Below are positions 1 to 64,000 of a stretch of 64,000 bases of DNA, piece by piece (within the stretch, counting starts at the first letter, position 1; each line of letters opens with the position of its first letter). Position numbers and translations under genes: made by a program. Source of the stretch: Ilumatobacter sp. (GTDB taxonomy: Bacteria; Actinomycetota; Acidimicrobiia; Acidimicrobiales; Ilumatobacteraceae); contig NZ_JASJCS010000006.1 in the NCBI RefSeq assembly GCF_030065885.1, positions 1-64,000 on the forward strand, written 5' to 3'. The notes beneath the pieces are model-generated. The model had not been told where the DNA came from. It did not search any database and was given only the letters and a program-made list of their open reading frames with translations.

Positions 1-122
1 ACAGCGGCCTCGACGTGACGCCGGTCATCAGCCACCGCTTCCCCCTCGACCAGTACGAGGCGGCCTTCGAGGCACTGGCGTCGGGCGAGGCCAGCAAGGT
101 CATCCTCGACATCCGCCCGTGA
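1..122 (+). CDS. tdh: L-threonine 3-dehydrogenase, C-terminal fragment
   Basis: Only the last 39 codons are present; the gene enters from the left edge and ends at TGA 120-122. The tail reads in frame from base 3 and contains GLDVTPVISHRFPLDQYEAA and ends ASKVILDIRP. This resembles the end of zinc-dependent medium-chain dehydrogenases of the threonine 3-dehydrogenase type, where the last helix-strand unit closes the catalytic domain and is usually followed by a short VIL tail. These enzymes oxidise L-threonine to 2-amino-3-ketobutyrate with NAD+. The zinc ligands and Rossmann fold lie outside the window, so a related sorbitol or alcohol dehydrogenase is possible. Confidence 0.6.
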   Translation, partial: SGLDVTPVISHRFPLDQYEAAFEALASGEASKVILDIRP

Positions 123-198
123 CGCGGCACTTGCCGGCTCGGCGCGCGGCGGGTGAGCGACGGACCGCAGCGGCGACCGCGAGCCGGGCCGCGCCCGA

Positions 199-1566
199 TC
201 AGAGCTCTGCGCGCGGGAGCCGGACTGCGAACTCGCATCCCTCGCCCGGTGCCGTGGTCAGCTCGATGGTGCCGCCGTGCGCCGCGGCGATCGACCGTGC
301 GATCGCCAGTCCGAGGCCCGAGCCGCCGGTCGTCCGGGAGCGGGCCTTGTCGCCCCGGTAGAAGCGCTCGAAGACGTGGGCGGCCTGCTCGTCGGCGAGG
401 CCCGGCCCGTCGTCGGCGACGACGACGACGATCTCGGTCGACGAGCCGGTGGCCCGCAGACGCACGGTCGCGTCCGGCGCGTGCGTGAGCGCGTTGTCGA
501 CCAGGCCAGCCAGGAGCTGCTGCGTGCGGTTGCGGTCGAGGGCGGCCACGAGCGCCGCGCCCGACCCCGGCGGTTCGACCTCGATCGCACGATCGGGGTG
601 CGCAGCGTGCGCATCGGCGACGACGTCGGTGAGCAGCGCCGCGACGTCGACCGGCTCGCGAGCGAGCGGCTGCTGCTCGTCGAGCCGGGCCAGGTGCAAC
701 AGGCTGTCGACGAGGCCCGTCATCCGGTTCGACTCGGAGCTCATCCGCCGCACCACGTCGTCCAGCTGGTCCTGCTCACGGAACGCGCCCTGCTCGTACA
801 GGTCGAGGTAGCCGCGGATCGACGTCAGCGGGGTACGCAGCTCGTGCGACGCGTCGGACACGAACTGCCGGAGACGATCCTCGGCCTCGTCGCGCTGGTC
901 GAGCATGTCGTTGAAGGCCTCGGCGAGGCGGCCCGCCTCGGTCCGGCGGTCGAGCTCGGGTGCTCGCTGACCGCGATCGCCCGCCGCCAGCGCGCCTGCG
1001 ATGTCGGTCATCGCCGAGATCGGACGGACGCCCAGCCGGTCGACCCACCACGCGAGCAAGCCCAGTACCGCGGCGATCACTGCTGCGCCCAGGACGAACG
1101 TCACGATCAGCCCCTGCACGGTGTCGTCGACGTCGGTGCTCGGGAGCGCGATCACGAGGAGGTCGCCGAGCGCGTTCGGTTCGACCAGGACCCGGAATCG
1201 CGTCGAACCGTTGGTCGAGTCGGCGAACTCGAACGTCCGCGCCGACACATCGCCGACCGATGCGAGGTCCGGCGGGCTGTCCAGCAGCTGGCCGACGACA
1301 ATCGCGTCGACCTCGCCCTCGCCCGAGACGGCGGCGACGAAGAGATCCGAGATGGGTCGCTCGGGGTCGGCCGGTTCGGGCGGGAGGGGCCGCGGCTCGC
1401 CGTCGTTCGGGCGCGGCGCGGGGTTCAGCGGGATGATCGCCTCGAGCCGCCGGTCGAGCTGCTCGATCAGCTGATCACGCTGGACGACCACGACGACGGT
1501 CCCGGCGGCGATGAACGCGGCCAGCACGAGCGCGAAGCCCGCGACGACACGGGATCGCAGCGTCAT
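199..1566 (-). CDS. Sensor histidine kinase of a two-component system
   Basis: A 455-aa membrane histidine kinase. An N-terminal transmembrane helix (about 8-28) is followed by an extracytoplasmic domain of roughly 120 residues with a Pro-rich stretch, a second transmembrane helix (about 150-172) and a HAMP linker. The HisKA box SDASHELRTPLTSIRGYLDL holds the phospho-acceptor His. HATPase_c motifs follow: N box (LVDNALTHA), DDGPGL and GSGLGLAIA. The ATG overlaps the stop of the upstream response regulator (ATGA at 1563-1566), so the pair is translationally coupled. Architecture is that of MprB/TcrY-like kinases. The ligand is unknown; the CotH gene upstream suggests an envelope-related signal, which is inference. 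Confidence 0.93.
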   Translation of the reverse strand: MTLRSRVVAGFALVLAAFIAAGTVVVVVQRDQLIEQLDRRLEAIIPLNPAPRPNDGEPRPLPPEPADPERPISDLFVAAVSGEGEVDAIVVGQLLDSPPDLASVGDVSARTFEFADSTNGSTRFRVLVEPNALGDLLVIALPSTDVDDTVQGLIVTFVLGAAVIAAVLGLLAWWVDRLGVRPISAMTDIAGALAAGDRGQRAPELDRRTEAGRLAEAFNDMLDQRDEAEDRLRQFVSDASHELRTPLTSIRGYLDLYEQGAFREQDQLDDVVRRMSSESNRMTGLVDSLLHLARLDEQQPLAREPVDVAALLTDVVADAHAAHPDRAIEVEPPGSGAALVAALDRNRTQQLLAGLVDNALTHAPDATVRLRATGSSTEIVVVVADDGPGLADEQAAHVFERFYRGDKARSRTTGGSGLGLAIARSIAAAHGGTIELTTAPGEGCEFAVRLPRAEL

Positions 1567-2249
1567 CCGTCGGCCCGCAGGCAGAAGCCGACGCCGCGGA
1601 TCGTGTGGATCAGCTTGGGTGGCGTGTGGTCGAGCTTGCGGCGGAGGTAGCTGATGTACGTGTCGACGACCGACGAGTCACCGTCGAAGTCGTACTCCCA
1701 GACGTGGTCGAGGATCTGGGCGCGGCTCAGCACGCGTCCGACGTTGCCGATCAGCAGGTGGAGCAGCTTGTACTCGGTCGGCGACAGATCGATCGTCTCG
1801 CCGTAGCGGGTCACACGGTGCGCGACGGGGTCGAGCTGCAGATCCGCGCATCGCAGCACGAGATCGCGGGCGCCACCCCGATCCTCGAGGCGGAGCCGCA
1901 CGCGTGCGACGAGCTCGGCGATCGCGAACGGCTTGACGACGTAGTCGTCTGCGCCGCTCGTCAACCCGGCAACCCGGTCGTCGGTCGCGTCGCGAGCCGT
2001 CAGGAAGATCACCGGAGTCCGGTCGCCGGCGTCTCGCAAGCGACGCAGCACCTCGAAGCCGTCGAGCTCGGGCATCATCACGTCGAGCAGGATCAGATCG
2101 GGTCGATGCTCGGCGACCGCTGCGATGGCGGCTCGCCCGTCGGCGACGGCCACGGAGTCGAGTCCGGCCAGCTGCAGACCGGACTCGACGAGAAACCGGA
2201 TGTTCTCCTCGTCGTCGACGACGAGCACGAGGGGCTGTTGCTCGGACAT
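1563..2249 (-). CDS. OmpR-family response regulator
   Basis: A 228-aa regulator with an N-terminal receiver domain (VLVVDDEENIRFLVESG; phospho-acceptor Asp in LILLDVMMPELDG; conserved Lys in DDYVVKPF) and a C-terminal winged-helix DNA-binding domain (SPTEYKLLHLLIGNVGRVLS, ending in the wing DTYISYLRRKLD). The open frame continues upstream, but the family N-terminus begins at ATG 2249 (MSEQQPLVLVVDDEE), so I place the start there. It lies only 16 bases after the CotH-type gene on the same strand, and its stop overlaps the kinase start. CotH, regulator and kinase therefore probably share a transcript. Confidence 0.94.
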   Translation of the reverse strand: MSEQQPLVLVVDDEENIRFLVESGLQLAGLDSVAVADGRAAIAAVAEHRPDLILLDVMMPELDGFEVLRRLRDAGDRTPVIFLTARDATDDRVAGLTSGADDYVVKPFAIAELVARVRLRLEDRGGARDLVLRCADLQLDPVAHRVTRYGETIDLSPTEYKLLHLLIGNVGRVLSRAQILDHVWEYDFDGDSSVVDTYISYLRRKLDHTPPKLIHTIRGVGFCLRADG

Positions 2250-2265
2250 CACACCGTGGCGGGCA

Positions 2266-3654
2266 TCAGACCGTGGGGAACGATTGCCGGACCGCCTCGG
2301 CGTCGGCGGCGATCGTCTCGTCATCGACGATGCTCTGTGTGGACAGGACGTCGACCCACTCGGCGAGGGCGGCCGTCGCCGTCCCGTCGGCGTACAGCGT
2401 CTCGGTGAGCTCGACCAGGGCCTCGTCGTACAACTGCTGGAACTCCTCCATGAACCGATCGACGAGCACATTGTTGCCGAACGCGGGTCCGCCGCCGGGG
2501 AAGCCGCCGGCGCCGGCCGGTCTCGCGCGGTCGGGCGGGCCACCGGCGACATCGCCGGGCAGCGGGCCGCCGTCGACGTTGGCGGTGCCGAACGCGAGGT
2601 TGAGGTCCCAGTTGACGACGGTGAACAGTCCGGTGTCGTAGTCGTACTGCAGGTAGGCGTTGTTGCCCGGGCCGTCGATGTCGTCGAAGTTGTCGACGAG
2701 ATCCTGGAAGGCCAGGTAGGTCGCGAACGACTCGACGTCGAGCCGGTCGGCGAGCTCGGTGGCGAACGTCTCGTCCTCGGCGTTGTTGATGAAGTCGAGG
2801 AAGTCGATCAGCGGATCGAGATCGTCGTCGCCGGCCTCCTGGTCGAACACCTCGTCGTACGCGTCGGGGTCGTCGCCCCGGTAGCTGAAGTCACCGGTCG
2901 ACTCGGCCTTGTACAGGGCGGACTCGTCGGAGTCGAAGTTCTCGTCCTCCCACACGCCGTCGGGGTGCTGCAGCGCGAGCCGCAGTTCGGTGTCCCCGCC
3001 GTTGACGGTGAACGTCGTGGCGATTGCCTGCTGCGTCGCCAGGCCGCTCGCCTCGAGCAGCTCGAGGGCGACCGCTTCGTTGAGCGACGTCTCGGTCGAG
3101 TTCGACCGTATGACGATGTCGACATAGCCCTGGTGGTCCTGGTCGTCGTCGTACTTGTCGAGCCGGATCAGCCACGGGAGGTCCCCCGGGTTCCCGGCGG
3201 ACTCCGAGGTCAGCGAACGCAGCGACGAGTTGCCCTTCAAGCGCAGGCCGACCTCGTCGTAGGTGACCCCGTCGATCGTGACGGTGGCCTCGATCCAGTC
3301 CTTCTCGCCGGTCGACTCGTACGTGGCGATCATCTCGGCGTAGTCGTCGTCGTCGAACTCGATGGCGATGTCGTGCACGGTGCTGCTGTCCCAGAGCGCG
3401 AGCTCACCGGCCGCTGTGTCGGAGTCGGTGTCGTTCGACGCTGGTTCCGACGCGGCCGAGGCGTCGACGGGGGTCGCTGCGTCGGCGGCGTCGACGACCG
3501 CGGCGACGTCGGGGGCGCCCTCCTCGCTCGATGCGCTCTCGGACGTGGCGGTACACGCCGACACGACGAGCACCACCGCGAGTGCGACGGCACCGGCTCG
3601 GAGTGCTCGGACACGGAGATGGCGGACGGGACGGGGGATGCGGGTGGCGAACAT
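2266..3654 (-). CDS. CotH kinase family lipoprotein
   Basis: A 462-aa exported protein. The N-terminus has an arginine-rich start, a hydrophobic segment and a lipobox VSAC (Cys34), so it is probably a lipoprotein. An Asp/Ser/Ala-rich linker follows, then a CotH domain from about residue 85: a DDDDYAEM start, GLRLKGNSSLRS, LPWLIRLDKYD and the motif VVNWDLNLAFG, equivalent to the WDxDxxFG segment of the atypical CotH kinase fold. CotH proteins phosphorylate secreted or spore-coat proteins. The start at ATG 3654 is chosen for its AAAGGA ribosome site and because a signal peptide begins there; the frame stays open further upstream without support. It lies just ahead of the response regulator and opposite DUF4956/VTC. 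Confidence 0.85.
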   Translation of the reverse strand: MFATRIPRPVRHLRVRALRAGAVALAVVLVVSACTATSESASSEEGAPDVAAVVDAADAATPVDASAASEPASNDTDSDTAAGELALWDSSTVHDIAIEFDDDDYAEMIATYESTGEKDWIEATVTIDGVTYDEVGLRLKGNSSLRSLTSESAGNPGDLPWLIRLDKYDDDQDHQGYVDIVIRSNSTETSLNEAVALELLEASGLATQQAIATTFTVNGGDTELRLALQHPDGVWEDENFDSDESALYKAESTGDFSYRGDDPDAYDEVFDQEAGDDDLDPLIDFLDFINNAEDETFATELADRLDVESFATYLAFQDLVDNFDDIDGPGNNAYLQYDYDTGLFTVVNWDLNLAFGTANVDGGPLPGDVAGGPPDRARPAGAGGFPGGGPAFGNNVLVDRFMEEFQQLYDEALVELTETLYADGTATAALAEWVDVLSTQSIVDDETIAADAEAVRQSFPTV

Positions 3655-3858
3655 GGTCGGGTTCCTTTCTGTCGCCATCCAGCCAACGACGCGACACCGT
3701 GACGACGCTGCGAGCGCCCTGTGAGTTGTCTGTGAATCGGACGGCATGTCGACGCCGCCCGGGAGGCGGTGCAGTCCCGAGCAGATCCGCAGGGTGCTCA
3801 CAGGAGACTCCCAGGATCCGTCGGTTGGGTGGATGCCACACCCGAGAAGGAGCCACCC
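3655..3858. promoter_or_regulatory. Divergent intergenic region, CotH / DUF4956-VTC
   Basis: About 200 bases separate two divergently read units and must hold both promoters. AAGGAG at 3847-3852 is the ribosome site of the GTG start at 3859; AAAGGA on the other strand serves the CotH gene. I see no convincing operator palindrome. Short open frames here are not supported by ribosome sites. Confidence 0.5.
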
Positions 3859-4455
3859 GTGTCGAACCACACCGTCATCGCCCTCAACGTCGTCGCCGTC
3901 GCCGCCCTCGCCTTCGGCCTCTACTTCCCCCGCTATCACCGCAAGGACATGGTGGTCGCCATCCTCGGCCTCAACGTCGGGGTGATGGGGGTCGCGACGG
4001 CGCTCGCGTCCTCGGAGGTCTCCGCCGGCCTGGGCCTGGGTCTGTTCGGCGTGCTGTCGATCATCCGCCTGCGCAGCAACGAGCTGGCGCAGGAGGAGGT
4101 CGCGTACTACTTCTCGGCCCTCGCCCTCGGCCTGCTCGCCGGCTTCGACGTCGACCCGGCGTGGCTGACGCCGACGCTGATGGGCGGGATCCTGATCGCG
4201 CTGTTCGTCGGCGATCACCCCCGCCTCTTTCCGCAACACCGCCACCAGAACGTGCAGCTCGACTCGGCGTACACCGACGAGGCCAGACTGGTCGCCCGCC
4301 TCGGCGAGCTGCTCGACGCTGACATCGTGAAGATCAAGATCAAGCGGGTCGACCTCGTCAACGACACGACCACCGTCGACGTGCGCTACCGCTTGCGAAC
4401 CGGCCCGGTCGAGACCTCCATGCGTGACCTCGACCGGGCCGCGAGGACGCCGTGA
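3859..4455 (+). CDS. DUF4956 membrane protein
   Basis: A 198-aa protein with four or so hydrophobic helices in the first 120 residues (for example TVIALNVVAVAALAFGLYFP and LGLGLFGVLSIIRLRS) and a soluble C-terminal half with KIKIKRVDLVNDTTTVDVRY. This is the pattern of DUF4956, whose members often neighbour VTC-type polyphosphate polymerases and CotH proteins. The GTG start at 3859 follows AAGGAG by six bases; the frame is open further upstream but the membrane protein starts here. Its stop overlaps the GTG of the next gene (GTGA), implying coupled translation. A partner or anchor role for the soluble VTC enzyme is inference. Confidence 0.85.
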   Translation: MSNHTVIALNVVAVAALAFGLYFPRYHRKDMVVAILGLNVGVMGVATALASSEVSAGLGLGLFGVLSIIRLRSNELAQEEVAYYFSALALGLLAGFDVDPAWLTPTLMGGILIALFVGDHPRLFPQHRHQNVQLDSAYTDEARLVARLGELLDADIVKIKIKRVDLVNDTTTVDVRYRLRTGPVETSMRDLDRAARTP

Positions 4456-5225
4456 GCGAAGGTCTCCCGACGGCATCGACACCGCCGATCGAGATGGTGC
4501 ACGACCTGAGGCCGATCTCGCTGCGCGAGCTCGACGAGGCAGCGTCGCTGCAGGTTCGTGTGGATCGCAAGTACGTCGTCGACGGCGACCAACTCGAGCG
4601 GCTCGTCGAGGAGCTGGCGCACCGGCTCGCGGTGCTGGACATCGACGGCTCGCGGTCGTTCGGATACGAGTCGACGTACTTCGACACGCCGTCGCTCGAC
4701 TCGTACCTCGGCGCCGCCCACCGCCGACGCCGGCGCTTCAAGGTCCGGACGCGTTCGTACGTCGACTCCTCGACCACGATGCTCGAGGTCAAGACGCGGG
4801 GTCCCCGCGGCGCCACCGTCAAGCGACGCCGCCGCCACCGCTACGACCTCCGGCACGAGCTCGGTCGCGAGGGCGAAGCGTTCGTCGCCGATGCGATCGG
4901 GCGGGCGCACGTCGCCGAGACGCTGCGGCCGACGCTCACCACGTCGTACCGACGGGTCACGCTGATCGACCTCGACGAGGTCGCCCGGGTCACCGTCGAT
5001 GCCGACCTGTGGTGCGCCGATCGCTCCGGGAACGCGGTGGGCCTGGCGGACCGGTACGTGCTCGAGACCAAGTCGTCGAGCTCACCGAGCCCGACGGACC
5101 GGCTCCTGTGGGCGGGAGGCATCCGGCCGGAGCGCATCAGCAAGTACGGGACCGGGTTGGCCGCGCTCCACCCCGAGCTGCCGTCGAACAAGTGGCACCG
5201 CACGATCGGGCGACACTTCACCTGA
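4452..5225 (+). CDS. VTC-domain polyphosphate polymerase
   Basis: A 257-aa cytosolic protein spanning one VTC domain of the CYTH/triphosphate-tunnel fold. Basic strands expected to line the tunnel are visible: LQVRVDRKYVVD near residue 30, ESTYFDTP, RRRFKVRTRSY, LEVKTRGPRGATVKRRRRH, TTSYRRVTL and LETKSS, ending with the typical ISKYGTG. VTC4-type enzymes build polyphosphate from ATP. The gene starts with GTG overlapping the DUF4956 stop. Together with the CotH-type protein across the promoter, this makes a known recurring trio whose joint function is not established. Confidence 0.85.
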   Translation: MSEGLPTASTPPIEMVHDLRPISLRELDEAASLQVRVDRKYVVDGDQLERLVEELAHRLAVLDIDGSRSFGYESTYFDTPSLDSYLGAAHRRRRRFKVRTRSYVDSSTTMLEVKTRGPRGATVKRRRRHRYDLRHELGREGEAFVADAIGRAHVAETLRPTLTTSYRRVTLIDLDEVARVTVDADLWCADRSGNAVGLADRYVLETKSSSSPSPTDRLLWAGGIRPERISKYGTGLAALHPELPSNKWHRTIGRHFT

Positions 5226-5257
5226 GGGACGGGTCGCCGAGCGGCGAGAGGGGCCAT

Positions 5258-5292
5258 GCGTTACAGAGGGTGTCTGACACCCTCTGTAACGC
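5258..5292. repeat. 35-bp near-perfect palindrome upstream of DinB-like gene
   Basis: Two 17-base arms, beginning GCGTTACAGAGGG at 5258 and its exact complement ending at 5292, surround a single T. The centre is GTGTCTGACAC (5270-5280), a core seen again in other gaps of this window. It lies between the VTC stop (5225) and the DinB-like start (5308). It could be a rho-independent terminator lacking a T tract, an operator, or a dispersed repeat. Confidence 0.75.
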
Positions 5293-5307
5293 TGGCAGAC
5301 TCCGTCC

Positions 5308-5844
5308 ATGCCCGACCTGACCGACCTGTTGGCGGAGTACGACCGGGCGCTCGGACACACCGAGGCGCTCTGGTCGGATCTCACGCCCGAGGAGGTCCGC
5401 TGGCGCCCGCACCCCGAATCGAGCGCGATCGGGTGGCACCTCGGTCACCAGGCGGCCGTCGCCCACTTCATGGTTCGCAACCTCACGGCCGCCGAGCCGA
5501 GCCCCGACCCGCCGCTCGACGGACTGTTCGACAGCGCCACACCCGAGCCTGAGCGCGGCGAGCTGCCGGAGGTCGAGCGGCTGGGCCGGTATCGCAAGGC
5601 GGTCGCCGAGCGGGTCAGGTTCCGGATCGGCGCGATCGAGCGGGGCGACGTCGGCGCACCAGCGCAGCTGAGCGTCGTCGCGGCCTTGCTGGTCACGGCG
5701 CTCGTCAACCACGAGTACCAGCACAGCGTCTGGATCGGTGAGGTGCGGCGCGACCAGCTCGGCCACGACCTGCCGGCTCCCCCGGCCTCGCCGCTGCTGA
5801 CGACGATCGACGGCTACACCGTGCTGCGACCACCCCTCGGGTGA
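5308..5844 (+). CDS. DinB-like four-helix metal-binding protein
   Basis: A 178-aa protein of the DinB/YfiT superfamily. It begins LLAEYDRALGHTEALWSDL and has the motif SSAIGWHLGHQAAVAHFMV, where the first conserved His sits in helix 2. A second conserved His lies near HEYQHSVWIGEV at about residue 135-145. The His triad typical of the family binds a divalent metal; members include mycothiol- or bacillithiol-dependent S-transferases and others of unknown role. ATG 5308 starts soon after the 35-bp palindrome. Its downstream neighbour is convergent, so it is probably monocistronic. Substrate unknown. Confidence 0.75.
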   Translation: MPDLTDLLAEYDRALGHTEALWSDLTPEEVRWRPHPESSAIGWHLGHQAAVAHFMVRNLTAAEPSPDPPLDGLFDSATPEPERGELPEVERLGRYRKAVAERVRFRIGAIERGDVGAPAQLSVVAALLVTALVNHEYQHSVWIGEVRRDQLGHDLPAPPASPLLTTIDGYTVLRPPLG

Positions 5845-5860
5845 CGGCACCCCGGCTGAA

Positions 5861-5903
5861 CGCGTGAGCAAGTTGCGCACATACTGCGCAACTTCATCAC
5901 GCG
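5861..5903. terminator. Hairpin between convergent genes
   Basis: An inverted repeat of 43 bases: CGCGTGA ... AAGTTGCGCA, a five-base loop CATAC, then TGCGCAACTT ... TCACGCG, with a two-base internal mismatch. It starts 17 bases after the DinB-like stop and lies 48 bases before the stop of the convergent cobalamin-domain gene, so a bidirectional terminator is the simplest reading. There is no clear T tract on either side. Confidence 0.55.
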
Positions 5904-5950
5904 TTGCGACGACGACGGGGGGCCGGACCGGCGTGCCGTGCGGGACTCGG

Positions 5951-6916
5951 TCAGACGAAGAAGGCCGAGGCGCCCGGCACCCGGTCGTCGACGACTGCGG
6001 CGACAGCGTCGAATGCGTCCCGTGCCACCCCGACCGGCGTGCCGACGGCAGCGAGCCGGTCCTCGAGCCAGGCGCGATGCTGGACGACGATCGTCGGATC
6101 GCCGCAGAGCATGGCGGCGGCGCCGACAGCGACGACGTCGCCGAGCTCGGCGGTGACGTACTCGAACCACGACGCCGAGCGCACGCGGTCTGCGAAGTCA
6201 GAGGTTCCCAACCACGACAGGGCATCGCGCACGACCTCCACCCGCTGGTACTCGAGGTGTGCCCAGTCCGCATCCATGTCGACGGCGAGCGGTTCTCCCC
6301 AGAGCATCTCGTCGAGCACGAACGGCTCGGTCAGATCACGGGCTTGTCCGTGAGCGCCGATCGCACGCGCCCGGCGACCCGCGGAGTCGAATGCCCGACC
6401 CCCACACATGACCGCGTGGCCGGCCTGGCTCGCCGCTCGGACCGTGCGGGCGGCGCCGGTGAGGTTGGACGCCAGCGTGACGCTCACTCCCACGACGTCG
6501 GCCTCGATGTCGGCGAGGTAGTCGCGGAGCTGTCCCGCCGGCATCGCTGGGCCGAGATGGATCACACGCCACCCGCCGGCGATCATCAGTTCGGTGGCCA
6601 TCCTCGCCGGCAACGAGTGCCACTCTCCCTCGGCACACACCATCACCACCGTCCCAGCAGGCTCCCGCGCTTCGAGCCCCACCCCCAGCGACGACAAGAC
6701 CGACTCGGTGACGAACGTGGCGGAGTGCTCGTCGGCAACCGTGCACTCGCCGCGCAGCCAGCGCTCGCCGACATCGCGCTGCGACGGCGCCAGCAGTTGG
6801 GTGACGACGTCGAGGCAGGACTCGTCACGACCGGCGAAGTTCGTGGCCAGCATCGCCGCGCCAGCGCGATCGCCGCGCAGCGCAGCATCGGTGTACTCGT
6901 CGAGCAACACGCTCAT
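5951..6916 (-). CDS. Stand-alone CarH/LitR-like cobalamin-binding protein
   Basis: A 321-aa soluble protein without the usual N-terminal MerR DNA-binding domain. Residues 1-85 form a helical cap domain with GERWLRGECTVADEHSAT, which keeps W53 and the E63-H64 pair at the spacing of the W-x9-EH motif of CarH photoreceptors. The Rossmann B12 domain follows: E98-x-H100 (lower axial ligand motif, but Pro in place of the usual Gly), then a VGVSVTLASN segment and MCGG. Residues from about 200 on form an extra region of unknown fold. ATG 6916 is preferred because GAGGAGG precedes it. A light or B12 sensor acting through another protein is a reasonable guess. No regulator gene is adjacent. Confidence 0.75.
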   Translation of the reverse strand: MSVLLDEYTDAALRGDRAGAAMLATNFAGRDESCLDVVTQLLAPSQRDVGERWLRGECTVADEHSATFVTESVLSSLGVGLEAREPAGTVVMVCAEGEWHSLPARMATELMIAGGWRVIHLGPAMPAGQLRDYLADIEADVVGVSVTLASNLTGAARTVRAASQAGHAVMCGGRAFDSAGRRARAIGAHGQARDLTEPFVLDEMLWGEPLAVDMDADWAHLEYQRVEVVRDALSWLGTSDFADRVRSASWFEYVTAELGDVVAVGAAAMLCGDPTIVVQHRAWLEDRLAAVGTPVGVARDAFDAVAAVVDDRVPGASAFFV

Positions 6917-7237
6917 GGCCCCTCCTCGTCCAGCGACTACGTCTCGCCGTTGCGGCGAGGATGCCACACGTGCCCGCGCAGTCCCAACGCGCAGCTCCCT
7001 TGGCGGGCGCCACCGGCGCTGAGTGCTTCATCGTGGGCCTCCGCGGACCTTCGTTGCGCTTCCACCCTCACCGTACGCCCGACCACGAGCATCTCGCTAG
7101 AGCCATCCCTCACCGAACACCATCGACACCAGGTTCAGCGCGTCTCACCCACGTGGCGGATGGTCGGCGAGGGCGAGTCACGGCGCGTGGCGGCGACGAA
7201 CGACGGCATGCTGTCGTGCGTGCCCGATCTGTCCGAC

Positions 7238-7627
7238 ATGAGGAAGCAGTACCACTTCTGGCCGAGCGCGGTCGGGGACGGATTCGACGCCTGGGACGTC
7301 GACCGTTTGATCGCGCTCGCTGCGGAACTCCCCGTCGAGCAGGTCGACGTCGAGTCGATCGACGAGGTCGACTCGGTCTACTGGTTCGACGACGTGCAGC
7401 GGCCGACGGTTCGCGCGGTGATCGAGCATGCGCGACTGATCGACGAGGTCGATGCGAGTCATCCGATCATCCTCGGACCTGACGGCCGCGTCATGGACGG
7501 TATGCACCGGATCGCCCGGGCACTTCGCGACGGGAGGTCACACGTCGACGCGAGACGACTACCAACGCTGCCACCACCGGATCACCGCAACGCGCGCGCG
7601 GATGAGCTGCCGTACGAGCGGGACTGA
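7238..7627 (+). CDS. ParB/Srx-like domain protein
   Basis: A 129-aa protein when started at ATG 7238 (MRKQYHFWPSAVGDGFDAWD); ATG 7208 is possible and neither has a clear ribosome site. The segment GPDGRVMDGMHRIARALRDG near residues 85-105 resembles the ParB/sulfiredoxin nucleotide-binding box (GxxxxGxHR), and the N-terminal part (DVDRLIALAAELPVEQVDVE) fits the leading strand-helix unit of that fold. Such small proteins are common in actinobacteria, have no assigned role and lack the HTH of true ParB. It stands alone on the plus strand. Confidence 0.65.
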   Translation: MRKQYHFWPSAVGDGFDAWDVDRLIALAAELPVEQVDVESIDEVDSVYWFDDVQRPTVRAVIEHARLIDEVDASHPIILGPDGRVMDGMHRIARALRDGRSHVDARRLPTLPPPDHRNARADELPYERD

Positions 7628-7838
7628 GCCGTTCGGGATCGGCGCGACGAACTGATCGACGACGTCCTTGCACCCAGACGAAGCACTGGAGACTGCGGGC
7701 GAACGCGGCGGCCACCACTCCGACGAGATCGGTACCTCGGCGCTCGCCGGAGCGCGCGGAAGGCGCGGTCACACGTGCTGCGCCGAGCCGGCGGGTGGAG
7801 GTCACGTCGCAGACCGTGCGACGTGAGCTGTCGGGCGA

Positions 7839-8321
7839 TCAGCCGCCCATCATCGCTCGCCAGTCGGGCACGTCGGGTGCGTCGGGCTCCCACGACCGGA
7901 TGAACGTGACGACCGCCTTGATCTGCTCGGACGTCAGCGGGCCGCCGTAGTCGAGCGAGTAGGCGCTCATCTGGCTGCCGGGGATGCCGACGGCGATCAG
8001 GGTGCGGGCCTGGTCGTCGGTCGACGACTGGAGGAACTGCTCGGAGTTGAGTGCAGGGCCGATGCCTCCTTCGCCGTTGAGGCCGTGGCACGACGAGCAG
8101 TTGAACTGCCAGACGCCCTCGCCCTTGACCGCCAGCGAGGCCAACTGCTCCTCGCGGGCGTCGCTGCGCGACCCCGGCTCGTACCACCGGTAGAACGGGA
8201 ACACGGCGGCCATCAACGCCAGCAGCACCACGCCGGCGACCATCCACGTGTTGGTCGACCGCTCGAGCTCCTCGTCGGTCGTGTAGTCGTAGGTGTCGTC
8301 CCGGTCCCGAGTCTCGCTCAT
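7839..8321 (-). CDS. Membrane-anchored monoheme cytochrome c of the bc-type complex
   Basis: A 160-aa protein with a charged cytoplasmic N-terminus, one transmembrane helix (about 27-45) and a periplasmic cytochrome c domain. The heme site is CSSCH at residues 75-79. A likely axial Met lies in GSQMSAYS. It is last in the minus-strand operon; its ATG overlaps the Rieske stop (ATGA). By position it should accept electrons from the Rieske protein and pass them towards the terminal oxidase encoded divergently. It ends WRAMMGG. Confidence 0.88.
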   Translation of the reverse strand: MSETRDRDDTYDYTTDEELERSTNTWMVAGVVLLALMAAVFPFYRWYEPGSRSDAREEQLASLAVKGEGVWQFNCSSCHGLNGEGGIGPALNSEQFLQSSTDDQARTLIAVGIPGSQMSAYSLDYGGPLTSEQIKAVVTFIRSWEPDAPDVPDWRAMMGG

Positions 8322-8821
8322 CCGTGCGACTCCTCCGCGCAGGACGGGCCGGTCGGCGGCTCGTCGATCGTCTCGACGCCGGGCGCCGGGCCTTCCTCGG
8401 TGGTGCCGGTGTCGATGTAGATCAAGCCGTCGACGCCGACCTCGACCGGGTGCTGGTCCATGCCCCGCGGTGCCGGCCCGGCCCGGAACTCGCCGGCGCG
8501 ATTGAACACCGAGCCGTGGCACGGGCACTCGAACTGGCCTGACGACTCGCACCACGGCACACCGCAGCCGAGGTGGGTGCACTTGCGGGAGAGCGCTCGG
8601 ACCTCACCGTCGATCCTGACGAGGTAGGAGCGCGCGGCCGGCACCTCGATCACGCCGGTGTCGGGAACGGACTCGGGCGGGATCGCCCGCACCTTGCCAC
8701 CGAACCCGCGGGCCTCACCGGGCCGCAGCAGGTCCCACGAGGTCCACGCGCCGGCGGCGGCGACGAGGCCGAGGCCGGTCTGCCACATACGGGTCAAGAA
8801 GTGTCGTCGAGGCAGACTCAC
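8318..8821 (-). CDS. Rieske [2Fe-2S] protein of the bc-type complex
   Basis: A 167-aa Rieske subunit. It starts with basic residues and a Tat-like RRHFLTRM followed by a hydrophobic anchor (about 12-30). The cluster ligands are in CTHLGC (C81, H83) and CPCHGS (C99, H102), with C86 and C101 placed for the stabilising disulfide. An acidic tail extends beyond the fold. It oxidises quinol at the Qo site of cytochrome b and reduces cytochrome c. Both ends overlap neighbours by four bases, so translation is coupled to cytochrome b and to the cytochrome c gene. Confidence 0.93.
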   Translation of the reverse strand: MSLPRRHFLTRMWQTGLGLVAAAGAWTSWDLLRPGEARGFGGKVRAIPPESVPDTGVIEVPAARSYLVRIDGEVRALSRKCTHLGCGVPWCESSGQFECPCHGSVFNRAGEFRAGPAPRGMDQHPVEVGVDGLIYIDTGTTEEGPAPGVETIDEPPTGPSCAEESHG

Positions 8822-9396
8822 AGCTCACCGTGCCATTCTTCCCAGGGCCAGACCCAGCCCCAGTTGGGGCCGCGGAACATGAAGCCGATCAGCGTCAACA
8901 CGATCCAGATCACGAGGAACGTCGTGAACGTCGTGACCGCCACCTTGCGGTGACGCGGTTTGATGAAGCGGCTGCGGTCGATGTACGGCAGCGCGATCAG
9001 CCCGATGACGATGGTGCCGGGCACGAGCACGCCCGCCACGAGCGGGTGCCAGATCGCCAGCAGCTCCTGCAGCGCAGCGAAGTACCACGGCGCCTTCTCG
9101 GGGTTCGGGGTGACCTGCGGGTTGGCGACGTCGCGCAGCGGCGCGTCGAACAGCAACGAGATCACCATCACGACGAGCAACGTCGCCATCGCCACGACGG
9201 CGTGCCGCACGAGGAGGTGCGGCCACACCATCACGGTGTCGTCACGGTCGATGATCTTGCGCTCGCCGACTGCGGGCTTGCCGGGCACGACGCCGAGCAC
9301 GCGCTTGCCGCCGACGACCTGCGGCGTGCCGCTCAGCTCGACCGGGGTCGACGTCGCGTCGGCTCCTGCTGCGGCGTCGATCGTGTCGTCACTCAT
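8818..9396 (-). CDS. Cytochrome b C-terminal subunit (subunit IV-like)
   Basis: A 192-aa protein with three hydrophobic helices (about 65-85, 112-137 and 153-175), as in subunit IV of b6f complexes and the C-terminal half of bc1 cytochrome b. The Qo-site loop is present as NPEKAPWYF, a variant of the PEWY region. A soluble N-terminal extension of about 55 residues precedes the helices. It pairs with the N-terminal heme-binding half encoded just upstream, whose stop it overlaps by 8 bases. Split cytochrome b is known in several Gram-positive lineages. Confidence 0.9.
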
Positions 9397-10189
9397 CGGC
9401 GTCCTCCGCCTGCTGGTCGAACATCGCGTCCTTGCGCCACCGCCAGAGATGGATCATCAGGACGAAGATCAAGATCGTGGGCAGCACGGCGACGTGGAGC
9501 ACGTAGAACCGCAGCAGCGTCGACGAGTCGACCGTCGGCCCACCGAGCAGCACTTCCTTCACCTGCTCGCCGATGAACGGCACGTAACCGGCCATCTCGG
9601 TGCCGACCGTGACCGCCCAGAACGCCAGCTGGTCCCACGGCAGGAGGTAGCCGGTGAACGACATCAGCAACGTCAGCAGCAACAGCACGACGCCGATCAC
9701 CCAGTTGAACTCACGCGGCGGCTTGTAGGCGCCGCGGTAGAAGACCCTGGCCATGTGGGCGGCAACGGCGAGCACCATCAGGTGCGCCGACCAGCGGTGC
9801 ACGTTGCGCACGTATTGACCGAACGGCACCTCGGTCTGGATCGTCTGGATGTTCGTGTACGCGTTGGCCGGCGACGGCACGTAGAAGAACATCAGGTAGA
9901 CGCCCGACGCCACCAGGCTGCCGAGCAACACGGTCGAGATCACGCCGAGGTACCACGAGTACCGGAACCCGAGCTCCTTGCGGCGGATCTTGACTGGGTA
10001 GATGTGCAGCAGGAAGCTCGACCAGTGGGCTGCCGCACGGTCGCGCGGAGTGACCCTGCGCGGCGACCGGAAGATCGACGTGCCGATCGGCGTCTCGCGG
10101 ACGCGATCGAGCAGTTGGTCGACCCGGTCCTCGTCTCCGTCCTCGCGGGCAGCCGGTTCGACGTCCGGCTTGTCGTCGGTGAGACTCAT
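9389..10189 (-). CDS. Cytochrome b N-terminal subunit (b6-like)
   Basis: A 266-aa diheme subunit. Heme ligands are H131 and H145 (spacing x13) in the second helix, [15 protein letters not shown], and H232 and H247 (spacing x14) in the fourth helix; the 13/14 pattern is that of cytochrome b6. A charged cytoplasmic leader of 50 residues precedes the core. GGGAGG lies about ten bases before ATG 10189. The 125-base gap upstream, after the GltD-like gene, contains imperfect GCGAGCGAG repeats and no gene. Together with the next two genes it forms the quinol-oxidising core. Confidence 0.92.
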
Positions 10190-10314
10190 CGGTCAGCACA
10201 CCTCCCAGTGCAGGCTCGACATGTCGTGCGCGAGTGAACAGGCGCTCGGACGCGAGCGAGTGAGCGCCAGCGAGCGAGCGGCAGCGAACGGCCTGCGTGG
10301 CCGGGGAACGCTGA

Positions 10315-12117
10315 TCACGGCACCCCCACGCCCTTCCACATGCCCATCGACAAGGCGTCGGGCGGGCAGCGTTCGATGCAGAGCGCGCAGCGGATGCAGC
10401 GCTCCTCGTCGAGCAGCAACGCCGTCGAACCGGCTTCACCGCCGTCGACCTCGTCGGACGGCACGAGTGAGATCACATCGACCGGGCAGACGTCGGCGCA
10501 CAGCGCGCACAGCACGCACTTGTCGACATCGAGGATGATGTTGGCGAAGCAGCGCAGGCAGCGCGCCGCCTCGCAGCGGGCCTGCTGCTCGGTGAAGCCG
10601 AGCTCGACCTCGGCGAGACCGATCCGCCGACCGGTGTCGAGCGTCGGGACCGACACGCGGGCGATCTGGTCGTAGTCGTCGTCGAGGCGGTGGAACTGCG
10701 AGAGCTTCACGAACGTGGCCGGCTGCTCCTGCTCGAGATCGTCGACATCACCGCCGAAGGCTCGGTGGATGTCGGCCGCCGAGCGGCGCCCGTCGGCGAT
10801 GGCGTCGATCAACGTCCGCGGCCCCTTCGCCGCGTCGCCGCCGGACCAGACGCCGAGCATGGTGGTGCGGCCGGTGTCGTTGTCGATCTGGATGGTCCGC
10901 CGCGGGCTGACCTCGGGGCCGCTCGCACCGAGCGCGTCGAGGTCGATCGCCTGGCCGATCGCGAGGATGACGGTGTCGGCGTCGAACACCTGCCGGTCGG
11001 TCTCGTCGAAGTCCGGCGCGAAGCGCCCGTCGGCGTCGAAGACCGAGTTGACGCCGATCGTCTCGATCCCCGCCACCCGGCCGTCCTCGACGAGGATGCG
11101 GGCGGGGCCGCGGCGAGGTACGAACGCGATGCCCTCGTGCTCGGCCTCTTCGACCTCGAAGTCGTGGGCCGGCATCTCGGCGCGGGACTCGAGCGAGATC
11201 ACCGTCACCTGACGGGCGCCGGCCCGGGCGGCCGTCCGTGCCACGTCGATGGCCTCGGTCATCGCCGAGCGCTGGTCGGCGTCGATGTCGTCGTCGGACG
11301 CCACTGTCGCTTCGCTCGTAACCTCCGACCCGTACTCGGAGGCCCTGAGCGCGGTGCGGGCGGCGTCCATCGCGACGTCGCCGCCGCCGATCACCACCAC
11401 CCGCTCGCCGACGTCGACCGAGAACCCGCGGTTCATGTTGATGAGGAACTCGATCGCCTTGAACACGCCGTCGGCGTCGCCACCCTCGATGTCGAGTCCG
11501 CGCCCGAGCGTCGCGCCGATTCCCAGGAACAGCGCATCGTGGCGCTCCATCAGCTCGTCGAGGGTCACGTCGACGCCGAGCCGGGTGTCGTAGTGCACCT
11601 CGACCCCGAGGTCGAGGATCGCCTGGATGTCGGCGCCCAGCACGTCGCGGTCGAGCCGGTACTCGGGGATGCCGAGCCACATCGCGCCGCCGAGCTTGTC
11701 GGTGGCCTCGTAGACCGTGACCTGGTAGCCGTGCCGGCGCAGGTCGTGCGCGCACGCCATGCCGGCGGGGCCGCCGCCGACGATGCCGACACGCTCCTGC
11801 TTGTCGGAGCGCGGGGGCGCAGCGACCTTGTTCCACACTCGACCGTTGCCCCGCTCGGGGCCGAACTGCTCGGTGACGAACCGCTTGAGCGCACGAATCG
11901 CGATCGGTCGATCGATCTCGCCGCGCCGGCAGGCATCCTCGCACGGCGCCGCACAGACCCGTCCGCAGACCGATGCGAACGGGTTCGGCAGGCGGGCGGT
12001 CAGGTAGGCGAGCTCGTCGTCGCCGTCGGCGATCGCCGCGACGTACATCCCGGCGTTGGTGTGCACCGGGCACGCCGCGAGACACGGGATGTTCGTGTCG
12101 TAGTACTCGAGCTCCAT
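10315..12117 (-). CDS. GltD-like NAD(P)H flavoprotein with terminal ferredoxin domains
   Basis: A 600-aa soluble iron-sulfur flavoprotein. Residues 1-95 are the Cys-rich domain seen in glutamate synthase small subunits (C12, C16, C51, C55, C59, C63). An FAD site follows (GIVGGGPAGM at 111-120), then an NAD(P) site (VVVIGGGDVAMDAA). The C-terminus adds two [4Fe-4S] motifs: C534/537/540/544 (CVLCALCADVC) and C574/577/580/584 (CIRCALCIERC). There is no glutamate synthase large subunit here; the gene sits inside a bc-complex operon. I infer a cytoplasmic electron-input module between NAD(P)H or ferredoxin and the membrane complex. ATG 12117 overlaps the upstream stop (TGATG), which favours it over the start 13 codons earlier. 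Confidence 0.85.
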   Translation of the reverse strand: MELEYYDTNIPCLAACPVHTNAGMYVAAIADGDDELAYLTARLPNPFASVCGRVCAAPCEDACRRGEIDRPIAIRALKRFVTEQFGPERGNGRVWNKVAAPPRSDKQERVGIVGGGPAGMACAHDLRRHGYQVTVYEATDKLGGAMWLGIPEYRLDRDVLGADIQAILDLGVEVHYDTRLGVDVTLDELMERHDALFLGIGATLGRGLDIEGGDADGVFKAIEFLINMNRGFSVDVGERVVVIGGGDVAMDAARTALRASEYGSEVTSEATVASDDDIDADQRSAMTEAIDVARTAARAGARQVTVISLESRAEMPAHDFEVEEAEHEGIAFVPRRGPARILVEDGRVAGIETIGVNSVFDADGRFAPDFDETDRQVFDADTVILAIGQAIDLDALGASGPEVSPRRTIQIDNDTGRTTMLGVWSGGDAAKGPRTLIDAIADGRRSAADIHRAFGGDVDDLEQEQPATFVKLSQFHRLDDDYDQIARVSVPTLDTGRRIGLAEVELGFTEQQARCEAARCLRCFANIILDVDKCVLCALCADVCPVDVISLVPSDEVDGGEAGSTALLLDEERCIRCALCIERCPPDALSMGMWKGVGVP

Positions 12118-12923
12118 CACACGCGGCGCTCCCGGTGCGCGTACCAGAGCGCCCACATCGCAGCGACGATCGCGCCGGCCCAGATGCCGACGGCGATCAG
12201 GTCCTGCGCGGCGCGCGGCAGGTCCTGCACCGTGTCGAGCTCGAGCACCTGTGCCGGCAGCACCGTCGTGGCGACGATGAGCCCGACCACGATCACGCCG
12301 GTCTTCATCCAGGCGTCGAGCCAGGTGATCTCACGCCGGTCGTGCGCGGCGATCACGCGTGGCCCGAGCACCAACGCGCCGAGCCCCAGCGCGATGGCGA
12401 ACGCGACGAACATCGCGTAGTTCGACAGCAACGGCAGCTCGGTGCCCGCGGCCGGACCGGTGGAGACCTCGGGGGCGGGACCGGCGGGGGCCGCGAACCC
12501 GGACTGGATGTAGGCGACGACCGACGAGATGTCGGCATCGCTGAGCGTCGACTGCGCCGGCATCACACCGTCGTAGACCTCGTCGCCGACCGTGATCTCG
12601 CCGGTCCGCCCGTTGCGGATGACGTCTTCGAGATAGGCCGCGTCGTCGACGTTCGGGTTGTCGATCAGCGGTGGGAAGCTCCCCGAGAGTCCGACGCCAC
12701 CCGGCTGATGGCACGACGAGCAGACCGCCGTGTAGACCTCGGCGCCCTCGCGGAGCGTCTCGTCGCTCGGGCCGGCCTCGATGTCGCCGGCCGGCGTCGC
12801 GAACGGGGCAGCCACGACGGCGAACGCGACCACGGCGATCGGCAGCCACCGCGCCCAGCCGGCGCCGACGCGCGCCGGCGGCGAGCAGGCGTCATCATCA
12901 GCGAGTTGTGTGGCGTCGGGCAT
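12117..12923 (-). CDS. Cytochrome c with C-terminal membrane helices
   Basis: A 268-aa protein opening the minus-strand respiratory operon. An N-terminal helix (about 25-44) leads to a periplasmic monoheme domain with CSSCH at 68-72 and GVMPAQSTLSD as the probable axial Met region. Three further hydrophobic segments follow (about 165-188, 200-222 and 240-258). The C-terminal membrane part is unusual for a plain cytochrome c and suggests a built-in subunit of the complex. ATG 12923 is chosen because GGGGAGA precedes it; the open frame runs 20 codons further upstream. The stop overlaps the GltD-like start. Confidence 0.85.
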   Translation of the reverse strand: MPDATQLADDDACSPPARVGAGWARWLPIAVVAFAVVAAPFATPAGDIEAGPSDETLREGAEVYTAVCSSCHQPGGVGLSGSFPPLIDNPNVDDAAYLEDVIRNGRTGEITVGDEVYDGVMPAQSTLSDADISSVVAYIQSGFAAPAGPAPEVSTGPAAGTELPLLSNYAMFVAFAIALGLGALVLGPRVIAAHDRREITWLDAWMKTGVIVVGLIVATTVLPAQVLELDTVQDLPRAAQDLIAVGIWAGAIVAAMWALWYAHRERRV

Positions 12924-12987
12924 CGATCTCCCCGGTCGGTGCGGCGGTCGGATCACTGCATTCTCCACGGGCGCCCACCGCACAGAC

Positions 12988-13068
12988 AGGGACGTTGGTC
13001 CCTAGCTCACCGGATTTTCGACGAGCACAAGCTCGCAAGCTCGGAGAAAGGGACGTTGGTCCCTAGCT
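12988..13068. repeat. Pair of direct 20-bp repeats, each a small hairpin
   Basis: AGGGACGTTGGTCCCTAGCT occurs at 12988-13007 and again, identical, at 13049-13068. Each contains inverted arms AGGGAC/GTCCCT around GTTG. Both lie in the 216-base divergent region between the bc-type operon and the oxidase operon. They may be operator sites shared by both operons or dispersed extragenic palindromes. Confidence 0.7.
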
Positions 13069-13139
13069 GGTCAGACGCGGCGCCAACTCGAATGGTCAGG
13101 AACTGCCGGGGGCCGGCACCGATCGACGGGAGGACTGGG

Positions 13140-13319
13140 ATGGACGAATCGAACACGGGCGACGCCGCCCCACTCGAGACGGCGCTCGACGGCGAGCTTC
13201 CCGAGGAGCACTTCAAGCCGACCGGCACGCTCTTCGTGCTCGTGCTCTTCGTGGCGACGATCGTGCTGCTCTGGGCGTCGGTCTACGTGATCCTCCTCAG
13301 CAGGGGCGTCACGCTGTGA
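13140..13319 (+). CDS. ba3-type cytochrome c oxidase subunit IIa
   Basis: A 59-aa single-helix protein: a charged leader, EEHFKPTGTLFVLVLFVA, then a hydrophobic run to VYVILLSRG. This matches the small subunit IIa of Thermus-type ba3 oxidases in size, in the KPxG before the helix and in the RG after it. ATG 13140 follows GGGAGGAC. It opens the plus-strand oxidase operon, 37 bases ahead of subunit II. In the ba3 enzyme this helix replaces one of the two subunit II transmembrane helices. Confidence 0.88.
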   Translation: MDESNTGDAAPLETALDGELPEEHFKPTGTLFVLVLFVATIVLLWASVYVILLSRGVTL

Positions 13320-13356
13320 GCGGACCGGCAGCGGTGCCGAGGGAAGGTGCGACGCG

Positions 13357-13989
13357 ATGACCGACGTGCTCGAGCGGGAGACCGGCGATCCAGGGGGACC
13401 CGACGATGCCGATCTGACGATGGGCATCGACCCGTGGGAGCGCAACTGGATGCTCTTCTCGGTCGTGCTGCTCGTGGTCTTCGCCGCCGCCGTCACGATC
13501 GCCGGCTTCGCGGCCGGGTTCCAGCTCCCCGGCGCCGAGTCGGAAGTCGACCCGCGCACGATCGCCAGCGAGGGCCGGTGGGCCGAGCCGGGTCTGCGAG
13601 AGGTCGGCGACGGCCAGTTCGAGGCGTATGTGATGTCGCAGCTGTGGAGCTTCTCGCCCCGCGAGCTCGTCGTGCCGATCGACGCCGAGGTCGACATCTA
13701 CGTGACGTCGCAAGACCTCCAGCACGGCTTCAAGATCACCGACACGAACGTCAACATGCAGGTCGTCCCGGGCCAGGTGTCGAAGCTGACGTACACGTTC
13801 GACGAGGTCGGCGAGTTCCCCTACATCTGCACCGAGTACTGCGGTCAGGGGCATGCAGCCATGTTCGGAACGGTCAGGGTCGTGTCCGAAGCCGAGTTCG
13901 AAGCGCTCCAGTCCGGAGACGGCGTCACGACGGGTGACGACGCAGACGCGGGAGGCGAAGCCGCCGCAGCCACGGAGGACGACGGATGA
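13357..13989 (+). CDS. Cytochrome c oxidase subunit II (CuA), ba3-type
   Basis: A 210-aa protein with one transmembrane helix (about 32-54) and a cupredoxin domain. CuA ligands are complete: H123 (LQHGF), C158, E160, C162, H166 and M169 in CTEYCGQGHAAM. One helix rather than two fits the presence of the separate subunit IIa. An Ala/Asp-rich tail follows. CuA takes electrons from a periplasmic cytochrome c, several of which are encoded around it. The stop overlaps the start of subunit I (ATGA). Confidence 0.95.
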   Translation: MTDVLERETGDPGGPDDADLTMGIDPWERNWMLFSVVLLVVFAAAVTIAGFAAGFQLPGAESEVDPRTIASEGRWAEPGLREVGDGQFEAYVMSQLWSFSPRELVVPIDAEVDIYVTSQDLQHGFKITDTNVNMQVVPGQVSKLTYTFDEVGEFPYICTEYCGQGHAAMFGTVRVVSEAEFEALQSGDGVTTGDDADAGGEAAAATEDDG

Positions 13990-15680
13990 CCATCGCCGAA
14001 CGACCACAGACCGGCACCGCCCGGCCTCGGTACGAGCTCACCCGCTGGGAGCGACGGTTCATCGGCGGCCACATCTGGATCGCCATCGTCGCGCTCGGCA
14101 TCGGCAGCGTGATCGGCCCGCTGCAGGCGCTGGAGTACTCGAACGTCGACCTCTACCAGTACCTCGAGCCGATCCTGCAGAGCTACTACCAGGGCCTCAC
14201 GCTGCACGGCGTGCTCAACGCGCTCGTGTGGACGACGTTCTTCATCGTCGGGTTCACCACCTTGACGACGATCGTCGGGCTCCGGCGACCGCTCAGCCAC
14301 CCGAACATCAACCTCGCCGGGTTCGTCACGATGGTCGTCGGCCTGCTGCTCGCCGCCGTGCCGCTGCTGCTCGACCAGGCGACCGTGCTCTACACCTTCT
14401 ACCCGCCGCTCGAGGCGAGCTGGGCGTTCTACGTCGGCCTCACGCTCGTCGTCGTCGGCAGCTGGATCGAAGGCGTCGGCTTCTACCTGACGCTGGCGGC
14501 GTGGCGGAAGGAGAACCGCGGCGTTCGCTCGCCGTTCGTCGCGCTCGGCGGCGTCATCAACGCCGCGATGTGGCAGATCGCCACCCTGGGCATCGCGGTC
14601 GAGATGCTGACGATGCTCATCCCGTGGTCGCTGGGCATCACCGACGCCACCGACCCCGAGCTCGCGCGCACCTACTTCTGGTTCACGGGCCACCCGCTCG
14701 TGTACTTCTGGCTGCTCCCCGCCTACGTCTCGTGGTACGGCATGCTCCCGAAGCAGGCCGGCGGCAAGCTGTTCTCCGACTCGCTCGCCAGGCTGGCGTT
14801 CTGGATGTTCCTGATCGTGTCGGTGCCCGTCGGGTTCCACCACCAGTTCGTCGACCCCGGCGTACCGCAGGTGTGGAAGTGGATCCATGCGCTGCTCACC
14901 TACTCGGTGTTCTTCCCGTCGATGCTCACGGCGTTCACCGTGATCGCGTCGCTCGAGTACGCGGCGCGCAAGCGCGGCGGCACGGGGCTGATCGGATGGG
15001 TGCGGGCGCTGCCGTGGGACGACCCCTCGGTCGCCGCCCAGCTCCTCGCCGGCATCCTCTTCATGTTCGGCGGCATCGGCGGCCTGACCAACGCGTCGTA
15101 CAACATCAACCTCGTCATCCACAACACCGCGTGGGTGCCCGGACACTTCCACCTGACGGTGGCCACCGCGGTCACGCTGTCGTTCATCGGCATCACGTAC
15201 TGGATGGTGCCGATGCTCACCGGCAAGCAGCTGTGGGGCCGCCGGATCGCCGTGGCGCAGGCCTGGACGTGGTTCGTCGGGATGGTGGTCTTCTCCAATG
15301 CGATGCACATGCTCGGCCTGCTCGGCGCGCCGCGCCGCACGCCGCTGGGTGACGCGCCCTACGTGCCCGAGGAGTGGGACGGCCACCTGCTGCGGGTCTC
15401 GATCGGCGGCACGATCCTGCTGGCCGCCGTGCTGATGTACCTGCTGGTGATGTACAAGACCGTGCGCGGGCCGAAGGCCGCCGATCCGGCCGACGTGCCC
15501 GACATGCCGATCGCCGAGTCGCTGCGCCACCCGCAGCTCACGCCGGTCTGGCTCGACCGCTTCAAGCCGTGGCTGATCGCCGCCGGCATCTTGCTGGTGC
15601 TCGCCTACGGCCCGCAGCTCGTCGACCAGATCCTCAACATGAACCTCAACGCGCCGGGCGTCGACTTCGAGGTCTGGTGA
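13986..15680 (+). CDS. Cytochrome c oxidase subunit I, ba3-type (B family)
   Basis: A 564-aa heme-copper oxidase catalytic subunit with about 13 hydrophobic helices. Ligand-bearing segments are LTLHGVLNAL (low-spin heme), TGHPLVYFWLLPAYV (CuB His, with the Tyr), FHHQFVDPG (CuB His pair) and WVPGHFHLTVATA (high-spin and low-spin heme His). The sequence style (YFWLLPAYVSWYGMLPK) is that of B-type, ba3-like oxidases, which usually have high oxygen affinity and reduced proton-pumping stoichiometry. It is coupled to subunit II by a four-base overlap. Confidence 0.95.
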   Translation: MTIAERPQTGTARPRYELTRWERRFIGGHIWIAIVALGIGSVIGPLQALEYSNVDLYQYLEPILQSYYQGLTLHGVLNALVWTTFFIVGFTTLTTIVGLRRPLSHPNINLAGFVTMVVGLLLAAVPLLLDQATVLYTFYPPLEASWAFYVGLTLVVVGSWIEGVGFYLTLAAWRKENRGVRSPFVALGGVINAAMWQIATLGIAVEMLTMLIPWSLGITDATDPELARTYFWFTGHPLVYFWLLPAYVSWYGMLPKQAGGKLFSDSLARLAFWMFLIVSVPVGFHHQFVDPGVPQVWKWIHALLTYSVFFPSMLTAFTVIASLEYAARKRGGTGLIGWVRALPWDDPSVAAQLLAGILFMFGGIGGLTNASYNINLVIHNTAWVPGHFHLTVATAVTLSFIGITYWMVPMLTGKQLWGRRIAVAQAWTWFVGMVVFSNAMHMLGLLGAPRRTPLGDAPYVPEEWDGHLLRVSIGGTILLAAVLMYLLVMYKTVRGPKAADPADVPDMPIAESLRHPQLTPVWLDRFKPWLIAAGILLVLAYGPQLVDQILNMNLNAPGVDFEVW

Positions 15681-15726
15681 CCCGACCGTCGGGTCGGCCG
15701 CGCGTCCACTGTCGGATGAGCACATC

Positions 15727-17922
15727 GTGAGCCGCCTCGACCCGAAACTGGTTCCGGCACTCGAGCGGGCCACCTACGCGGCGGAAGCCCCGCTGCGCAA
15801 GGTGGTCCGCTCGCATCGCCTCAACCCGCTCCCTCACGCCGGCACGATCAGCGTGTTCCTGTTCGGCGTGGTGGTCGTGAGCGGTGTCTACATCACGTTG
15901 TTCTTCCAGTTCGGCTTCGAGGCGTCGCACCGCTCGGTGCGGGCGATGGACGACCACGTCATCCAGTCCGTGGTTCGCACCGTGCACCGCTACTCGTCGG
16001 CCGCGATGGTGCTCACGACGCTCGTCCACGCCTGGCGGACCTTCGTCGCCGGCCGCTTCCGCGGTCCACGTCGGTGGCGGTGGACGACGGGCGTCGCATC
16101 GCTGCTAGTGGTCTGGCTCGCCGGCGTGACGGGGTACTGGCTGGTCTGGGATCGCCGGGCGCAGGCCCTCAACGAGGCGACCGACGAGCTGTTCGGCGGG
16201 CTCGGCGTGGTCTCGTCGTTCATGGTGCGCAACGTGTACGGGCCCGACGCGGGCAGCGGCTGGGGCGTGCTGTTCGTGATCTGGCTGGCACACCTCGTCC
16301 TCACCGTGATCATCGGGTACTTCCTCTGGCGACACCTCCGGCGCTCACGCCTGCGGATCCTGCCGCCTCGCTTCTGGATGGCACTGATGCTCGGCGCACT
16401 CGTCCTCGTGTCGGTGCTGTTCCCCGCCGACCTGCTCGAGCGCGCCGATCTCTCCCAGACGGTCGGCGATCTGCCGCTCGATCCGTTCGTGCTGTTCCTC
16501 CTGCCGCCGCTGCTCGGCAACTGGGCGTGGCTGGCGGCGATCGTCGGCACGGCAGCGATCATCGCGGCGCTGGTCGCTCCGCACGTGCGGCCGGCCGCGC
16601 CGCCGGTGGTCGAGATCGACGAGGACGCCTGCACCGGCTGCGATCTGTGCGTCGTGGACTGCCCGTACGTCGCGCTGTCGCTCGCCGACCGGTCGACCGC
16701 CGACCCCGACGGCGGCACGCAGGCCCGCCGGCCGGTGGCCGTCGTCGACGCCGACGCCTGCGTGGGGTGCGGCATCTGCATCGGCTCGTGCTCGTTCGGC
16801 GCGATGACCCTGCCGGGCTTCCAGGCGCCCGAGCGCATCGACCCCGAGGGTCGGCAGGTCGCGATCGTGTGCGCCCGGCACCACCCGTCGGACGTCGACG
16901 GCGACGGCGGTGAGACCGTGCTCGTCGAGGTGCCCTGCGCCGGCATGGTGCACGCCAATGCGGTCGGTTCGCTGATGCGTTCCGGCGCGGCCGGCGTGCA
17001 GGTCGTCGGCTGCCCGCCGGGCGACTGCGCGTTCGGGCTCGGCAACACGCTGCTCGACGAACGGCTCTCGGGTGCACGCTCGCCCCACGTCCCGCTGCGC
17101 TTCGAGGGCATCGCCGACGAGGACTGGGTGGCGCCCGGCGAGCTCGTCGACGCGCTCGCGGCGCCGAACGCCCATCCCGCTGCGGACACCGAGCGGCCCG
17201 AGGGCAACCGGCGCCTGATCGGGGCCGGTGCCGTCGTCCTCGCGTCGATGGCTGCGGTGGCCGTGGCGACGCAGGCCCCGTACCGCGGCTCGCGCGAGTC
17301 GGGCGTGGTGGCCGTCGTCGACCACACGCCGGGCTTCCAGCTCGAGGGCCAGCCGACGGTGACCGGTCGGCGGGGCGACGCGGTCGACGTCGTCGTCCGA
17401 GCCGACGGTGTCGAGCAGGCACGTCGGGCGGTCCCGGTCAGCGGCGAGACCGCGATCGGCGTCGTGAACGTCGACCTCGTCCCCGGCGCGAGCCAGGTCG
17501 AGGTGGTCCTCGTCGAGGGCGCCGACGAGACCACGCTCTTCGCCGGCGAGGTCGAGTTGGCCGACGGCGAGCGGTTCGTCGTGCAGGCCGTCGACGTCCC
17601 ACCACCACCCGGGATCGCCGAGGGTCGCGACGTGTTCGCCGACCGTTCCCTCGGCGCCTGCGACGTGTGCCACTCGGTCGACGTCGGCGACGACGGGGTC
17701 GGTCCGTCGCTGGCCGGTGTGGCCACGAGGGCCGAGTCGCGGGTCGAGGGGCTCGACGCCGAGGCGTACCTGCGCCAGTCGGTGATCGACCCCGACGCCT
17801 ACATCGCCGACGGCTACCGAGCCGGGCAGATGCTGCCGATCTACGAAGAGCGCCTGAGCCCCGACCAGCTCGACGCGCTCGTCGAGTACCTCCTCACGCT
17901 CGACGAGGCGGTCCTGCCGTGA
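15727..17922 (+). CDS. Fusion: cytochrome b + two [4Fe-4S] + MvhD-like + cytochrome c
   Basis: A 731-aa protein of unusual composition. Residues 30-210 are a cytochrome b N-terminal domain with H87/H101 and H189/H203, both spaced x13. Two more helices (about 216-234 and 253-286) lead to a cytoplasmic ferredoxin part with CTGCDLCVVDC (302-312) and CVGCGICIGSC (345-355). Residues 378-445 resemble the MvhD [2Fe-2S] domain with C382, C404, C429 and C434; the usual CxxC start is reduced to CARHH. A helix at 497-515 returns to the outside, followed by a beta-rich stretch and a cytochrome c (CDVCH at 645-649, probable axial M702). GTG 15727 is the only sensible start. It lies between subunit I and the SCO genes. 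Electron flow from cytoplasmic FeS through hemes b to periplasmic heme c is inference. Confidence 0.9.
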   Translation: MSRLDPKLVPALERATYAAEAPLRKVVRSHRLNPLPHAGTISVFLFGVVVVSGVYITLFFQFGFEASHRSVRAMDDHVIQSVVRTVHRYSSAAMVLTTLVHAWRTFVAGRFRGPRRWRWTTGVASLLVVWLAGVTGYWLVWDRRAQALNEATDELFGGLGVVSSFMVRNVYGPDAGSGWGVLFVIWLAHLVLTVIIGYFLWRHLRRSRLRILPPRFWMALMLGALVLVSVLFPADLLERADLSQTVGDLPLDPFVLFLLPPLLGNWAWLAAIVGTAAIIAALVAPHVRPAAPPVVEIDEDACTGCDLCVVDCPYVALSLADRSTADPDGGTQARRPVAVVDADACVGCGICIGSCSFGAMTLPGFQAPERIDPEGRQVAIVCARHHPSDVDGDGGETVLVEVPCAGMVHANAVGSLMRSGAAGVQVVGCPPGDCAFGLGNTLLDERLSGARSPHVPLRFEGIADEDWVAPGELVDALAAPNAHPAADTERPEGNRRLIGAGAVVLASMAAVAVATQAPYRGSRESGVVAVVDHTPGFQLEGQPTVTGRRGDAVDVVVRADGVEQARRAVPVSGETAIGVVNVDLVPGASQVEVVLVEGADETTLFAGEVELADGERFVVQAVDVPPPPGIAEGRDVFADRSLGACDVCHSVDVGDDGVGPSLAGVATRAESRVEGLDAEAYLRQSVIDPDAYIADGYRAGQMLPIYEERLSPDQLDALVEYLLTLDEAVLP

Positions 17923-17924
17923 GC

Positions 17925-18395
17925 TCAGGGTTCGGGGAAGATCTCCTCGGTGCCGGACTCGGCGACACCGTCGACCGTACGGGTTCCTCGCAGCACGCCG
18001 TCGGTGCCGACGGTGTACTCGGCGCTGCCGGACGAGTCGCCGCGGGCGGCGGTCACCGTCTCCCACTCGACCGAGAACCGATCGCCGCGCAGCAGGCCGG
18101 TCCCACGCTGGATCGTCCCGGTCACGATCCACTGCACGTCGAAGTCGTCCCCGCCGAGCGGCACGATCGTGACGGTGCCCGAGTACTCGACGCCGCCGGG
18201 GTCGACGCCGTTGACGACGTAGATGCCGGCGATCCCCTCGCCGTCGTCGAGGCTGTCGCCGGGCAACCCGCACATCGCGAGTCCGCCGGCGCTCAGCGCG
18301 ACGAGCAGGACGACGGGCACAGCGAGGCGCCGCCAGATGCTCGAGCTCTCGGGGTTGGTCTCGGGAGTCCCGTCGGCGATCGGGGTGTCGGCCAC
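17925..18395 (-). CDS. Hypothetical membrane-anchored protein
   Basis: A 156-aa protein read against the oxidase operon and ending two bases beyond the fusion gene. It has a hydrophobic helix at about 24-42 (LAVPVVLLVALSAGGLAMCG) and an outer domain with repeated Gly/Asp turns (VEYSGTVTIVPLGGDDFDVQ, YTVGTDGVLRGTRTVDG), suggesting a beta-sandwich. The ATG-less start is taken as GTG 18395, without a strong ribosome site. It leaves only about 30 to 45 bases to the divergent SCO-like gene. I do not recognise a family; exported lipocalin- or FABP-like beta proteins look similar. Confidence 0.6.
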   Translation of the reverse strand: MADTPIADGTPETNPESSSIWRRLAVPVVLLVALSAGGLAMCGLPGDSLDDGEGIAGIYVVNGVDPGGVEYSGTVTIVPLGGDDFDVQWIVTGTIQRGTGLLRGDRFSVEWETVTAARGDSSGSAEYTVGTDGVLRGTRTVDGVAESGTEEIFPEP

Positions 18396-18440
18396 GGCGT
18401 CGACGGTACCGAGGAGTGGCGCATTCCGCGATGGGCGAAG

Positions 18441-19073
18441 GTGATTGCCGCGGTGATGGTGCTGATCGCCATCGGCGGTATGGCGTTCGCCGTCCTGCAG
18501 CCGATCCAGGTGCTTCCCCGGATCCGGCTCGCACCGGGCTACGCCTTCGCCGATGCGACCGGTTCGACGGTCACCAGCGAGGACGGGCGGGGTTCGATCA
18601 CCGTGTACACGTTCGTGCCCCTCGACTGCGGCAGCGAATGCGACGCCGTCGACGAGACGATGCGCCTGGTCCGCGATCGCGTCCCCCGCGAGGTCGATCT
18701 CGGCGACGCCGGCTTCCGGATGGTCACGATCGCGCTCGACCCCGACGCCTCGCCCGCGAGCCTCGCGGCCGCCGCCGAGCGGTCCGCCGGCCGCGGCGAG
18801 GCGTGGACGTGGCTGTCGGGTTCGGCATCGCAGATCGAGAACGTCGTCGGCCTGGGGTTCCGCCGCGGCACCGACCCGGACGACTTCGCTCCCAGCTACG
18901 CGATCGTCGACGGGTGGGGAATGGTGCGCGGCGAGTACCGCTACCAGACGCTCGCCGACGACGCCGACAAGCTGGTCCGCCACATCGGCATCCTCGGCAG
19001 CGAGCTCCGCAACGATCACGGGATCGGCTCGTTCGCCTACGACGCCGCCCACGTCTTCCAGTGCTACCCATGA
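18441..19073 (+). CDS. SCO-like thioredoxin-fold protein, degenerate copper site
   Basis: A 210-aa protein if started at GTG 18441. A better N-terminus (IPRWAKVIAAVMVLIAIGG) begins at ATT 18423, seven bases after GAGGAG, so a rare ATT start is possible. One membrane anchor precedes a thioredoxin-fold domain with the SCO-type CxxxC as DCGSEC. The third copper ligand, the distal His of SCO proteins, is not visible: the matching place reads APSYAIVDGWG. SCO proteins load and reduce CuA. The genuine SCO follows directly, so this paralogue may serve as a thiol reductase or partner in oxidase assembly. Confidence 0.75.
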   Translation: MIAAVMVLIAIGGMAFAVLQPIQVLPRIRLAPGYAFADATGSTVTSEDGRGSITVYTFVPLDCGSECDAVDETMRLVRDRVPREVDLGDAGFRMVTIALDPDASPASLAAAAERSAGRGEAWTWLSGSASQIENVVGLGFRRGTDPDDFAPSYAIVDGWGMVRGEYRYQTLADDADKLVRHIGILGSELRNDHGIGSFAYDAAHVFQCYP

Positions 19074-19080
19074 GGCCCCG

Positions 19081-19779
19081 ATGACGCTCCACGACACCCG
19101 CCCCGACGCCCGGAACGCGACGACGCCACCGCTCGAGGCCGACGGCGCGGCCGTCGACGCCCGGGCACGACCGCGCCGACGCCGACGCCGACGCACCGTG
19201 GCGCTGCTGCTCGGCGCGCCCGTGCTGGTGGTCGTCCTCGCGTGGGCAGCGCTCGAGCTGTTCCGACCCCACCTCTACTCGGGCACGATCATGCAGGCGC
19301 CCGCCGCTGCGCCGTCGATGGACGGCCTCGTCTGGTCGGACGGAACGGCGGTCGACCTCGGCGCATTCGACGGCGACGTCGTCCTCGTCTACTTCGGGTA
19401 CACCTACTGCCCCGACGTCTGCCCGACCACGTTGTCGCAGGTGGCCCGAGCCATCGACCAGGTCGACGACCCTGAACGGGTGCACGTGATGATGGTCTCG
19501 GTCGACCCGGTCCGCGACGAGCGCGCAGCGCTCGGCGACTACGTGCGGGCGTTCGACCCATCGTTCCGTGGCGCCACCGGCGCGATCACAGACATCGAGC
19601 GGGTGGCGTCGACGTACGGGGTCTTCTTCGCCCGCGGCGAGGACACAGGCGGCGGCGGATACACCGTCGACCACACCGCCACGCTGATGGGCATCGACAC
19701 CGAGGGCCACCTCCGGATCGTGTGGCCGGCCGTGCTCGACGTCGACGCGCTCGCGGCGGACCTGGAGGCCCTGCTCTGA
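19081..19779 (+). CDS. SCO1/SenC copper chaperone for cytochrome oxidase
   Basis: A 232-aa membrane-anchored thioredoxin-fold protein. After an Arg-rich leader and a transmembrane helix (about 41-60), the copper site is complete: FGYTYCPDVCPTTLSQ gives CxxxC, and VDHTATLMGID gives the distal His. The domain is of usual size. Family members deliver copper to the CuA site of subunit II. ATG 19081 follows the SCO-like stop by seven bases; its stop overlaps the next ATG (TGATG), so the three copper genes form one transcript with the oxidase operon. Confidence 0.92.
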   Translation: MTLHDTRPDARNATTPPLEADGAAVDARARPRRRRRRRTVALLLGAPVLVVVLAWAALELFRPHLYSGTIMQAPAAAPSMDGLVWSDGTAVDLGAFDGDVVLVYFGYTYCPDVCPTTLSQVARAIDQVDDPERVHVMMVSVDPVRDERAALGDYVRAFDPSFRGATGAITDIERVASTYGVFFARGEDTGGGGYTVDHTATLMGIDTEGHLRIVWPAVLDVDALAADLEALL

Positions 19780-20267
19780 TGCACCCCGGCCGGCGACGGC
19801 CGACGATGCTGCTCGCCGCTGCGCTCGCGAGCGGGGCGTGCGGCTCGAGCTCCGACGCACCGACCGCACGCGACGGCGAGATCGCCGCCGAGGTGGGCGG
19901 GTTCGTCGTCCGCGACGTGTGGACGCGACCGACCCCGCCGGGTTCCGACGAAGCGGCCATCTACCTGACGATCGAGAATCGCGACGCCCCCGACGATCGC
20001 TTCGTCGGCAGCGTCTCGGATCGCTGCATGGCGATGCACCCGCATCTGACGACGATCGACGACGACGGGGTGGCATCGATGACCGACGCCGGCGAGGACC
20101 GGCTCGCGGTGCCGGCCGGCGGCAGCCTGGTGATGGCGCCGACAGCGCTGCACGTGATGTGCCTCGGTCTCACCGGTCCGCTCGAGGCGGGTGACACGTT
20201 CGGGATCGAGCTCCGGTTCGCCGAACACGAACCGGTCGTCGTCGAGGTCGACGTCGAGCAGCGTTAG
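19779..20267 (+). CDS. PCuAC-type periplasmic copper chaperone
   Basis: A 162-aa exported protein. A short Arg-rich signal ends near ASGACGSS, a weak lipobox. The domain shows the PCuAC layout: a Met/His-rich patch CMAMHPHLTTIDDDGVASM, a Gly-rich turn LAVPAGGSLVMAP, then ALHVMCLGL in place of the usual HxM segment. PCuAC binds Cu(I) through the His/Met set and hands it to SCO and CuA. Its position directly behind SCO supports this role. TGATG coupling at 19777-19781 fixes the start. Confidence 0.82.
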   Translation: MHPGRRRPTMLLAAALASGACGSSSDAPTARDGEIAAEVGGFVVRDVWTRPTPPGSDEAAIYLTIENRDAPDDRFVGSVSDRCMAMHPHLTTIDDDGVASMTDAGEDRLAVPAGGSLVMAPTALHVMCLGLTGPLEAGDTFGIELRFAEHEPVVVEVDVEQR

Positions 20268-20337
20268 CCCGGCGGACCACCCGAGCAGCGTTCGTCCGGA
20301 TCGGACACCGAGCCGCGCCGGCGGTACCGTCCGCGGC

Positions 20338-20649
20338 ATGTCGAAGATCTCGTTGATCGCCAAGTTGACCGCCGCCGAGGGGAAGCAGGCCGAGCTGGAG
20401 GACGCGATGCGCAGCGTCGTCGAGGCCGCCGACGAGGAGCCCGGGCTGGAGGTGTATGCCGCCAACGCCGTCGACGACGAGCCCGGCGTCTACTACTTCT
20501 ACGAGATCTATGCGGACGAGGCGGCCCGCGACGCACACGGCACGGGCGACCGGATGCGGGCGGCGATGGGTGCGTTCGCCGGCCTGCTCGGCGGCCGACC
20601 CGAGATCATCACGATGACACCGATCGCCGCCAAGGGCGCTGACGTCTGA
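20338..20649 (+). CDS. Antibiotic biosynthesis monooxygenase (ABM) family protein
   Basis: A 103-aa single-domain protein of the dimeric alpha+beta barrel fold. Typical elements are KISLIAKLTAAEGKQAELE, an EEPGLEVYAANAV turn and VYYFYEIYADEAARDAHGTG, where the conserved EIY/F and His occur. The family holds quinol monooxygenases, heme-degrading enzymes and many proteins without assigned function. It starts at ATG 20338, 70 bases after the copper chaperone, and may be the last gene of that unit. No cofactor-specific residues allow a finer call. Confidence 0.8.
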   Translation: MSKISLIAKLTAAEGKQAELEDAMRSVVEAADEEPGLEVYAANAVDDEPGVYYFYEIYADEAARDAHGTGDRMRAAMGAFAGLLGGRPEIITMTPIAAKGADV

Positions 20650-20972
20650 CCGGGCCATCTCATCGGGCAACGCACGGGCTCGGCACGAGTAGCCCTCGCC
20701 TGCCGGAGCTGCGGGCGAACCGGTTCTCACGGCGAGCTGGCGCACTCCTCGCCTGCTCGACCTGAACAGCGCGTGGACGCGATACGACGGTCCGGCTGCA
20801 CCTGACCGAGCTCGCCGCCTCCGCGACCGCTTCGACGCTGCGAGCCCTCCGGCCCGACCCACCTCGGCTACCGCCGATCGACCGGGCTGCTCGCGAATCA
20901 CCCGAACGGGGGACGAATGCGTCGACCGTGATCTGCACCATCGGGGTGTCCCCCATCCCGAAGGAGAGAACC
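20650..20972. other. Intergenic region without a supported gene
   Basis: About 320 bases between the ABM gene and a secreted protein. I see no gene with a ribosome site here. The right end holds AAGGAG (20961-20966) for the next start. The rest is GC-rich with codon bias resembling neither strand, and may contain a promoter. Confidence 0.4.
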
Positions 20973-21428
20973 ATGGGAACACCCATCACCCGCTCACTCG
21001 TTGCGCTGGCCGCCGCCGTCACGCTCGCCGCCGGCGTCGGCGTCGGCACCGCTGCGGCCGACGACGCGCCGCCCGACATCTCGTCGACGGCCGAGGCCCG
21101 CCACGAGGGGTCGGTCACGCTGTACGGCGAGATCGACCTCAACGGCGAGTTCGAGACCGAGGCCCTGTTCGGCTTCCACTACGAGTACCTGCACCACGAG
21201 GACCTCGTGTACGCGGAGCTCTGGGCGCAGATCGACGACACCCCGGTACCGCTGTGCGCCGGCGTGGTGGTCGAGGACGACTGGGGCAGCCCGGTGTTCA
21301 TCGGCCAGGTACCCGATCAACCCGACAGCATCTGCTTCGCACATGAGCTCGTCAACGGCGCGTTCCTGTTCCAGTCCGTCGACGAGATCGGCGAGTACAC
21401 GATCGCCTGGATGGTCGGCGTCGCATAG
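20973..21428 (+). CDS. Hypothetical secreted protein
   Basis: A 151-aa protein with a clear Sec signal peptide (basic MGTPITR, hydrophobic core LVALAAAVTLAAGVGVG, cleavage near TAAA-DD at about residue 30). The mature part is acidic, with YGEIDLNGEFETEAL, FHYEYLHHEDLVYAELW and two Cys (VPLCAG and SICFAHE) that could form a disulfide. The alternation suggests a small beta-sandwich. ATG 20973 follows AAGGAG by six bases. I do not recognise a family; no neighbour explains it. Confidence 0.75.
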   Translation: MGTPITRSLVALAAAVTLAAGVGVGTAAADDAPPDISSTAEARHEGSVTLYGEIDLNGEFETEALFGFHYEYLHHEDLVYAELWAQIDDTPVPLCAGVVVEDDWGSPVFIGQVPDQPDSICFAHELVNGAFLFQSVDEIGEYTIAWMVGVA

Positions 21429-21593
21429 ATCGGGCTTCGGCTCGCGGCCCAGCCGCTCCCCTGCGCCGCTTCGACGCTCGCCCGCTCCAGCTGCGCGACG
21501 CGATCGGTCGCCGATCACCCGAGACGCATGGACGCCGACCGGACCGGCCAAGCAGGGCCGGCCAAGCAGGACCGGCGAGCCGTCATCTCGCAT

Positions 21594-21621
21594 CAGTGGG
21601 GCCGGTCACCCGGCCCCACTG
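21594..21621. terminator. GC-rich hairpin upstream of the LuxR gene
   Basis: CAGTGGGGCCGG, a four-base loop TCAC, then its exact complement: a 12-bp stem. It lies about 165 bases after the secreted-protein stop and 42 bases before the LuxR-type GTG. No T tract follows, so a terminator or a translational control hairpin are both possible. Just upstream GGCCAAGCAGG is repeated in tandem (about 21546-21570). Confidence 0.5.
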
Positions 21622-21662
21622 GAGCGTGAACCGGGCGACGTGCCCGCGGCGACAGACCTGGT

Positions 21663-21902
21663 GTGAGCCTCGCCGATCCGACCTACCGCCCCGATCTGCT
21701 CACCCGGCGGGAACGTGAAGTGCTCGGCGAGCTGAGCGCGGGCCGGTCGAATGCCGAGATCGGCGAGCGGCTCCACATCGGGCCCGAGACCGTGAAGACC
21801 CACGTCTCGCGGATCCTCACCAAGCTCGGCGTCCGCAGCCGGCTGGAGGCCGTGGTCGTCACCCGCGACCCATCGATCCGCGATCGCGAGGCGCAGCGAT
21901 GA
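21663..21902 (+). CDS. Small LuxR-type HTH protein
   Basis: A 79-aa protein consisting almost wholly of a LuxR/NarL helix-turn-helix: LLTRREREVLGELSAGRSNA, EIGERLHIGPETVKTHVSRI and LTKLGVRSRLEAVV. There is no receiver or sensor domain. Free-standing HTH proteins of this kind exist (GerE-like), but it may also be the remnant of a larger regulator. It begins with GTG 21663 and lacks a good ribosome site. It ends 51 bases before the convergent cysNC stop. Confidence 0.7.
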   Translation: MSLADPTYRPDLLTRREREVLGELSAGRSNAEIGERLHIGPETVKTHVSRILTKLGVRSRLEAVVVTRDPSIRDREAQR

Positions 21903-21952
21903 GCGCCGGGCCGCCGGACCGCCGGGTTCCGCCGGTCGCGGAGCCGGATCGT

Positions 21953-23854
21953 CTAGCCGACGATGCCGTGCTCGCGCAGCACGTCGATCACTCGATCGGC
22001 TGCCTCCTCGGCCGACATCGTCGTCGTGTCGACGTGCACCTCGGGCGCCTCGGGTGGTTCGTAGGGCGAGTCGATGCCGGTGAAGTTCGCCAGCTCGCCG
22101 GCGCGCGCCTTGGCGTAGAGGCCCTTCGGGTCACGGAACTCGGCGACGTCGAGCGGCGTGTCGACGAACACCTCGACGAACTCGCCGGCCTCGACCCGGT
22201 CGCGGGCGAGGCGACGCTCGGCCCGGAACGGCGAGATGAACGACACGAGCACCACCATGCCGGCGTCGACCATCAGACCCGACACCTCGGCGATGCGGCG
22301 GATGTTCTCCACCCGGTCGGCGTCGGTGAAGCCGAGGTCGCGGTTGAGACCGTGGCGAACGTTGTCACCGTCGAGCAGGTAGGTCCGCACGCCCGCGGCG
22401 TACAGCTTCGACTCGACGATGTTGGCGATCGTCGACTTGCCCGAACCCGACAGCCCGGTGAACCAGACGACGCCGGGCCGGTGCGCGGCCAGCTGCGCCC
22501 TGGCGTCCTTGTCGACCTGCACCTCTTGCCAGTGGATGTTGTGCGCACGGCGGAGGGCGAAGTGGAGCAGACCCGCACCGACGGTGTTCTGCGTCAGCCG
22601 GTCGACGATGACGAAGCCGCCCATGTCACGGTTGGCGACGTACGGGTCGAACGGGATCGCACGGTCGAGGCTCAGGTTGCACACGCCGATCTCGTTGAGG
22701 CCGAGCGTGTTGGCGGCGAGGTGATCGAGGTTGTTGACGTCGATGCGGTGCTTCGGAGGCCCGATCGTCACGCCGACCGTGCGGGTGCCGATCTTCATCG
22801 TGTAGGGCCTGCCGGGCAGCATCTCGTCCTCGTGCATCCACACGACGTGGGCCTCGAACTGATCGGCCACCTCGGCAGGTGCCTCGCCGGCGCAGATCAC
22901 GTCACCCCGGCTGGCGTCGACCTCGTCGGCGAGGGTCAGGGTGACCGACTGGCCGGCCTCAGCGACGTCGAGATCGCCGTCCATCGTGACGATCCGCTCG
23001 ACGGTGCTGGTGGTGCCGGCCGGCAGGACCCGAACCGGGTCGCCCGGGCGGACCATGCCGCCGACGACGCGACCGGAGAAGCCGCGGAACTCGTGACTCG
23101 GACGGTTGACCCACTGGACCGGCATCCGGAACGGACCGGAGGCCGCCTCGTCATCGACGGGCACGGTCTCGAGGAAGCCCATCAACGTCGGCCCGTGGTA
23201 CCAGTGGGTGCGGCTGCTCGGCTCGACGACGTTGTCGCCCCGCAGCGCCGAGATCGGGATGAACGTCACGTCGCTGAGGCCGATCCGCCGGGCGAAGTCG
23301 CGGTACTCGGTCTCGATCGCATCGAAGATCTCGTGGGAGTACTCCATGAGGTCCATCTTGTTGACGGCGACCACGACGCGCTTGATGCCGAGCAGCGAGA
23401 CGAGGTAGCTGTGCCGGCGGGTCTGGGTCAGGACGCCCTTGCGTGCGTCGACGAGGATCACCGCGACGTCGGCCGTCGACGCCCCCGTCACCATGTTGCG
23501 CGTGTACTGCTCGTGGCCCGGTGTGTCGGCCACGATGAACTTGCGTCGCTCGGTCGAGAAGAACCGGTAGGCGACGTCGATCGTGATGCCCTGCTCGCGC
23601 TCGGCCGACAGGCCGTCGAGCAGGAGCGCGAAGTCGAGGTCGCCGCCCTGGGTGCCGACCTTCGCCGAATCGGCTTCGAGCGCCGCGAGATGGTCCTCGA
23701 ACACGAGATGTGACTCGTACAGGAGGCGCCCGATCAGCGTGCTCTTGCCGTCGTCGACGCTGCCACAGGTGATGAAGCGGAGCAGCGACTTGTACTGGTG
23801 CGACGTCAGGTAGGCATCGATGTCGTCGGCGATGAGCTCGGATGCGTGCGCCAT
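21953..23854 (-). CDS. cysNC: Bifunctional sulfate adenylyltransferase GTPase / APS kinase
   Basis: A 633-aa fusion. The N-terminal 430 or so residues are CysN, an EF-Tu-like GTPase: P-loop [18 protein letters not shown], switch [13 protein letters not shown], guanine box NKMD. The C-terminal 190 residues are APS kinase CysC with [18 protein letters not shown]. CysN uses GTP hydrolysis to drive APS formation by CysD; CysC phosphorylates APS to PAPS. ATG 23854 is chosen for the preceding GGGAGG. It lies 64 bases downstream of cysD on the same strand. The presence of CysC and of CysQ nearby indicates a PAPS-producing pathway. Confidence 0.95.
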
Positions 23855-23890
23855 CAGCGACCTCCCAGCCCCATCGCGAACTGTGTCGCG

Positions 23891-23918
23891 AGTTGTGTCT
23901 GACACCAGTGGTGACACA
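23891..23918. repeat. GTGTCTGACAC palindrome between cysD and cysN
   Basis: The perfect palindrome GTGTCTGACAC (23895-23905) is followed by CAGTGGTGACACATC, which can pair imperfectly with it. It fills most of the 64-base gap within the cysD-cysN operon. The same 11-base core forms the centre of the palindrome at 5258-5292. Confidence 0.6.
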
Positions 23919-24899
23919 TCAGAAGTAGCCCTCCTGCTTCTTCTTCTCCATCGAGGCTGCGCCGTCGAAGTCGATCACCCGGCCCTGCCGCTCGGAGGTC
24001 GTGGCCAGCAGCATCTCCTGGATGATCCCGGTCAGCGTGTCGGCATCGCTCTCGATCGCGCCCGACAGCGGATAGCACCCGAGCGTGCGGAAGCGCACGT
24101 TCTTGATCATCGGCTCCTCACCGGGATCGAGTGGCATGCGGTCGTCGTCGACCATGATCAGCACGCCGTCGCGGTCGACCACCGGGCGCGGCGCCGAGAA
24201 GTACAGCGGCACGATCGGGATCTGCTCGAGGTGCACGTACTGCCACACGTCGAGCTCGGTCCAGTTCGACAGCGGGAACACGCGCAGCGTCTCACCCGGG
24301 CTGCGGCGCACGTTGTACACCTGCCAGAGCTCGGGCCGCTGGCGCTTCGGGTCCCACTGATGTTGCGGCGATCGCACGGAGAACACACGCTCCTTGGCGC
24401 GTGACTTCTCCTCGTCGCGTCGGGCACCGCCGAAGCAGAGATCGAACCGTTGCTGATCGATGACCTGCTTGAGGCCCTCGGTCTTCCACATGTCGGTGTG
24501 GAGCGCCGAACCGTGATCGAAGGGGTTGATGCCGCGTTCGACGCACTCGGGGTTCTGGTGCACCACCAGGTCGAGGCCCAACCGCTCGGCCGTCTCGTCG
24601 CGGAAGCTGTACATCTCGCTGAACTTCCACGTGGTGTCGACGTGGACGAGCGGGAACGGCGGCTTGGACGGGAAGAACGCCTTGCGGGCGAGGTGCAGCA
24701 TCACCGAGCTGTCCTTGCCGATCGAGTAGAGCATCGCCGGCCGCTCGGACTCGGCGACGGCCTCGCGCATGATGTGCATCGCCTCGGCCTCGAGGCGTTG
24801 GAGGTGGGTGAGGCGCCCGGCGCTCAACCTCGTCGCCGTTGCGTCGGCCGTGGTGGCCGCGTCGGCGGTGGTGGATGTGGTGCTCGTCGTGCTGGTCAT
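23919..24899 (-). CDS. cysD: Sulfate adenylyltransferase subunit 2
   Basis: A 326-aa protein of the PAPS reductase/adenine nucleotide alpha hydrolase fold. After a low-complexity Thr/Ala leader ([17 protein letters not shown]) comes the PP-loop [17 protein letters not shown], then [19 protein letters not shown] and [19 protein letters not shown]. The typical ending EKKKQEGYF is intact. With CysN it adenylates sulfate to APS. GGAG precedes ATG 24899. The A+T-rich region upstream (24905-24975) is probably its promoter and carries an imperfect palindrome. Confidence 0.95.
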
Positions 24900-24948
24900 C
24901 TCGCTCCGTCGTCGTGGTCCTGGGAACAATCTGCGTATTCTCCACCGT

Positions 24949-24962
24949 TATTACGGACAATA
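24949..24962. promoter_or_regulatory. Candidate operator upstream of cysD
   Basis: TATTACGGACAATA has TATT/AATA arms in an unusually A+T-rich patch of an otherwise GC-rich window, about 50 bases ahead of the cysD start. A site for the nearby Rrf2-type regulator (26000-26467) is a plausible guess; I cannot derive the motif of that protein from sequence alone. Confidence 0.35.
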
Positions 24963-25032
24963 CAACCTATTTCTGCTGGACTTGCCCCGAAGGGGTCGCC
25001 GACGATGACGGCGCAGCCAGGGGCCGGACGGA

Positions 25033-26010
25033 CTACCCGGCGCCGAGGACGGTGCGCACGGCGTCGACGACCTCGTCGTGGAAGCGGCCGTTCGTCGCCA
25101 CGATGCCGCTGTTGCGCTCGAGGCGCCGGCCGTGCCGGAAGTCGAGCGGCTCGCCGTCGACATCGGTGACGCGGCCACCGGCCTGTTCGACGACGAACTT
25201 GCCGGCGGCGTGGTCCCAGATCTTCTCGCGGTAGTCGGCGCGCGTCGGCAGCCGGAGATAGATCGACGCGTCACCACGTGCGACGGCTGCGTACTTGCAC
25301 TGGCTGTCGATGCGGTATGGCTCGGAGGTGATACCGAGCAGCTCAGCGATGCGAGCCGCTTGACCGTGGTCCGAGTGACCTGACTCGACCGACTCGCAGA
25401 ACCGTGCCGACGACACGAGGGCGGTCTCGGCAACGTGAACCAGCTCCGCTTCGCGCGAGGCGCCGAAGAAGGCGTCGCAGTGCCCGTCGGCAGCGATGAA
25501 GACGGCGCCCCGTGAGCCGTCGGCGTTCGGCAGGTTCGGGCAGCCGAGCAGGCCGAGGATCACCTCGCCGCGTTCGACGAGTGCCAACGCGATCGCGTAC
25601 TGATCGCCGCGCAGGAACCCCTTCGTCCCGTCGATCGGGTCGAGCGTCCAGTAGCGATCGGACGTGCCGTCTGCATCGGCGGCGGCGATGAACCCGACCA
25701 CGTCGGCCGGCGCGATCTCGTCGCCCGCCTGCTCACGCACGAGGCCGACGACGCCGTCTCGCAACGTGTTCGAACGATCGCCTTCGAGATCGCCGGCTTG
25801 CTCCTCGCCGACGATGTCGACGTCGCCGAGCTCGCGCGTCAACGTCATCGCGACCACCGCTTGCGCGGCGAAGTCGGCGACGGTGACCGGGCTGTCGTCA
25901 CCCTTCGTCAACGTCTGCCCGTCTGCGAGGCGGCCCTGCGTGCGGTCGCACAGCTCGGAGGCGGCAGCGATCGCCGCCAGTGCTGCTGCGCGTTCGGTGT
26001 CACTGACCAA
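25033..26010 (-). CDS. cysQ: 3'(2'),5'-bisphosphate nucleotidase, HAL2-type
   Basis: A 325-aa member of the inositol monophosphatase superfamily. Metal-binding motifs are GEEQAGD (Glu ligands), WTLDPIDGTKGFLRGDQYAI and the late WDHAAGKFVVEQAGG. The GTKGFLRG signature is that of HAL2/MET22-type enzymes that convert PAP to AMP, clearing the by-product of PAPS use. The start is TTG 26010: GGAGGAA stands five to six bases before it and there is no nearby ATG. It overlaps the Rrf2 stop by 11 bases, so it is coupled to that regulator. Confidence 0.88.
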   Translation of the reverse strand: MVSDTERAAALAAIAAASELCDRTQGRLADGQTLTKGDDSPVTVADFAAQAVVAMTLTRELGDVDIVGEEQAGDLEGDRSNTLRDGVVGLVREQAGDEIAPADVVGFIAAADADGTSDRYWTLDPIDGTKGFLRGDQYAIALALVERGEVILGLLGCPNLPNADGSRGAVFIAADGHCDAFFGASREAELVHVAETALVSSARFCESVESGHSDHGQAARIAELLGITSEPYRIDSQCKYAAVARGDASIYLRLPTRADYREKIWDHAAGKFVVEQAGGRVTDVDGEPLDFRHGRRLERNSGIVATNGRFHDEVVDAVRTVLGAG

Positions 26011-26467
26011 AGCGTTCCTCCGTCGATCGGCGGTACTCGGTGGCGAGCTCGACGACCGGTGCCGGCAGCTGCCCGGCGACCAGGTCGGCCACGGTGACGG
26101 TCTCGAGCACCCTGCGCAGGCTGCCCCGGATCGCCATCCAGACCTGCGGGAGCGCCTCGACGGGAGGTGCGTAGTCGAGGCCCCGAAGGCTCTCGTCGTG
26201 CACGTCGGCGAGCGGCCCGTCGACGGCGCGGAACACGTCGGCGAGCGAGATCTCGGCCGCCGGTCGCGAGAGGGCGAAACCCCCGTCGGGGCCCCGCTTG
26301 GAGCGCACGAGCTCGGCGCGCTTCAGGTCACGCAGGATGTCGAGCAGGTACTTCAGCGAGATGTCCTGCCGGGTGGCGATCGCGTCGGCCTTGACCGACC
26401 CGCCGTCGCCGACCGCCAGCTCGCCCATCGCCCGTACGGCGTTGTCGACCCGCTCGGAGATCCGCAT
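26000..26467 (-). CDS. Rrf2-family regulator without Fe-S cysteines
   Basis: A 155-aa winged-helix regulator: MRISERVDNAVRAMGELAVG, recognition region ISLKYLLDILRDLKRAELVR and wing KRGPDGGFALSRPAAEISLA. The protein contains no cysteine at all, so it cannot bind the cluster used by IscR or NsrR and is closer in this respect to CymR, the cysteine-metabolism repressor. It is cotranscribed with cysQ and lies beside cysDNC, which supports control of sulfate assimilation. Target and effector are inference. Confidence 0.88.
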   Translation of the reverse strand: MRISERVDNAVRAMGELAVGDGGSVKADAIATRQDISLKYLLDILRDLKRAELVRSKRGPDGGFALSRPAAEISLADVFRAVDGPLADVHDESLRGLDYAPPVEALPQVWMAIRGSLRRVLETVTVADLVAGQLPAPVVELATEYRRSTEERFGQ

Positions 26468-26544
26468 CCATGCCGACGCTACCGGCAGCGGACTGCCGGC
26501 GCCCTCGGAATCACCAGGCGGCCGGCGACGTTGTACCTGGCGTG

Positions 26545-26892
26545 ATGGTGCACAAGATCCAACAGGCCGCGACCCGGGAAGCGTTCCGGACGCTCAACCG
26601 GTTCGTCGTTCCCGCCGTCGAGCGGGGCCTCGCGAACCCGCTGCCGATCGGCACGGGGGCCGTGGTGGTCGAGACCACCGGCCGCGTCTCCGGCCAACCG
26701 CGCAGGGTGCCGTTGCTCGCCGCCCGGGTCGGCGACCGCCTGCTGGTCAGCACCGTCCGACCGGACTCCCAGTGGTTCGCCAACCTCGAGGCCGACCCCG
26801 ACGCATCGGTGCGGTTGTTCGGCGAGGACCGGCCGGCCACCGCGAGGCTGCGCCGCGGTCCCCTCAACGTGGCCGTGCTGACCACCCGTTGA
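26545..26892 (+). CDS. Deazaflavin (F420)-dependent nitroreductase-family protein
   Basis: A 115-aa split-barrel protein. TGAVVVETTGRVSGQPRRVP near residue 35 is the conserved segment of the DUF385/Ddn family (LETTGRKSGxxRxxPL), and DSQWFANLEADPDASVRL matches the later GxxxxPxWxxNLxAxP region. Members bind F420 and act as quinone or nitro reductases. ATG 26545 is taken; the frame is open earlier but the family starts about here. Its stop abuts the stop of the convergent giant gene (TGATCA). Confidence 0.75.
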   Translation: MVHKIQQAATREAFRTLNRFVVPAVERGLANPLPIGTGAVVVETTGRVSGQPRRVPLLAARVGDRLLVSTVRPDSQWFANLEADPDASVRLFGEDRPATARLRRGPLNVAVLTTR

Positions 26893-29800
26893 TCAGACGA
26901 CCGACGAGCAGCTCGACATGTCGAGCCGGTACTGCTCACGTTCGTCGCAGGTGAGCTCGCGCACGTAGCGGTTGGCGCGCAGCCACTCCACGAGCTCGTC
27001 GAGCGACGTGTCGACGCCCTGCCACTCGATGAGCTCGCCGTCCGAGCCGCCCGAGTACACGGTCTGACCGTCGGGACCGAACGCGACATCGAACACGTAC
27101 GAGTGATGCGCGGTCAGCCGGTGCAGCTCCTCACCGGTCATCAGATCCCACACGATGACGCCGCCATCGGCAGCGCTGGAGATCAACGAGCGGCCGTCGG
27201 GGCTGATGTCGAGTCCCCACACCTGATCGCCGTGCCCCTCGTACCGGCGGAGCACCGCCCCCGTCTCGATGTCCCAGCGCATCAGCGTGCCGTCGTACGA
27301 GGCGGTCAGGAGGGATGCGTCACCGGGCCCGAACGCGACGTTGAGCACCGGAGCGACGTGCCCCTCGAAGCGGCGGATCTCCTGGCCGGTCTCCATGTCC
27401 CAGAGGATCGCGACCCACTGGCTGGCCGACCCGGTGACCGCCAGGCTGCCGTCGGCGCTGACGTCGATGTTGGTCACGTCGTGGTCGATGTCGAACCGCC
27501 GGATCTCCTCGCCGGTCTCGACATCCCAGAGGATGAGGTCCCCCACCTGGTTGAAGTCGCGCAGGCTCTGCGATCCGCTGAGCGCCGCGCGCCCGTCTGG
27601 GGTGAACGCGACAGCCCTGACGTACGTCACGTGCCCCTCGAATCGGTGGAGCTCACGGCCCGTCTCGAGATCGAACAGGACCAGGCTGGTCGCGTCGCTC
27701 GCGGCGGTCGGGTCCTCGGCACAGGCCAACACCCGCGACCGCGTGGCGTCGGCGGTCGACGGTTCGACGGCCAGGCAGGCGGGTGAGACCGGGATGCCAT
27801 CGCCGACCAGGCGATCTGCGACACGTCCGTCGCTCGCATCCCAGACGAGGACGTCGCCCGTTCCCATGCCGCTGTAGACGTGGCGGCCGTCATCGCTCAC
27901 GGCGATGGCCTCCATCGCCATGCCGGTCGTGTCGAACCGGCGAGGCGCTACGTGGCCCGCCAGGTTCCATACGCGAACCGTTCGGTCCGAAGCCGCCGTC
28001 ACCGCCACCTGGCTCGCCGGGTCGACGGCGATGGCATGGATGTCACCCACCAGGTCGCTCTCGCCACCATGGCCGCTCAACCGTCCCCGCTCCTGCCATC
28101 GCGCCAGATCCAACTCGCGAAGGTCGGTCTTCACGGTCACGTAGGCGGTCCGGCCGTCCGGCGTGATCGCGACGCTCTTCGGTGGCGCCCCGAACTCCTG
28201 CCGCTCGGTCTCGAGTCCGGTCTCCAGGCTCCACGCCCGAAGCGACAGGTCGAAGGCGACCGACAGCACCATGTCGCCGTCGGGGTGGACCGCCACGTCC
28301 TCGACGGCTGCCACGTGACCCTCGAAGGTCCGGATGGGATCGCCCGAGTCCAGGTCCCAGAGGATCAGGGTCGTGTCGTTCGCGGCTGAGACCGCCATCG
28401 CACCCGGGTGATCGCCCGGCACGCAGGCCACACTGGTGACACCGGCCGCGTGGCCTCGCAGTCGGTGAATGCGCTCGCCGGTTCCGACATCCCACAGGAT
28501 CAGGGTCGAGTCGTCCGATCCGCTGAGCGCGGTCGCGCCGCTCGGGCCGAACGCCACTGCGTTGACGCCTCCATCGTGGCCGGAGAAGCGGCGAATCGAC
28601 GTGCCGGTCTCGATGTCCCACAGGATCAGCGTGCCGTCGCCGGACGCAGAGAGCGCCGTGGTGCCGTCCGGGCCGAACGCCACGTCGTTGACCCATCCGG
28701 TGTGGCCGTCGAGGCGTCGCACCTCGAAGGCGCCCTCGACGTCCCACAGGATCAGCTCGCCCGTTGCGCAGTCGCCCTCCGGGTCGAGCTCGCCACAACT
28801 CCCCGAGAGCAGCAGGCGGGCATCCGGGCTCACCGCAGCGGCGCGCACCTGGTCGCTGTGGCCGGTCAGGACCGCCTGTGTGCCCGGCGCCTGGGCGACC
28901 ATCGACAGCGTGCGCTCGATCTCGGCCGGCGGGTCGTCGATCGCGATCGCCTCCAGCGCCAGCGCAACGGCGAGATCGGGTTCGCCGTTGCGCACGGCGG
29001 CCGCAGCCTCCGAGGCCAGCACGAGGCTCTGGTTGACCTCGGCCTCCCGCCTCGCCGTGGAGCGAGCCGTGAGCGCGATCACCGCCAGCACGATCGCGAT
29101 CGCAAGGCCACCGGCGAGCATCAGCATCGTCCACCGCCGACGCCGCTCGACGTCGGCGAGGCGTCCGTCCCGCACCGCAGCGCTCGCAGCGACGAAGTCG
29201 CGCTCGTCGCGGCTCAGCTCGCGGCCACGCTCGGCCACCCACGTCTCAGCCTGCGAGAGCGGCGCGCCTCGTAGCAGCGCACCCTCGTCGTGACCACTCG
29301 TGTCCCACGCCCGGCGGGCGGCGCGGAGACCCTCCTGCCACGACCGGAACGTTCGATCCTCGTCGAGCCACCTCCGGAGGCGTCCCCAGCGCTGGATCAA
29401 CGCCTCGTGGACCACCTCTACGGTCTCCCCTCCGAGGGCATCACGCCCGGTGACGACCAGGCGTTCATCGGCGAGGTGTTGCACGAGCTTCGCGTTGTCC
29501 TCGCCGAGCTCGGCAAGCGTCGCGACCCGCCGCGTGTCCTCGGTGCCGTCACCGGGTCGCACCAGCTGCTCCAGCATGAAGCGAGCCTGCGCCTGGTCCT
29601 GCTCCGCCAGCCGATCGAAGACCTCGTCGGCGTAGATGGCGAGCGCACCCTCCACCCGGCCGATCGCGTCGTACGCATCGTGGGTCAGCATGCCGCCGTC
29701 GCGATGCTCCCACAGCAGCGTGAGCGCGAACTCGAGCATCGGCAACGCACCCGGCTCATCCGCCACGTCGTCCAGCAGCCGCTCGACGAGGCCGGCCTCG

Positions 29801-31281
29801 AACGCTGCGCCCTGACGCTCGGCCGGCAACTCGATCGCGGCACGGAGCTCGTCGCGGTTCATCGGCCCGAGCATCAGGACGCGGTCCTGCAGCACGTCGG
29901 CGAAGCGACGCTGTGCCAGCGCGTGACCCATGAAATCCGCCCGGAGGGTCGCGACGAGCGAGCAGTGCGGCCCGGTCGACGAACCGACCGCTTCCAGCAG
30001 ACACTCCACGAACGGGTGCGCCGCCTCCGGTTCGGTTGCGAGGGTGTAGAGCTCCTCGGCCTGATCGATCACCAGCAGCAGCCGCGACGCATCCCGGTGC
30101 CGCGCGAGCGCCTGCGCGACGGCGTCGGAGACGGGGACATCACCGCTCCGGAACGCCCTCGCGAGCGTGCGGGATTCGATCAGCCTCGCGGTCTCGTCCA
30201 GGTCGGGTTCGAGCATCGCGACCAGTTCGCCGGCGAGCACGTGGAACGGCTGGGAACCCGGCCGGAGCACCAGCGTCGACCACTCGGGATCCTGGCGCAG
30301 CCTCGGCAGCAGTCCGGCGAACACGGCTGATGTCTTGCCGGAACCGGACGAGCCCACCACGACGGTGACCGGCTGCTCGCCGACGGTGCGGGCCAAGCTG
30401 TCGACGAAGCGCTCGCGGCCACAGAAGAACGCCGCGTCCGATTCCCGGAACGGCGCCAACCCGCGGTACGGGCAGGGGCCGACCTCCCGCCCCGCCGCCT
30501 CGGCCGACATCGGGAGCGCGATCGCTGCAGCGACGAGTTGCTCTCCGTTGCGGATCCGTTCGTGAAGCCGGCGGGTCTCCGGCTCCGGCTCGACGCCGAG
30601 GTCGTCCGACAGCATGCGGGTCACCGCCTCGAACTGGGCGAGGGCAGCGCCGCGCTGCCCGTTCAGGGCCAGCAGCCGCATCAGCTGCCGATGGGCACCC
30701 TCGTCCCAGCGATCCACCTCCACGCGGTGCCAGGCGTGCACCAGCGCATCGTCGTACTCGGCCGTCGATTCGTACCGGTCGGCGAGACGTCCGAGCATGG
30801 AGGAGACCCCGCGGGCGAAGCGCTCGCGTCGGGCGAGCGCCCAGCTCTCGAAGGCTTCGGCGTCGGGGATCGAGAACCCGTCGAGGAAGCCTCCGGCGTA
30901 GCAGCTCGCCACGGATTCGAGCCGCTCGACCGTGGTCTCCCCGCCCATCGCGTCGAGGACGTCGCGTGCATCCACTTCGGCATCGGCACCGAGATTGAAC
31001 CCGATCGTCTGCCGGGTGATCAGGAGGAACGGAGGTTGCGCCACCGTGTCGCCGATCGCGCGGCGGAGATCCGCCAGTGCTCGCCGCAGGTTGGCGCGCG
31101 CCGCCCGCTCGGGCTGGTCGGCCCAGAGCAGCCCGGCGAGGGCCTCTCGGCGATGGGGCACGTCGGCCTCGACAGCCAGGTATGCGAGGAGCGCGCGCGC
31201 CTTGTCGGTGGCGAACGCGGCGGGTTCGCCGGCCACGTCGACCTGCATCGGTCCGAACAGGCGTATCGAGAGCTGAGCCAT
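26893..31281 (-). CDS. BTAD-NTPase-WD40 signalling protein (SARP/nSTAND type)
   Basis: A 1462-aa multidomain protein. Residues 1-95 form a winged-helix domain of the OmpR/SARP type, followed by a bacterial transcriptional activation (BTAD) TPR region to about 245. The NTPase has the CPYRGLAPF lead-in, Walker A GSSGSGKTS (310-318) and Walker B LLLVIDQAEE (401-410). A transmembrane helix lies at about 718-738. The C-terminal half (about 790-1440) holds some 14 WD40 repeats, enough for two seven-bladed propellers. Several blades are nearly identical (LILWDVETGEEIRRF). ATG 31281 is preferred for the GGAGGG before it. STAND proteins act as ligand-triggered switches; a DNA-binding head on a membrane-tethered body is odd. 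Confidence 0.9.
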   Translation of the reverse strand: MAQLSIRLFGPMQVDVAGEPAAFATDKARALLAYLAVEADVPHRREALAGLLWADQPERAARANLRRALADLRRAIGDTVAQPPFLLITRQTIGFNLGADAEVDARDVLDAMGGETTVERLESVASCYAGGFLDGFSIPDAEAFESWALARRERFARGVSSMLGRLADRYESTAEYDDALVHAWHRVEVDRWDEGAHRQLMRLLALNGQRGAALAQFEAVTRMLSDDLGVEPEPETRRLHERIRNGEQLVAAAIALPMSAEAAGREVGPCPYRGLAPFRESDAAFFCGRERFVDSLARTVGEQPVTVVVGSSGSGKTSAVFAGLLPRLRQDPEWSTLVLRPGSQPFHVLAGELVAMLEPDLDETARLIESRTLARAFRSGDVPVSDAVAQALARHRDASRLLLVIDQAEELYTLATEPEAAHPFVECLLEAVGSSTGPHCSLVATLRADFMGHALAQRRFADVLQDRVLMLGPMNRDELRAAIELPAERQGAAFEAGLVERLLDDVADEPGALPMLEFALTLLWEHRDGGMLTHDAYDAIGRVEGALAIYADEVFDRLAEQDQAQARFMLEQLVRPGDGTEDTRRVATLAELGEDNAKLVQHLADERLVVTGRDALGGETVEVVHEALIQRWGRLRRWLDEDRTFRSWQEGLRAARRAWDTSGHDEGALLRGAPLSQAETWVAERGRELSRDERDFVAASAAVRDGRLADVERRRRWTMLMLAGGLAIAIVLAVIALTARSTARREAEVNQSLVLASEAAAAVRNGEPDLAVALALEAIAIDDPPAEIERTLSMVAQAPGTQAVLTGHSDQVRAAAVSPDARLLLSGSCGELDPEGDCATGELILWDVEGAFEVRRLDGHTGWVNDVAFGPDGTTALSASGDGTLILWDIETGTSIRRFSGHDGGVNAVAFGPSGATALSGSDDSTLILWDVGTGERIHRLRGHAAGVTSVACVPGDHPGAMAVSAANDTTLILWDLDSGDPIRTFEGHVAAVEDVAVHPDGDMVLSVAFDLSLRAWSLETGLETERQEFGAPPKSVAITPDGRTAYVTVKTDLRELDLARWQERGRLSGHGGESDLVGDIHAIAVDPASQVAVTAASDRTVRVWNLAGHVAPRRFDTTGMAMEAIAVSDDGRHVYSGMGTGDVLVWDASDGRVADRLVGDGIPVSPACLAVEPSTADATRSRVLACAEDPTAASDATSLVLFDLETGRELHRFEGHVTYVRAVAFTPDGRAALSGSQSLRDFNQVGDLILWDVETGEEIRRFDIDHDVTNIDVSADGSLAVTGSASQWVAILWDMETGQEIRRFEGHVAPVLNVAFGPGDASLLTASYDGTLMRWDIETGAVLRRYEGHGDQVWGLDISPDGRSLISSAADGGVIVWDLMTGEELHRLTAHHSYVFDVAFGPDGQTVYSGGSDGELIEWQGVDTSLDELVEWLRANRYVRELTCDEREQYRLDMSSCSSVV

Positions 31282-31441
31282 GCGCCGCCCTCCGTGCGAC
31301 CGCACGAACGTCGTACCTCGATTATGCGCAGCTCACCGGAGCGCCGGACGGAGATTTCACGTTGCACGGACGACCTCATCACGGTCGTTCGGTACCGGTG
31401 AGCTTGCGGGGCACACCGAGGGCCCGCAGGGAGGCAGAGTC
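31282..31441. promoter_or_regulatory. Divergent promoter region
   Basis: The 160 bases between the BTAD-NTPase-WD40 gene and the SnoaL-like lipoprotein must contain both promoters. GGGAGG at the right end is the ribosome site of the lipoprotein. No clear operator repeat is visible. Confidence 0.45.
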
Positions 31442-32272
31442 ATGAAGAGGACGATGATGCTGTTGAGCGCGCCGGTGTTGCTGCTGGTCGCATGTGGGTC
31501 GGAGACCGACGCAGGTGAGTTGGTCGTCGACGCGGCGGAGCCCTGGAACAGCGGCGATCTCGACGCTGCGCTCGACTTCTACGCCGACGGCGCGACGGTG
31601 TCGCTCGAAGGATTGGAGGGGGCTTTCCCCGCCGAGCACTACGTCGGCAGGGCGGAACTGGCCGGCTGGTTCGAGGAGCTGCAGGCGGGGAACTTCCAGG
31701 TCGACGTGGAGGTGGTCGACGTCGACGGCAACCTCGTCACGACCGAGACCAAGACCTGGCTGGACGAGACCCGTGCAGCCGGACTGGCCCCGCTGATCGC
31801 CACCGAGGTGTACACGGTCGAGGACGGCAAGATCCAGAGCAAGACATGGGCGCTGACCGAGGAATCGAAGGCTGCGATCGCCGACCTCGCACCACCGGCG
31901 CCCGCAGGGCCGATCCCCGTCAGCGTGCAGTTCGACGGTGAGACCTGCGCGTACGACGGCCCCGACCAGGCTGCCGTCGGGACGCAACTGCGCTTCGAAC
32001 TCGGGGCCACCGCCGGCGACGAGGATGTGGCGCTCATCGTCGGCCGGGTCACGGCCGGTACGACCTGGGACGAGGTCGTCGAGTATGCGGCGACGCATCC
32101 CGCCACCGAGGGACAACCACCTCCATTCGCGGAGCCCGGCTACAAGATCAGGATGGGCGTCGGTCTCTTGCTCGTGCCGCTCGACACCGCGGGCGACTAC
32201 GTGGTCCAGTGTGCGACCGCGCCCCACAGCACCGATGCGGTGTTCCCGGCGACGTTCATCGAGGCCGCTTGA
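31442..32272 (+). CDS. SnoaL-like lipoprotein
   Basis: A 276-aa lipoprotein: signal MKRTMMLLSAPVLLLVACGS with lipobox LVAC. Residues 25-145 fit the SnoaL/NTF2-like cone fold (EPWNSGDLDAALDFYADGAT, EHYVGRAELAGWFEELQ and TTETKTWLDE). The second half, from about 158, is a separate beta-rich region with two Cys (ETCAYDGPD and YVVQCATAP) and resembles a cupredoxin- or Ig-like fold. ATG 31442 follows GGGAGG. Its divergent neighbour is the large signalling NTPase; a sensor partnership is possible but unproven. Confidence 0.75.
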   Translation: MKRTMMLLSAPVLLLVACGSETDAGELVVDAAEPWNSGDLDAALDFYADGATVSLEGLEGAFPAEHYVGRAELAGWFEELQAGNFQVDVEVVDVDGNLVTTETKTWLDETRAAGLAPLIATEVYTVEDGKIQSKTWALTEESKAAIADLAPPAPAGPIPVSVQFDGETCAYDGPDQAAVGTQLRFELGATAGDEDVALIVGRVTAGTTWDEVVEYAATHPATEGQPPPFAEPGYKIRMGVGLLLVPLDTAGDYVVQCATAPHSTDAVFPATFIEAA

Positions 32273-32429
32273 CCGACGGACGACATGATCGTGCCGCCAC
32301 GGGGGTGACGGGTGACCGTCACCCCCGGCGCCTGCGGGCCGCAGTCGACGCTTGTTGTCCGGGTCCTGGAGGAGTAGGTGTGGAAGTGGGCCCGGCAGCG
32401 GGCCGGGCCGGCGTGTGCGGAGGTGCGTG

Positions 32430-33278
32430 ATGCGGACGGTGACGATCCGAGTGCGGTCCTTGCTGTGGTTCGCCACCGGTGTCGTCCTCGCGGTCGTGGC
32501 GACCGCGGTGGTGATGAACACCTGGAGGGTCGAGGCCGCGCCCGGCGACGACGACACGACGTTCGTGCCCATGCAACCGTGTCGGCTGATCGACACACGC
32601 ACACCCCAGGACGACATCTGGGGCCCGAACGTGACGCAGTCGCTGCCGGCCCACGGGACGAACGGTCGCTGCACCATCCCGTTCGACGCGACGGGCCTGT
32701 CGATGAACGTGACTGCGTTCGAGGCGACCGAACCGACGCACCTGACGATCTGGCCCGACGACGAGACGAGGCCGGAGGTGTCGAGCCTCAACCCGGTGCC
32801 CGGTCAGCCGCCGACACCCAACGCCGTGACCACCGAGCTGTCCCCGGGCGGCCGGTTCAAGGTGTTCAACCTCGCCGGGCACGTTCACGTCATCATCGAC
32901 GTCAACGGCTACTACACGGCGAGCTCGCTGCAGGAGCTCTCGACGCGGGTCGAGCAGATCGAGCCGTCGATGCGGTTCGCGCAGGTCGACGCCGACCCGG
33001 GTACCGCATCGTTGCTCCGGGGCAACGGCGTGCGGTCGGTGCACCACTCGCTCGCTGGCTTGTACCAGGTCGACTTCGACGACCCCGTCGACCGCTGCGC
33101 ATGGCTCGCCACCCGCAACAGCATCGACCCGACCGGCGTGCCGACCCCGGGCGAGATCACCGTCGAGTTGCGGACCCCGACCGATCGACGGTCGTTGTGG
33201 GTCAGGACCTACGACAGCACCGGCAAACAGATCGACATGACGAACCCCGACGGCTTCAGCCTCCACGTGATGTGTTGA
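32430..33278 (+). CDS. Hypothetical exported protein
   Basis: A 282-aa protein with an N-terminal membrane anchor or signal (LLWFATGVVLAVVATAVVM) and a mature domain beginning FVPMQPCRLIDTRTP. That phrase, together with NVTAFEATEPTHLTIWPDD, FKVFNLAGHVHVIIDVNGYY and a final coiled stretch, recurs in exported proteins of Acidimicrobiia-like genomes, where it often stands behind S-layer- or adhesin-like modules. Its function is unknown. Four Cys in the mature part may form disulfides. ATG 32430 has GGAGG seven bases upstream. Confidence 0.75.
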   Translation: MRTVTIRVRSLLWFATGVVLAVVATAVVMNTWRVEAAPGDDDTTFVPMQPCRLIDTRTPQDDIWGPNVTQSLPAHGTNGRCTIPFDATGLSMNVTAFEATEPTHLTIWPDDETRPEVSSLNPVPGQPPTPNAVTTELSPGGRFKVFNLAGHVHVIIDVNGYYTASSLQELSTRVEQIEPSMRFAQVDADPGTASLLRGNGVRSVHHSLAGLYQVDFDDPVDRCAWLATRNSIDPTGVPTPGEITVELRTPTDRRSLWVRTYDSTGKQIDMTNPDGFSLHVMC

Positions 33279-33326
33279 CCGGCTTCGCTTGACCTCGGCG
33301 ATCCTGGACGGGATAGACCGGAGGTA

Positions 33327-34064
33327 GTGACGAGCACACGACACCGGATCACGATCGGCTCGTGGTTCCAGGGCCCGACCGGATCCGGGCAGGGAGGCTG
33401 GACCGCCCAGAGATTCGCCGAACGCCTCGACGGCCCGGCGACGTTCGCGATCAAGGCCCCGGTCCCGCTCGACACCGAGCTCACCGTCGTGGCCGATGAC
33501 GGCGGTCGCCGACTCCTCGCCGACCAGAGCGGTGAGAAGCCGGCGATCGTGATGATCGCCGAGCCGTGGGTGCCCCGCTTCCCGACCACGGCCGCGGTGA
33601 GCATCGAAGACGCTGCCGAGGCTCGGGCCCGGTTCGACTCGCTCGTCGACGAACACCCGGTGCCGTTCTGCTTCTCCTGCGGTACTCAGCAGGACTCGAT
33701 GCGCGTCCACGCGGGCCCGCTCGACGACGATCACCACGGGCGCTTCGCCACCGATTGGCGGGTCCCCGACTGGGCGGCCAGCGACGACGGCCGGTTGGAC
33801 GAGGGCGCTCTGTGGGCCGCTCTCGACTGCACGGCCGCGTGGTACGTCGGCTACTCCCGCAAGCCGCGCCTCGCGCTGACCGTGCAGTACGCGGTCGAGG
33901 TGCTCGAGCCGCTCGAACCGGGCGCCACCTACGCGCTCGTCGGATGGTCGGGCGATCACGATCCCGACTGGGACGGTCGGAAGCGCCATGGTGCGTCGGC
34001 TGCGTTCGCGGCCGACGGCACCTGCGTGGCCCGCTCCGTGAGCTTCTGGATCGCCAGCGTGTGA
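33327..34064 (+). CDS. Hotdog-fold thioesterase-like protein
   Basis: A 245-aa soluble protein. The centre holds PVPFCFSCGTQQDSMRVHAG, similar to the CFxCG-xxN-xxGL start of many PaaI-like hotdog proteins, followed by DWAASDDGRLDEGALWAALD in the region of the hotdog helix, and LTVQYAVEVLEPLEPG as a later strand. The first 100 residues may form a second, degenerate hotdog repeat. The GTG 33327 start lies two bases after GGAGGTA, which is close. Substrate unknown. Confidence 0.6.
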   Translation: MTSTRHRITIGSWFQGPTGSGQGGWTAQRFAERLDGPATFAIKAPVPLDTELTVVADDGGRRLLADQSGEKPAIVMIAEPWVPRFPTTAAVSIEDAAEARARFDSLVDEHPVPFCFSCGTQQDSMRVHAGPLDDDHHGRFATDWRVPDWAASDDGRLDEGALWAALDCTAAWYVGYSRKPRLALTVQYAVEVLEPLEPGATYALVGWSGDHDPDWDGRKRHGASAAFAADGTCVARSVSFWIASV

Positions 34065-34070
34065 TGAACG

Positions 34071-34081
34071 GTGCCAGACAC
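34071..34081. repeat. GTGCCAGACAC intergenic element
   Basis: One of four 11-base elements fitting GTGYCWGRCAC found in gaps of this window (others at 5270, 23895 and 34961). It stands seven bases after the stop of the hotdog-like gene. Confidence 0.45.
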
Positions 34082-34149
34082 GGATCGCGCCACGGGAACG
34101 CCTGCTCGCGCCGGATCGGCGGTCGCCGACGATCGGCTACCGTTCGGCG

Positions 34150-34935
34150 ATGGCGACGGCATCGGTCAACGGCATCGACATCCGCTTCGAGGACTCGGGC
34201 GGTGACGGGCCGGCGGTCCTGTTCAGCCACGGCTTCTTGATGGACCACACGATGTTCGACCCGCAGGTCGAGCACCTGGCGGGCGACTACCGCTGCATCC
34301 GATGGGACGAGCGCGGGTTCGGCGGCACCAGGGCGAGCGGCGAGTTCACGTATTGGGACTCGGCCGACGACGCCGTCGGTGTGCTCGACCACCTCGGCGT
34401 CGACCAGGCGGTGTTCGTCGGCATGTCCCAGGGTGGCTTCCTCTCGCTGCGCGCCGCGCTGGCGCACCCCGATCGGGTGCGCGCCGTCGTCCTCATCGAC
34501 TCGGCTGCCGACGTCGACGACGCCGAGACGCTCGCCGGCTACCAGGGCATGCTGCACGTGTTCGGGCACGGCACGGACGACGAACGGAACGAGGTCTTCC
34601 AGATGGTCGCCGGGCTGATCCTCGCCGACGAGGCGCTCGACGCCGAGTGGATCCCGAAGTGGCGGCAGATCGAGCCCGAGCAGCTGACGCTGGCGGGTGG
34701 CGCGCTGCTCGGCCGCGACGACATCAGCGGCCGCATCGGCGAGATCGGCTGCCCGATCCTCACGATCCACGGCACCGCGGACCAGGCGATCGCGATGGAC
34801 CGCGCCGAGGCGCTGGCCGCCGCAGCCCAGGATCACCGCGGGATCGTCCAGATCGAGGGCGCCGCCCACGCCCCGAACCTGACGCACCCCGACCAGGTCA
34901 ACCCACCGCTCGCCGAGTTCCTCGCCTCCCTCTGA
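34150..34935 (+). CDS. Alpha/beta hydrolase
   Basis: A 261-aa hydrolase. The oxyanion region is FSHGFLMDHTMFDPQ, the nucleophile elbow GMSQGGFLSLRAAL (Ser at about residue 96), the acid lies near ILTIHGTADQAIAMD and the His in EGAAHAPNLTHP. Asp40-area WDERGFGGT matches the RGxG turn. The set is that of haloperoxidase- or esterase-like enzymes. The substrate is not evident. ATG 34150 starts the domain correctly (MATASVNGIDIRFEDSG). It precedes an enoyl-CoA hydratase gene on the same strand. Confidence 0.88.
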   Translation: MATASVNGIDIRFEDSGGDGPAVLFSHGFLMDHTMFDPQVEHLAGDYRCIRWDERGFGGTRASGEFTYWDSADDAVGVLDHLGVDQAVFVGMSQGGFLSLRAALAHPDRVRAVVLIDSAADVDDAETLAGYQGMLHVFGHGTDDERNEVFQMVAGLILADEALDAEWIPKWRQIEPEQLTLAGGALLGRDDISGRIGEIGCPILTIHGTADQAIAMDRAEALAAAAQDHRGIVQIEGAAHAPNLTHPDQVNPPLAEFLASL

Positions 34936-34958
34936 CCAGAGAACACGCCGGTTCCGGA

Positions 34959-34973
34959 ATGTGCCTGGCACAT
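34959..34973. repeat. ATGTGCCTGGCACAT palindrome
   Basis: Perfect seven-base arms around one T, 24 bases after the alpha/beta hydrolase stop and 33 bases before the enoyl-CoA hydratase start. It shares the GTGYCWGRCAC core with three other intergenic elements. Confidence 0.55.
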
Positions 34974-35005
34974 CTTGTCACCGGGGGGCGCGCGAGACTG
35001 CCGCG

Positions 35006-35839
35006 ATGAGCGACACGTGGGAGCACATCCGCTACGAGGAGCCGGCCGAGCGGGTGGCACGGGTCGTCCTGGCGCGATCCGAGATGGCGAACGCACAGGA
35101 CTACACGATGCTCGCCGAGCTCAACGAGGCCTTCGACCGCGCGGCCCGTGACGACGACGTGCGGGTGATCGTCCTCGCCGCCGACGGCGACCACTTCTCG
35201 TCCGGCCACGACCTGCGCGCCGGTACCGACATGTCCGACATCGAGGCGATCGGCACGTGGTGCTGCTTCGGCGCCGAGGGCGCCGAGGGGTACATGGCGA
35301 CCGAGGCCGAGATGTACGTCGGGCTCTGCTGGCGGTGGCGCAACATCCCGAAGCCGACGATCGCCCAGGTGCAGGGCAAGGTGATCGCCGGCGGGCTGAT
35401 GCTGGTCTGGCCGATGGATCTGGTCGTCTGCTCGGAGGAGGCGACGTTCTCCGACCCGGTCGTCGCGTTCGGCATGAACGGGCACGAGTACTTCACGCAT
35501 GCGTTCGAGGCCGGCGCCCGGCTCGCCAAGGAGATGTTGTTCACCGGCCGTGCGATCACCAGTCGTGAAGCGCTCCGACATGGGATGGTGAACGAGGTCG
35601 TGCCGCGCAACGAACTCGAGTCGCGAACGTTGGCGCTCGCCGAGCACATCGCCAGGCGCCCGCCGATCGGACTGACGCTCGCCAAGCAGAGCGTCAACAA
35701 CACGCTCGACGCGATGGGGATGTACACCGCCATCCAGTCGGCGTTCGGCCTCCACCACGTCGGCCACAACCACAACCAGCGCCTGTTCGGCGCGCTCGTC
35801 GACCCGAGCGGCCTCCAGGTGGTCCGCGAGGAGGCATAG
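35006..35839 (+). CDS. Enoyl-CoA hydratase/isomerase family protein
   Basis: A 277-aa crotonase-fold enzyme. The CoA-binding oxyanion hole is seen in GDHFSSGHDLRAG (first backbone donor) and IAQVQGKVIAGGLMLVWPMD (second donor). The catalytic-Glu positions of hydratases near 110 and 130 are not clearly conserved (MNGHEYFTHAF in the later segment), so the exact reaction (hydration, isomerisation or CoA hydrolysis) is open. An unusual insertion WCCFGAEGAEGYMATEAEMY follows the first motif. It lies four bases ahead of the VOC-type gene. Confidence 0.85.
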   Translation: MSDTWEHIRYEEPAERVARVVLARSEMANAQDYTMLAELNEAFDRAARDDDVRVIVLAADGDHFSSGHDLRAGTDMSDIEAIGTWCCFGAEGAEGYMATEAEMYVGLCWRWRNIPKPTIAQVQGKVIAGGLMLVWPMDLVVCSEEATFSDPVVAFGMNGHEYFTHAFEAGARLAKEMLFTGRAITSREALRHGMVNEVVPRNELESRTLALAEHIARRPPIGLTLAKQSVNNTLDAMGMYTAIQSAFGLHHVGHNHNQRLFGALVDPSGLQVVREEA

Positions 35840-35842
35840 CGC

Positions 35843-36544
35843 GTGTCGGACGAGCTGGTCATCCCCGACGGCTGGATCGACGTCCGCCAGGATCCGGACG
35901 GACGAACCGGGCTGGAGGCCGAGCTCGCCCGTGAGGTGGCGCGCGACCACCAGCTGTACGGCGTGACGGCCCGTGCGATCGCGTCCTGCGACCACTGCGA
36001 CGACGTGCTCTTCGAGCTGCCGGGCGGTCGCTACGCGATCGTCTACCTCACGTACCCGAGACGGGCACCCGATCGGCCGCCCTGGCCGGTCGCGACGATG
36101 GTCGATCCGGAAGAGATCCACGATCGTCTCGAGACCCACCTCCGAGACGAGCAACCCGACACGTCGGACTCCCACGAACTCGCGCCACGCCTCGTCGTCT
36201 CGGCGGGCGACGACGCGCTCGACTTCTACGCGCGGGCCTTCGACACCGAGGCGACCGACCGGATGTACGTCGGCGGCCGGCTCGTGAACGCTCACGTCCT
36301 GATCGGCGGGACGCTGGTCGGCGTCACCGAGGCGGACGGGTCGAGCCGCTCGCCGACCGCCATCGGCGGCACACCGGTGCTGCTCAGCCTCACGGTTCCC
36401 GACGTCGACGCTGCGGCCCGCAGGTTCGTGGAGGCCGGCGGCGAGGTCGTGATCCCGTTGGACGACCGCGACTACTGCCGCCGCGACGGCCGGTTCCGGG
36501 ACCCGTTCGGCCATCTCTGGATCCTCGGTCAGCCAGTGGATTGA
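35843..36544 (+). CDS. Two-domain protein with C-terminal VOC (PhnB-like) domain
   Basis: A 233-aa protein starting at GTG 35843. The C-terminal 120 residues are a VOC/glyoxalase-fold domain of the PhnB kind (LVVSAGDDALDFYARAFDTE, LLSLTVPDVDAAARRFVEAG and FRDPFGHLWILGQPVD). The first 100 residues form a separate domain with LAREVARDHQLYGVTARAIA and SCDHCDDVLFELPGGRYAIV, which I do not recognise. Metal-binding His/Glu positions of true glyoxalases are mostly lost. It follows the hydratase by three bases and is probably cotranscribed. Confidence 0.75.
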   Translation: MSDELVIPDGWIDVRQDPDGRTGLEAELAREVARDHQLYGVTARAIASCDHCDDVLFELPGGRYAIVYLTYPRRAPDRPPWPVATMVDPEEIHDRLETHLRDEQPDTSDSHELAPRLVVSAGDDALDFYARAFDTEATDRMYVGGRLVNAHVLIGGTLVGVTEADGSSRSPTAIGGTPVLLSLTVPDVDAAARRFVEAGGEVVIPLDDRDYCRRDGRFRDPFGHLWILGQPVD

Positions 36545-36597
36545 GTCGCCGGCCGGCCCGTCGATCCCCGGGGCCGACCACATGCCATTCTGCCGGT

Positions 36598-36981
36598 ATG
36601 CGAGTCCACGCCGCCTCCGCCAGCCCGCTGGAACCCGAGATCGGGTTCTCACGCGCCGTTCGCGTCGGATCGACGGCGAGCGTCGCCGGCACGGCGCCGA
36701 TCGGCGACGACGGGACCACGGTCGGCGTCGGCGACGTCGCCGAGCAGACGCGTCGATGCTTCGACGTCGCACTGCAGGCGCTCGCCGACGTCGGCGGTGC
36801 TACGACCGACGTGATCAGGACGCGGATCATGCTGACCGACATCACCACCTGGCGTGAGGCCGCTGCCGTGCACGGCGAGCTGTTCGGCGACGTCCGCCCG
36901 GCGTGCACGTTCGTCGAGGTGAGCCGCTTCATCGATCCGGACTGGCTGGTCGAGATCGAGGTCGACGCAGTGGTCGACTGA
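36598..36981 (+). CDS. RidA family protein
   Basis: A 127-aa YjgF/YER057c/UK114-type protein. It shows the typical order: AVRVGSTASVAGTAPIGDDG, a middle helix FDVALQALADVGGATTDVIR, TRIMLTDITTWREAAAVHGE and RPACTFVEVSRFIDPDWLVE. The Arg of archetypal RidA (in the segment before the last strand) is replaced by Cys-Thr context, so deaminase activity on reactive enamines is not assured. It may belong to the hydratase/VOC unit, 53 bases downstream. Confidence 0.85.
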   Translation: MRVHAASASPLEPEIGFSRAVRVGSTASVAGTAPIGDDGTTVGVGDVAEQTRRCFDVALQALADVGGATTDVIRTRIMLTDITTWREAAAVHGELFGDVRPACTFVEVSRFIDPDWLVEIEVDAVVD

Positions 36982-37056
36982 GGAGGCCGACTTCCGGCAA
37001 TCTCGTGGTCAGGAGCGCGGCTGTAGCGCGAGCTCGCCGCCTGACGCCCGCGGCGG

Positions 37057-37137
37057 TCAGCTGTCGGCGCGGTCCGAGTGGCGCAGCATGAACACCACGA
37101 CGAGGGCGAGGCCGACGGTGAGTGCGACGGCGGTCAT
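37057..37137 (-). CDS. 26-aa single-helix membrane protein
   Basis: A short reading frame, MTAVALTVGLALVVVFMLRH plus a charged tail SDRADS, with a perfect GGGAGGAG seven bases before its ATG. The first 18 residues are a membrane helix and the tail RHSDRAD would lie in the cytoplasm. Size and ribosome site argue for a genuine small protein. It stands alone between RidA and a lipoprotein. It may be an accessory subunit of a transporter encoded elsewhere; that is speculation. Confidence 0.55.
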   Translation of the reverse strand: MTAVALTVGLALVVVFMLRHSDRADS

Positions 37138-37224
37138 CGTTCACTCCTCCCGAGTGGCTACCTCCAGCGAACCGCCGGCGCGGCGTGGATGCCAGGGTCG
37201 CATGGCCCTGCCAGCAGCACGAAC

Positions 37225-37752
37225 TCACAGACCGGCGAGCACCGCTTCCGCGAGGGCAGCGAGCTCGGGGAGCGGGTCGTCGCTGGGTGCGGCGAGGGCC
37301 TCGGCGACCTGCAGGAGTCGCCCGTCGGCGAGCGGGATCCAGAGTGCCGGAGAGTCGGTCTGCCAGACCGCCCCGGGCCGGATGGAGACATCGACGTACT
37401 GCGGGCCACCACTGATCTGGTCGAATCCGGTGCGGTCGGCGTGCACGGCGACGATGAGGACCGGGGCACCGTCGACCTCGGCAGCGCACGCCTCGACGTC
37501 GAAGCCGTCCCACCCGGGCGGCGGCCCGATGTTGCGCGGATTCGAGGCCGGGTAGTCGGCCAGCGCTGCGGCGGGCACGAGCGCACAGACGTCGTCCGGC
37601 ACCGGCGCCCCGCTCGAGATCTCGCCGGCATCAGGTGCGTCGCCCGACTCCGCGGCGGCCGGCGGGTCGGTCGCTGTGACGCCCGGGTCGTCGCCACCGC
37701 CGCACGCGCCCAAGCACGAAGCGACGGCAACGAGGAACAGGCGCGTCCGCAT
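37225..37752 (-). CDS. Hypothetical lipoprotein
   Basis: A 175-aa lipoprotein with signal MRTRLFLVAVASCLGACGGG (lipobox LGAC), an acidic Ala/Asp linker, then a small domain with two Cys (DDVCALVPAAAL and DVEACAAEVDG) and a strand-rich rest (APVLIVAVHADRTG). The C-V-L-P-x-x-x start resembles DUF3558-type lipoproteins of actinobacteria (CxLL, then paired Cys), to which it may belong. ATG 37752 is chosen because the signal begins there; the frame is open farther upstream. Confidence 0.7.
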   Translation of the reverse strand: MRTRLFLVAVASCLGACGGGDDPGVTATDPPAAAESGDAPDAGEISSGAPVPDDVCALVPAAALADYPASNPRNIGPPPGWDGFDVEACAAEVDGAPVLIVAVHADRTGFDQISGGPQYVDVSIRPGAVWQTDSPALWIPLADGRLLQVAEALAAPSDDPLPELAALAEAVLAGL

Positions 37753-37870
37753 CCGACCACCCTCGCACGTTCGGACGCACCTCGCAGACGACGTCCGCCG
37801 TCGCGAACCGTTTCGACCGTCGGCGACGTACTCACATCCGAGACCGAACGCACGACACGGAGACACCGCC

Positions 37871-38121
37871 ATGCCCCCGCCACCGAGACACTCGGCTACG
37901 CCGCCTCGATCATCGTCCTGATCTCGCTGCTGATGGACTCCGCCGTCCGGCTCCGCTGGATCAACCTCGCAGGCGCTCTGACCTTCACGCTCTACGGCGT
38001 GCTGATCGGCGTCGCCCCGGTGGCCGCGGTCAACGCCGCGATCGCCGCGATCGACGTCTGGCACCTGCGACGGCTCACGGTGACGCCGGCACGAGCCGGA
38101 AGACACCGTCGCGGAGGCTGA
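37871..38121 (+). pseudogene. YgjV-like inner membrane protein, apparent frameshift
   Basis: The reading frame ending at 38121 encodes a complete YgjV-like core, LGYAASIIVLISLLMDSAVR and INLAGALTFTLYGVLIGVAP, but has no ATG, GTG or TTG near the correct N-terminus. An ATG with a GGAGA ribosome site stands at 37871, one base out of frame. Adding one C to the C5 run at 37874-37878 would give MPPATETLGYAAS and a protein of about 83 residues. So either a base is missing in the assembly or the gene is recently broken. Its 3' end overlaps the convergent dehydrogenase gene by 47 bases. Confidence 0.6.
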
Positions 38122-39421
38122 GGACGTACAGCTCGCCGTCGGGATCCTCCGCCCAGCCGACCATGGTGTTCACGCGGTCGACGGCGAGCCGGCTGACCCC
38201 CTCCGTGCCGATCGCCCACACCGGGCCGGTCAGATCACCGAACAGGTACGCGCCGCGCAGCTCCGGGATCGCATCGCCGCGGTAGACATGGCCGCCCATC
38301 ACGGCCGTGCCCTCCGAGCGACCGTACGCGTACACCGGCGCGATGACGCCGTCCGGCGCACCCGAGCGGCGCCGGTCGTTGCCCTCGTAGAACGGCCAGC
38401 CGAAGTTGCCGCCCCACTGGTCGGGCCGCATCCGGGACACCTCCTCGAACGAGTTGTTGCCGACGTCGCCGATCCAGATGTCGCCGGTGTCGTCGTCGAT
38501 CGAGAACGTCCACGGGTTGCGGAAACCGCGGGCCAGGACCTCCGGGCGATCGTTCACGCCGTCGGCGTGTGGGTTGTCCGGTGGGATGTCGTACCCGTCC
38601 CCGTCGAGGCGGGGCGTGACACGCAGGATGGTGCCGAGCAGCAACGTCGTGTCCTCGACGTCGCGCCCGCTGCTGGCGCCGCCGTCGCCGGAGGCGACGT
38701 AGAGGTTGCCGGCGGCGTCGAACAGCAGCCGGCCACCGTTGTGGCCGAGGCCGGGCTGGTCGATGAACAGCACCTCGCGACGCGACTCGGGCACCGCGAC
38801 ACCGTCGACCAGCTCGAACGACACGACTCGGGTGTCGTGGTCGATGTCGGTGTAGTTGACGAACATCCGGCCGTCGCGGGGATCGAACGCCACACCGAGC
38901 ACGCCGCGCTCCGAGCCGGGCAGCGCCTCGAACGTCTCCGCCGTGAGGTCGAGCACGAGCTCGGTCGCGTCCGGCGTCACCCGCAGGATCGGACCGGCCT
39001 GGGTGCTGACGTACATCGCGTCGTCCCCGTCCTTCCACGTGACCCCGGTCGGCTTGTCGACCTCGGCGACGAGCTCGAGCGCGAGCGGCGTACCGGAGAA
39101 TTGCTCGTTCGGCGGCAGCGGATCGGGCGGCAGCGTGGTCGTGGTCGTGGTCGTGGACGTCGTCGTCGACGTGGAGCTGGGTGCGGTCGACGATGTCGAC
39201 GCCCCACTCCCCTCGCTGGCCTGCTCGACGGGTTCCGATGTCGTCGGTGCGACCGTCGCGGGTGGCGGTGTCGTCGCCGTGGCCTCGGGCGCCGGTTCGA
39301 GATTGACCGGTGCAGGGGTCGTCACCGGAGCGTTCGAGGTGGGGGTGTTGCTCGCGCAGGCGCCGGCGACCATCACCAGGACCGAGACGCAGACGACCGA
39401 CCTCCTCACGTCCACGAGCAT
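38075..39421 (-). CDS. PQQ-dependent sugar (aldose) dehydrogenase, lipoprotein
   Basis: A 448-aa exported protein. A lipobox (VAGACAS) is followed by about 75 residues of Thr/Pro/Ser-rich linker and then a six-bladed propeller of the soluble glucose/sorbosone dehydrogenase family: LALELVAEVDKPTGVTW, GSERGVLGVAFDP, GHNGGRLLFDAAGNLYVASG (catalytic His), VLARGFRNPWTFSID and WGGNFGWPFYEG. Such enzymes oxidise aldoses with PQQ in the periplasm or outside. PQQ synthesis genes are not in the window, so the cofactor would be acquired or made elsewhere. The long linker may span the cell wall. Confidence 0.87.
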   Translation of the reverse strand: MLVDVRRSVVCVSVLVMVAGACASNTPTSNAPVTTPAPVNLEPAPEATATTPPPATVAPTTSEPVEQASEGSGASTSSTAPSSTSTTTSTTTTTTTLPPDPLPPNEQFSGTPLALELVAEVDKPTGVTWKDGDDAMYVSTQAGPILRVTPDATELVLDLTAETFEALPGSERGVLGVAFDPRDGRMFVNYTDIDHDTRVVSFELVDGVAVPESRREVLFIDQPGLGHNGGRLLFDAAGNLYVASGDGGASSGRDVEDTTLLLGTILRVTPRLDGDGYDIPPDNPHADGVNDRPEVLARGFRNPWTFSIDDDTGDIWIGDVGNNSFEEVSRMRPDQWGGNFGWPFYEGNDRRRSGAPDGVIAPVYAYGRSEGTAVMGGHVYRGDAIPELRGAYLFGDLTGPVWAIGTEGVSRLAVDRVNTMVGWAEDPDGELYVLSLRDGVFRLVPASP

Positions 39422-39470
39422 CGCAGGTCGGCAGCTCCCACACCGCCGGCAGACACGATCAGGCTGCGTA

Positions 39471-39968
39471 TCACGGCCGGGGAGCGGGTGGTCGTGGCGT
39501 CTCGCGCTGCGACCTCCGACCCGTCGCCAGCTTCACCGACTGGGCGACGAAGCCGATCGCCGTGCCGACCATCGCGATGATCAGCACGGTCCGGACGAGC
39601 CACGACCAGTCGACGTCGTACTCGGTGAAGTCGAACGGGTAGACCTGCCAGACACGCACCGCGACGACGAAGCCGATCAGCGCCGTCGCCATCTCACCGA
39701 GGTGCTTGACCGGCCACTGGTCGTTCCAGACGTACACGACGTTGGCGACGATGCTGACCACGAACGAGAACGTGAGGATGGGGAGCAGCTCCTCGTAGTC
39801 CGACGTCAGGAAGCCCGGCCACTCCCAGTCGAGGAGCTGGTGGGCGATCCAGAGCATGACGCCGTTGATCGCCGCCGCCAGGGCGTACCCGAACCGCTTG
39901 GCGTTGCGGGTCACGCCGGCCGCGATGCGATCCTGGATGATGTCCTCGTGGGACCGCGCCGTCGACAT
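39471..39968 (-). CDS. Hypothetical four-helix membrane protein
   Basis: A 165-aa protein with four hydrophobic helices (about 26-45, 57-78, 90-106 and 120-145) and a basic, Pro-rich C-terminus (ATGRRSQRETPRPPAPRP). GGAGG stands before ATG 39968, which argues against the earlier in-frame ATG. I recognise no catalytic motif. It lies 49 bases upstream of the dehydrogenase gene on the same strand and may share its transcript. Confidence 0.75.
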   Translation of the reverse strand: MSTARSHEDIIQDRIAAGVTRNAKRFGYALAAAINGVMLWIAHQLLDWEWPGFLTSDYEELLPILTFSFVVSIVANVVYVWNDQWPVKHLGEMATALIGFVVAVRVWQVYPFDFTEYDVDWSWLVRTVLIIAMVGTAIGFVAQSVKLATGRRSQRETPRPPAPRP

Positions 39969-40046
39969 GGTGCACCTCCGACTGCCAGGTCCAGCCATGC
40001 CACAGCGCCCCGGCGTCCGCCAGGGGCAGAGGTCAGTTCCGGACGC

Positions 40047-40562
40047 TCATCCGGGCGCTCGGTGGAAGTCGCCGTATTCGTACCGGAGCGCATCGAGCCC
40101 GCCGACGACGCGCGCGGTCGCCTCGGCGTCGATCGGCAGGTCGGCGAAGACCTCGCGATTGAGCAGCTCGGTGCACCGCTCGACCAGCTGGCGGCCGCGC
40201 TCCGTGATCTGGGCCAGCACGCTGCGACCGTCGTCGGGGTTGGTGCGCCGCTCGACGAGGCCGGCCTCTTCGAGCCGCTGCACCGCGTTCGTCACGCTCG
40301 CCGGGTGGACCTGCAGGCGCTCACCGACCTTGCCGACCGGGAGCACACCCTGGCGGGTGAAGGCCAGCAGGCGCAGCACTTCGAACCGTGCGAACGTCAG
40401 CCCGTGTGGCCGCAGCAGCGCCTCGACGCGGGCGAGGAACAGCTGCTGCACCCGCATCACCGACGTGACGAGTGCCATCCCGTCGGCGGCGTCGGACCAG
40501 CCGGCGTCGATCCAGTTCCGGCGGGCGAGCTCGATCGGGTCGGGTCGCGGGAGCGTCTCCAC
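40047..40562 (-). CDS. MarR-family regulator
   Basis: A 171-aa winged-helix regulator: dimer helices at both ends, recognition region LPVGKVGERLQVHPASVTNA and wing ERRTNPDDGRSVLAQITERG with the conserved DxRS. It is divergent from the acyl-CoA mutase genes, and the 40-base gap between the two starts carries a TTTGA-CA-TCAAA palindrome. This strongly suggests autoregulation and control of the mutase. MarR proteins beside CoA-metabolising enzymes often sense acyl-CoA esters or acids. Confidence 0.9.
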   Translation of the reverse strand: METLPRPDPIELARRNWIDAGWSDAADGMALVTSVMRVQQLFLARVEALLRPHGLTFARFEVLRLLAFTRQGVLPVGKVGERLQVHPASVTNAVQRLEEAGLVERRTNPDDGRSVLAQITERGRQLVERCTELLNREVFADLPIDAEATARVVGGLDALRYEYGDFHRAPG

Positions 40563-40576
40563 GCCTTGCAGATTAG

Positions 40577-40588
40577 TTTGACATCAAA
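40577..40588. promoter_or_regulatory. MarR operator / mutase promoter
   Basis: TTTGACATCAAA: arms TTTGA/TCAAA around CA. A canonical -35 hexamer TTGACA (40578-40583) is embedded, but the mutase ATG lies only 20 bases downstream, leaving no room for a matching -10 before it. The site is therefore better read as an operator, with any plus promoter using TATTCT (40590-40595) and giving an almost leaderless transcript. Confidence 0.55.
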
Positions 40589-40602
40589 GTATTCTGCCAG
40601 TC

Positions 40603-42246
40603 ATGCCGACGACACCCACGAACCGTGAGCTCTGGCAGCAGGCCTACGAGACATCCGTGCTGCGCGACGTCGACCACCAGACCATGTCGGGCGTCCCGCT
40701 CGAGGCCGTGTATGGGCCCGACGACGGCGAGTTCCCGGGCCAGTACCCGTACACGCGTGGCCCGTATGCGTCGATGTACAGGTCGAAGTTGTGGACGATG
40801 CGGATGTTCGCCGGGTTCGGCACCGCCGACGACACGAATTGGCGCTTCAAGGAGATCATCAACGCCGGCGGCACCGGCCTCTCCACGGCGTTCGACATGC
40901 CGACACTGCTCGGCATCGATTCCGACGACCCGATGGCGCTCGGCGAGGTGGGGCGGTGCGGTGTCGCCGTCGACACGCTCGCCGACATGGAGGACCTCTA
41001 CCGCGGCATCGACCTCGGCGAGATCACGACGTCGATGACGATCAACTCGCCGGCCGCGGTGATCTTCGCGATGTTCGTCGCCCAGGCCGAGCGCGCCGGC
41101 ATCCCCAGGGCGAAGCTCGGCGGCACGCTCCAGAACGACATCCTGAAGGAGTACCAGGCACAGAAGGAGTTCGTGTTCCCGCCCCGGCAGTCGATGCGGC
41201 TCGTCCGTGACACGATCGACTTCACCGCGGCCGAGATGCCGCGCTGGCACTCGATCTCGATCTCGGGCTACCACATCCGCGAGGCCGGCTCGTCGGCGGT
41301 CGAGGAGCTCGCGTTCACCCTCGCCAACGGGTTCGCGTACGTCGAGCTCGCGCTGCAGGCCGGCCTGCCGGTCGACGCATTCGCGCCCCGGCTCAGCTTC
41401 TTCTTCAACGCTCACATCGACTTCTTCGAGGAGATCGCCAAGTACCGCGCCGCGCGACGGCTCTGGGCGCGCTGGATGAAGGAGCGGTACGGCGCCACCG
41501 ACGAGAGGTCGATGCAGCTCCGTTTCCACTGCCAGACCGCGGGCGTGTCGCTGACCGCGCAGCAGCCCGAGGTCAACATCGTGCGCACGGCGATCGAGGC
41601 GCTCGCGGGCGTGCTCGGCGGCGCACAGTCGCTGCACACCAACTCGATGGACGAGGCGCTGGCGCTGCCGACCGAGAAGGCGGCGCGGATCGCGCTGCGC
41701 ACCCAGCAGGTGATCGCCCACGAGACCAACGTGGCCCATGTCGCCGACCCGCTCGGCGGCTCGCACTTCGTCGAGGAGCTGACCGACGAGATGGAGCGGC
41801 AGGCCGAGGAGCTCTTCGAGCACCTCGACGAGATCGGCGAGGGTTCGATGCTCGAGGGGGTCATCAAGGGGATCGAGGAGAACTGGTTCCAGGGCAAGAT
41901 CGCCGACTCGGCGTTCGAGCTCGAGCGGCAGCTCAACGCCGGCCGGCGGATCACGGTCGGCGTCAACGACTTCACCGAGGGCAACGACGAGGACCAGATC
42001 GAGCTGCTCAAGATCACCACCGAGGACGAGGCGCGCCAGCGCAAGCGCCTCGACCAGGTCCGCCAGGACCGCGACGCCGACGCCGTCGCGGCTGCGCTCG
42101 CCCGGATACGCGCCGACGCCGCCGATCCCGAGGTCAACCTGATGCCGGCGCTGATCGACGCCGTCTCGGTCTACGCCACGCTCGGCGAGATCATGCGCAC
42201 GCTCGAGGCCGAGTTCGGCCGCCACGTCGAAGTCCCGATCATCTGA
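40603..42246 (+). CDS. B12-dependent acyl-CoA mutase, large subunit
   Basis: A 547-aa TIM-barrel subunit of the methylmalonyl-CoA mutase family. Substrate-site residues resemble methylmalonyl-CoA mutase: Tyr59 ([12 protein letters not shown]) and Arg199 ([11 protein letters not shown]) match the Tyr/Arg pair that holds the carboxylate, whereas isobutyryl- and hydroxyisobutyryl-CoA mutases carry Phe or Ile plus Gln. However, [15 protein letters not shown] differs from the usual AFDLPTQMGYDSD, so another dicarboxylic acyl-CoA is possible. The B12-binding domain is absent and is supplied by the next gene, as in archaeal and two-subunit enzymes. ATG 40603. Confidence 0.88.
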
Positions 42247-42247
42247 C

Positions 42248-42658
42248 ATGTCGGCCGAGCACGCTGCGAGGATTCTCATCGCGAAGGTGGGGCTGGACGG
42301 GCACGACCGCGGGATCAAGGTCGTGGCGCGGATGCTGCGCGATGCCGGGTACGAGGTGATCTACACCGGGCTGTTCCAGACGCCCGAGACCGTGGCGGCC
42401 GCAGCGGTCGACGAGGACGTCGACGCGATCGGGCTGTCCATGCTCTCCGGGGCCCACATGACGCTCGCACCGCTGGTCGTCGACGAGGTCCGGAAGCGGG
42501 GTAGCGACATCCCCGTGATCCTGGGCGGCATCGTTCCCGACCACGATCTCGACGCCCTGCGCGACGCCGGGATCGCCGCCGTCCTCACGCCCGGCGCCAC
42601 CGCCGAGCAGATCACGAACGAGGTCGCCGCCGTCCTCGCAGCCTCCGATCGCGCCTGA
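42248..42658 (+). CDS. B12-binding subunit of acyl-CoA mutase
   Basis: A 136-aa Rossmann-type cobalamin domain: [20 protein letters not shown] contains the DxHxxG axial-ligand motif, [13 protein letters not shown] the nucleotide-tail Ser and VILGGIVPD the GG. It starts one base after the mutase stop, so both subunits are made together. Adenosylcobalamin held here is placed over the barrel of the large subunit to start radical rearrangement of the acyl-CoA. Confidence 0.93.
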
Positions 42659-42723
42659 CCGCTGACCTTCGGCGTCGGTGTGCCGACCTTCGACCCTGGT
42701 CGGCCGGCTCGGAACATCGTTGG

Positions 42724-44076
42724 GTGGACCTCGTGACCCGTTCACGCACTCGGGTGCTGATCCTCGGCGCCGGGGGGCGCGACTTCCACGACTTCAACGT
42801 CGCGTTCCGCGACGACGCCTCCGTCGAGGTGGTCGCCTTCACCGCTGCGCAGATACCGAACATCGCCCACCGGGTGTACCCGCCCGAACTCGCCGGGCCG
42901 AACTACCCGAACGGCATCCCGATCCGGCCCGAGACCGAGCTCGAGCAGCTCATCGACGAGCTCGGCGTCGACGAGGTCGTCGTGAGCTACTCCGACCTGG
43001 CGTACGTCGACGTGATGCACCTCGAGTCGCGGATCCTCGCCGCCGGTGCCGACGTGCGGCTGCTCGGACCGGTGAGCACGATGCTCGAGTCGGCCGTGCC
43101 GGTCGTCGCGGTCCTCGCCTCGCGCACGGGCTGCGGCAAGAGCCAGACCAGCCGCCACCTCGGCAAGGTGCTCACCGACGCCGGGCATCGCGTCGCACTG
43201 GTCCGGCATCCGATGCCGTACGGCGACCTCGCGCCGATGCGGGTGCAACGGTTCGCCACGCTCGAGGACATCGACGCCGCCGACCCGACGATCGAGGAGC
43301 GCGAGGAGTACGAGGAGCCGGTCCGTCGCGGCCTGGTGATGTTCGCGGGTGTCGACTACGCAGCGATCCTCGAGGCCGCCCAGGCCGAGGCCGACGTCAT
43401 CATCTGGGACGGCGGCAACAACGACCTCCCGTTCTTCCGTCCGCACGTCAGCATCTGCCTCGTCGACGCACTCCGGCCCGGGCACGAAGTCGCCTACCAC
43501 CCGGGCGAGGTCAACCTCCGCATGGCCGACATCGTCGTGATCACCAAGGTCGACGCGGCCAGCCCGGGAGGGATCGCGGCGATCCGGTTCAACATCGCGA
43601 CCAACAACCCGGACGCGGTCGTGGTCGAAGCGGCCTCGCCGATCACGCTCGATCCGGGCCCGGGCCTCGCCGGAGCCCGTGTGCTCGTCGTGGAGGACGG
43701 CCCGACCGTCACGCACGGTGGGATGCGCTACGGCGCAGGCACGGTGGCTGCCCGGACCGCCGGCGCCGCCGAGCTGGTCGACCCCCGGCCGTGGGCGGTC
43801 GGCCAGATCGCCAAGACGTTCGAGCAGTACCCCGACATCGGCCCGCTGCTCCCGGCGATGGGCTACGGCGCCCAGCAGCTCGCCGACCTGCAGACGACGA
43901 TGCAACAGACGCCATGCGACGTCGTCGTGACCGGCACGCCGATCGATCTCGGCCGTCTCGTCGACCCCGGCCATCCGCTCCGCCACGCCCGCTACGAGTA
44001 CGCCGACGCGGGCACCCCGACGCTGGCAGATGCGCTGGTGAACTTCCTCGGCGCGGCCGCCGCGACCGTCGGCTGA
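42724..44076 (+). CDS. Cyclic 2,3-diphosphoglycerate synthetase-like P-loop protein
   Basis: A 450-aa protein. An N-terminal Rossmann-like part (RVLILGAGGRDFHDFNVAFR) is followed by a P-loop domain with VVAVLASRTGCGKSQTSRHL (Walker A near residue 140), IIWDGGNNDLPFFRP and VVITKVDAAS (NKxD-like). The layout is that of archaeal cyclic 2,3-DPG synthetases and their bacterial relatives of unknown role. It is placed where many mutase operons carry the MeaB/ArgK chaperone GTPase, so a function in mutase maintenance is attractive but unproven. GTG 42724 is used, with GTG 42733 as alternative. Confidence 0.8.
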   Translation: MDLVTRSRTRVLILGAGGRDFHDFNVAFRDDASVEVVAFTAAQIPNIAHRVYPPELAGPNYPNGIPIRPETELEQLIDELGVDEVVVSYSDLAYVDVMHLESRILAAGADVRLLGPVSTMLESAVPVVAVLASRTGCGKSQTSRHLGKVLTDAGHRVALVRHPMPYGDLAPMRVQRFATLEDIDAADPTIEEREEYEEPVRRGLVMFAGVDYAAILEAAQAEADVIIWDGGNNDLPFFRPHVSICLVDALRPGHEVAYHPGEVNLRMADIVVITKVDAASPGGIAAIRFNIATNNPDAVVVEAASPITLDPGPGLAGARVLVVEDGPTVTHGGMRYGAGTVAARTAGAAELVDPRPWAVGQIAKTFEQYPDIGPLLPAMGYGAQQLADLQTTMQQTPCDVVVTGTPIDLGRLVDPGHPLRHARYEYADAGTPTLADALVNFLGAAAATVG

Positions 44077-44179
44077 CCGCAACGGGACGGACAGACTTTC
44101 GTCACTTGCGCAGCGTCGCCGCACGCGGTTTCCTAGAGGCAACAGTCCGCGCGAACGCGCCGTCATGAGGGGGGACGTC

Positions 44180-44329
44180 GTGCCCCAGACAATCGAAACC
44201 CATGCTTGCCCGTACTGCGAGCTGATGTTCACGTATCACGAGGAGATCCGTGATCACATCCTCCACGACCACGCTGAACACAGCGACGTCGCAGCGACGG
44301 TCGAGATCCACGAGCTGCCCCACGACTGA
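44180..44329 (+). CDS. 49-aa C2H2 zinc-finger protein
   Basis: A short frame starting at GTG 44180 behind AGGGGGGAC (or at ATG 44165). Residues after PQTIETHA read CPYCELMFTYHEEIRDHILH, giving Cys-x2-Cys-x3-Phe-x5-Ile-x2-His-x4-His, the classical single C2H2 finger pattern including the hydrophobic core positions. The rest is acidic and His-rich. Codon usage matches the neighbours. It lies between the cDPG-synthetase-like gene and the dikinase-like gene, 35 bases ahead of the latter. DNA, RNA or protein binding are all possible. Confidence 0.7.
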   Translation: MPQTIETHACPYCELMFTYHEEIRDHILHDHAEHSDVAATVEIHELPHD

Positions 44330-44364
44330 GCCGACCGGCCGGGTGCCTGGCTAGGTTCGGCCAG

Positions 44365-46668
44365 GTGAGGCAGGATCCATCCGACGCGGTCGCGCGCGCG
44401 GTGCGGACCGCCCTGTCCGCTAGCACCAACGAGGCCGTCGAGACGGCGCTGCGCTGTGTCGAGCCGAGTGACCTCGCTGCGTTCTTCCACGCCAGCCTGG
44501 CTGCCGCTCCCGAGTCGTCGCCCGTGGCCACCGGGCTGCCCGCATCGCCGGGCGCCGCAAGTGGACGCATCGTGCTCACCGCCGACGACGCACTCGCAGC
44601 CGCCGACTCCGGCGTCCCGGCGATCCTCGTCCGGCCCGAGACGACGCCGGACGACGTGCTCGGCATGCAGGTCGCCGCCGGCATCTTGACCTCCCGGGGC
44701 GGGATGGTGAGCCATGCCGCGGTCGTGGCTCGGGGTTGGGGTGTGCCGGCGGTGGTCGGCGCCGGTGACGTGCACGTCGACGGGGACGAGCTCACGATCG
44801 GCGACACCGCACTGCGCGCCGGTGACGAGATCACGATCGACGGCAGCTCCGGCGACGTGCACCTCGGCGCGCTGCCGACGACGGGCGTCGAGGCGCCCGA
44901 CGAGCTCGAGACGCTGCTCGGGTGGGCCGACACCGTCGCCGCCGGCCGCGTGCAGGTGCGCGCCAACGCCGACACCGCAGGCGACGCGACCGTCGGGCGC
45001 CGGCTCGGTGCGCAGGGAATCGGTCTCTGCCGCACCGAGCACATGTTCCTGGCCGGCGACCGCCTGCCGATCATGCGCCGCTTCATCCTGAGCGACGACC
45101 CGGCGATCGAGGCTGCTGCGCTGGCCGAGCTCGAGACCGCGCAGGTCGCCGACTTCGAGTCCGTCCTGCTGGCGATGGACGGCCTGCCGGTGACCGTGCG
45201 GCTGCTCGACCCACCGCTGCACGAGTTCCTGCCCGACATCGCCGATCTCACCGCACGCGACGCTCGCAATGAGCTCGACGACGGGCAGCGCGCGGAGCTG
45301 GCGGCCGCACGCCGCCTGCACGAGGCGAACCCGATGATCGGAACGCGCGGAGTGCGGCTCGGCATCGTTCGCAGCGGGGTCTACGAGATGCAGGTCCGAG
45401 CGCTGTGCACGGCAGCTGCGAACCTGTTCGAGCGCGGCCGGCAACCCCATGTCGAGATCATGATCCCGCTCGTGGTCGACGCCGAGGAGCTGCGGATCGC
45501 ACGCTCGTGGGTCACGGGGCTGCTCGACGAGCTCGGACACCCCGAGCTGGCGGTGGGCGTCGTGACCGTCGGCGCGATGATCGAGACGCCGCGCGCCGCA
45601 CTCACCGCGGGCGCGCTCGCCGAGCACGCGGACTTCTTCTCGTTCGGCACGAACGACCTGACGCAGATGACCTACGCGTTCAGCCGCGACGACGTCGAGG
45701 CCAAGCTCCTGCCTGCCTACCAAGCCTGCGGCATCCTGCCGGCCAACCCGTTCGAGGTGCTCGACCAGGAGGGCGTGGGCGAGCTCGTCCGCATGGCGAG
45801 CGAGGCAGCTCGCGGCGCGAAGCCGGCCGTCAAGCTCGGCGCGTGCGGCGAACACGCCGGCCATCCGGCGTCGGCCGACTTCCTCGTCCGGGTCGGCGTC
45901 GACTCGGTCAGCTGTTCGCCGCTCCGCGTGCCGCTCGCCCGGTTGGCGGTCGCACAGGCGCTGCTCGACTGCGGCCGCGTCGCCGTCGACGACGTGACGT
46001 TCGCCTTCACCGCGAGCGGTGCGGTCTCCGGCGTGGCCGCAGGCGCCAGCACGGAGAGCGCCGGGCACGCCGTGCAGATCGATCGAGCATTGGTGCTCCA
46101 CACGTTGCGCGTGAGGGGGTTCGTCACGAGCGACGGCTTCGTCGCCAGCCTCGGCGATCACCCGGCGGCGATCCTCGACGAGCTCGTCCACGACGGTCTC
46201 GCCCGCTACGTCGAGGCCCGCGACATGTACGCGCTCATGCCGGCGGGCAAGGAGCAGCACACCGCGCTGCTGCCGACGATCGCCGGCGACGCGGTCGCCG
46301 CCGTCACCGCCCACTACGACCGGTTCCTCGAGCTGAACGACACCCTCAAGTCGCTGTGCACGAGGTGGCAGGTACGCAGCGACGTGCCGAACGATCACAC
46401 CGACCACGAGTACGACGCGCAGTGCATTCGAGCGCTCGCGTCGCTGGCGGACGAGGTGCGGCCGGTGGTCGACGCCATGGCGGCGGGTCTCCCCCGGCTG
46501 GCTCGCTACGGATCACGGCTGTCGGCAGCATCGGGCCGCGTCAGCGCCGGCGACACGACCGGCTTCACCGGCGTGATGTGCGAGTCGTTCCACGACGTCT
46601 GGATGGAGCTCCACGAGGACCTGATCCTCCTCCAGGGCATCGACCGCACGAGCGAGGGCAGCTTCTGA
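44365..46668 (+). CDS. Pyruvate phosphate dikinase-like protein without ATP-grasp domain
   Basis: A 767-aa protein. Residues 55-170 are the swivelling phosphohistidine domain with GGMVSHAAVVARG (His117). Residues 190-530 are the PEP/pyruvate TIM barrel: GIGLCRTEHMFL, MIGTRGVRLGI, VEIMIPLVVD, FGTNDLTQMTYAFSRDD and GACGEHAGHPAS (catalytic Cys). The N-terminal nucleotide-binding domain of PPDK (about 340 residues) is missing. About 210 extra C-terminal residues (from roughly 555) contain a winged-helix-like stretch and a helical part I do not recognise. The protein may work with a separate ATP-binding partner or in phosphotransfer like PTS enzyme I. GTG start. Confidence 0.85.
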   Translation: MRQDPSDAVARAVRTALSASTNEAVETALRCVEPSDLAAFFHASLAAAPESSPVATGLPASPGAASGRIVLTADDALAAADSGVPAILVRPETTPDDVLGMQVAAGILTSRGGMVSHAAVVARGWGVPAVVGAGDVHVDGDELTIGDTALRAGDEITIDGSSGDVHLGALPTTGVEAPDELETLLGWADTVAAGRVQVRANADTAGDATVGRRLGAQGIGLCRTEHMFLAGDRLPIMRRFILSDDPAIEAAALAELETAQVADFESVLLAMDGLPVTVRLLDPPLHEFLPDIADLTARDARNELDDGQRAELAAARRLHEANPMIGTRGVRLGIVRSGVYEMQVRALCTAAANLFERGRQPHVEIMIPLVVDAEELRIARSWVTGLLDELGHPELAVGVVTVGAMIETPRAALTAGALAEHADFFSFGTNDLTQMTYAFSRDDVEAKLLPAYQACGILPANPFEVLDQEGVGELVRMASEAARGAKPAVKLGACGEHAGHPASADFLVRVGVDSVSCSPLRVPLARLAVAQALLDCGRVAVDDVTFAFTASGAVSGVAAGASTESAGHAVQIDRALVLHTLRVRGFVTSDGFVASLGDHPAAILDELVHDGLARYVEARDMYALMPAGKEQHTALLPTIAGDAVAAVTAHYDRFLELNDTLKSLCTRWQVRSDVPNDHTDHEYDAQCIRALASLADEVRPVVDAMAAGLPRLARYGSRLSAASGRVSAGDTTGFTGVMCESFHDVWMELHEDLILLQGIDRTSEGSF

Positions 46669-46693
46669 CGACGAAGCGAGCCGGGGCGGTGGT

Positions 46694-47416
46694 TCAGCGC
46701 GGCGTGTGCTCGGCGAGGAAGTCCTTGATGGCCGCATCGGTGGTGGCGAGGTGCTCGGGTTCCTTCCACTGCTCGATCAGCGTCGCGTTGGGCGCTGCTG
46801 CGACGAGTGCTCTCGACGTCGACCGCGGGTGGTAGAGGTCGTTGCCCATCAGCACGAGCATCGGCGTCTCGACGGCGGCCGCCTCTGCGGGGGTCGCCGT
46901 CAGCACGAACTCGCCGTCCCACATGTTGCGGCGGAACGAGGCCCAGTCGTCGTCGCTCACCGACGGGTGAGCGGGCCCGATCTCGGCCACCCAGCCCTCG
47001 AACATCTCCTCGAACGCACCGCGGTTGTCGTCGATGCCGACCGGCTGGAGCAGCACGGCCGATTCGAAGCGCTCGGGCGCCGCTCGCAACAGTCCCATGA
47101 TGTACGGGCCACCGATGCACATCCCGAGCACGTGGCACCGATCGATGCCGAGATGGTCGAGCAACCCGAGCTGGTCGCCGCGGTACGTCGCCCAGCCGTC
47201 GCCGGGCGAGATCGGCGCGGTCGACCGACCGGCGTTGCGCTGATCCATGCCGATCAACCGGTACTCGCCGCCCAACGCCGCGCGGGGGTTCCACGGTGTC
47301 GTGTTCCACACGTCGTTGGCGCTGCGCATGCCCCCCGGCGCGATCAGCAGCACGGGGAAGCCATCGCCCTCGTCGTCGTAGTGGATGGCGATCTGCTCGT
47401 GTTCGTAGACCGGCAT
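46694..47416 (-). CDS. Alpha/beta hydrolase with cysteine nucleophile
   Basis: A 240-aa hydrolase. The oxyanion turn is LIAPGGMRSAND, and the nucleophile elbow reads GMCIGGPYIMGLL, so the catalytic residue is Cys instead of Ser. IGMDQRNAGRST matches the RGxG-type turn of epoxide hydrolase-like enzymes and EPEHLATTDAAI holds the late His. Cys nucleophiles are known in dienelactone hydrolases and a few other lineages. Reaction unknown. It converges on the dikinase-like gene with 25 bases between stops. Confidence 0.82.
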   Translation of the reverse strand: MPVYEHEQIAIHYDDEGDGFPVLLIAPGGMRSANDVWNTTPWNPRAALGGEYRLIGMDQRNAGRSTAPISPGDGWATYRGDQLGLLDHLGIDRCHVLGMCIGGPYIMGLLRAAPERFESAVLLQPVGIDDNRGAFEEMFEGWVAEIGPAHPSVSDDDWASFRRNMWDGEFVLTATPAEAAAVETPMLVLMGNDLYHPRSTSRALVAAAPNATLIEQWKEPEHLATTDAAIKDFLAEHTPR

Positions 47417-47447
47417 GCCCTCTGTCTACTGCGCTCGCGTCGAGTCG

Positions 47448-47966
47448 TCAGCTGCGGAGGCGGACGGCGAGGTCGGCGGCGACGTCCTCGGCGGAACGAC
47501 CGTCGGTGTCGATCTGCTCGAACCGCTCGTACGCGTGGGCTCGCTCGGCCAGCAACTCGGTCACCCGCGCCCGCACATCGGTCTCGGCGAGCAGCGGCCG
47601 CTCGACGAGCTCGTCGTCGGCGGCGACACGTTCGAGGATCGTGTCGACCGGCGCGGTCAGGCAGTACACCGACGAGGACGCCGCGAGCACCTCGGCGTTG
47701 ACCGGGTCGACCATGAGCCGACCGCCCGTCGAGATGACGAGTCCGTCCCGCTGGGCGAGCTCGGCGCAGAGCTCTCGCTCGAGCCGCCGGAACTCGCCTT
47801 CGCCGTGCTCGGCGAAGATCTCGGGGATCGGGCCGTGCCGGACCTCGATGACGTGGTCGGTGTCGAGGAAGTCGTACAGGAGCAGGTCGGCGAGCAAGCG
47901 CCCGACCGTGGTCTTGCCGGTGCCCATGAAGCCGGTGAGCACGACGTTGCGGCGATCCTCGTCCAT
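47448..47966 (-). CDS. Shikimate kinase-like protein
   Basis: A 172-aa P-loop kinase. Walker A GFMGTGKTTVGR near residue 12, DTDHVIEV (the DxD that binds metal and substrate), EGEFRRLERELC (the substrate Arg) and ISTGGRLMV, where shikimate kinases have GGG. The layout and size are those of AroK, with Arg replacing the third Gly. No other aromatic pathway gene is near, so a related small-molecule kinase is possible. ATG 47966 lacks a strong ribosome site. It is the upstream neighbour of the cysteine hydrolase on the same strand. Confidence 0.75.
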   Translation of the reverse strand: MDEDRRNVVLTGFMGTGKTTVGRLLADLLLYDFLDTDHVIEVRHGPIPEIFAEHGEGEFRRLERELCAELAQRDGLVISTGGRLMVDPVNAEVLAASSSVYCLTAPVDTILERVAADDELVERPLLAETDVRARVTELLAERAHAYERFEQIDTDGRSAEDVAADLAVRLRS

Positions 47967-48047
47967 GACAGCCGTCAGGGTAGACGGGCACGCTCGTCTC
48001 CCGGAATCGATCGCGCGCCGGTCGGCGCGGTCGGCCATCATGACGAC

Positions 48048-48686
48048 ATGCCCACGTCGGGATCGCTGGTCGCCTTCGCGGCACTGTCGTTCGCCCTCAT
48101 CGTGGTGCCCGGGCCGAGCGTGATGTTCGTCGTCGGCCGGGCGGTGGCGCTCGGCCGGCGGGCGGCGCTGCTGACGGTCGCCGGCAATGCGGCAGGCGTC
48201 TACGTGCAGGTGCTGCTCGTCGCCGTGGGCCTGGGCGCCGTCGTCGAGCGGTCGGTCGCAGCGTTCACGATCGTGAAGCTGTTCGGCGCCGCGTACCTGG
48301 TCTGGCTCGGCGTCCAGGCGATCCGCCGGCGCCGTCACCTGGCGGCCGCCTCCGAACCCGCAGGGGCGGGGCGCACCGGCCGGTCCGTGTTCCGCGACGG
48401 ACTGGTCGTCGGCCTCGCCAACCCGAAGGCCATCGTCTTCTTCGCAGCGATCCTGCCCCAGTACGTCGATCGCGGCGGTGCGCCGGCCCCGCTCCAGATG
48501 GCCTTCCTCGGGGTGGTCTTCGTCGCGATCGCGCTGCTCTCCGACGGCGCCTGGGGCCTCGCCGCAGGCACCGCGCGGAACTGGTTCTCCGGTTCGCCCC
48601 GTCGACTCGAGCGGCTCGGCCTGGCCGGCGGCTGCACGATGATCGGACTCGGCATCCACCTCGCCGTCTCCGGTCGCAGCGACTGA
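48048..48686 (+). CDS. LysE/RhtB-family exporter
   Basis: A 212-aa membrane protein with six hydrophobic helices. The family hallmark is seen at the N-terminus (ALSFALIVVPGPSVMFVVGR) and in helix 2 (ALLTVAGNAAGVYVQVLLVA), with GLANPKAIVFFAAILPQYVD in the second half. Members export amino acids or their analogues. ATG 48048 is used. It is divergent from the kinase-like gene, 81 bases apart. Substrate cannot be told from sequence. Confidence 0.88.
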   Translation: MPTSGSLVAFAALSFALIVVPGPSVMFVVGRAVALGRRAALLTVAGNAAGVYVQVLLVAVGLGAVVERSVAAFTIVKLFGAAYLVWLGVQAIRRRRHLAAASEPAGAGRTGRSVFRDGLVVGLANPKAIVFFAAILPQYVDRGGAPAPLQMAFLGVVFVAIALLSDGAWGLAAGTARNWFSGSPRRLERLGLAGGCTMIGLGIHLAVSGRSD

Positions 48687-48730
48687 CGCCCGGTCGATCC
48701 CGACCAGGGCGGTCGCCCTACGGTGGCGCC

Positions 48731-49861
48731 ATGAGCGACATCGTCCCGTTCACGATCGATGTGCCCGACGCCGTCCTCGAGGACCTGCGCGTCCGGTTGA
48801 CCGGCACCCGCTGGCCCGACCGTGAACTGGTCGACGACTGGTCGCAAGGGGTACCGCTGGCGTATGTGCGCGAGGTCTGCCGCTACTGGGCCGACAACTA
48901 CGAGTGGCGCCGACGCGAGGCGGCGCTCAACCGCTTCGACCAGTTCACGACCCCGATCGACGGCCTCGACCTCCACGTCGTGCACCAGCTCTCGCCGCAC
49001 CCCGAGGCGCTCCCCCTCCTCGTCACGCACGGCTGGCCGGGTTCGATCGTCGAGTTCCACAAGGTGATCGAGCCCTTGACCGACCCGACCCGGTTCGGTG
49101 GCAGCGCCGAGGACGCGTTCCACGTGGTGGCGCCGTCGCTGCCGGGGTTCGCGTTCTCGGGCAAGCCGACCGAGACCGGCTGGGGTGTCGAGCGGATCGG
49201 TGCGGCCTTCACGCAGCTCATGGCGCGTCTCGGCTACGACCGCTACGTCGCGCAGGGCGGCGACTGGGGTTCGGCGATCACCTCCGTGGTCGGCGCGGTC
49301 GACCCGGCGCACTGCGCTGCGATCCATCTCACGCTGGCGATGTCGACCCGGCCGCCCGGCACGCCGACCGAGCCCGACGAACTGCACGCGATGGAGCGCA
49401 TCCAGCACTACATGGAGTGGGACTCGGGCTACTCGACCCAGCAGAAGTCGCGCCCGCAGACGCTCGGCTACGGCCTCGCCGATTCACCCGCAGGGCAGGC
49501 GGCGTGGATCCTCGAGAAGTTCTGGTCCTGGACCGACTGCGACGGGCACCCCGAGAACGCGCTGACCCGCGACGAGATGCTCGACAACATCATGCTCTAC
49601 TGGGTCACCGAGAGCGCCACGTCGTCGGCACGGATCTACTGGGAGAGCTTCGGCCGCGCCGAGCGGGCCGTCGTCGAGGTGCCGACCGGGTTCACCGTCT
49701 ACCCGCGAGAGATCGTGCCGCCGGTGCGGTCGTGGGTCGCCGAGCTGTACCCGAACGTCGTCTACTGGAACGAGCAACCCAAGGGCGGCCACTTCGCTGC
49801 GCTCGAGGTGCCCGACGCGTTCGTCGCCGACCTCCGCGAGTGCTTCCGGCCGCACCGCTGA
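48731..49861 (+). CDS. Epoxide hydrolase (EHN domain)
   Basis: A 376-aa enzyme. Residues 1-110 are the N-terminal EHN domain (VPDAVLEDLRVRLTGTRWPD). The alpha/beta core follows: oxyanion HGWPGS, nucleophile elbow QGGDWGS (Asp), cap residues with conserved Tyr and His in KGGHFAALEVPD. This is the family of microsomal-type epoxide hydrolases that open epoxides through an ester intermediate. ATG 48731 lies 45 bases after the exporter. Confidence 0.9.
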   Translation: MSDIVPFTIDVPDAVLEDLRVRLTGTRWPDRELVDDWSQGVPLAYVREVCRYWADNYEWRRREAALNRFDQFTTPIDGLDLHVVHQLSPHPEALPLLVTHGWPGSIVEFHKVIEPLTDPTRFGGSAEDAFHVVAPSLPGFAFSGKPTETGWGVERIGAAFTQLMARLGYDRYVAQGGDWGSAITSVVGAVDPAHCAAIHLTLAMSTRPPGTPTEPDELHAMERIQHYMEWDSGYSTQQKSRPQTLGYGLADSPAGQAAWILEKFWSWTDCDGHPENALTRDEMLDNIMLYWVTESATSSARIYWESFGRAERAVVEVPTGFTVYPREIVPPVRSWVAELYPNVVYWNEQPKGGHFAALEVPDAFVADLRECFRPHR

Positions 49862-49891
49862 CGCGAACGGACGCTGCCCGGCACGCGCCGT

Positions 49892-52090
49892 TCAGCCCAG
49901 GTCGATCGCGACGGTGACACCGGCTGGGTCGCCGGCGAATCGGGCCACGGTGACCTCGTGGATGCCGGCCGGCTCGATCCACGCGTGTGCTGCAGGGTCG
50001 CGGGTCGCGAGGGCCGCACGGGGCACCGTGAGCTCGACCCGCTCGGTCGCTCCGGCTGCGACGGCGACCCGGCGGAAGCCGACGAGGCGGCGCGGCGCCT
50101 CTGCGTCGGGGAGCCGGGCAGAGACCTGCACGACGTCGGCGCCGTCGCGGGCTCCGACGTTCGCCACCCTCACGCCGACGAGCACGTCGCCACCATCGGT
50201 CACGGTCACCCCCACCTCACCGAGCTCGTAGTCGCTGTACGAGAGCCCGAAGCCGAAGGGGTACGCAGGTCGGTGGCCGGCTCGCTCGGCGTGCCACCAG
50301 CCGTGCCACCGGTCGTACGTGAACGAGTCCGCGTCACGATCGAAGGGCGGCAAGTGGGCCTCGTCGGCGGGCACGGTGAACGGCAGCCGTGCGGACGGGT
50401 TGACGTCACCGAACAGCACGTCGGCGAGGCCGGGTCCGGCTTGATCGCCGCCGTAGAACATCTGGAGCACGGCTGCCACCGACGTGTCCCACTCCGACGT
50501 GATCACTGCGCTGCCGGCCTGGACGACGACCACGGTGCACCGGTTCGCCGCCGCGACGGCGTCGATCAGGTCGACCTGTTCGGCCGGGAGTCGCAGTGTC
50601 GTGCGGTCGCCGCCGCGTGAGAAGCCCACGCCGGGCCGGCCGCGGTAGTGGTCGGGCGGCGTGACGGCGGGCAGCTCGGCGATGCGGGCGCGGAACTCAT
50701 CGACGACCTCGGCCTCGTCGGCCGCGGGGAAGAGGTGGCGGAGGTCGACACCGAGGTCGCCGATGAACTCGCCCTCGTCGTCGGCCGTGTAGCCGACCAC
50801 GACGACCGCGACATCGGCCCGAGCTGCGACGCGGGCGGCCTCGGCCTGATCACCGCCGTCCGCGAACGCCACGTCGCCGACCCGTGCGCGCAGGCCGTCG
50901 AGCACGGGGACCGCGGCGTGCGTCCAGACGTCGCTCGAACCGCCGTCGCCGAGGTTGACCTCGGCGGCCAGGGGCCCGATCACGGCCAGCGAGGCGCGAG
51001 CGTCGAGCGGCAATGCCGGCGCATCGTCGAGCTGCTCGTTGCGCAAGAGCACGACCGAGCGTCCTGCGACCTCGCGGGCCAGGTCGGCGTGCGCGTCGAT
51101 GCGGGTGGGCACGGCCGGCCCCCCGAGGTCGCCTGCGGACAACGTGCCGGCGAACCGCAGCAGGGTCGCGATCACCCGCGTGACGGCGACGTCGACGTCG
51201 GCCCACGCCACGTCACCCGACTCGAGGGCCGACCGCAGGTGGCTCGCCCGCACCATCCGGTACGGCATCTCGATGTCGAGCCCTGCGGCGACCGACCTCG
51301 CCGCATCGCGCATGCCGAAGATCCAGTCGCTGATGACGAAGCCCTCGAACCCCCACTCGTCGCGCAGCACGCTGGTCAGCAGTTCCCGATGGTCACCGCA
51401 GTACGTGCCGTTGACCTGGTTGTAGGCGCTCATCACACAGGCGACCCCCTCGTCGACGATGCGCCGGAAGTGCGGCAGGTACACCTCGTGCAGGGCGACC
51501 TCGTCGACTGCGATGTCGACCTTGAACCGCGCGTTCTCCATCGAGTTCACGGCGAAGTGCTTGACGGTCGCCATCGCGTGACGCTGGATGCCGCGGGTCA
51601 GCGCGGCGCCCATCTCGCCGACGTGGTGCGGGTCCTCTCCGTACGTCTCCTGCGCTCTCCCCCACGCGGGATGTCGCAGGAGGTTGACGCACACGCCGCC
51701 GAACAGCGTGGCGCCGACCCGTCGCAGCTCGCGCCCGATCGCCTCACCGACACGCTCCTCGAGATCGGGGTCCCAGGTGGCACCCCGGGCGATGCTCACC
51801 GGGAAGCACGTCGCGTCGCCGATCACCACGCCGCGGGGTCCGTCCGAGAATTCGATGCCGGGGATGCCGAGGCGCTCGACCCTCGCCGCCCGGAACGTCG
51901 CCTGGTGGTAGCCGCCCTCGCCGAGGTGCTCGAGCCCGGCCCAGGTGGGGGCGTCGCCGTCGAGGCACCAGAGCTGCTCCTCCGGCGTCATCTCGGCGAC
52001 CAGCCGTGCTGCCTCCTCCCGCGCGTCCGCGCCGGCGGCGACCGACGCACATGCCGCCTCGAACGCAGACTCGGCCGCGGTGTCGTCCAT
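49892..52090 (-). CDS. Glycoside hydrolase family 3 (beta-glucosidase-like)
   Basis: A 732-aa cytoplasmic enzyme. The (beta/alpha)8 domain holds VKHFAVNSMENAR (substrate-binding KH) and GFVISDWIFGM (nucleophile Asp in SDW). The alpha/beta sandwich domain and a C-terminal fibronectin type III-like domain (LGEVGVTVTDGGDVLVGVRV) complete the usual three-domain form; YPFGFGLSYSDYEL precedes the last. There is no signal peptide. The ends of the protein agree with bglX-like intracellular beta-glucosidases. It is a single gene, diverging from nothing near, and converges on the epoxide hydrolase gene. Confidence 0.92.
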   Translation of the reverse strand: MDDTAAESAFEAACASVAAGADAREEAARLVAEMTPEEQLWCLDGDAPTWAGLEHLGEGGYHQATFRAARVERLGIPGIEFSDGPRGVVIGDATCFPVSIARGATWDPDLEERVGEAIGRELRRVGATLFGGVCVNLLRHPAWGRAQETYGEDPHHVGEMGAALTRGIQRHAMATVKHFAVNSMENARFKVDIAVDEVALHEVYLPHFRRIVDEGVACVMSAYNQVNGTYCGDHRELLTSVLRDEWGFEGFVISDWIFGMRDAARSVAAGLDIEMPYRMVRASHLRSALESGDVAWADVDVAVTRVIATLLRFAGTLSAGDLGGPAVPTRIDAHADLAREVAGRSVVLLRNEQLDDAPALPLDARASLAVIGPLAAEVNLGDGGSSDVWTHAAVPVLDGLRARVGDVAFADGGDQAEAARVAARADVAVVVVGYTADDEGEFIGDLGVDLRHLFPAADEAEVVDEFRARIAELPAVTPPDHYRGRPGVGFSRGGDRTTLRLPAEQVDLIDAVAAANRCTVVVVQAGSAVITSEWDTSVAAVLQMFYGGDQAGPGLADVLFGDVNPSARLPFTVPADEAHLPPFDRDADSFTYDRWHGWWHAERAGHRPAYPFGFGLSYSDYELGEVGVTVTDGGDVLVGVRVANVGARDGADVVQVSARLPDAEAPRRLVGFRRVAVAAGATERVELTVPRAALATRDPAAHAWIEPAGIHEVTVARFAGDPAGVTVAIDLG

Positions 52091-52130
52091 GCGGCGACAG
52101 TAGGCGGGCGCGTCCCGCCCGTTCGGAGTC

Positions 52131-53315
52131 CTACGCCGGTGCCGGGACGAAGCGGGCCGGGATCGGGATCCGGTCGGCGCTGCGCGTGATCAGCGGGCCG
52201 ACCACCGCGACGATCAGCACGTAGCAAGCGGCGAGTGCTTCGAGGTCGGGACCGTCGACGAGCTCGGAGCCGAGCGCGGCGATGACGATCGAGAACTCGC
52301 CGCGGGCGACCAGCGCGGTCCCGGCCCGGACCCTGCCCCGGGCGCCGACACCGGCGCGGCGCCCGGCATACCAGCCGGTGGCCAGCTTGCTGATCACGGT
52401 GACGGCAGCGAGCGCCACCGCCGGCCCGATCGCGCCGACCAGGTCGGCGGGGTCGATGCGGAACGAGAACACGACGAAGAACGTCGCTGCGAACAGGTCG
52501 CGGAGCGGCGTGATGAGCTCCATCGCCCGCTCGCCGACGTGACCCGAGAGTGCCAAGCCGACCAGGAAGGCACCGATCGCGCCCGACACCTCGATGCTCT
52601 GGGCCAGGCCGGCGACGAGCAGGGTGAGCCCGAAGACCGCGAGCAGCAGCGACTCGTCGGTGCCGCCACCCAGGAGCCGTGTCAGCAGCCCGCCGAACCG
52701 CAGTGCGAGCAGCAGGATGACCATGACCGCGCCGACGGCCAGCACGACGCTGGTCGTGGTCTCGAGCGCCGACCCGCCGACCACCAGCGCCGCGACCACC
52801 GGGAGGTAGACCGCCATGGCCAGGTCCTCGATGACCAGCACGTTCAGGACCGACGGCGTCTCGCGGTAGCCGAGCCGGTCGAGGTCGAACAGCACCTTCG
52901 AGACGATGCCCGACGACGACACCCAGGTGACCCCACCCAGCAACACCGCGGCGAGCGGCGACCACCCCAGCAGCAGGCCGAGCCCGACGCCGGGCAACCC
53001 GTTGGCCAGCATGTCGACCGCCCCGGTCGGCAGACCGGTCCGGAGGCCGTCGCGCAGCTCGTCCTGGTCGTACTCGAGCCCGAGTGCGAGCAGCAGGAGC
53101 AGCACGCCGATCTCGGCGGCCAGCGAGATGAAGTCCTCGCTGACGTCGAGCGTGACGATGCCACCCTCACCGACCGCGAGCCCGCCGAGCAGGTAGAGCG
53201 GCACGGCCGTCATGCCGAGCCGGCCGGCGAACCGGGCGAGGACGGCCAGCGCGAGCGCGACCGCACCGATCTCGATGAAGGCGAGTGCCGCCTCCGACGA
53301 GCCGGCTGCGATCAC
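52131..53315 (-). CDS. khtU: K+/H+ antiporter of the KefB/CPA2 type
   Basis: A 394-aa transporter with about 12 hydrophobic helices. Typical CPA2 elements include VPLYLLGGLAVGEGG, LLLLLALGLEYD, SGIVSKVLFDLDRLGY, VLVIEDLAMAVYLPVV and LVARGEFSIVIAALG. There is no RCK domain; instead the gene overlaps (GTGA at 53312-53315) a separate TrkA-C protein, the arrangement of the KhtTU system. KhtU extrudes K+ or other monovalent cations in exchange for protons. The symbol is given by architecture. Confidence 0.85.
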   Translation of the reverse strand: MIAAGSSEAALAFIEIGAVALALAVLARFAGRLGMTAVPLYLLGGLAVGEGGIVTLDVSEDFISLAAEIGVLLLLLALGLEYDQDELRDGLRTGLPTGAVDMLANGLPGVGLGLLLGWSPLAAVLLGGVTWVSSSGIVSKVLFDLDRLGYRETPSVLNVLVIEDLAMAVYLPVVAALVVGGSALETTTSVVLAVGAVMVILLLALRFGGLLTRLLGGGTDESLLLAVFGLTLLVAGLAQSIEVSGAIGAFLVGLALSGHVGERAMELITPLRDLFAATFFVVFSFRIDPADLVGAIGPAVALAAVTVISKLATGWYAGRRAGVGARGRVRAGTALVARGEFSIVIAALGSELVDGPDLEALAACYVLIVAVVGPLITRSADRIPIPARFVPAPA

Positions 53316-53794
53316 GGCGCGAGCAGAGCGCGGAGCGCCGCCAGCCCGTCCGAGGTCCCCACGGCGACCACCGTGTCGCCGACGGCGAAGGCGAACTCCG
53401 GATCTGGTGCCGGCACCGACGAGTACTCGCGTATCACTGCGACGACCGAGGCACCTGTCTTCGTGCGGTACATGCCGTCACCGATCGTGGTGCCCGCCGC
53501 AGGCGAATCGCCCGGGATGATGATCCACTCGATCGCCAGGCCCTCGATCTGCTGCTGCACGGCGCCGAGCCCTTCGGTCAGGTGCGCGGCGCCGAGCAAC
53601 TCCGCCATCGTGCGGGTGTCCTCCTCGTCGAGGTGCAGCATCGACGTGCACGAGTCGGGGTCGGCGCGGTCGTAGACGAGCACGTCGTGGCGGCCGTCGT
53701 GGTACTGCAGCACGCCGACCACGTCGCCGGAAGCGGTGGTGAACTCGTGCCTGACGCCGACGCCAGGCAGCTTGATCTCGCGGACGATCGCCAT
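53312..53794 (-). CDS. khtT: TrkA-C domain regulator of the antiporter
   Basis: A 160-aa soluble protein. The N-terminal half has a small strand-rich domain (IVREIKLPGVGVRHEFTTAS, then LVYDRADPDSC), and the C-terminal 75 residues form a TrkA-C (RCK_C) domain: IEWIIIPGDSPAAGTTIGDG, ASVVAVIREY and FAVGDTVVAVGTSDGLAAL. In KhtT this domain binds nucleotide (c-di-AMP in Bacillus) and gates the antiporter. The stop overlaps the antiporter GTG. Confidence 0.85.
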   Translation of the reverse strand: MAIVREIKLPGVGVRHEFTTASGDVVGVLQYHDGRHDVLVYDRADPDSCTSMLHLDEEDTRTMAELLGAAHLTEGLGAVQQQIEGLAIEWIIIPGDSPAAGTTIGDGMYRTKTGASVVAVIREYSSVPAPDPEFAFAVGDTVVAVGTSDGLAALRALLAP

Positions 53795-53860
53795 GCGTGC
53801 AGTCTGGCAAGGATCGGGGCGTCGCGGTCACCCGTGCCCGCGGCGCCGCCGGCCGCGACG

Positions 53861-54517
53861 TCAGCGGGCGCGGACTCGGTCCCAGGCGGCCAGGGTCTCG
53901 TCGGCCATCACCCGGTGTTCGCGGGCGATGGCCCGGAACGTGCGGTCCTCGGTGCGGCCCGCGATCGCGACCGCACCGAACCGGTTGCCCTTGAAGTACG
54001 GGACGAGGTGGTCGGGCCGGAAGAACCCGCGCAGGTCGCCGGGCACCTCTCCGAACGGGCCACCCGGCGGTGGCTCGATCGGGTCCAGGTCGAGGCCGTC
54101 GAGCGCCGCGTAGACCTCGGCGTCGGTGGTGCGATCGGCGAAGTCACGGCCGTCGTACCGGTACACCTCGGCACCGTCCGGCGCGAGCACGATCATCCCC
54201 GGCCGGCCGATGCCGCCGCGTTCCTCGGGGTCGAACAGGCCGAGCGGTAGCAGGTACCGCTCACCGCCGGGGTCGGACACGTACAGCACGTTGGGCGTCG
54301 GCCAGCGCTCGAACATGCCGGCCTGACGCTGCTCGTCGTCGACGCTGATCGCGATCACTTCGGCGCCGGCGGCGTGGATGCGATCCGATTCGGCGCCCAG
54401 CCGCACGAGCTGGGCACAGCAGTACGGTCACCAATCGCCCCGATACGTCATGAGGATGACCGCCCGGCCGCCCCGACGGAGTCCCATGATCGGTTCGTAC
54501 GCATCGGCGGCCTGCAT
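53861..54517 (-). CDS. Peroxiredoxin-like selenoprotein (UxxC), Sec at in-frame TGA
   Basis: Read from ATG 54517, codon 30 is TGA (54428-54430) and the frame then continues to 53861, giving 218 residues. The interrupted segment reads MTYRGDW-U-PYCCAQLVRLG. In peroxiredoxin-like AhpC/TSA proteins the same phrase is RGDWCPYC, so the TGA replaces exactly the catalytic Cys. Downstream features of the fold are intact: AEVIAISVDDEQRQAG, NVLYVSDPGG and GRPGMIVLAPDG. A 9-bp hairpin starts ten bases after the TGA. Without readthrough only the part after GTG 54406 could be made, lacking the active site. A nonsense mutation is the alternative. Ribosome site weak. Confidence 0.75.
54393..54417 (-). promoter_or_regulatory. 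bSECIS-like hairpin after the in-frame TGA
   Basis: On the minus strand, GUGCCCAGC pairs with GCUGGGCGC (nine pairs, one of them U-G) around the loop UCGUGCG. If the outer loop U and G pair as a wobble, the loop becomes CGUGC with G at its second position. The loop begins 19-20 bases after the UGA, within the distance known for bacterial SECIS elements. Confidence 0.6.
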
Positions 54518-54569
54518 GGCGCGGCACCGTATCGGGTGCCATCGGCCGGCGTCGGGTCCGGGCCGGGGC

Positions 54570-54779
54570 TCAGCGTTCCTCGGTGTCGTCGACGGGAACC
54601 GAACGTTGCTGCTCGATCGCGTCGGCTTCGGGCACCTCGATCGGCAGGTCGAGCTCCTCGGGGAGCTCGTCGACGTCCTCGTCCGACGGATCGGCCTGAC
54701 GTTCGTCGTCGATCACCGGCTCGTCCTCGCGGATGTCGCCGTCGGGTTCGAGATCGCGGGGCATCGAGTCGGTCTCCAT
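54570..54779 (-). CDS. Small acidic hypothetical protein
   Basis: A 69-aa, strongly acidic protein starting METDSMPRDLEPDGDIREDE. The C-terminal phrase LPIEVPEADAIEQQRSVP is typical of small actinobacterial proteins in which PEADALEQ-like motifs recur. No structure is evident beyond likely disorder. ATG 54779 is supported by a purine-rich upstream stretch. It lies 52 bases ahead of the selenoprotein gene on the same strand. Confidence 0.6.
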   Translation of the reverse strand: METDSMPRDLEPDGDIREDEPVIDDERQADPSDEDVDELPEELDLPIEVPEADAIEQQRSVPVDDTEER

Positions 54780-54931
54780 GCCCCGATCATCCCCCCTCGG
54801 GCGACGGAACGCCAGGGAATCAAGGCCCTGGTCCGCTCCGAGCCTCCAGCAGAGGGCCGGCAGGGAGCCGGCGGACGGCCGCTGGAGGCCGAGGGAGGTC
54901 GTAGACGACGGTGGACGGCTAGCGTCGCTGC

Positions 54932-55762
54932 GTGGCATTGATCTCGGTCAACGATCTCGCGACCCAACTCGACGACGCACAGCTCGTCGTCTGCGACGTG
55001 CGGTTCTCGCTCGCCGACCACGCGCAGGGCCGGCGCGACTACGACGAGGCACACCTGCCGGGTGCGGTCTTCGTCGACCTCCACACCGAGCTCGCCGGAA
55101 CACCCGGACCGAACGGCGAGGGCGGCCGCCATCCCCTTCCGACCGTCGAGGAGTTCGCCGCGCTGCTCGGTCGCCTCGGCATCGGGCCGAGCAACTTCGT
55201 CGTCGCGTACGACGCAGCGGGCGGGGCGACGGCCTCCCGGCTGTGGTGGATGCTGCGGTCGATCGGGCACGGCCGCGTGTCGGTGCTCGACGGCGGGCTC
55301 CCGGCATGGGTCGCCGCCGGTCATCCGGTGACCGCCGATCGAACCGACCGACCCCCGGCGACCTACCCGGTGCCGCCCGGCTGGACCGGCGTGGTCGACG
55401 CCGAAGCGGTGGCGGAGGGCGTCGCACTGGGCGCCACCGTCGTCGACTCACGGGCGGCCGAACGCTTCCGCGGCGAGGTCGAGCCGCTCGACCCGCGGGC
55501 CGGGCACATCCCGGGCGCAATCCATCGGTTCCACGGCGACAACGTCGGGGCCGACGGCACCCACCTGCCGCTCGATCAGCTGGCGGCCCGCTTCGCCGGT
55601 ATCGGCGAGAGCCCGGTCGTCTACTGCGGGAGCGGTGTCACCGCCTGTCACAACCTCCTCGCGATGTCGCTCGTCGGTGTCAGCCGGGCACGCCTCTACG
55701 CCGGCTCGTGGAGCGACTGGTCGGCCGACCCGGATCGACCGGTCGCCACGGGCGACGCATGA
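54932..55762 (+). CDS. Thiosulfate/3-mercaptopyruvate sulfurtransferase
   Basis: A 276-aa protein of two rhodanese domains. The first is inactive (LVVCDVRFSLADHAQGRRDY, NFVVAYDAAGGATASRLWWM); the second has the active loop VVYCGSGVTACHNLLAM with catalytic Cys in CGSGVT, the signature of mercaptopyruvate sulfurtransferase-like enzymes. It transfers sulfane sulfur to cyanide or thiols. GTG 54932 is the start; the protein begins MALISVNDLATQLDD. It converges on the WS/DGAT gene with 21 bases between them. Confidence 0.9.
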   Translation: MALISVNDLATQLDDAQLVVCDVRFSLADHAQGRRDYDEAHLPGAVFVDLHTELAGTPGPNGEGGRHPLPTVEEFAALLGRLGIGPSNFVVAYDAAGGATASRLWWMLRSIGHGRVSVLDGGLPAWVAAGHPVTADRTDRPPATYPVPPGWTGVVDAEAVAEGVALGATVVDSRAAERFRGEVEPLDPRAGHIPGAIHRFHGDNVGADGTHLPLDQLAARFAGIGESPVVYCGSGVTACHNLLAMSLVGVSRARLYAGSWSDWSADPDRPVATGDA

Positions 55763-55783
55763 CCCGACGCGGCTGACGGTCGG

Positions 55784-57484
55784 TTAGCCTGCCGCGGCCC
55801 GCTGCTTGGCGGCCTTCCCGGGCTCGGCGGCTTTCCCGGCCTTGGCCTTGCCCGCCTTGCCGGCGGTCACGCTCGCCCGCTTGTTCTTCGCGCCCTGCGA
55901 CTTCTTTGCCCCCTGCGACTTCTTCGTGGCCCGCTTCTCCTTGGCCGGCTTGGCGGTCGACGTCGGCGGCGTCGGCGCACCGCGGCGACCCTCGGGCGGG
56001 CTCGGCGGCACCGCCCACTCGGCGCCGGTCGCCTCGAAGAGGCGCTCGACCTCTGCCACGTGGAGGTCGACGAGGTCCCACAGGTCAGGGATGAGGTCCC
56101 GGTCGGCGACCAGACCGAAGTCGAGCTTGTCCTCGTAGCTGTGCACCGTGATGTTGAGGCCGATGCCGTTGGCGATCGTCGAGACCGGGACGTAGTGGTC
56201 CATCTGGGCACCGGCGAAGAACAGCGGCTCGCGCGGGCCCGGCACGTTCGAGATCACGACATTGACCGGCAGGTTGACCCGGTCGGAGAGCCGCGCCATC
56301 AGCCGGACCGCGGCGGTGGCGACGACCGGCGACGTCGCCTCGGTCGCACGGGTCAGCGTGTCGGCCGGCACCAGGTCGAGCTGGTGCTTGGCGTCCTCCA
56401 TGGCGCCCTGGCAGCGAAGCACGCGCTCGACGGGGTGGTCGCAATCGGTCGGGAGCACAGCCACGATCGACGAGACGCGGTTGGTCCAGGGGTCCTCCTC
56501 GAGGCCGGTGCGGATCGACACCGGCACCATCGCCCGCAGCGGTGCATCCGGCAGCGCGTCGTGGCGCAGGAGGTACTCGCGCAGCGCACCGGCGCAGATC
56601 GCCATGACGACGTCGTTGACGGTGCCACCGGTGGCGTCCTTGAGCCGCTTGATGTTCGACAGCGACGTCGAGCGCATCGCAAACCGCCGGTGCGGGCCGA
56701 CGCTCTTGTTCCACGGCGTCGGCGGTGCGGGCGTGATCGGGAGCGAGACGCGCCGGACCTGCTCGCCGACGGCCTCGGCCTGCTCGGACCGGCCCACCGC
56801 GCTGGTGATCAGATCGCGGCCACGCGAAGCGATCCCGCTCAGACTGTTGAGCCCTGCCGCGTCGGCGAGGTTGCGGACGAGGCGGAGGTTGAGTCGCGCC
56901 GCCTTGACCGGGTTGGCCGCGAGGTTCGACATCGTGTGCCGCAGCATCTCGGTGTCGGTCGGCAGCGTCTCGCCCTCCCATTCGACGGGCTCGAACTGCC
57001 ACGGCGCGTCGGGGGTCAGGTCGGTGAACATCCGGAGCATGATCACACCGGCGGCGCCGTCGATCGTGGCGTGGTGGAACTTCGTGAGCATCGCCCAGCG
57101 GCCGTCACCCAGACCCTCGATGACGTAGACCTCCCACAGCGGATGGCGGCGATCCATCGGCCGGCCCACGATGCGGGCGACCTGCTCGGCGAGCTGATCG
57201 GCAGCGCCGGGCGGTGCCAGCCCGATCTGACGAACGTGGAAGTCGAGGTCGAAGTGCGGGTCGTCGAACCAGTACGGATGGTCGAGCCCGAACGGCACCT
57301 CGACCACCCGTCGGCGGAGCGGCTCGATGTGGCCGACCAGCGAGCCGAAGCGCTCGTAGACGGTCTGGAACGGGTCGAAGTCGGGGCTCGGGCGTTGGTA
57401 GATCGCCAGCCCGTTCACGTGCCCGTACGTGGTCGGCGTCTCCATGTAGAGGAACGCCGCGTCGAGGCCACTCAGCTGCTTCAT
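55784..57484 (-). CDS. Wax ester synthase / diacylglycerol acyltransferase
   Basis: A 566-aa WS/DGAT-type acyltransferase. It opens with the usual MKQLSGLDAAFLYMETPTTY; the catalytic motif FHHATIDGAAG (HHxxxDG) lies near residue 135, and NVVISNVPGPREPLFFAG near 400 is the conserved PGP block. It esterifies acyl-CoA with alcohols or diacylglycerol for storage lipid. The last 70 residues are unusual: Lys/Ala-rich, with KKSQGAKKSQGAK repeated and GKAGKAKAGKAAEPGK. ATG 57484 is supported by family alignment. It follows the acyl-CoA synthetase gene, a sensible substrate supplier. Confidence 0.92.
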   Translation of the reverse strand: MKQLSGLDAAFLYMETPTTYGHVNGLAIYQRPSPDFDPFQTVYERFGSLVGHIEPLRRRVVEVPFGLDHPYWFDDPHFDLDFHVRQIGLAPPGAADQLAEQVARIVGRPMDRRHPLWEVYVIEGLGDGRWAMLTKFHHATIDGAAGVIMLRMFTDLTPDAPWQFEPVEWEGETLPTDTEMLRHTMSNLAANPVKAARLNLRLVRNLADAAGLNSLSGIASRGRDLITSAVGRSEQAEAVGEQVRRVSLPITPAPPTPWNKSVGPHRRFAMRSTSLSNIKRLKDATGGTVNDVVMAICAGALREYLLRHDALPDAPLRAMVPVSIRTGLEEDPWTNRVSSIVAVLPTDCDHPVERVLRCQGAMEDAKHQLDLVPADTLTRATEATSPVVATAAVRLMARLSDRVNLPVNVVISNVPGPREPLFFAGAQMDHYVPVSTIANGIGLNITVHSYEDKLDFGLVADRDLIPDLWDLVDLHVAEVERLFEATGAEWAVPPSPPEGRRGAPTPPTSTAKPAKEKRATKKSQGAKKSQGAKNKRASVTAGKAGKAKAGKAAEPGKAAKQRAAAG

Positions 57485-57510
57485 GATCGCCCCTTCGGAG
57501 TCGTCGCCGC

Positions 57511-59331
57511 TCAGCCGGCGTACATCGCCTCGATCTCGTCGGCGAAGCGGGTGAGGATGCCACGCCGCTTCAGCTTCGAGGTCGGGGTCAGCACGTCGCT
57601 GTCGGGGAGCCACTCCTCGCCGAGCACGGTGACCTTCTTGACGGACTCGGCCTGGTTGAACGTCGACATCGCAGCGACGAGGCCGTCGTTGATCTCGGCG
57701 ATCACGTCGGGATGCTGCGCGAGCGCCTCCATCGAGGCCTCGGGCCCGCTGAGCCCGCGGGCGGCGGCCCACGCCGCCGATGCGTCGGGGTCGAGCACGA
57801 CGAGTGCCGACACGAACGGCCGCTGTTCGCCGATCGCGCACGCCTGACCGACGAGCGGGATGCTCTTCAGCGCCGCCTCGAGGTTGGCGGGGCTGATGTT
57901 CTTGCCGCCGGCCGTGATGATCAGCTCCTTCTTGCGGTCGACGATCTTGAGATAGCCGTCGTCGTCGATCTCGCCGATGTCGCCCGTGTGCACCCAGCCG
58001 TCGGCGTCGACGGTGTCGGCGGTCTTGTCGGGCGCGTCGAGGTAGCCCTCGAACATGTTGCCGCCGCGGGCCAGGACCTCGCCGTCGTCGCCGAGCTTCA
58101 TCTCGACGCCGGTGGCGGGCCGGCCGACGTAGCCCGGCTTGGCCGCGTGCGACCACGACAGCACCGCGGTCGTCTCCGACATGCCGTAGCCCTCGCTGAG
58201 CGGCACGCCGATCGTGCGGAACCACGACATCACGTCGGCGGACAGCGGGGCTGCGCCGCTGATGCAGATCACTGCCTGGTCGAGACCGAGCAGGCCCTTC
58301 ACGGTGCTGAACGCGACCGCGTCGAGGAACTCGTACGTCTGACGCTCCTCCTCGGTCGCCGTGCCGGCGGCGATCTTGTCGGCGATCGGCGCTGCCGCAG
58401 CCAGGCCGTCGTTGAACGCCTTCTCCTTCTCGGGATCGGCGGCGAGCACCGCCGCGACACCGGCGTGCATCTTCTCCCAGACCCGCGGCACGCCGATGAA
58501 GAAGTGCGGGTGCACCTGGCTGGCGACCGCGGCGATCTGCGCGGTGTCGGGGCAGCAGTTCACCTGGGTCGCGAACTCGAGCAGGTAGTAGTGGCCGAGC
58601 AGCCGCTCCATGACGTGGGCCATCGGCAGGTAGGACACGTGGCGCATCCCGGCGAGGTCGTCGATCTGGGCCTGCTCGCGCATCGAGCGGCCGACGGACT
58701 CGAGCGTCCAGCACACGTTGCGGTTGCTGAGCATGACGCCCTTCGGTGGGCCCGTCGTGCCCGATGTGTAGATGATGGTGGCGAGATCGGTGGGGTCGCC
58801 CACCTCGGCAGCCGCAGCGAGGTCGGCCGGCTCGGCGGCGAGCAGGTCGGCGTACCGCACGATCGAATCGTCCGTGTCGGCGGACGGCTCGATGATCACC
58901 GTCTGCTCGATCGTCGGGAGCTGATCGCGCACTGCGTCGAAGCGAGCGAGGAAGCCGTCGTCCTCGACGATCGCCATCTTCGCCTTGCAGTGGTTGACGA
59001 GGTACTCGACCTGCTCGGGCGCCGACGAGTTGTAGATCGACACGGGCGTGGCCCCGCACAGCAGCACGGCGAGATCGATGGCGTGGAATTCGGGCCGGTT
59101 GCGCATCATGAGGACGACGCGGTCGCCCTTGCCGATGCCGTGCTCGCGCAGCGCGGTCGTGAGGCGGGCAGCGGTGTCGGCGAGCTCGGCGAGCGTCTCG
59201 CCGTGCCACTCACCGTCGGCGTCCTGCCAGCGGACGACCTCGGTCTCGCCGTTCCGTTCGAGGTTCGCGAGGAATCGCTTGACGACGGTCTGGCCGGCAA
59301 CGGCGGCGTCGAGTTCCTGAGGAGTCGTCAT
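57511..59331 (-). CDS. fadD: Long-chain acyl-CoA synthetase (AMP-forming)
   Basis: A 606-aa adenylate-forming enzyme. The P-loop IIYTSGTTGPPKGVMLSNRN, the acyl-site GYGMSETTA, VHTGDIGEIDDDGYLKIVDR and the final Lys region (TPTSKLKRRGILTRF) are complete. It activates fatty acids as CoA thioesters; the adjacent WS/DGAT gene, 26 bases downstream, would use them. The length and GDxGxxDxxG block match fatty-acyl rather than acetyl-CoA synthetases. Confidence 0.92.
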   Translation of the reverse strand: MTTPQELDAAVAGQTVVKRFLANLERNGETEVVRWQDADGEWHGETLAELADTAARLTTALREHGIGKGDRVVLMMRNRPEFHAIDLAVLLCGATPVSIYNSSAPEQVEYLVNHCKAKMAIVEDDGFLARFDAVRDQLPTIEQTVIIEPSADTDDSIVRYADLLAAEPADLAAAAEVGDPTDLATIIYTSGTTGPPKGVMLSNRNVCWTLESVGRSMREQAQIDDLAGMRHVSYLPMAHVMERLLGHYYLLEFATQVNCCPDTAQIAAVASQVHPHFFIGVPRVWEKMHAGVAAVLAADPEKEKAFNDGLAAAAPIADKIAAGTATEEERQTYEFLDAVAFSTVKGLLGLDQAVICISGAAPLSADVMSWFRTIGVPLSEGYGMSETTAVLSWSHAAKPGYVGRPATGVEMKLGDDGEVLARGGNMFEGYLDAPDKTADTVDADGWVHTGDIGEIDDDGYLKIVDRKKELIITAGGKNISPANLEAALKSIPLVGQACAIGEQRPFVSALVVLDPDASAAWAAARGLSGPEASMEALAQHPDVIAEINDGLVAAMSTFNQAESVKKVTVLGEEWLPDSDVLTPTSKLKRRGILTRFADEIEAMYAG

Positions 59332-59448
59332 CGTGGCAAGGCGCCTTTCGTGTCGATGGATGCACGGGCGCGTCCGGGCGCCCGTGGCCAGTCTGCCACG
59401 AGTCGACGGCGGCGACCTCGGGGAGCCGGGCCCGGGTGGTCGAGCGGG

Positions 59449-60126
59449 TCAGTCCTCGTACTGATCGTGGCGGCGGAGCCACGCCATCGACCACGGCAGA
59501 TCGTCCTCGTCGCGGCCCTTCGGGGTCATGTCGAGCAGCTGGTAGGCGCTGTTGAACACGTCGAGACCGCGGGCATATGCGCTGTAGGTGTGGAAGACGT
59601 CGTCGCCCTCGCGGACGAACACGCTCAGACCGGGCAACTCACCGATCGGCTCGTCGACGGGCTGGAAGTTGTAGGTCATCGAGTCGGCGACGGCGAAGTC
59701 GGCGTTGAACGTCGTGCCGGCCGCCGACACCCACGGGAACGACCAGCCCATGCGCTCACGGTACGAGAGCAGCCGATCGAGCGGTCCGTTCGAGACCGCC
59801 GCGAGCGCGGTGTCGCGGTGGGCGAGGTGGACGCCGATGCCGTCGTAGTTGTCGGCCCAGAACGAGCAGCTCGGGCAGCCCTCCTCCCAATCGGCACCGA
59901 ACATGAAGTGGTAGACGACGAGTTGGCCGTGGCCGTCGAACAGGTCGAGCAGCGTCGTCGGCCCGTCCTCGCCCTCGAACACGTAGTCGGCGTCGACGCG
60001 GACCCACGGCAGCTGCCGACGCTGCGCCGCCAGCTCGTCCTTCTGCTTGGTGAGCTCCTTCTCGGCGGCGAGCAGCTCGGTGCGCCGAGCGAGCCATTCC
60101 TCGCGGGTGACGACCGCATGTTCCAT
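59449..60126 (-). CDS. DUF899 thioredoxin-like protein
   Basis: A 225-aa protein of the DUF899 family, a thioredoxin-fold group. The start (REEWLARRTELLAAEKELTK) and LPWVRVDADYVFEG are typical. The active region YHFMFGADWEEGCPSCSFWA holds CPSC (CxxC), and PWVSAAGTTFNADFAV follows. Function is unknown; redox chemistry is likely. AAGGAGG lies eight bases before ATG 60126. It is divergent from an ArsR regulator whose presumed operator sits between them, so it may be under the same control. Confidence 0.85.
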   Translation of the reverse strand: MEHAVVTREEWLARRTELLAAEKELTKQKDELAAQRRQLPWVRVDADYVFEGEDGPTTLLDLFDGHGQLVVYHFMFGADWEEGCPSCSFWADNYDGIGVHLAHRDTALAAVSNGPLDRLLSYRERMGWSFPWVSAAGTTFNADFAVADSMTYNFQPVDEPIGELPGLSVFVREGDDVFHTYSAYARGLDVFNSAYQLLDMTPKGRDEDDLPWSMAWLRRHDQYED

Positions 60127-60189
60127 GACGACTGACCTCCTTCTGCTCGCCCGACCCACGACGAGCGGACTTGCGAGGCCCGCCATCTT

Positions 60190-60207
60190 TGTAAGAGAAT
60201 GCTTACA
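60190..60207. promoter_or_regulatory. TGTAAG-n6-CTTACA operator
   Basis: Perfect six-base arms in an A+T-rich island between the DUF899 gene and arsR. The right arm ends with the A of the arsR start codon. The size and position suit a dimeric ArsR-type repressor controlling both directions. Confidence 0.65.
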
Positions 60208-60542
60208 TGTCAAGCGCGACCGTCGCACCGGAACGTGTCGCCCAGGCGCTGGCGGACGGCACGCGACTCCGGATCCTCCGCCTCGTTCGCGACGACGAGC
60301 GCAGCGCCGGCGAGCTCGCGGCGGCGTTCCCCGAGATGACCCGGCCGGCCGTCTCCCAGCATCTGCGGGTGCTGCACGACGCCGGGCTCGTCTCGGTCAG
60401 GCCGAAGGGCACTCACCGGTTGTATCGCGCCGACCTCGCCGGGCTGGCGCCGGTGGTGCGGTTCATCGACGAGATGTGGTCCGACCGGCTGCAGCGGCTC
60501 AAGCACGCCGTCGAGACGAACGAGCGAGGGCGCGGCCGGTGA
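60207..60542 (+). CDS. ArsR-family regulator
   Basis: A 111-aa winged-helix protein: RVAQALADGTRLRILRLVRD, recognition region MTRPAVSQHLRVLHDAGLVS and wing RPKGTHRLYRADLAG. It lacks metal-binding Cys clusters, as is usual for ArsR proteins that stand before SRPBCC genes. The start ATG 60207 lies inside the inverted repeat, so it probably represses itself. Its stop overlaps the start of the next gene (GTGA). Confidence 0.9.
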   Translation: MSSATVAPERVAQALADGTRLRILRLVRDDERSAGELAAAFPEMTRPAVSQHLRVLHDAGLVSVRPKGTHRLYRADLAGLAPVVRFIDEMWSDRLQRLKHAVETNERGRGR

Positions 60543-60943
60543 TCACCCTCGAGCACACGATCAGCATCGACGCCAGCCCGGCGGCGGTGTTCGAGATGTG
60601 GACGACAGCCGACGGCCTGTCGGCGTGGTGGGGCCGGGCGATCGAGGTCGACCCGCGCCCGGGCGGCGCGATCCACATCGAGGTCGACGCCGGTCACGTG
60701 ATGCGTGGCGCGTTCGTCGAGCTGGTCGAACCCCGGCTGGTGGTGTTCACGTTCGGCTGGGAGGGCCACGAGCTCGCCCCGGGTTCGTCGACCGTGGAGG
60801 TCCGCATCGAGCCAGGCGACGGCACGACCACGCTCACGCTCCGCCACACCGGTCTGCCGATCGCCCTGATCGAGAGCCACGCCCGTGGCTGGACGCACTT
60901 TCTCGGCGACCGTCTGGCCGGTACGGTCGCGGCATGGGGGTGA
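60539..60943 (+). CDS. SRPBCC (AHSA1-like) protein
   Basis: A 134-aa START-like domain: ISIDASPAAVFEMWTTADGL, WWGRAIEVDPRPGGAIHIEV and LTLRHTGLPIALIESHARGW. AHSA1-type proteins coupled to ArsR regulators are widespread and mostly of unknown ligand. GTG 60539 overlaps the arsR stop. Confidence 0.85.
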   Translation: MITLEHTISIDASPAAVFEMWTTADGLSAWWGRAIEVDPRPGGAIHIEVDAGHVMRGAFVELVEPRLVVFTFGWEGHELAPGSSTVEVRIEPGDGTTTLTLRHTGLPIALIESHARGWTHFLGDRLAGTVAAWG

Positions 60944-61374
60944 ACGTGCTGGCGACCGCGGTGATCGAGCGGCCGATCGACGAGGTCGCCGACTACGTCG
61001 GCGATCCGTCGAACGCACCCGAGTGGTACCGCCGCATCGAGTCGGCCGAGTGGCAGACCGAGCCGCCGATCACGCTCGGCTCGAAGATCACCTTCCGGGC
61101 GAGGTTCCTCGGCCGTGACCTCGTCTACACGTACGAGGTCGTCGAGTTCACGCCGGGCGAGCAGGTGGCGATGCGCACCGCCGGGGGCCCGTTCCCGATG
61201 AACACGGTGTACACGTGGCGGCCGCTCAGCGACACGAAGACCCACATGGCCCTGCGCAACCACGGCGAGCCGAGGGGGTTCGGTAAGCTCGCGGCGCCGT
61301 TCGTCGCCAGGGCGATGAAGCGGGCGATGACGCAGGACCTGGCCGACCTCAAGCAGCTGCTCGAGTCACGCTGA
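60934..61374 (+). CDS. SRPBCC protein, polyketide cyclase-like
   Basis: A 146-aa START-like domain: VIERPIDEVADYVGDPSNAP, EWYRRIESAEW and a final amphipathic helix (AMKRAMTQDLADLKQLLESR). It overlaps the preceding SRPBCC gene by ten bases and ends the arsR operon. Such proteins bind hydrophobic ligands in a helix-grip cavity. Nothing specifies the ligand. Confidence 0.85.
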   Translation: MGVNVLATAVIERPIDEVADYVGDPSNAPEWYRRIESAEWQTEPPITLGSKITFRARFLGRDLVYTYEVVEFTPGEQVAMRTAGGPFPMNTVYTWRPLSDTKTHMALRNHGEPRGFGKLAAPFVARAMKRAMTQDLADLKQLLESR

Positions 61375-61431
61375 CGTGCGGGGGCAGGCGGAGCCGGCCT
61401 GGCCGGTCCGGTGAGGCCCGGTCGAGGACCC

Positions 61432-62349
61432 TCAGGCCGTCTTGCCCTCGTGGACCCAGACCGGGGTGTCGAGCGGCATCAGGCCCGCTTCCCAGATCCA
61501 GTCCATCGCAGGGACGCTGACCCGCACGCAGCCGTGCGAGGCGGGGTAGTCGGGCACGTTGTTGGAGCCGTGCACGGCGATGCCGCCGGTGAAGTACTTG
61601 GGCCGGTAGATCTCGCCGAGGTCGCCCTCCCACCAGCCTTCCGCTCGCTCGCGGTAGACCTCGTGCAGCCCGTTGCGGGTGACCGAGTCGCCGCGCTGGA
61701 TCTCGCCGGGGGTGTTCTGGTCGGGCTCCTCGTACGGGATCTCGCTGCCGCTGGACGCGTTGAGGATCCACTCGGCCTGGCCGTCGATGATGAAGTACAG
61801 CAGCTGTTCGCCCTTGTCGATCTCGATCAGCGTGCCGGCGTCGGCCCGGGCGTGCGGCCGCTCGGTCACCGCCGACATGGCGGCCGCCGTCTCGGGCCCG
61901 AACGAGCCGTCGGTCGTCAGCCCGTAGTACTTCTGGAACGCCATCACCGCCTGGCGGGTGGTGATGTCGTAGCCACCGTCGGCCTCCTCGACCCAGAAGC
62001 CGAGCTCGAGCAGGCGCCACTGCAGCCGTTCGGTATCGGCGCCGCTGCTGGTACCCACCGCGGCGAGCGGTGGATCGACGGGGTCGACGAGCCGCGGCGG
62101 CACGGTGGTGGGCGGCGGCGCGGTCTCGACCGGGGCCGGCTCGGTGGTCTCGGGCGTCGTTGCCTCGGTGGTGGTCGACGCCTCGGTCGACGGCGTCGTC
62201 TCGACGGGCACCGTCGTCGGCGCCACCGTGGTGGTGGTCGGGACGACGACCTTCGGCTGGACCGGCGTGCTGGCCAGCGACGTGGTCGCGCAGGCAGGGA
62301 GGACCACGGCCGCTGCTGCGGCGAGGAGCAACCCACCTTTCACCTGCAT
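61432..62349 (-). CDS. L,D-transpeptidase lipoprotein with peptidoglycan-binding domain
   Basis: A 305-aa exported protein. A lipobox (VLPACAT) is followed by a Thr/Pro-rich linker (about 30-85), a peptidoglycan-binding domain (LQWRLLELGFWVEEADGGYD; AVMAFQKYYGL) and a YkuD domain with the catalytic signature HGSNNVPDYPASHGCVRVS (His and Cys). These enzymes make 3-3 crosslinks or attach proteins to peptidoglycan. ATG 62349 starts the signal. It is a single gene. Confidence 0.9.
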   Translation of the reverse strand: MQVKGGLLLAAAAAVVLPACATTSLASTPVQPKVVVPTTTTVAPTTVPVETTPSTEASTTTEATTPETTEPAPVETAPPPTTVPPRLVDPVDPPLAAVGTSSGADTERLQWRLLELGFWVEEADGGYDITTRQAVMAFQKYYGLTTDGSFGPETAAAMSAVTERPHARADAGTLIEIDKGEQLLYFIIDGQAEWILNASSGSEIPYEEPDQNTPGEIQRGDSVTRNGLHEVYRERAEGWWEGDLGEIYRPKYFTGGIAVHGSNNVPDYPASHGCVRVSVPAMDWIWEAGLMPLDTPVWVHEGKTA

Positions 62350-62481
62350 ACGGCCCCCAACGCTATCGAAGCGCGACGCCGCGCGACCGTCACATGGCCA
62401 TGAATCCGCGACAATTTCGCGTCCGGTCCCGGCATGGCTCCTGGAACCCGGTCCGGCTCGCCGAACTTCCCGTTCTTCCCG

Positions 62482-62495
62482 GAATCCCGGGATTC
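62482..62495. terminator. Palindrome GAATCCCGGGATTC
   Basis: A perfect 14-base palindrome 8 bases beyond the 2OG-oxygenase stop, in the 153-base gap before the L,D-transpeptidase. It has no loop and no T tract, so a weak terminator or a protein site are equally likely. The rest of this gap shows no gene. Confidence 0.35.
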
Positions 62496-62502
62496 GGCCC
62501 GT

Positions 62503-63144
62503 TCAGAAGACGTCGACGCCGCCCGGCAGCTCACACCAGATCGTCAGGGCGTACTTGACGCCCGAGCGCAGCGGCGCGGCCTCGTGCGGGTGGGTGACCA
62601 GCGACGGCCAGGTTAGGAGGCTGCCGACCGGCTGGTGGGCGTTGTCGTAGTCCTGGCGCGGGAACGTGAGCTCGGCGCCGTCGTAGCCGTCGTTGAGGCG
62701 CACGCTGGCAGAGACCTGGGCGACGTCCTGATGGAGCCGAAGCGACTCCTGCTCACCGGCGACGTACCGGATGACGAAGGCGTCCCGGAGCCCCTGGTAC
62801 TCGATCAGCGGCCACACACGCTGGAGTCGGGGCCAGATGCGAGCCCCGACGTCGTCCTGGACGGCGCCGAACAGCGCCGGGCTGATCGAGGCCAGCGAGA
62901 CCTCGTGGCCGGGGACCGGGTCGGCGGGGTCGGGGTCGAAGCCACCGACCAGTTCGGCGGCACGGATCACCGTCGCGCAGAACCCGGGCGTCCAGAACGG
63001 GAGCAGGTACAGCTCGTCGGCCACTTCGTCCGGACCGTCGGGATCGTCGGGATCGTCGCCACCCGCTGCGTCGATCGCGTCCCGGTAGCCGAGGATGCGG
63101 TCGAGGTCGTCGTGCTGGTACTCCGGCTCGGTCACCGCACTCAT
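62503..63144 (-). CDS. 2-oxoglutarate/Fe(II)-dependent oxygenase (prolyl hydroxylase-like)
   Basis: A 213-aa protein of the double-stranded beta-helix fold. Iron ligands are in LRLHQDVAQVSASVRLN (HxD) and VTHPHEAAPLRSGVKYAL (distal His and the Arg for 2-oxoglutarate). YDGAELTFPRQDY matches the usual GGxxxFP strand. It probably hydroxylates a protein or small molecule. ATG 63144 overlaps a TGA as ATGA; that TGA belongs to the nearest copy of the duplicated gluQ tail. Confidence 0.87.
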   Translation of the reverse strand: MSAVTEPEYQHDDLDRILGYRDAIDAAGGDDPDDPDGPDEVADELYLLPFWTPGFCATVIRAAELVGGFDPDPADPVPGHEVSLASISPALFGAVQDDVGARIWPRLQRVWPLIEYQGLRDAFVIRYVAGEQESLRLHQDVAQVSASVRLNDGYDGAELTFPRQDYDNAHQPVGSLLTWPSLVTHPHEAAPLRSGVKYALTIWCELPGGVDVF

Positions 63145-63323
63145 CGTTGCAGGTCCGACAGCCGGGTCGGGTCGAAACGATCGACACTCATCGCTGCAGG
63201 TCCGACAGCCGGGTCGGGTCCCTCGGCATCGTCGTCGGGTCGAAACGATCGACACTCATCGTTGCAGGTCCGACAGCCGGGTCACGTCCCCGGGCATCGT
63301 CGTCGGGTCGAAACGATCGACAC
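63141..63323 (-). repeat. Tandem copies of the gluQ 3' end encoding coupled mini-ORFs
   Basis: Two 68-base copies (63188-63255 and 63256-63323) and one shortened 47-base copy (63141-63187) repeat the last bases of the gluQ-like gene. Each copy starts with an ATG overlapping the previous stop (ATGA) and encodes MSVDRFDP...TRLSDLQR, 23 residues (16 in the short copy, which lacks 21 bases in frame). The last stop again overlaps the oxygenase ATG. So the repeats sit exactly between two genes that were probably once directly coupled. Confidence 0.85.
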
Positions 63324-64000
63324 TCATCGCTGCAGGTCCGACAGCCGAGTCGGGTCCCTCAGCATCGTCGTCGGGTCGAAGCGATCGACGAGCCGGTCGG
63401 CCGTCACCCGCTCACCGGGTGTGGCCAGGCCGAGCGAGCGGGCGAGCACCGAGACGACGTCGGCGACGGCCCAGCCCTCCTCCTGCAACTCGCCGATGGT
63501 GACGGCGCCGTCGCGTTTCGCGAGACGCCGGCCCTCGTCGCCGTGCACGAGCGGCACGTGGAGGTACTCCGGTGTCGGCAGGTCGAGCAGCCGCTGGAGC
63601 AGGATCTGGCGCGGCGTCGACGTCAGCAGATCGTCGCCGCGGACCACCTGCGAGACGCCCTGCGCGGCGTCGTCGATGACGACGGCGAGGTTGTACGCCG
63701 GCACGCCGTCGGCCCGAGCGAGCACGACGTCGTCGACGGCACCCTCGTATCGGCCGACCACCCGGTCCTCGACCGCGACCACCTGACCGTCGGTTCGCAG
63801 TCGGATCGCCGGGCGCCGGCCTGCCGCTTCACGTTCGGCGCGATCGGCTCGGGTGAGATCGCGGCAGGTGCCCGGGTACGCGCCGTCGGGCAGATGGACG
63901 TGAGGTGCGCTGGCGGCCGCCTCGATCTCGGCCCGGATCTCACGCCGGCTGCAGTAGCAGTGGTAGACGAAGCCGCCGTCGACGAGCCGGTCGATCTCGA
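63324..64000 (-). CDS. gluQ: Glutamyl-Q tRNA(Asp) synthetase, C-terminal part
   Basis: The gene runs off the right edge; 225 codons to the stop at 63324 are seen. Zinc ligands appear as HCYCSRREI and AYPGTCRD (CxC and YxxxC), the catalytic KMSKS-like loop is LAKRDGAVTI and the core has VVIDDAAQGVSQVVRGDDLL. The anticodon-binding domain of GluRS is missing, as expected for GluQRS, which attaches glutamate to queuosine in tRNA(Asp). The ATP-site HIGH motif would lie outside the window. Its final TRLSDLQR codons are repeated downstream. Confidence 0.88.
   Translation of the reverse strand, partial: EIDRLVDGGFVYHCYCSRREIRAEIEAAASAPHVHLPDGAYPGTCRDLTRADRAEREAAGRRPAIRLRTDGQVVAVEDRVVGRYEGAVDDVVLARADGVPAYNLAVVIDDAAQGVSQVVRGDDLLTSTPRQILLQRLLDLPTPEYLHVPLVHGDEGRRLAKRDGAVTIGELQEEGWAVADVVSVLARSLGLATPGERVTADRLVDRFDPTTMLRDPTRLSDLQR

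Follow-up and report, generated by a model that had tools for sequence, protein, structure and literature searches.

The window analysed here, a stretch of 64,000 nucleotides from Ilumatobacter sp., an uncultured actinobacterium (contig NZ_JASJCS010000006.1), carries two conserved modules. Module A consists of a flavoprotein, a split cytochrome b, a Rieske protein and cytochrome c; module B combines a multidomain fusion protein with a ba3-type oxygen reductase and with copper chaperones. The genes, called as stop-to-stop open reading frames (ORFs), and the region between the modules are as follows.

7839-8321, minus strand: membrane-anchored mono-haem cytochrome c of module A (PF00034/PF13442); the start is an ATG overlapping the Rieske stop
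8318-8821, minus strand: Rieske [2Fe-2S] protein (PF00355)
8818-9396, minus strand: subunit IV-like C-terminal part of cytochrome b with the KAPWY quinol-site motif (PF00032)
9389-10189, minus strand: b6-type cytochrome b with two H-x13-H haem pairs (PF00033, 160 bits)
10315-12117, minus strand: GltD/Nfn-like FAD/NAD flavoprotein with an N-terminal Fe-S domain (6 Cys) and C-terminal 2x[4Fe4S] (PF14691, PF07992, PF12838)
12117-12983, minus strand: cytochrome c with several hydrophobic stretches, start approximate (PF13442)
12989-13063, no strand: promoter region between the divergent modules, holding GGGACGTTGGTCCC twice (motif search of the window)
13140-13319, plus strand: CoxIIa, oxidase subunit IIa, single helix (PF08113)
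13357-13989, plus strand: CoxB, oxidase subunit II, CuA motif read by eye (PF00116)
13986-15680, plus strand: CoxA, ba3-type oxygen reductase subunit I with the GHPLVY tyrosine (PF00115)
15727-17922, plus strand: fusion of cytochrome b (six helices), 2x[4Fe4S], FlpD, a helix, a beta domain and cytochrome c (Pfam, alignment, predicted fold)
17925-18365, minus strand: small secreted or lipoprotein-like protein adjoining the fusion, without Pfam match
18402-19073, plus strand: SCO-like protein (PF02630, 23.0 bits, cut-off 22.8), recurring in the loci of relatives
19081-19779, plus strand: SCO1/SenC copper chaperone (PF02630, 122 bits)
19779-20267, plus strand: PCu(A)C copper chaperone (PF04314, 84 bits)

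The flavoprotein, bc-type complex, ba3 oxidase and hybrid cytochrome b named in the initial annotation were all found with Pfam where it had placed them, and its count of three c-type haem proteins agrees with ours; CoxIIa had been left unnamed. A tRNA-Gly called by ARAGORN (12783-12880) sits within a cytochrome c gene and was taken as false. The 17925-18365 protein resembles by eye that of 12764-13192 in locus L050, and belongs to one blastp cluster that also contains shadow ORFs. None of the NCBIfam models listed reached its cut-off for the nine proteins scanned. No Hdr or hydrogenase protein occurred among the cluster proteins scanned with Pfam. No multihaem cytochrome was seen, the cytochromes c of the cluster all being mono-haem. 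The genome holds two further COX1-family genes and complex I 49-kDa-type genes, and the respiratory branch of the window would therefore be an addition.

The two copies of GGGACGTTGGTCCC (12989-13002 and 13050-13063) lie between the divergent modules and are its only matches in the window, where 0.25 were expected; at least two matches occurred in 2 of 100 shuffles. The box is a palindrome, GGGAC-N4-GTCCC, which we take to resemble the DosR box. It occurs at a like place in some relatives and is also found with the genome's own DevR-like regulator. This DevR-type regulator matched no NCBIfam model at its cut-off, and a scan of 12800-13400 for a sigma-70 promoter or terminator was negative. The palindromes, being of the DevR/DosR type, point to control by oxygen or redox state, and we infer that the cluster is controlled by the DevR-like regulator.

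The flavoprotein of module A contains FAD and NAD domains and probably about four Fe-S clusters, their number and type being predicted from PF07992, PF14691, Fer4 and conserved cysteines. Fourteen cysteines and Glu310 were conserved in all 26 aligned sequences and two more cysteines in 25 of them, and the best fold match of the predicted model (pLDDT 70) was Nfn-ABC (9bov). In the window, the gene shares an operon with those for the Rieske protein, for subunit IV and for the b6-type part of the split cytochrome b. The flavoprotein-cytochrome b-Rieske unit was present in all 11 flavoprotein loci taken from other genomes, of which two lacked a separate subunit IV match and ten came from genomes other than the three fusion holders of the phylum sample; in that sample, the flavoprotein occurred in 12 of 396 genomes (E<=1e-100). 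KAPWY was conserved in all 19 aligned subunit IV sequences, and the Rieske motif CTHLGC...CPCHGSVF retains the Ser and has Phe in place of Tyr beside the cluster. Cytochrome b6 of the window has zero cysteines, and haem c_n is therefore absent from it. One of its histidines is a candidate match to the interface-haem ligand of the Kuenenia models but has no value as a test, since a similar His occurs in the genome's other complex, which has no flavoprotein. Actinobacterial bcc-aa3 (QcrABC) has an unsplit QcrB and a di-haem QcrC. The window is unlike it in its split cytochrome b, and scored 111 bits for NCBIfam QcrB (cut-off 500) and 23-26 for QcrC (cut-off 200).

In module B, CoxA matched 3eh3 best among solved chains (490 bits), followed by 1ehk, labelled BA3-type (480 bits), with only 45-54 bits for mitochondrial-type chains. 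It retains the active-site tyrosine, and GHP[LI]VY was present in every Acidimicrobiia and Chloroflexi subunit I row listed, fragment L068 excepted. With the GHPxVY Tyr, a CuA-type subunit II (PF00116), a single-helix IIa (PF08113) and a ba3 enzyme as nearest solved relative, the haem-copper enzyme is by sequence a B-family ba3-type oxygen reductase. A crude pattern scan placed a CoxIIa-like small ORF ahead of coxB in 44 of 56 sequences, the window included. The solved ba3 oxidase compared here, from Thermus thermophilus, has subunits I, II and IIa, the active-site Tyr and CuA in common with the window, where copper chaperones and the protein joining cytochrome b, [4Fe4S], FlpD and cytochrome c lie alongside.

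Pfam recognized Cytochrome_B, two Fer4 sites, FlpD (PF02662, 39.8 bits, cut-off 22.3) and Cytochrom_C in the fusion, the structure of which was predicted with a pLDDT of 92.8. Six helices precede the Fe-S part and one precedes cytochrome c, which would therefore put each domain on the right membrane side; the short stretches flanking the Fe-S part hold few positive charges (1 each). All 14 cysteines are assignable as cofactor ligands. Among 57 aligned sequences, 12 Fe-S cysteines were invariant, as were two of the four haem-b histidines, the other two nearly so; the FlpD cysteines C382, C404, C429 and C434, likewise invariant there, would bind [2Fe-2S]. For the FlpD part, a match was found in chain 9sw2_D, a hydrogenase subunit D. 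Because Asp252, at the likely quinol-site position, is invariant, the fusion may handle quinol and not merely act as a wire. Cytochrome c was fused in 43 of 68 sequences and encoded by a separate upstream gene in 21; the fusion of the near relative L016 has no CxxCH in frame.

Relatives of the fusion, mostly MAGs, came from a collection scan by two short peptide patterns, which gave 99 loci, of which the best 80 were used, and is not a census. Given these 99 loci and the conserved cofactor residues, the fusion is not a chance product. Among near kin it is rare: of 148 genomes sampled from the order, only that of the window itself has it (E<=1e-30), the sampled member of the same genus having none, and in the phylum it was found in three of 396 genomes (E<=1e-18). 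Spread on plasmids was rejected: three plasmid records matched, two in the cytochrome c part only, while the third covered 51% of the query and lies in a cluster that also has cyoE, SCO and an oxidase-type gene.

Among the 55 relatives whose loci extend 2.5 kb upstream and so could be assessed, 53 had the fusion and CoxA in one locus. Neighbourhoods were read with profiles built from the same loci, and absence of the flavoprotein was called from one query (E<=1e-60). Outside Proteobacteria, 20 of 67 relatives had the flavoprotein in the same locus as the fusion, in two phyla and four gene orders: divergent (window, L016), convergent and downstream of the fusion (L034), colinear after it (L047, L050, L051, L091) and before it (L052, L066, L069). 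It lay elsewhere in the genome in 13 more, and two were doubtful; in the remaining 32 no ortholog was detected at E<=1e-60, two short 46% matches aside. Orthologs were lacking in 25 of 34 Chloroflexi-type versus 7 of 33 Acidimicrobiia-type fusion genomes. The co-occurrence of fusion and flavoprotein implied by the initial annotation thus holds in part: it is frequent compared with the 12 of 396 genomes in the phylum sample, but a constant association was rejected, with 32 of 67 genomes lacking the flavoprotein and flavoprotein units occurring in genomes without the fusion. For the same reasons, the locus represents two modules that are often linked, not one obligatory machine, and module B would work without the flavoprotein in many genomes. 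The link between the modules is strongest in Acidimicrobiia-type genomes, 26 of 33 having the flavoprotein, and module A is not obligatory; the linkage in some relatives of two phyla suggests a respiratory branch. Beyond the known members, neighbour clusters comprised ORFs resembling cyoE, Rrf2 and Crp, along with many antisense shadow ORFs, and no flavoprotein-like cytoplasmic partner appeared in the clusters listed (at most 22) for fusion loci.

Parts of this arrangement have counterparts elsewhere. In HdrA-FlpD (MvhD) systems and Qmo complexes, FlpD and Fe-S modules connect to flavoproteins; the window cluster shares these modules, with no Hdr or hydrogenase protein among those scanned. Proteobacterial eNOR-type clusters have in common with the window coxB-coxA followed by a cytochrome b-[4Fe4S]-FlpD protein, but Gln replaces the subunit I Tyr and the core protein, which is shorter, has no cytochrome c domain; the plasmid example has the order coxA-cyoE-SCO-cytochrome b protein. 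Neither Rieske nor flavoprotein matched in the sequenced stretches examined of 13 such loci. The ba3-a1 operon of Magnetospirilli, as excerpted, includes SCO genes, and its subunit I has no Tyr (PMC6431628). For module A, the excerpted account of Kuenenia stuttgartiensis describes Rieske/cytochrome b complexes with an NAD(P) flavoprotein (Kustd1480-1485 and Kuste4569-4574), which are proposed, there too no more firmly, to pass quinol electrons to NAD(P) (PMC12954380). The same text gives 9bp5, identical in chain sequence to 9bov, as structural neighbour of the Kuenenia flavoprotein subunit, and reports the Ser/Phe pair in the Rieske protein Kustd1480, at +335 mV (PMC12954380). By these descriptions, both have a b6-like split cytochrome b, a Rieske protein and, in the cytoplasm, an NAD(P) flavoprotein carrying several Fe-S clusters. 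Kuenenia has hexa- and octahaem cytochromes, haem c_n in models and, for one complex, nitrite as proposed sink, whereas the window has mono-haem cytochromes c, a cytochrome b6 without Cys, and a ba3 oxidase and the fusion adjoining. The domain set of the fusion is that of RME88945.1, for which Table A3 of PMC8756737 lists cytochrome b6, DMSOR_beta-like, FlpD and C1 cytochrome domains, with neither neighbourhood nor function given in the excerpts.

We tentatively favour, at somewhat below even confidence, a reading in which the two linked modules form an additional branch used when oxygen is low or the redox state has changed, ba3 serving as the high-potential sink and the flavoprotein as the end facing NAD; we infer the cofactors of the branch, the path and direction of its electrons, and menaquinol and NAD as its substrates. 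Module A would oxidize menaquinol. One of the electrons would reach ba3, and then oxygen, by way of the Rieske protein and cytochrome c, and the other, at low potential, would travel via the b haems and the flavoprotein Fe-S clusters to NAD+; this is the scheme proposed for Kuenenia with oxygen replacing its sink. Module B would couple a B-family oxygen reductase to an electron-transfer protein of its own: two b haems of the fusion would span the membrane, [4Fe4S] and FlpD would be cytoplasmic, and the outside cytochrome c could face CuA, giving a second conduit from cytoplasm to periplasm that carries electrons from a low-potential Fe-S or flavin donor to the same oxidase. We count for this branch the CoxA-fusion linkage, the four gene orders, cysteine placement, helix sides, the likeness to Nfn-ABC, cytochrome c fused or upstream, KAPWY, the Rieske Ser/Phe pair, the extra COX1 and complex I genes, and the DevR-type boxes with their regulator. 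Against it stand the 32 of 67 genomes without flavoprotein, the absence of haem c_n and multihaem cytochromes, Asp252 and the few positive charges by the Fe-S part. We also know of no need for reverse electron flow in this organism.

Other readings share some of this evidence. The single supercomplex of the initial annotation, an electrogenic NADH oxidase branch in which cytochrome c and ba3 receive electrons from NAD(P)H or ferredoxin through the flavoprotein, FlpD/[4Fe4S] and b haems, would suit the shared loci (20 of 67), the flavoprotein in 26 of 33 Acidimicrobiia-type fusion genomes, the 9sw2_D match and the fact that FlpD domains pass electrons to flavoproteins in Hdr systems. It appears improbable, however, given the complex I-type genes, the 32 fusion genomes without flavoprotein, and a flavoprotein that accompanies the Rieske module in every one of the 11 loci taken from other genomes, mostly without the fusion. 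Only marginally less improbable is that the modules adjoin merely through joint switching-on at low oxygen under DevR-type control, exchanging electrons only via the general quinone and cytochrome c pools: the common promoter with its boxes and the occurrence of either module alone fit this, but other arrangements, some colinear (L050, L066), stay together without a divergent promoter.

The fusion itself could be an assembly factor that helps the oxidase to mature by reducing copper, haem or cysteines on the outer side of the membrane, much as CcoG serves cbb3 oxidases to some extent. The adjoining SCO and PCuAC genes, a cyoE-like gene nearby in some Chloroflexi and Proteobacteria (by eye, the plasmid example excepted) and the association of the core with eNOR-type enzymes are consistent with such a role. 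It seems distinctly unlikely, as the fused or neighbouring cytochrome c and invariant Asp suggest electron-flow catalysis and CcoG, to our knowledge, has no b-type haems. That the window enzyme is a nitric oxide reductase (eNOR) is suggested by GHSSQQ, with the eNOR Gln, in four proteobacterial subunits I adjoining relatives of the core protein. The eNOR mark is Gln in place of the subunit I active-site Tyr (PMC8756737, as excerpted). Because window CoxA has the Tyr, this very remote reading was rejected; GHP[LI]VY in the Acidimicrobiia and Chloroflexi rows listed (L068 excepted) and the best matches to ba3 chains also argue against it. It is conceivable, if rather unlikely, that the fusion is a Rieske-less cytochrome b with a quinol site (Asp252), its own cytochrome c as high-potential and Fe-S/FlpD as low-potential acceptor, and hence a single-chain quinol-bifurcating enzyme, or one running in reverse driven by ferredoxin or flavoprotein, that feeds ba3 or, in Proteobacteria, eNOR.

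The kind of module A (Kuenenia, PMC12954380) and the domain set of the fusion (RME88945.1, PMC8756737) are already on record in the excerpts of these sources. New here is the divergent promoter with its two putative DevR/DosR-type palindromes. No title or abstract among the literature matches listed describes this gene combination, and no study of the fusion as partner of B-family oxidases or eNOR-type enzymes was found among them. Transfer of one quinol electron uphill to NAD(P) by a Rieske/cytochrome b complex is an open proposal for anammox bacteria (PMC12954380, as excerpted), and a mono-haem version beside an oxygen reductase would offer another system in which to test it. The fusion would be a partner protein shared by B-family oxidases and enzymes of the eNOR type, and the promoter boxes indicate when to look for it. 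If the bifurcating role of the fusion is true, its place beside an NAD-linked Rieske complex would make the locus an oxygen-driven generator of low-potential electrons.

The locus consists of two divergent transcription units that meet at about 12.98–13.14 kb, and their gene coordinates in the initial annotation were borne out; genes for CoxIIa and for a small minus-strand protein are additions to its gene list. The minus-strand unit (module A) encodes, in order, a cytochrome c with hydrophobic stretches, a flavoprotein, a b6-type cytochrome b, subunit IV, a Rieske protein and a cytochrome c. The plus-strand unit (module B) encodes CoxIIa, CoxB, CoxA and a fusion protein; two SCO proteins and PCuAC follow beyond the small minus-strand gene. 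Individual features are as follows.

10315–12117, minus strand: flavoprotein
15727–17922, plus strand: fusion of cytochrome b, two [4Fe4S] sites, FlpD, a helix, a beta domain and cytochrome c
17925–18365, minus strand: small protein adjoining the fusion, no Pfam match
20338–20649: small protein of the antibiotic biosynthesis monooxygenase (ABM) type, 3' of the copper chaperones

The small minus-strand protein has a look-alike in Chloroflexi (L050, 12764–13192). A tRNA-Gly called by ARAGORN at 12783–12880 lies inside a cytochrome c gene and is probably a false call. Module A is of a known kind and the ba3 oxidase is known, and the domain set of the fusion has one previous listing, in Table A3 of PMC8756737. 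No description of the combination of both modules, its conservation in two phyla, the eNOR-type cousins or the promoter boxes was found among titles and abstract beginnings, which covered few subscription papers.

The fusion matches the Pfam families Cytochrome_B (residues 36–204), Fer4 (sites from 294), FlpD (399–449) and Cytochrom_C (630–725). Its AlphaFold2 model is confident (pLDDT 92.8, pTM 0.88), with long helices at 35–58, 78–107, 113–139, 179–204, 215–231 and 267–286, followed by the Fe-S/FlpD part, a helix at 493–514, the beta domain and the cytochrome c. Among solved structures, the top Foldseek matches were cytochrome b of complex III, covering the cytochrome b part only. His189, His203 and twelve cysteines are invariant in 57 aligned sequences, His87 and His101 nearly so, and all 14 cysteines of the window protein can be placed as ligands (8 + 4 + 2 of the haem-c motif). 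Asp252, also invariant in the 57 sequences, aligns to the Glu position of the quinol-site PEWY motif; the four Proteobacteria in the alignment have [LI]DW[FY] at this stretch. Because stretches 1–34, 105–119 and 203–216 hold 7, 5 and 5 Lys/Arg and the opposite loops 2, 3 and 1, the Fe-S part is predicted to lie in the cytoplasm and the cytochrome c outside; the short stretches 287–300 and 480–493 hold only one Lys/Arg each. The cytochrome c is in frame in 43 of 68 sequences, including that of the window, and is encoded by a separate upstream gene, mostly adjacent, in 21; neither arrangement was found in four (L016, L042, L058 and L076, of which L042 stops at a contig end).

The fusion is patchy in near kin: at E ≤ 1e-30 a single genome among 148 from the order has it, and at E ≤ 1e-18 three among 396 from the phylum, the window's own MAG (5.04 Mb, 200 contigs) being counted in both. 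Relatives at loci L042 (77% over residues 2–297), L016 (69%) and L014 (64%), together with a tree of 57 sequences, put the window's genome within Acidimicrobiia, close to Ilumatobacteraceae. From the best 80 of 99 relatives, 67 were of the Acidimicrobiia/Chloroflexi type and 13 of the proteobacterial type. CoxA accompanies the fusion in 53 of the 55 loci with 2.5 kb upstream, the exceptions being L052 and L071.

The initial annotation had expected the fusion and the flavoprotein to co-occur, and this held in part. The flavoprotein shares the locus in 20 of 67 cases (10 of 23 where 8 kb was covered on both sides). For the remaining 47, whole-genome searches (26 + 21 genomes; 6 + 11 matches) located an ortholog elsewhere in 13 (66–82% identity) and a doubtful match (45%) in two (G568, G569); with one query at E ≤ 1e-60, none was found in 32, including G543 and G557, where 46% identity over 250 residues was scored as none. 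Presence thus amounts to 26/33 for Acidimicrobiia-type and 7/34 for Chloroflexi-type fusions, types being assigned by record titles, or by the tree for four titled only 'bacterium'; L037 ('bacterium') and L040 ('Actinomycetes') were counted as Acidimicrobiia-type, yet stand among Chloroflexi in the tree. The background frequency is 12/396 phylum genomes (E ≤ 1e-100, the window's own among them) and 15/199 in a Chloroflexi class with a Chloroflexi query. Two of three fusion holders in the phylum carry the flavoprotein and the third, G316, does not (Fisher p 0.0025, treating genomes as independent and assuming the same 396 genomes for both searches, as shared handles suggest).

Modules A and B are joined in four gene orders, and their staying together through these argues for selection. 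Counting against linkage are the 32 genomes without the flavoprotein and also the Chloroflexi locus L093, whose whole-genome search found no flavoprotein; the two modules may merely be co-regulated. In L093, the fusion is followed directly by genes for cytochrome b, a Rieske protein and cytochrome c (12583–15903). Module A is a unit of its own, since all 11 flavoprotein loci outside the window continue with cytochrome b and Rieske genes; a separate subunit IV match follows in nine and a cytochrome c in ten, the contig ending in the last.

The flavoprotein contains Fer4_20, Pyr_redox and C-terminal 2x[4Fe4S] domains (Pfam). Fourteen cysteines are kept in 26/26 aligned sequences and two more in 25/26, as is Glu310, at a strand end in the NAD domain, in all 26. 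An acidic residue at such a position usually denotes NAD rather than NADP. The best solved match by sequence and fold is Nfn-ABC (model pLDDT 70, C-terminal part poor); 9bp5, with a chain sequence identical to this match, is a structural neighbour of the flavoprotein of the anammox bacterium Kuenenia (PMC12954380), and the transfer of one quinol electron to NAD(P) has been proposed for Kuenenia-type complexes (PMC12954380). The window Rieske protein has the same Ser/Phe pair beside its cluster as Kustd1480, at +335 mV (PMC12954380), and the subunit IV motif KAPWY is kept in 19/19 aligned sequences. Another cluster for split cytochrome b, Rieske protein and cytochrome c is present in the window's genome (L006, G000:C142, 1794–5868, minus strand), with a gene for a 138-aa two-cluster ferredoxin where the flavoprotein would be, followed by NuoA-like and NuoB-like ORFs, as read from translations.

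Subunit I in the window best matches ba3-type chains, with histidines and tyrosine kept, and subunit IIa is present. The proteobacterial kin of the fusion (L074–L080 without L076, L084–L088, L090, L092 and L094) are shorter, comprising cytochrome b, Fe-S and FlpD (Pfam, L077). A coxA-type gene shares the locus in 10/13; L079 has none in 9.7 kb upstream, and almost no upstream sequence was covered for L085 and L090, also without one. GHSSQQ occurs in each of the four proteobacterial subunits I whose whole sequence was inspected, and Gln in place of Tyr is a recognition criterion for eNOR (PMC8756737), a comparison prompted by PMC6431628 and PMC8879329. With partners of both the Tyr and the GHSSQQ kind, the fusion core accompanies two kinds of B-family haem-copper enzymes, and the proteobacterial protein, mostly behind eNOR-type oxidase genes, could be the eNOR electron donor. 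On a Defluviimonas plasmid (L094), the fusion-core gene occurs with cyoE, SCO and hemerythrin genes.

Both window copies of GGGACNNNNGTCCC are within the divergent promoter (0.25 expected; at least two in 2/100 shuffles). The stricter box GGGACNTTNGTCCC occurs in 10/121 loci, in all ten near the oxidase gene start: two stretches of the window contig, L012/L019 (one genome), L016, L017, L022, L023, L028 and L042. Perfect boxes number 8 in 37,199 bases around coxB ORF starts versus 4 in the other 1,118,977, where the outside rate predicts 0.13 near starts; with one mismatch there are 13 versus 1.4 expected. L042, whose coxB ORF extends far upstream, supplies two of the four outside boxes. Most relatives examined, including all Chloroflexi, have no perfect box around the coxB start. 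Genome-wide the box occurs seven times and the reversed control never. One GGGACNTTNGTCCC box (L122, G000:C65 near 5908) lies between divergent genes for a DevR-like response regulator (best solved match DevR, 250 bits; next 142) and a PAS-domain histidine kinase; among the matches listed, neither reached an NCBIfam cut-off except for the generic PAS-domain model TIGR00229. Further box loci are L123, L124 (before a metallo-beta-lactamase/rhodanese gene), L127 (before a membrane protein) and L128. The box resembles the DosR box, and in mycobacteria the DevR-type systems respond to low oxygen, NO or CO. We infer control of the divergent promoter by oxygen or redox state. Regulator ORFs assigned by eye were seen near other loci, of the Rrf2 type at L041, L043, L055, L056, L060–L064, L072 and L073, and of the Crp/Fnr type at L055, L056, L060, L062, L063, L071, L073, L077, L078, L088 and L090.

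In the most likely reading, module A would oxidise menaquinol, the high-potential electron passing via cytochromes c to the ba3 oxidase and the low-potential electron via the flavoprotein to NAD+, a putative direction. The fusion would provide a second input to the oxidase from the cytoplasm, with a putative donor and putative physical contact; less probably, it may serve assembly. Since the genome encodes two further COX1-family proteins (contig C62; 522 and 102 bits) and complex I 49-kDa-type proteins, this respiratory branch is an additional one in the organism.
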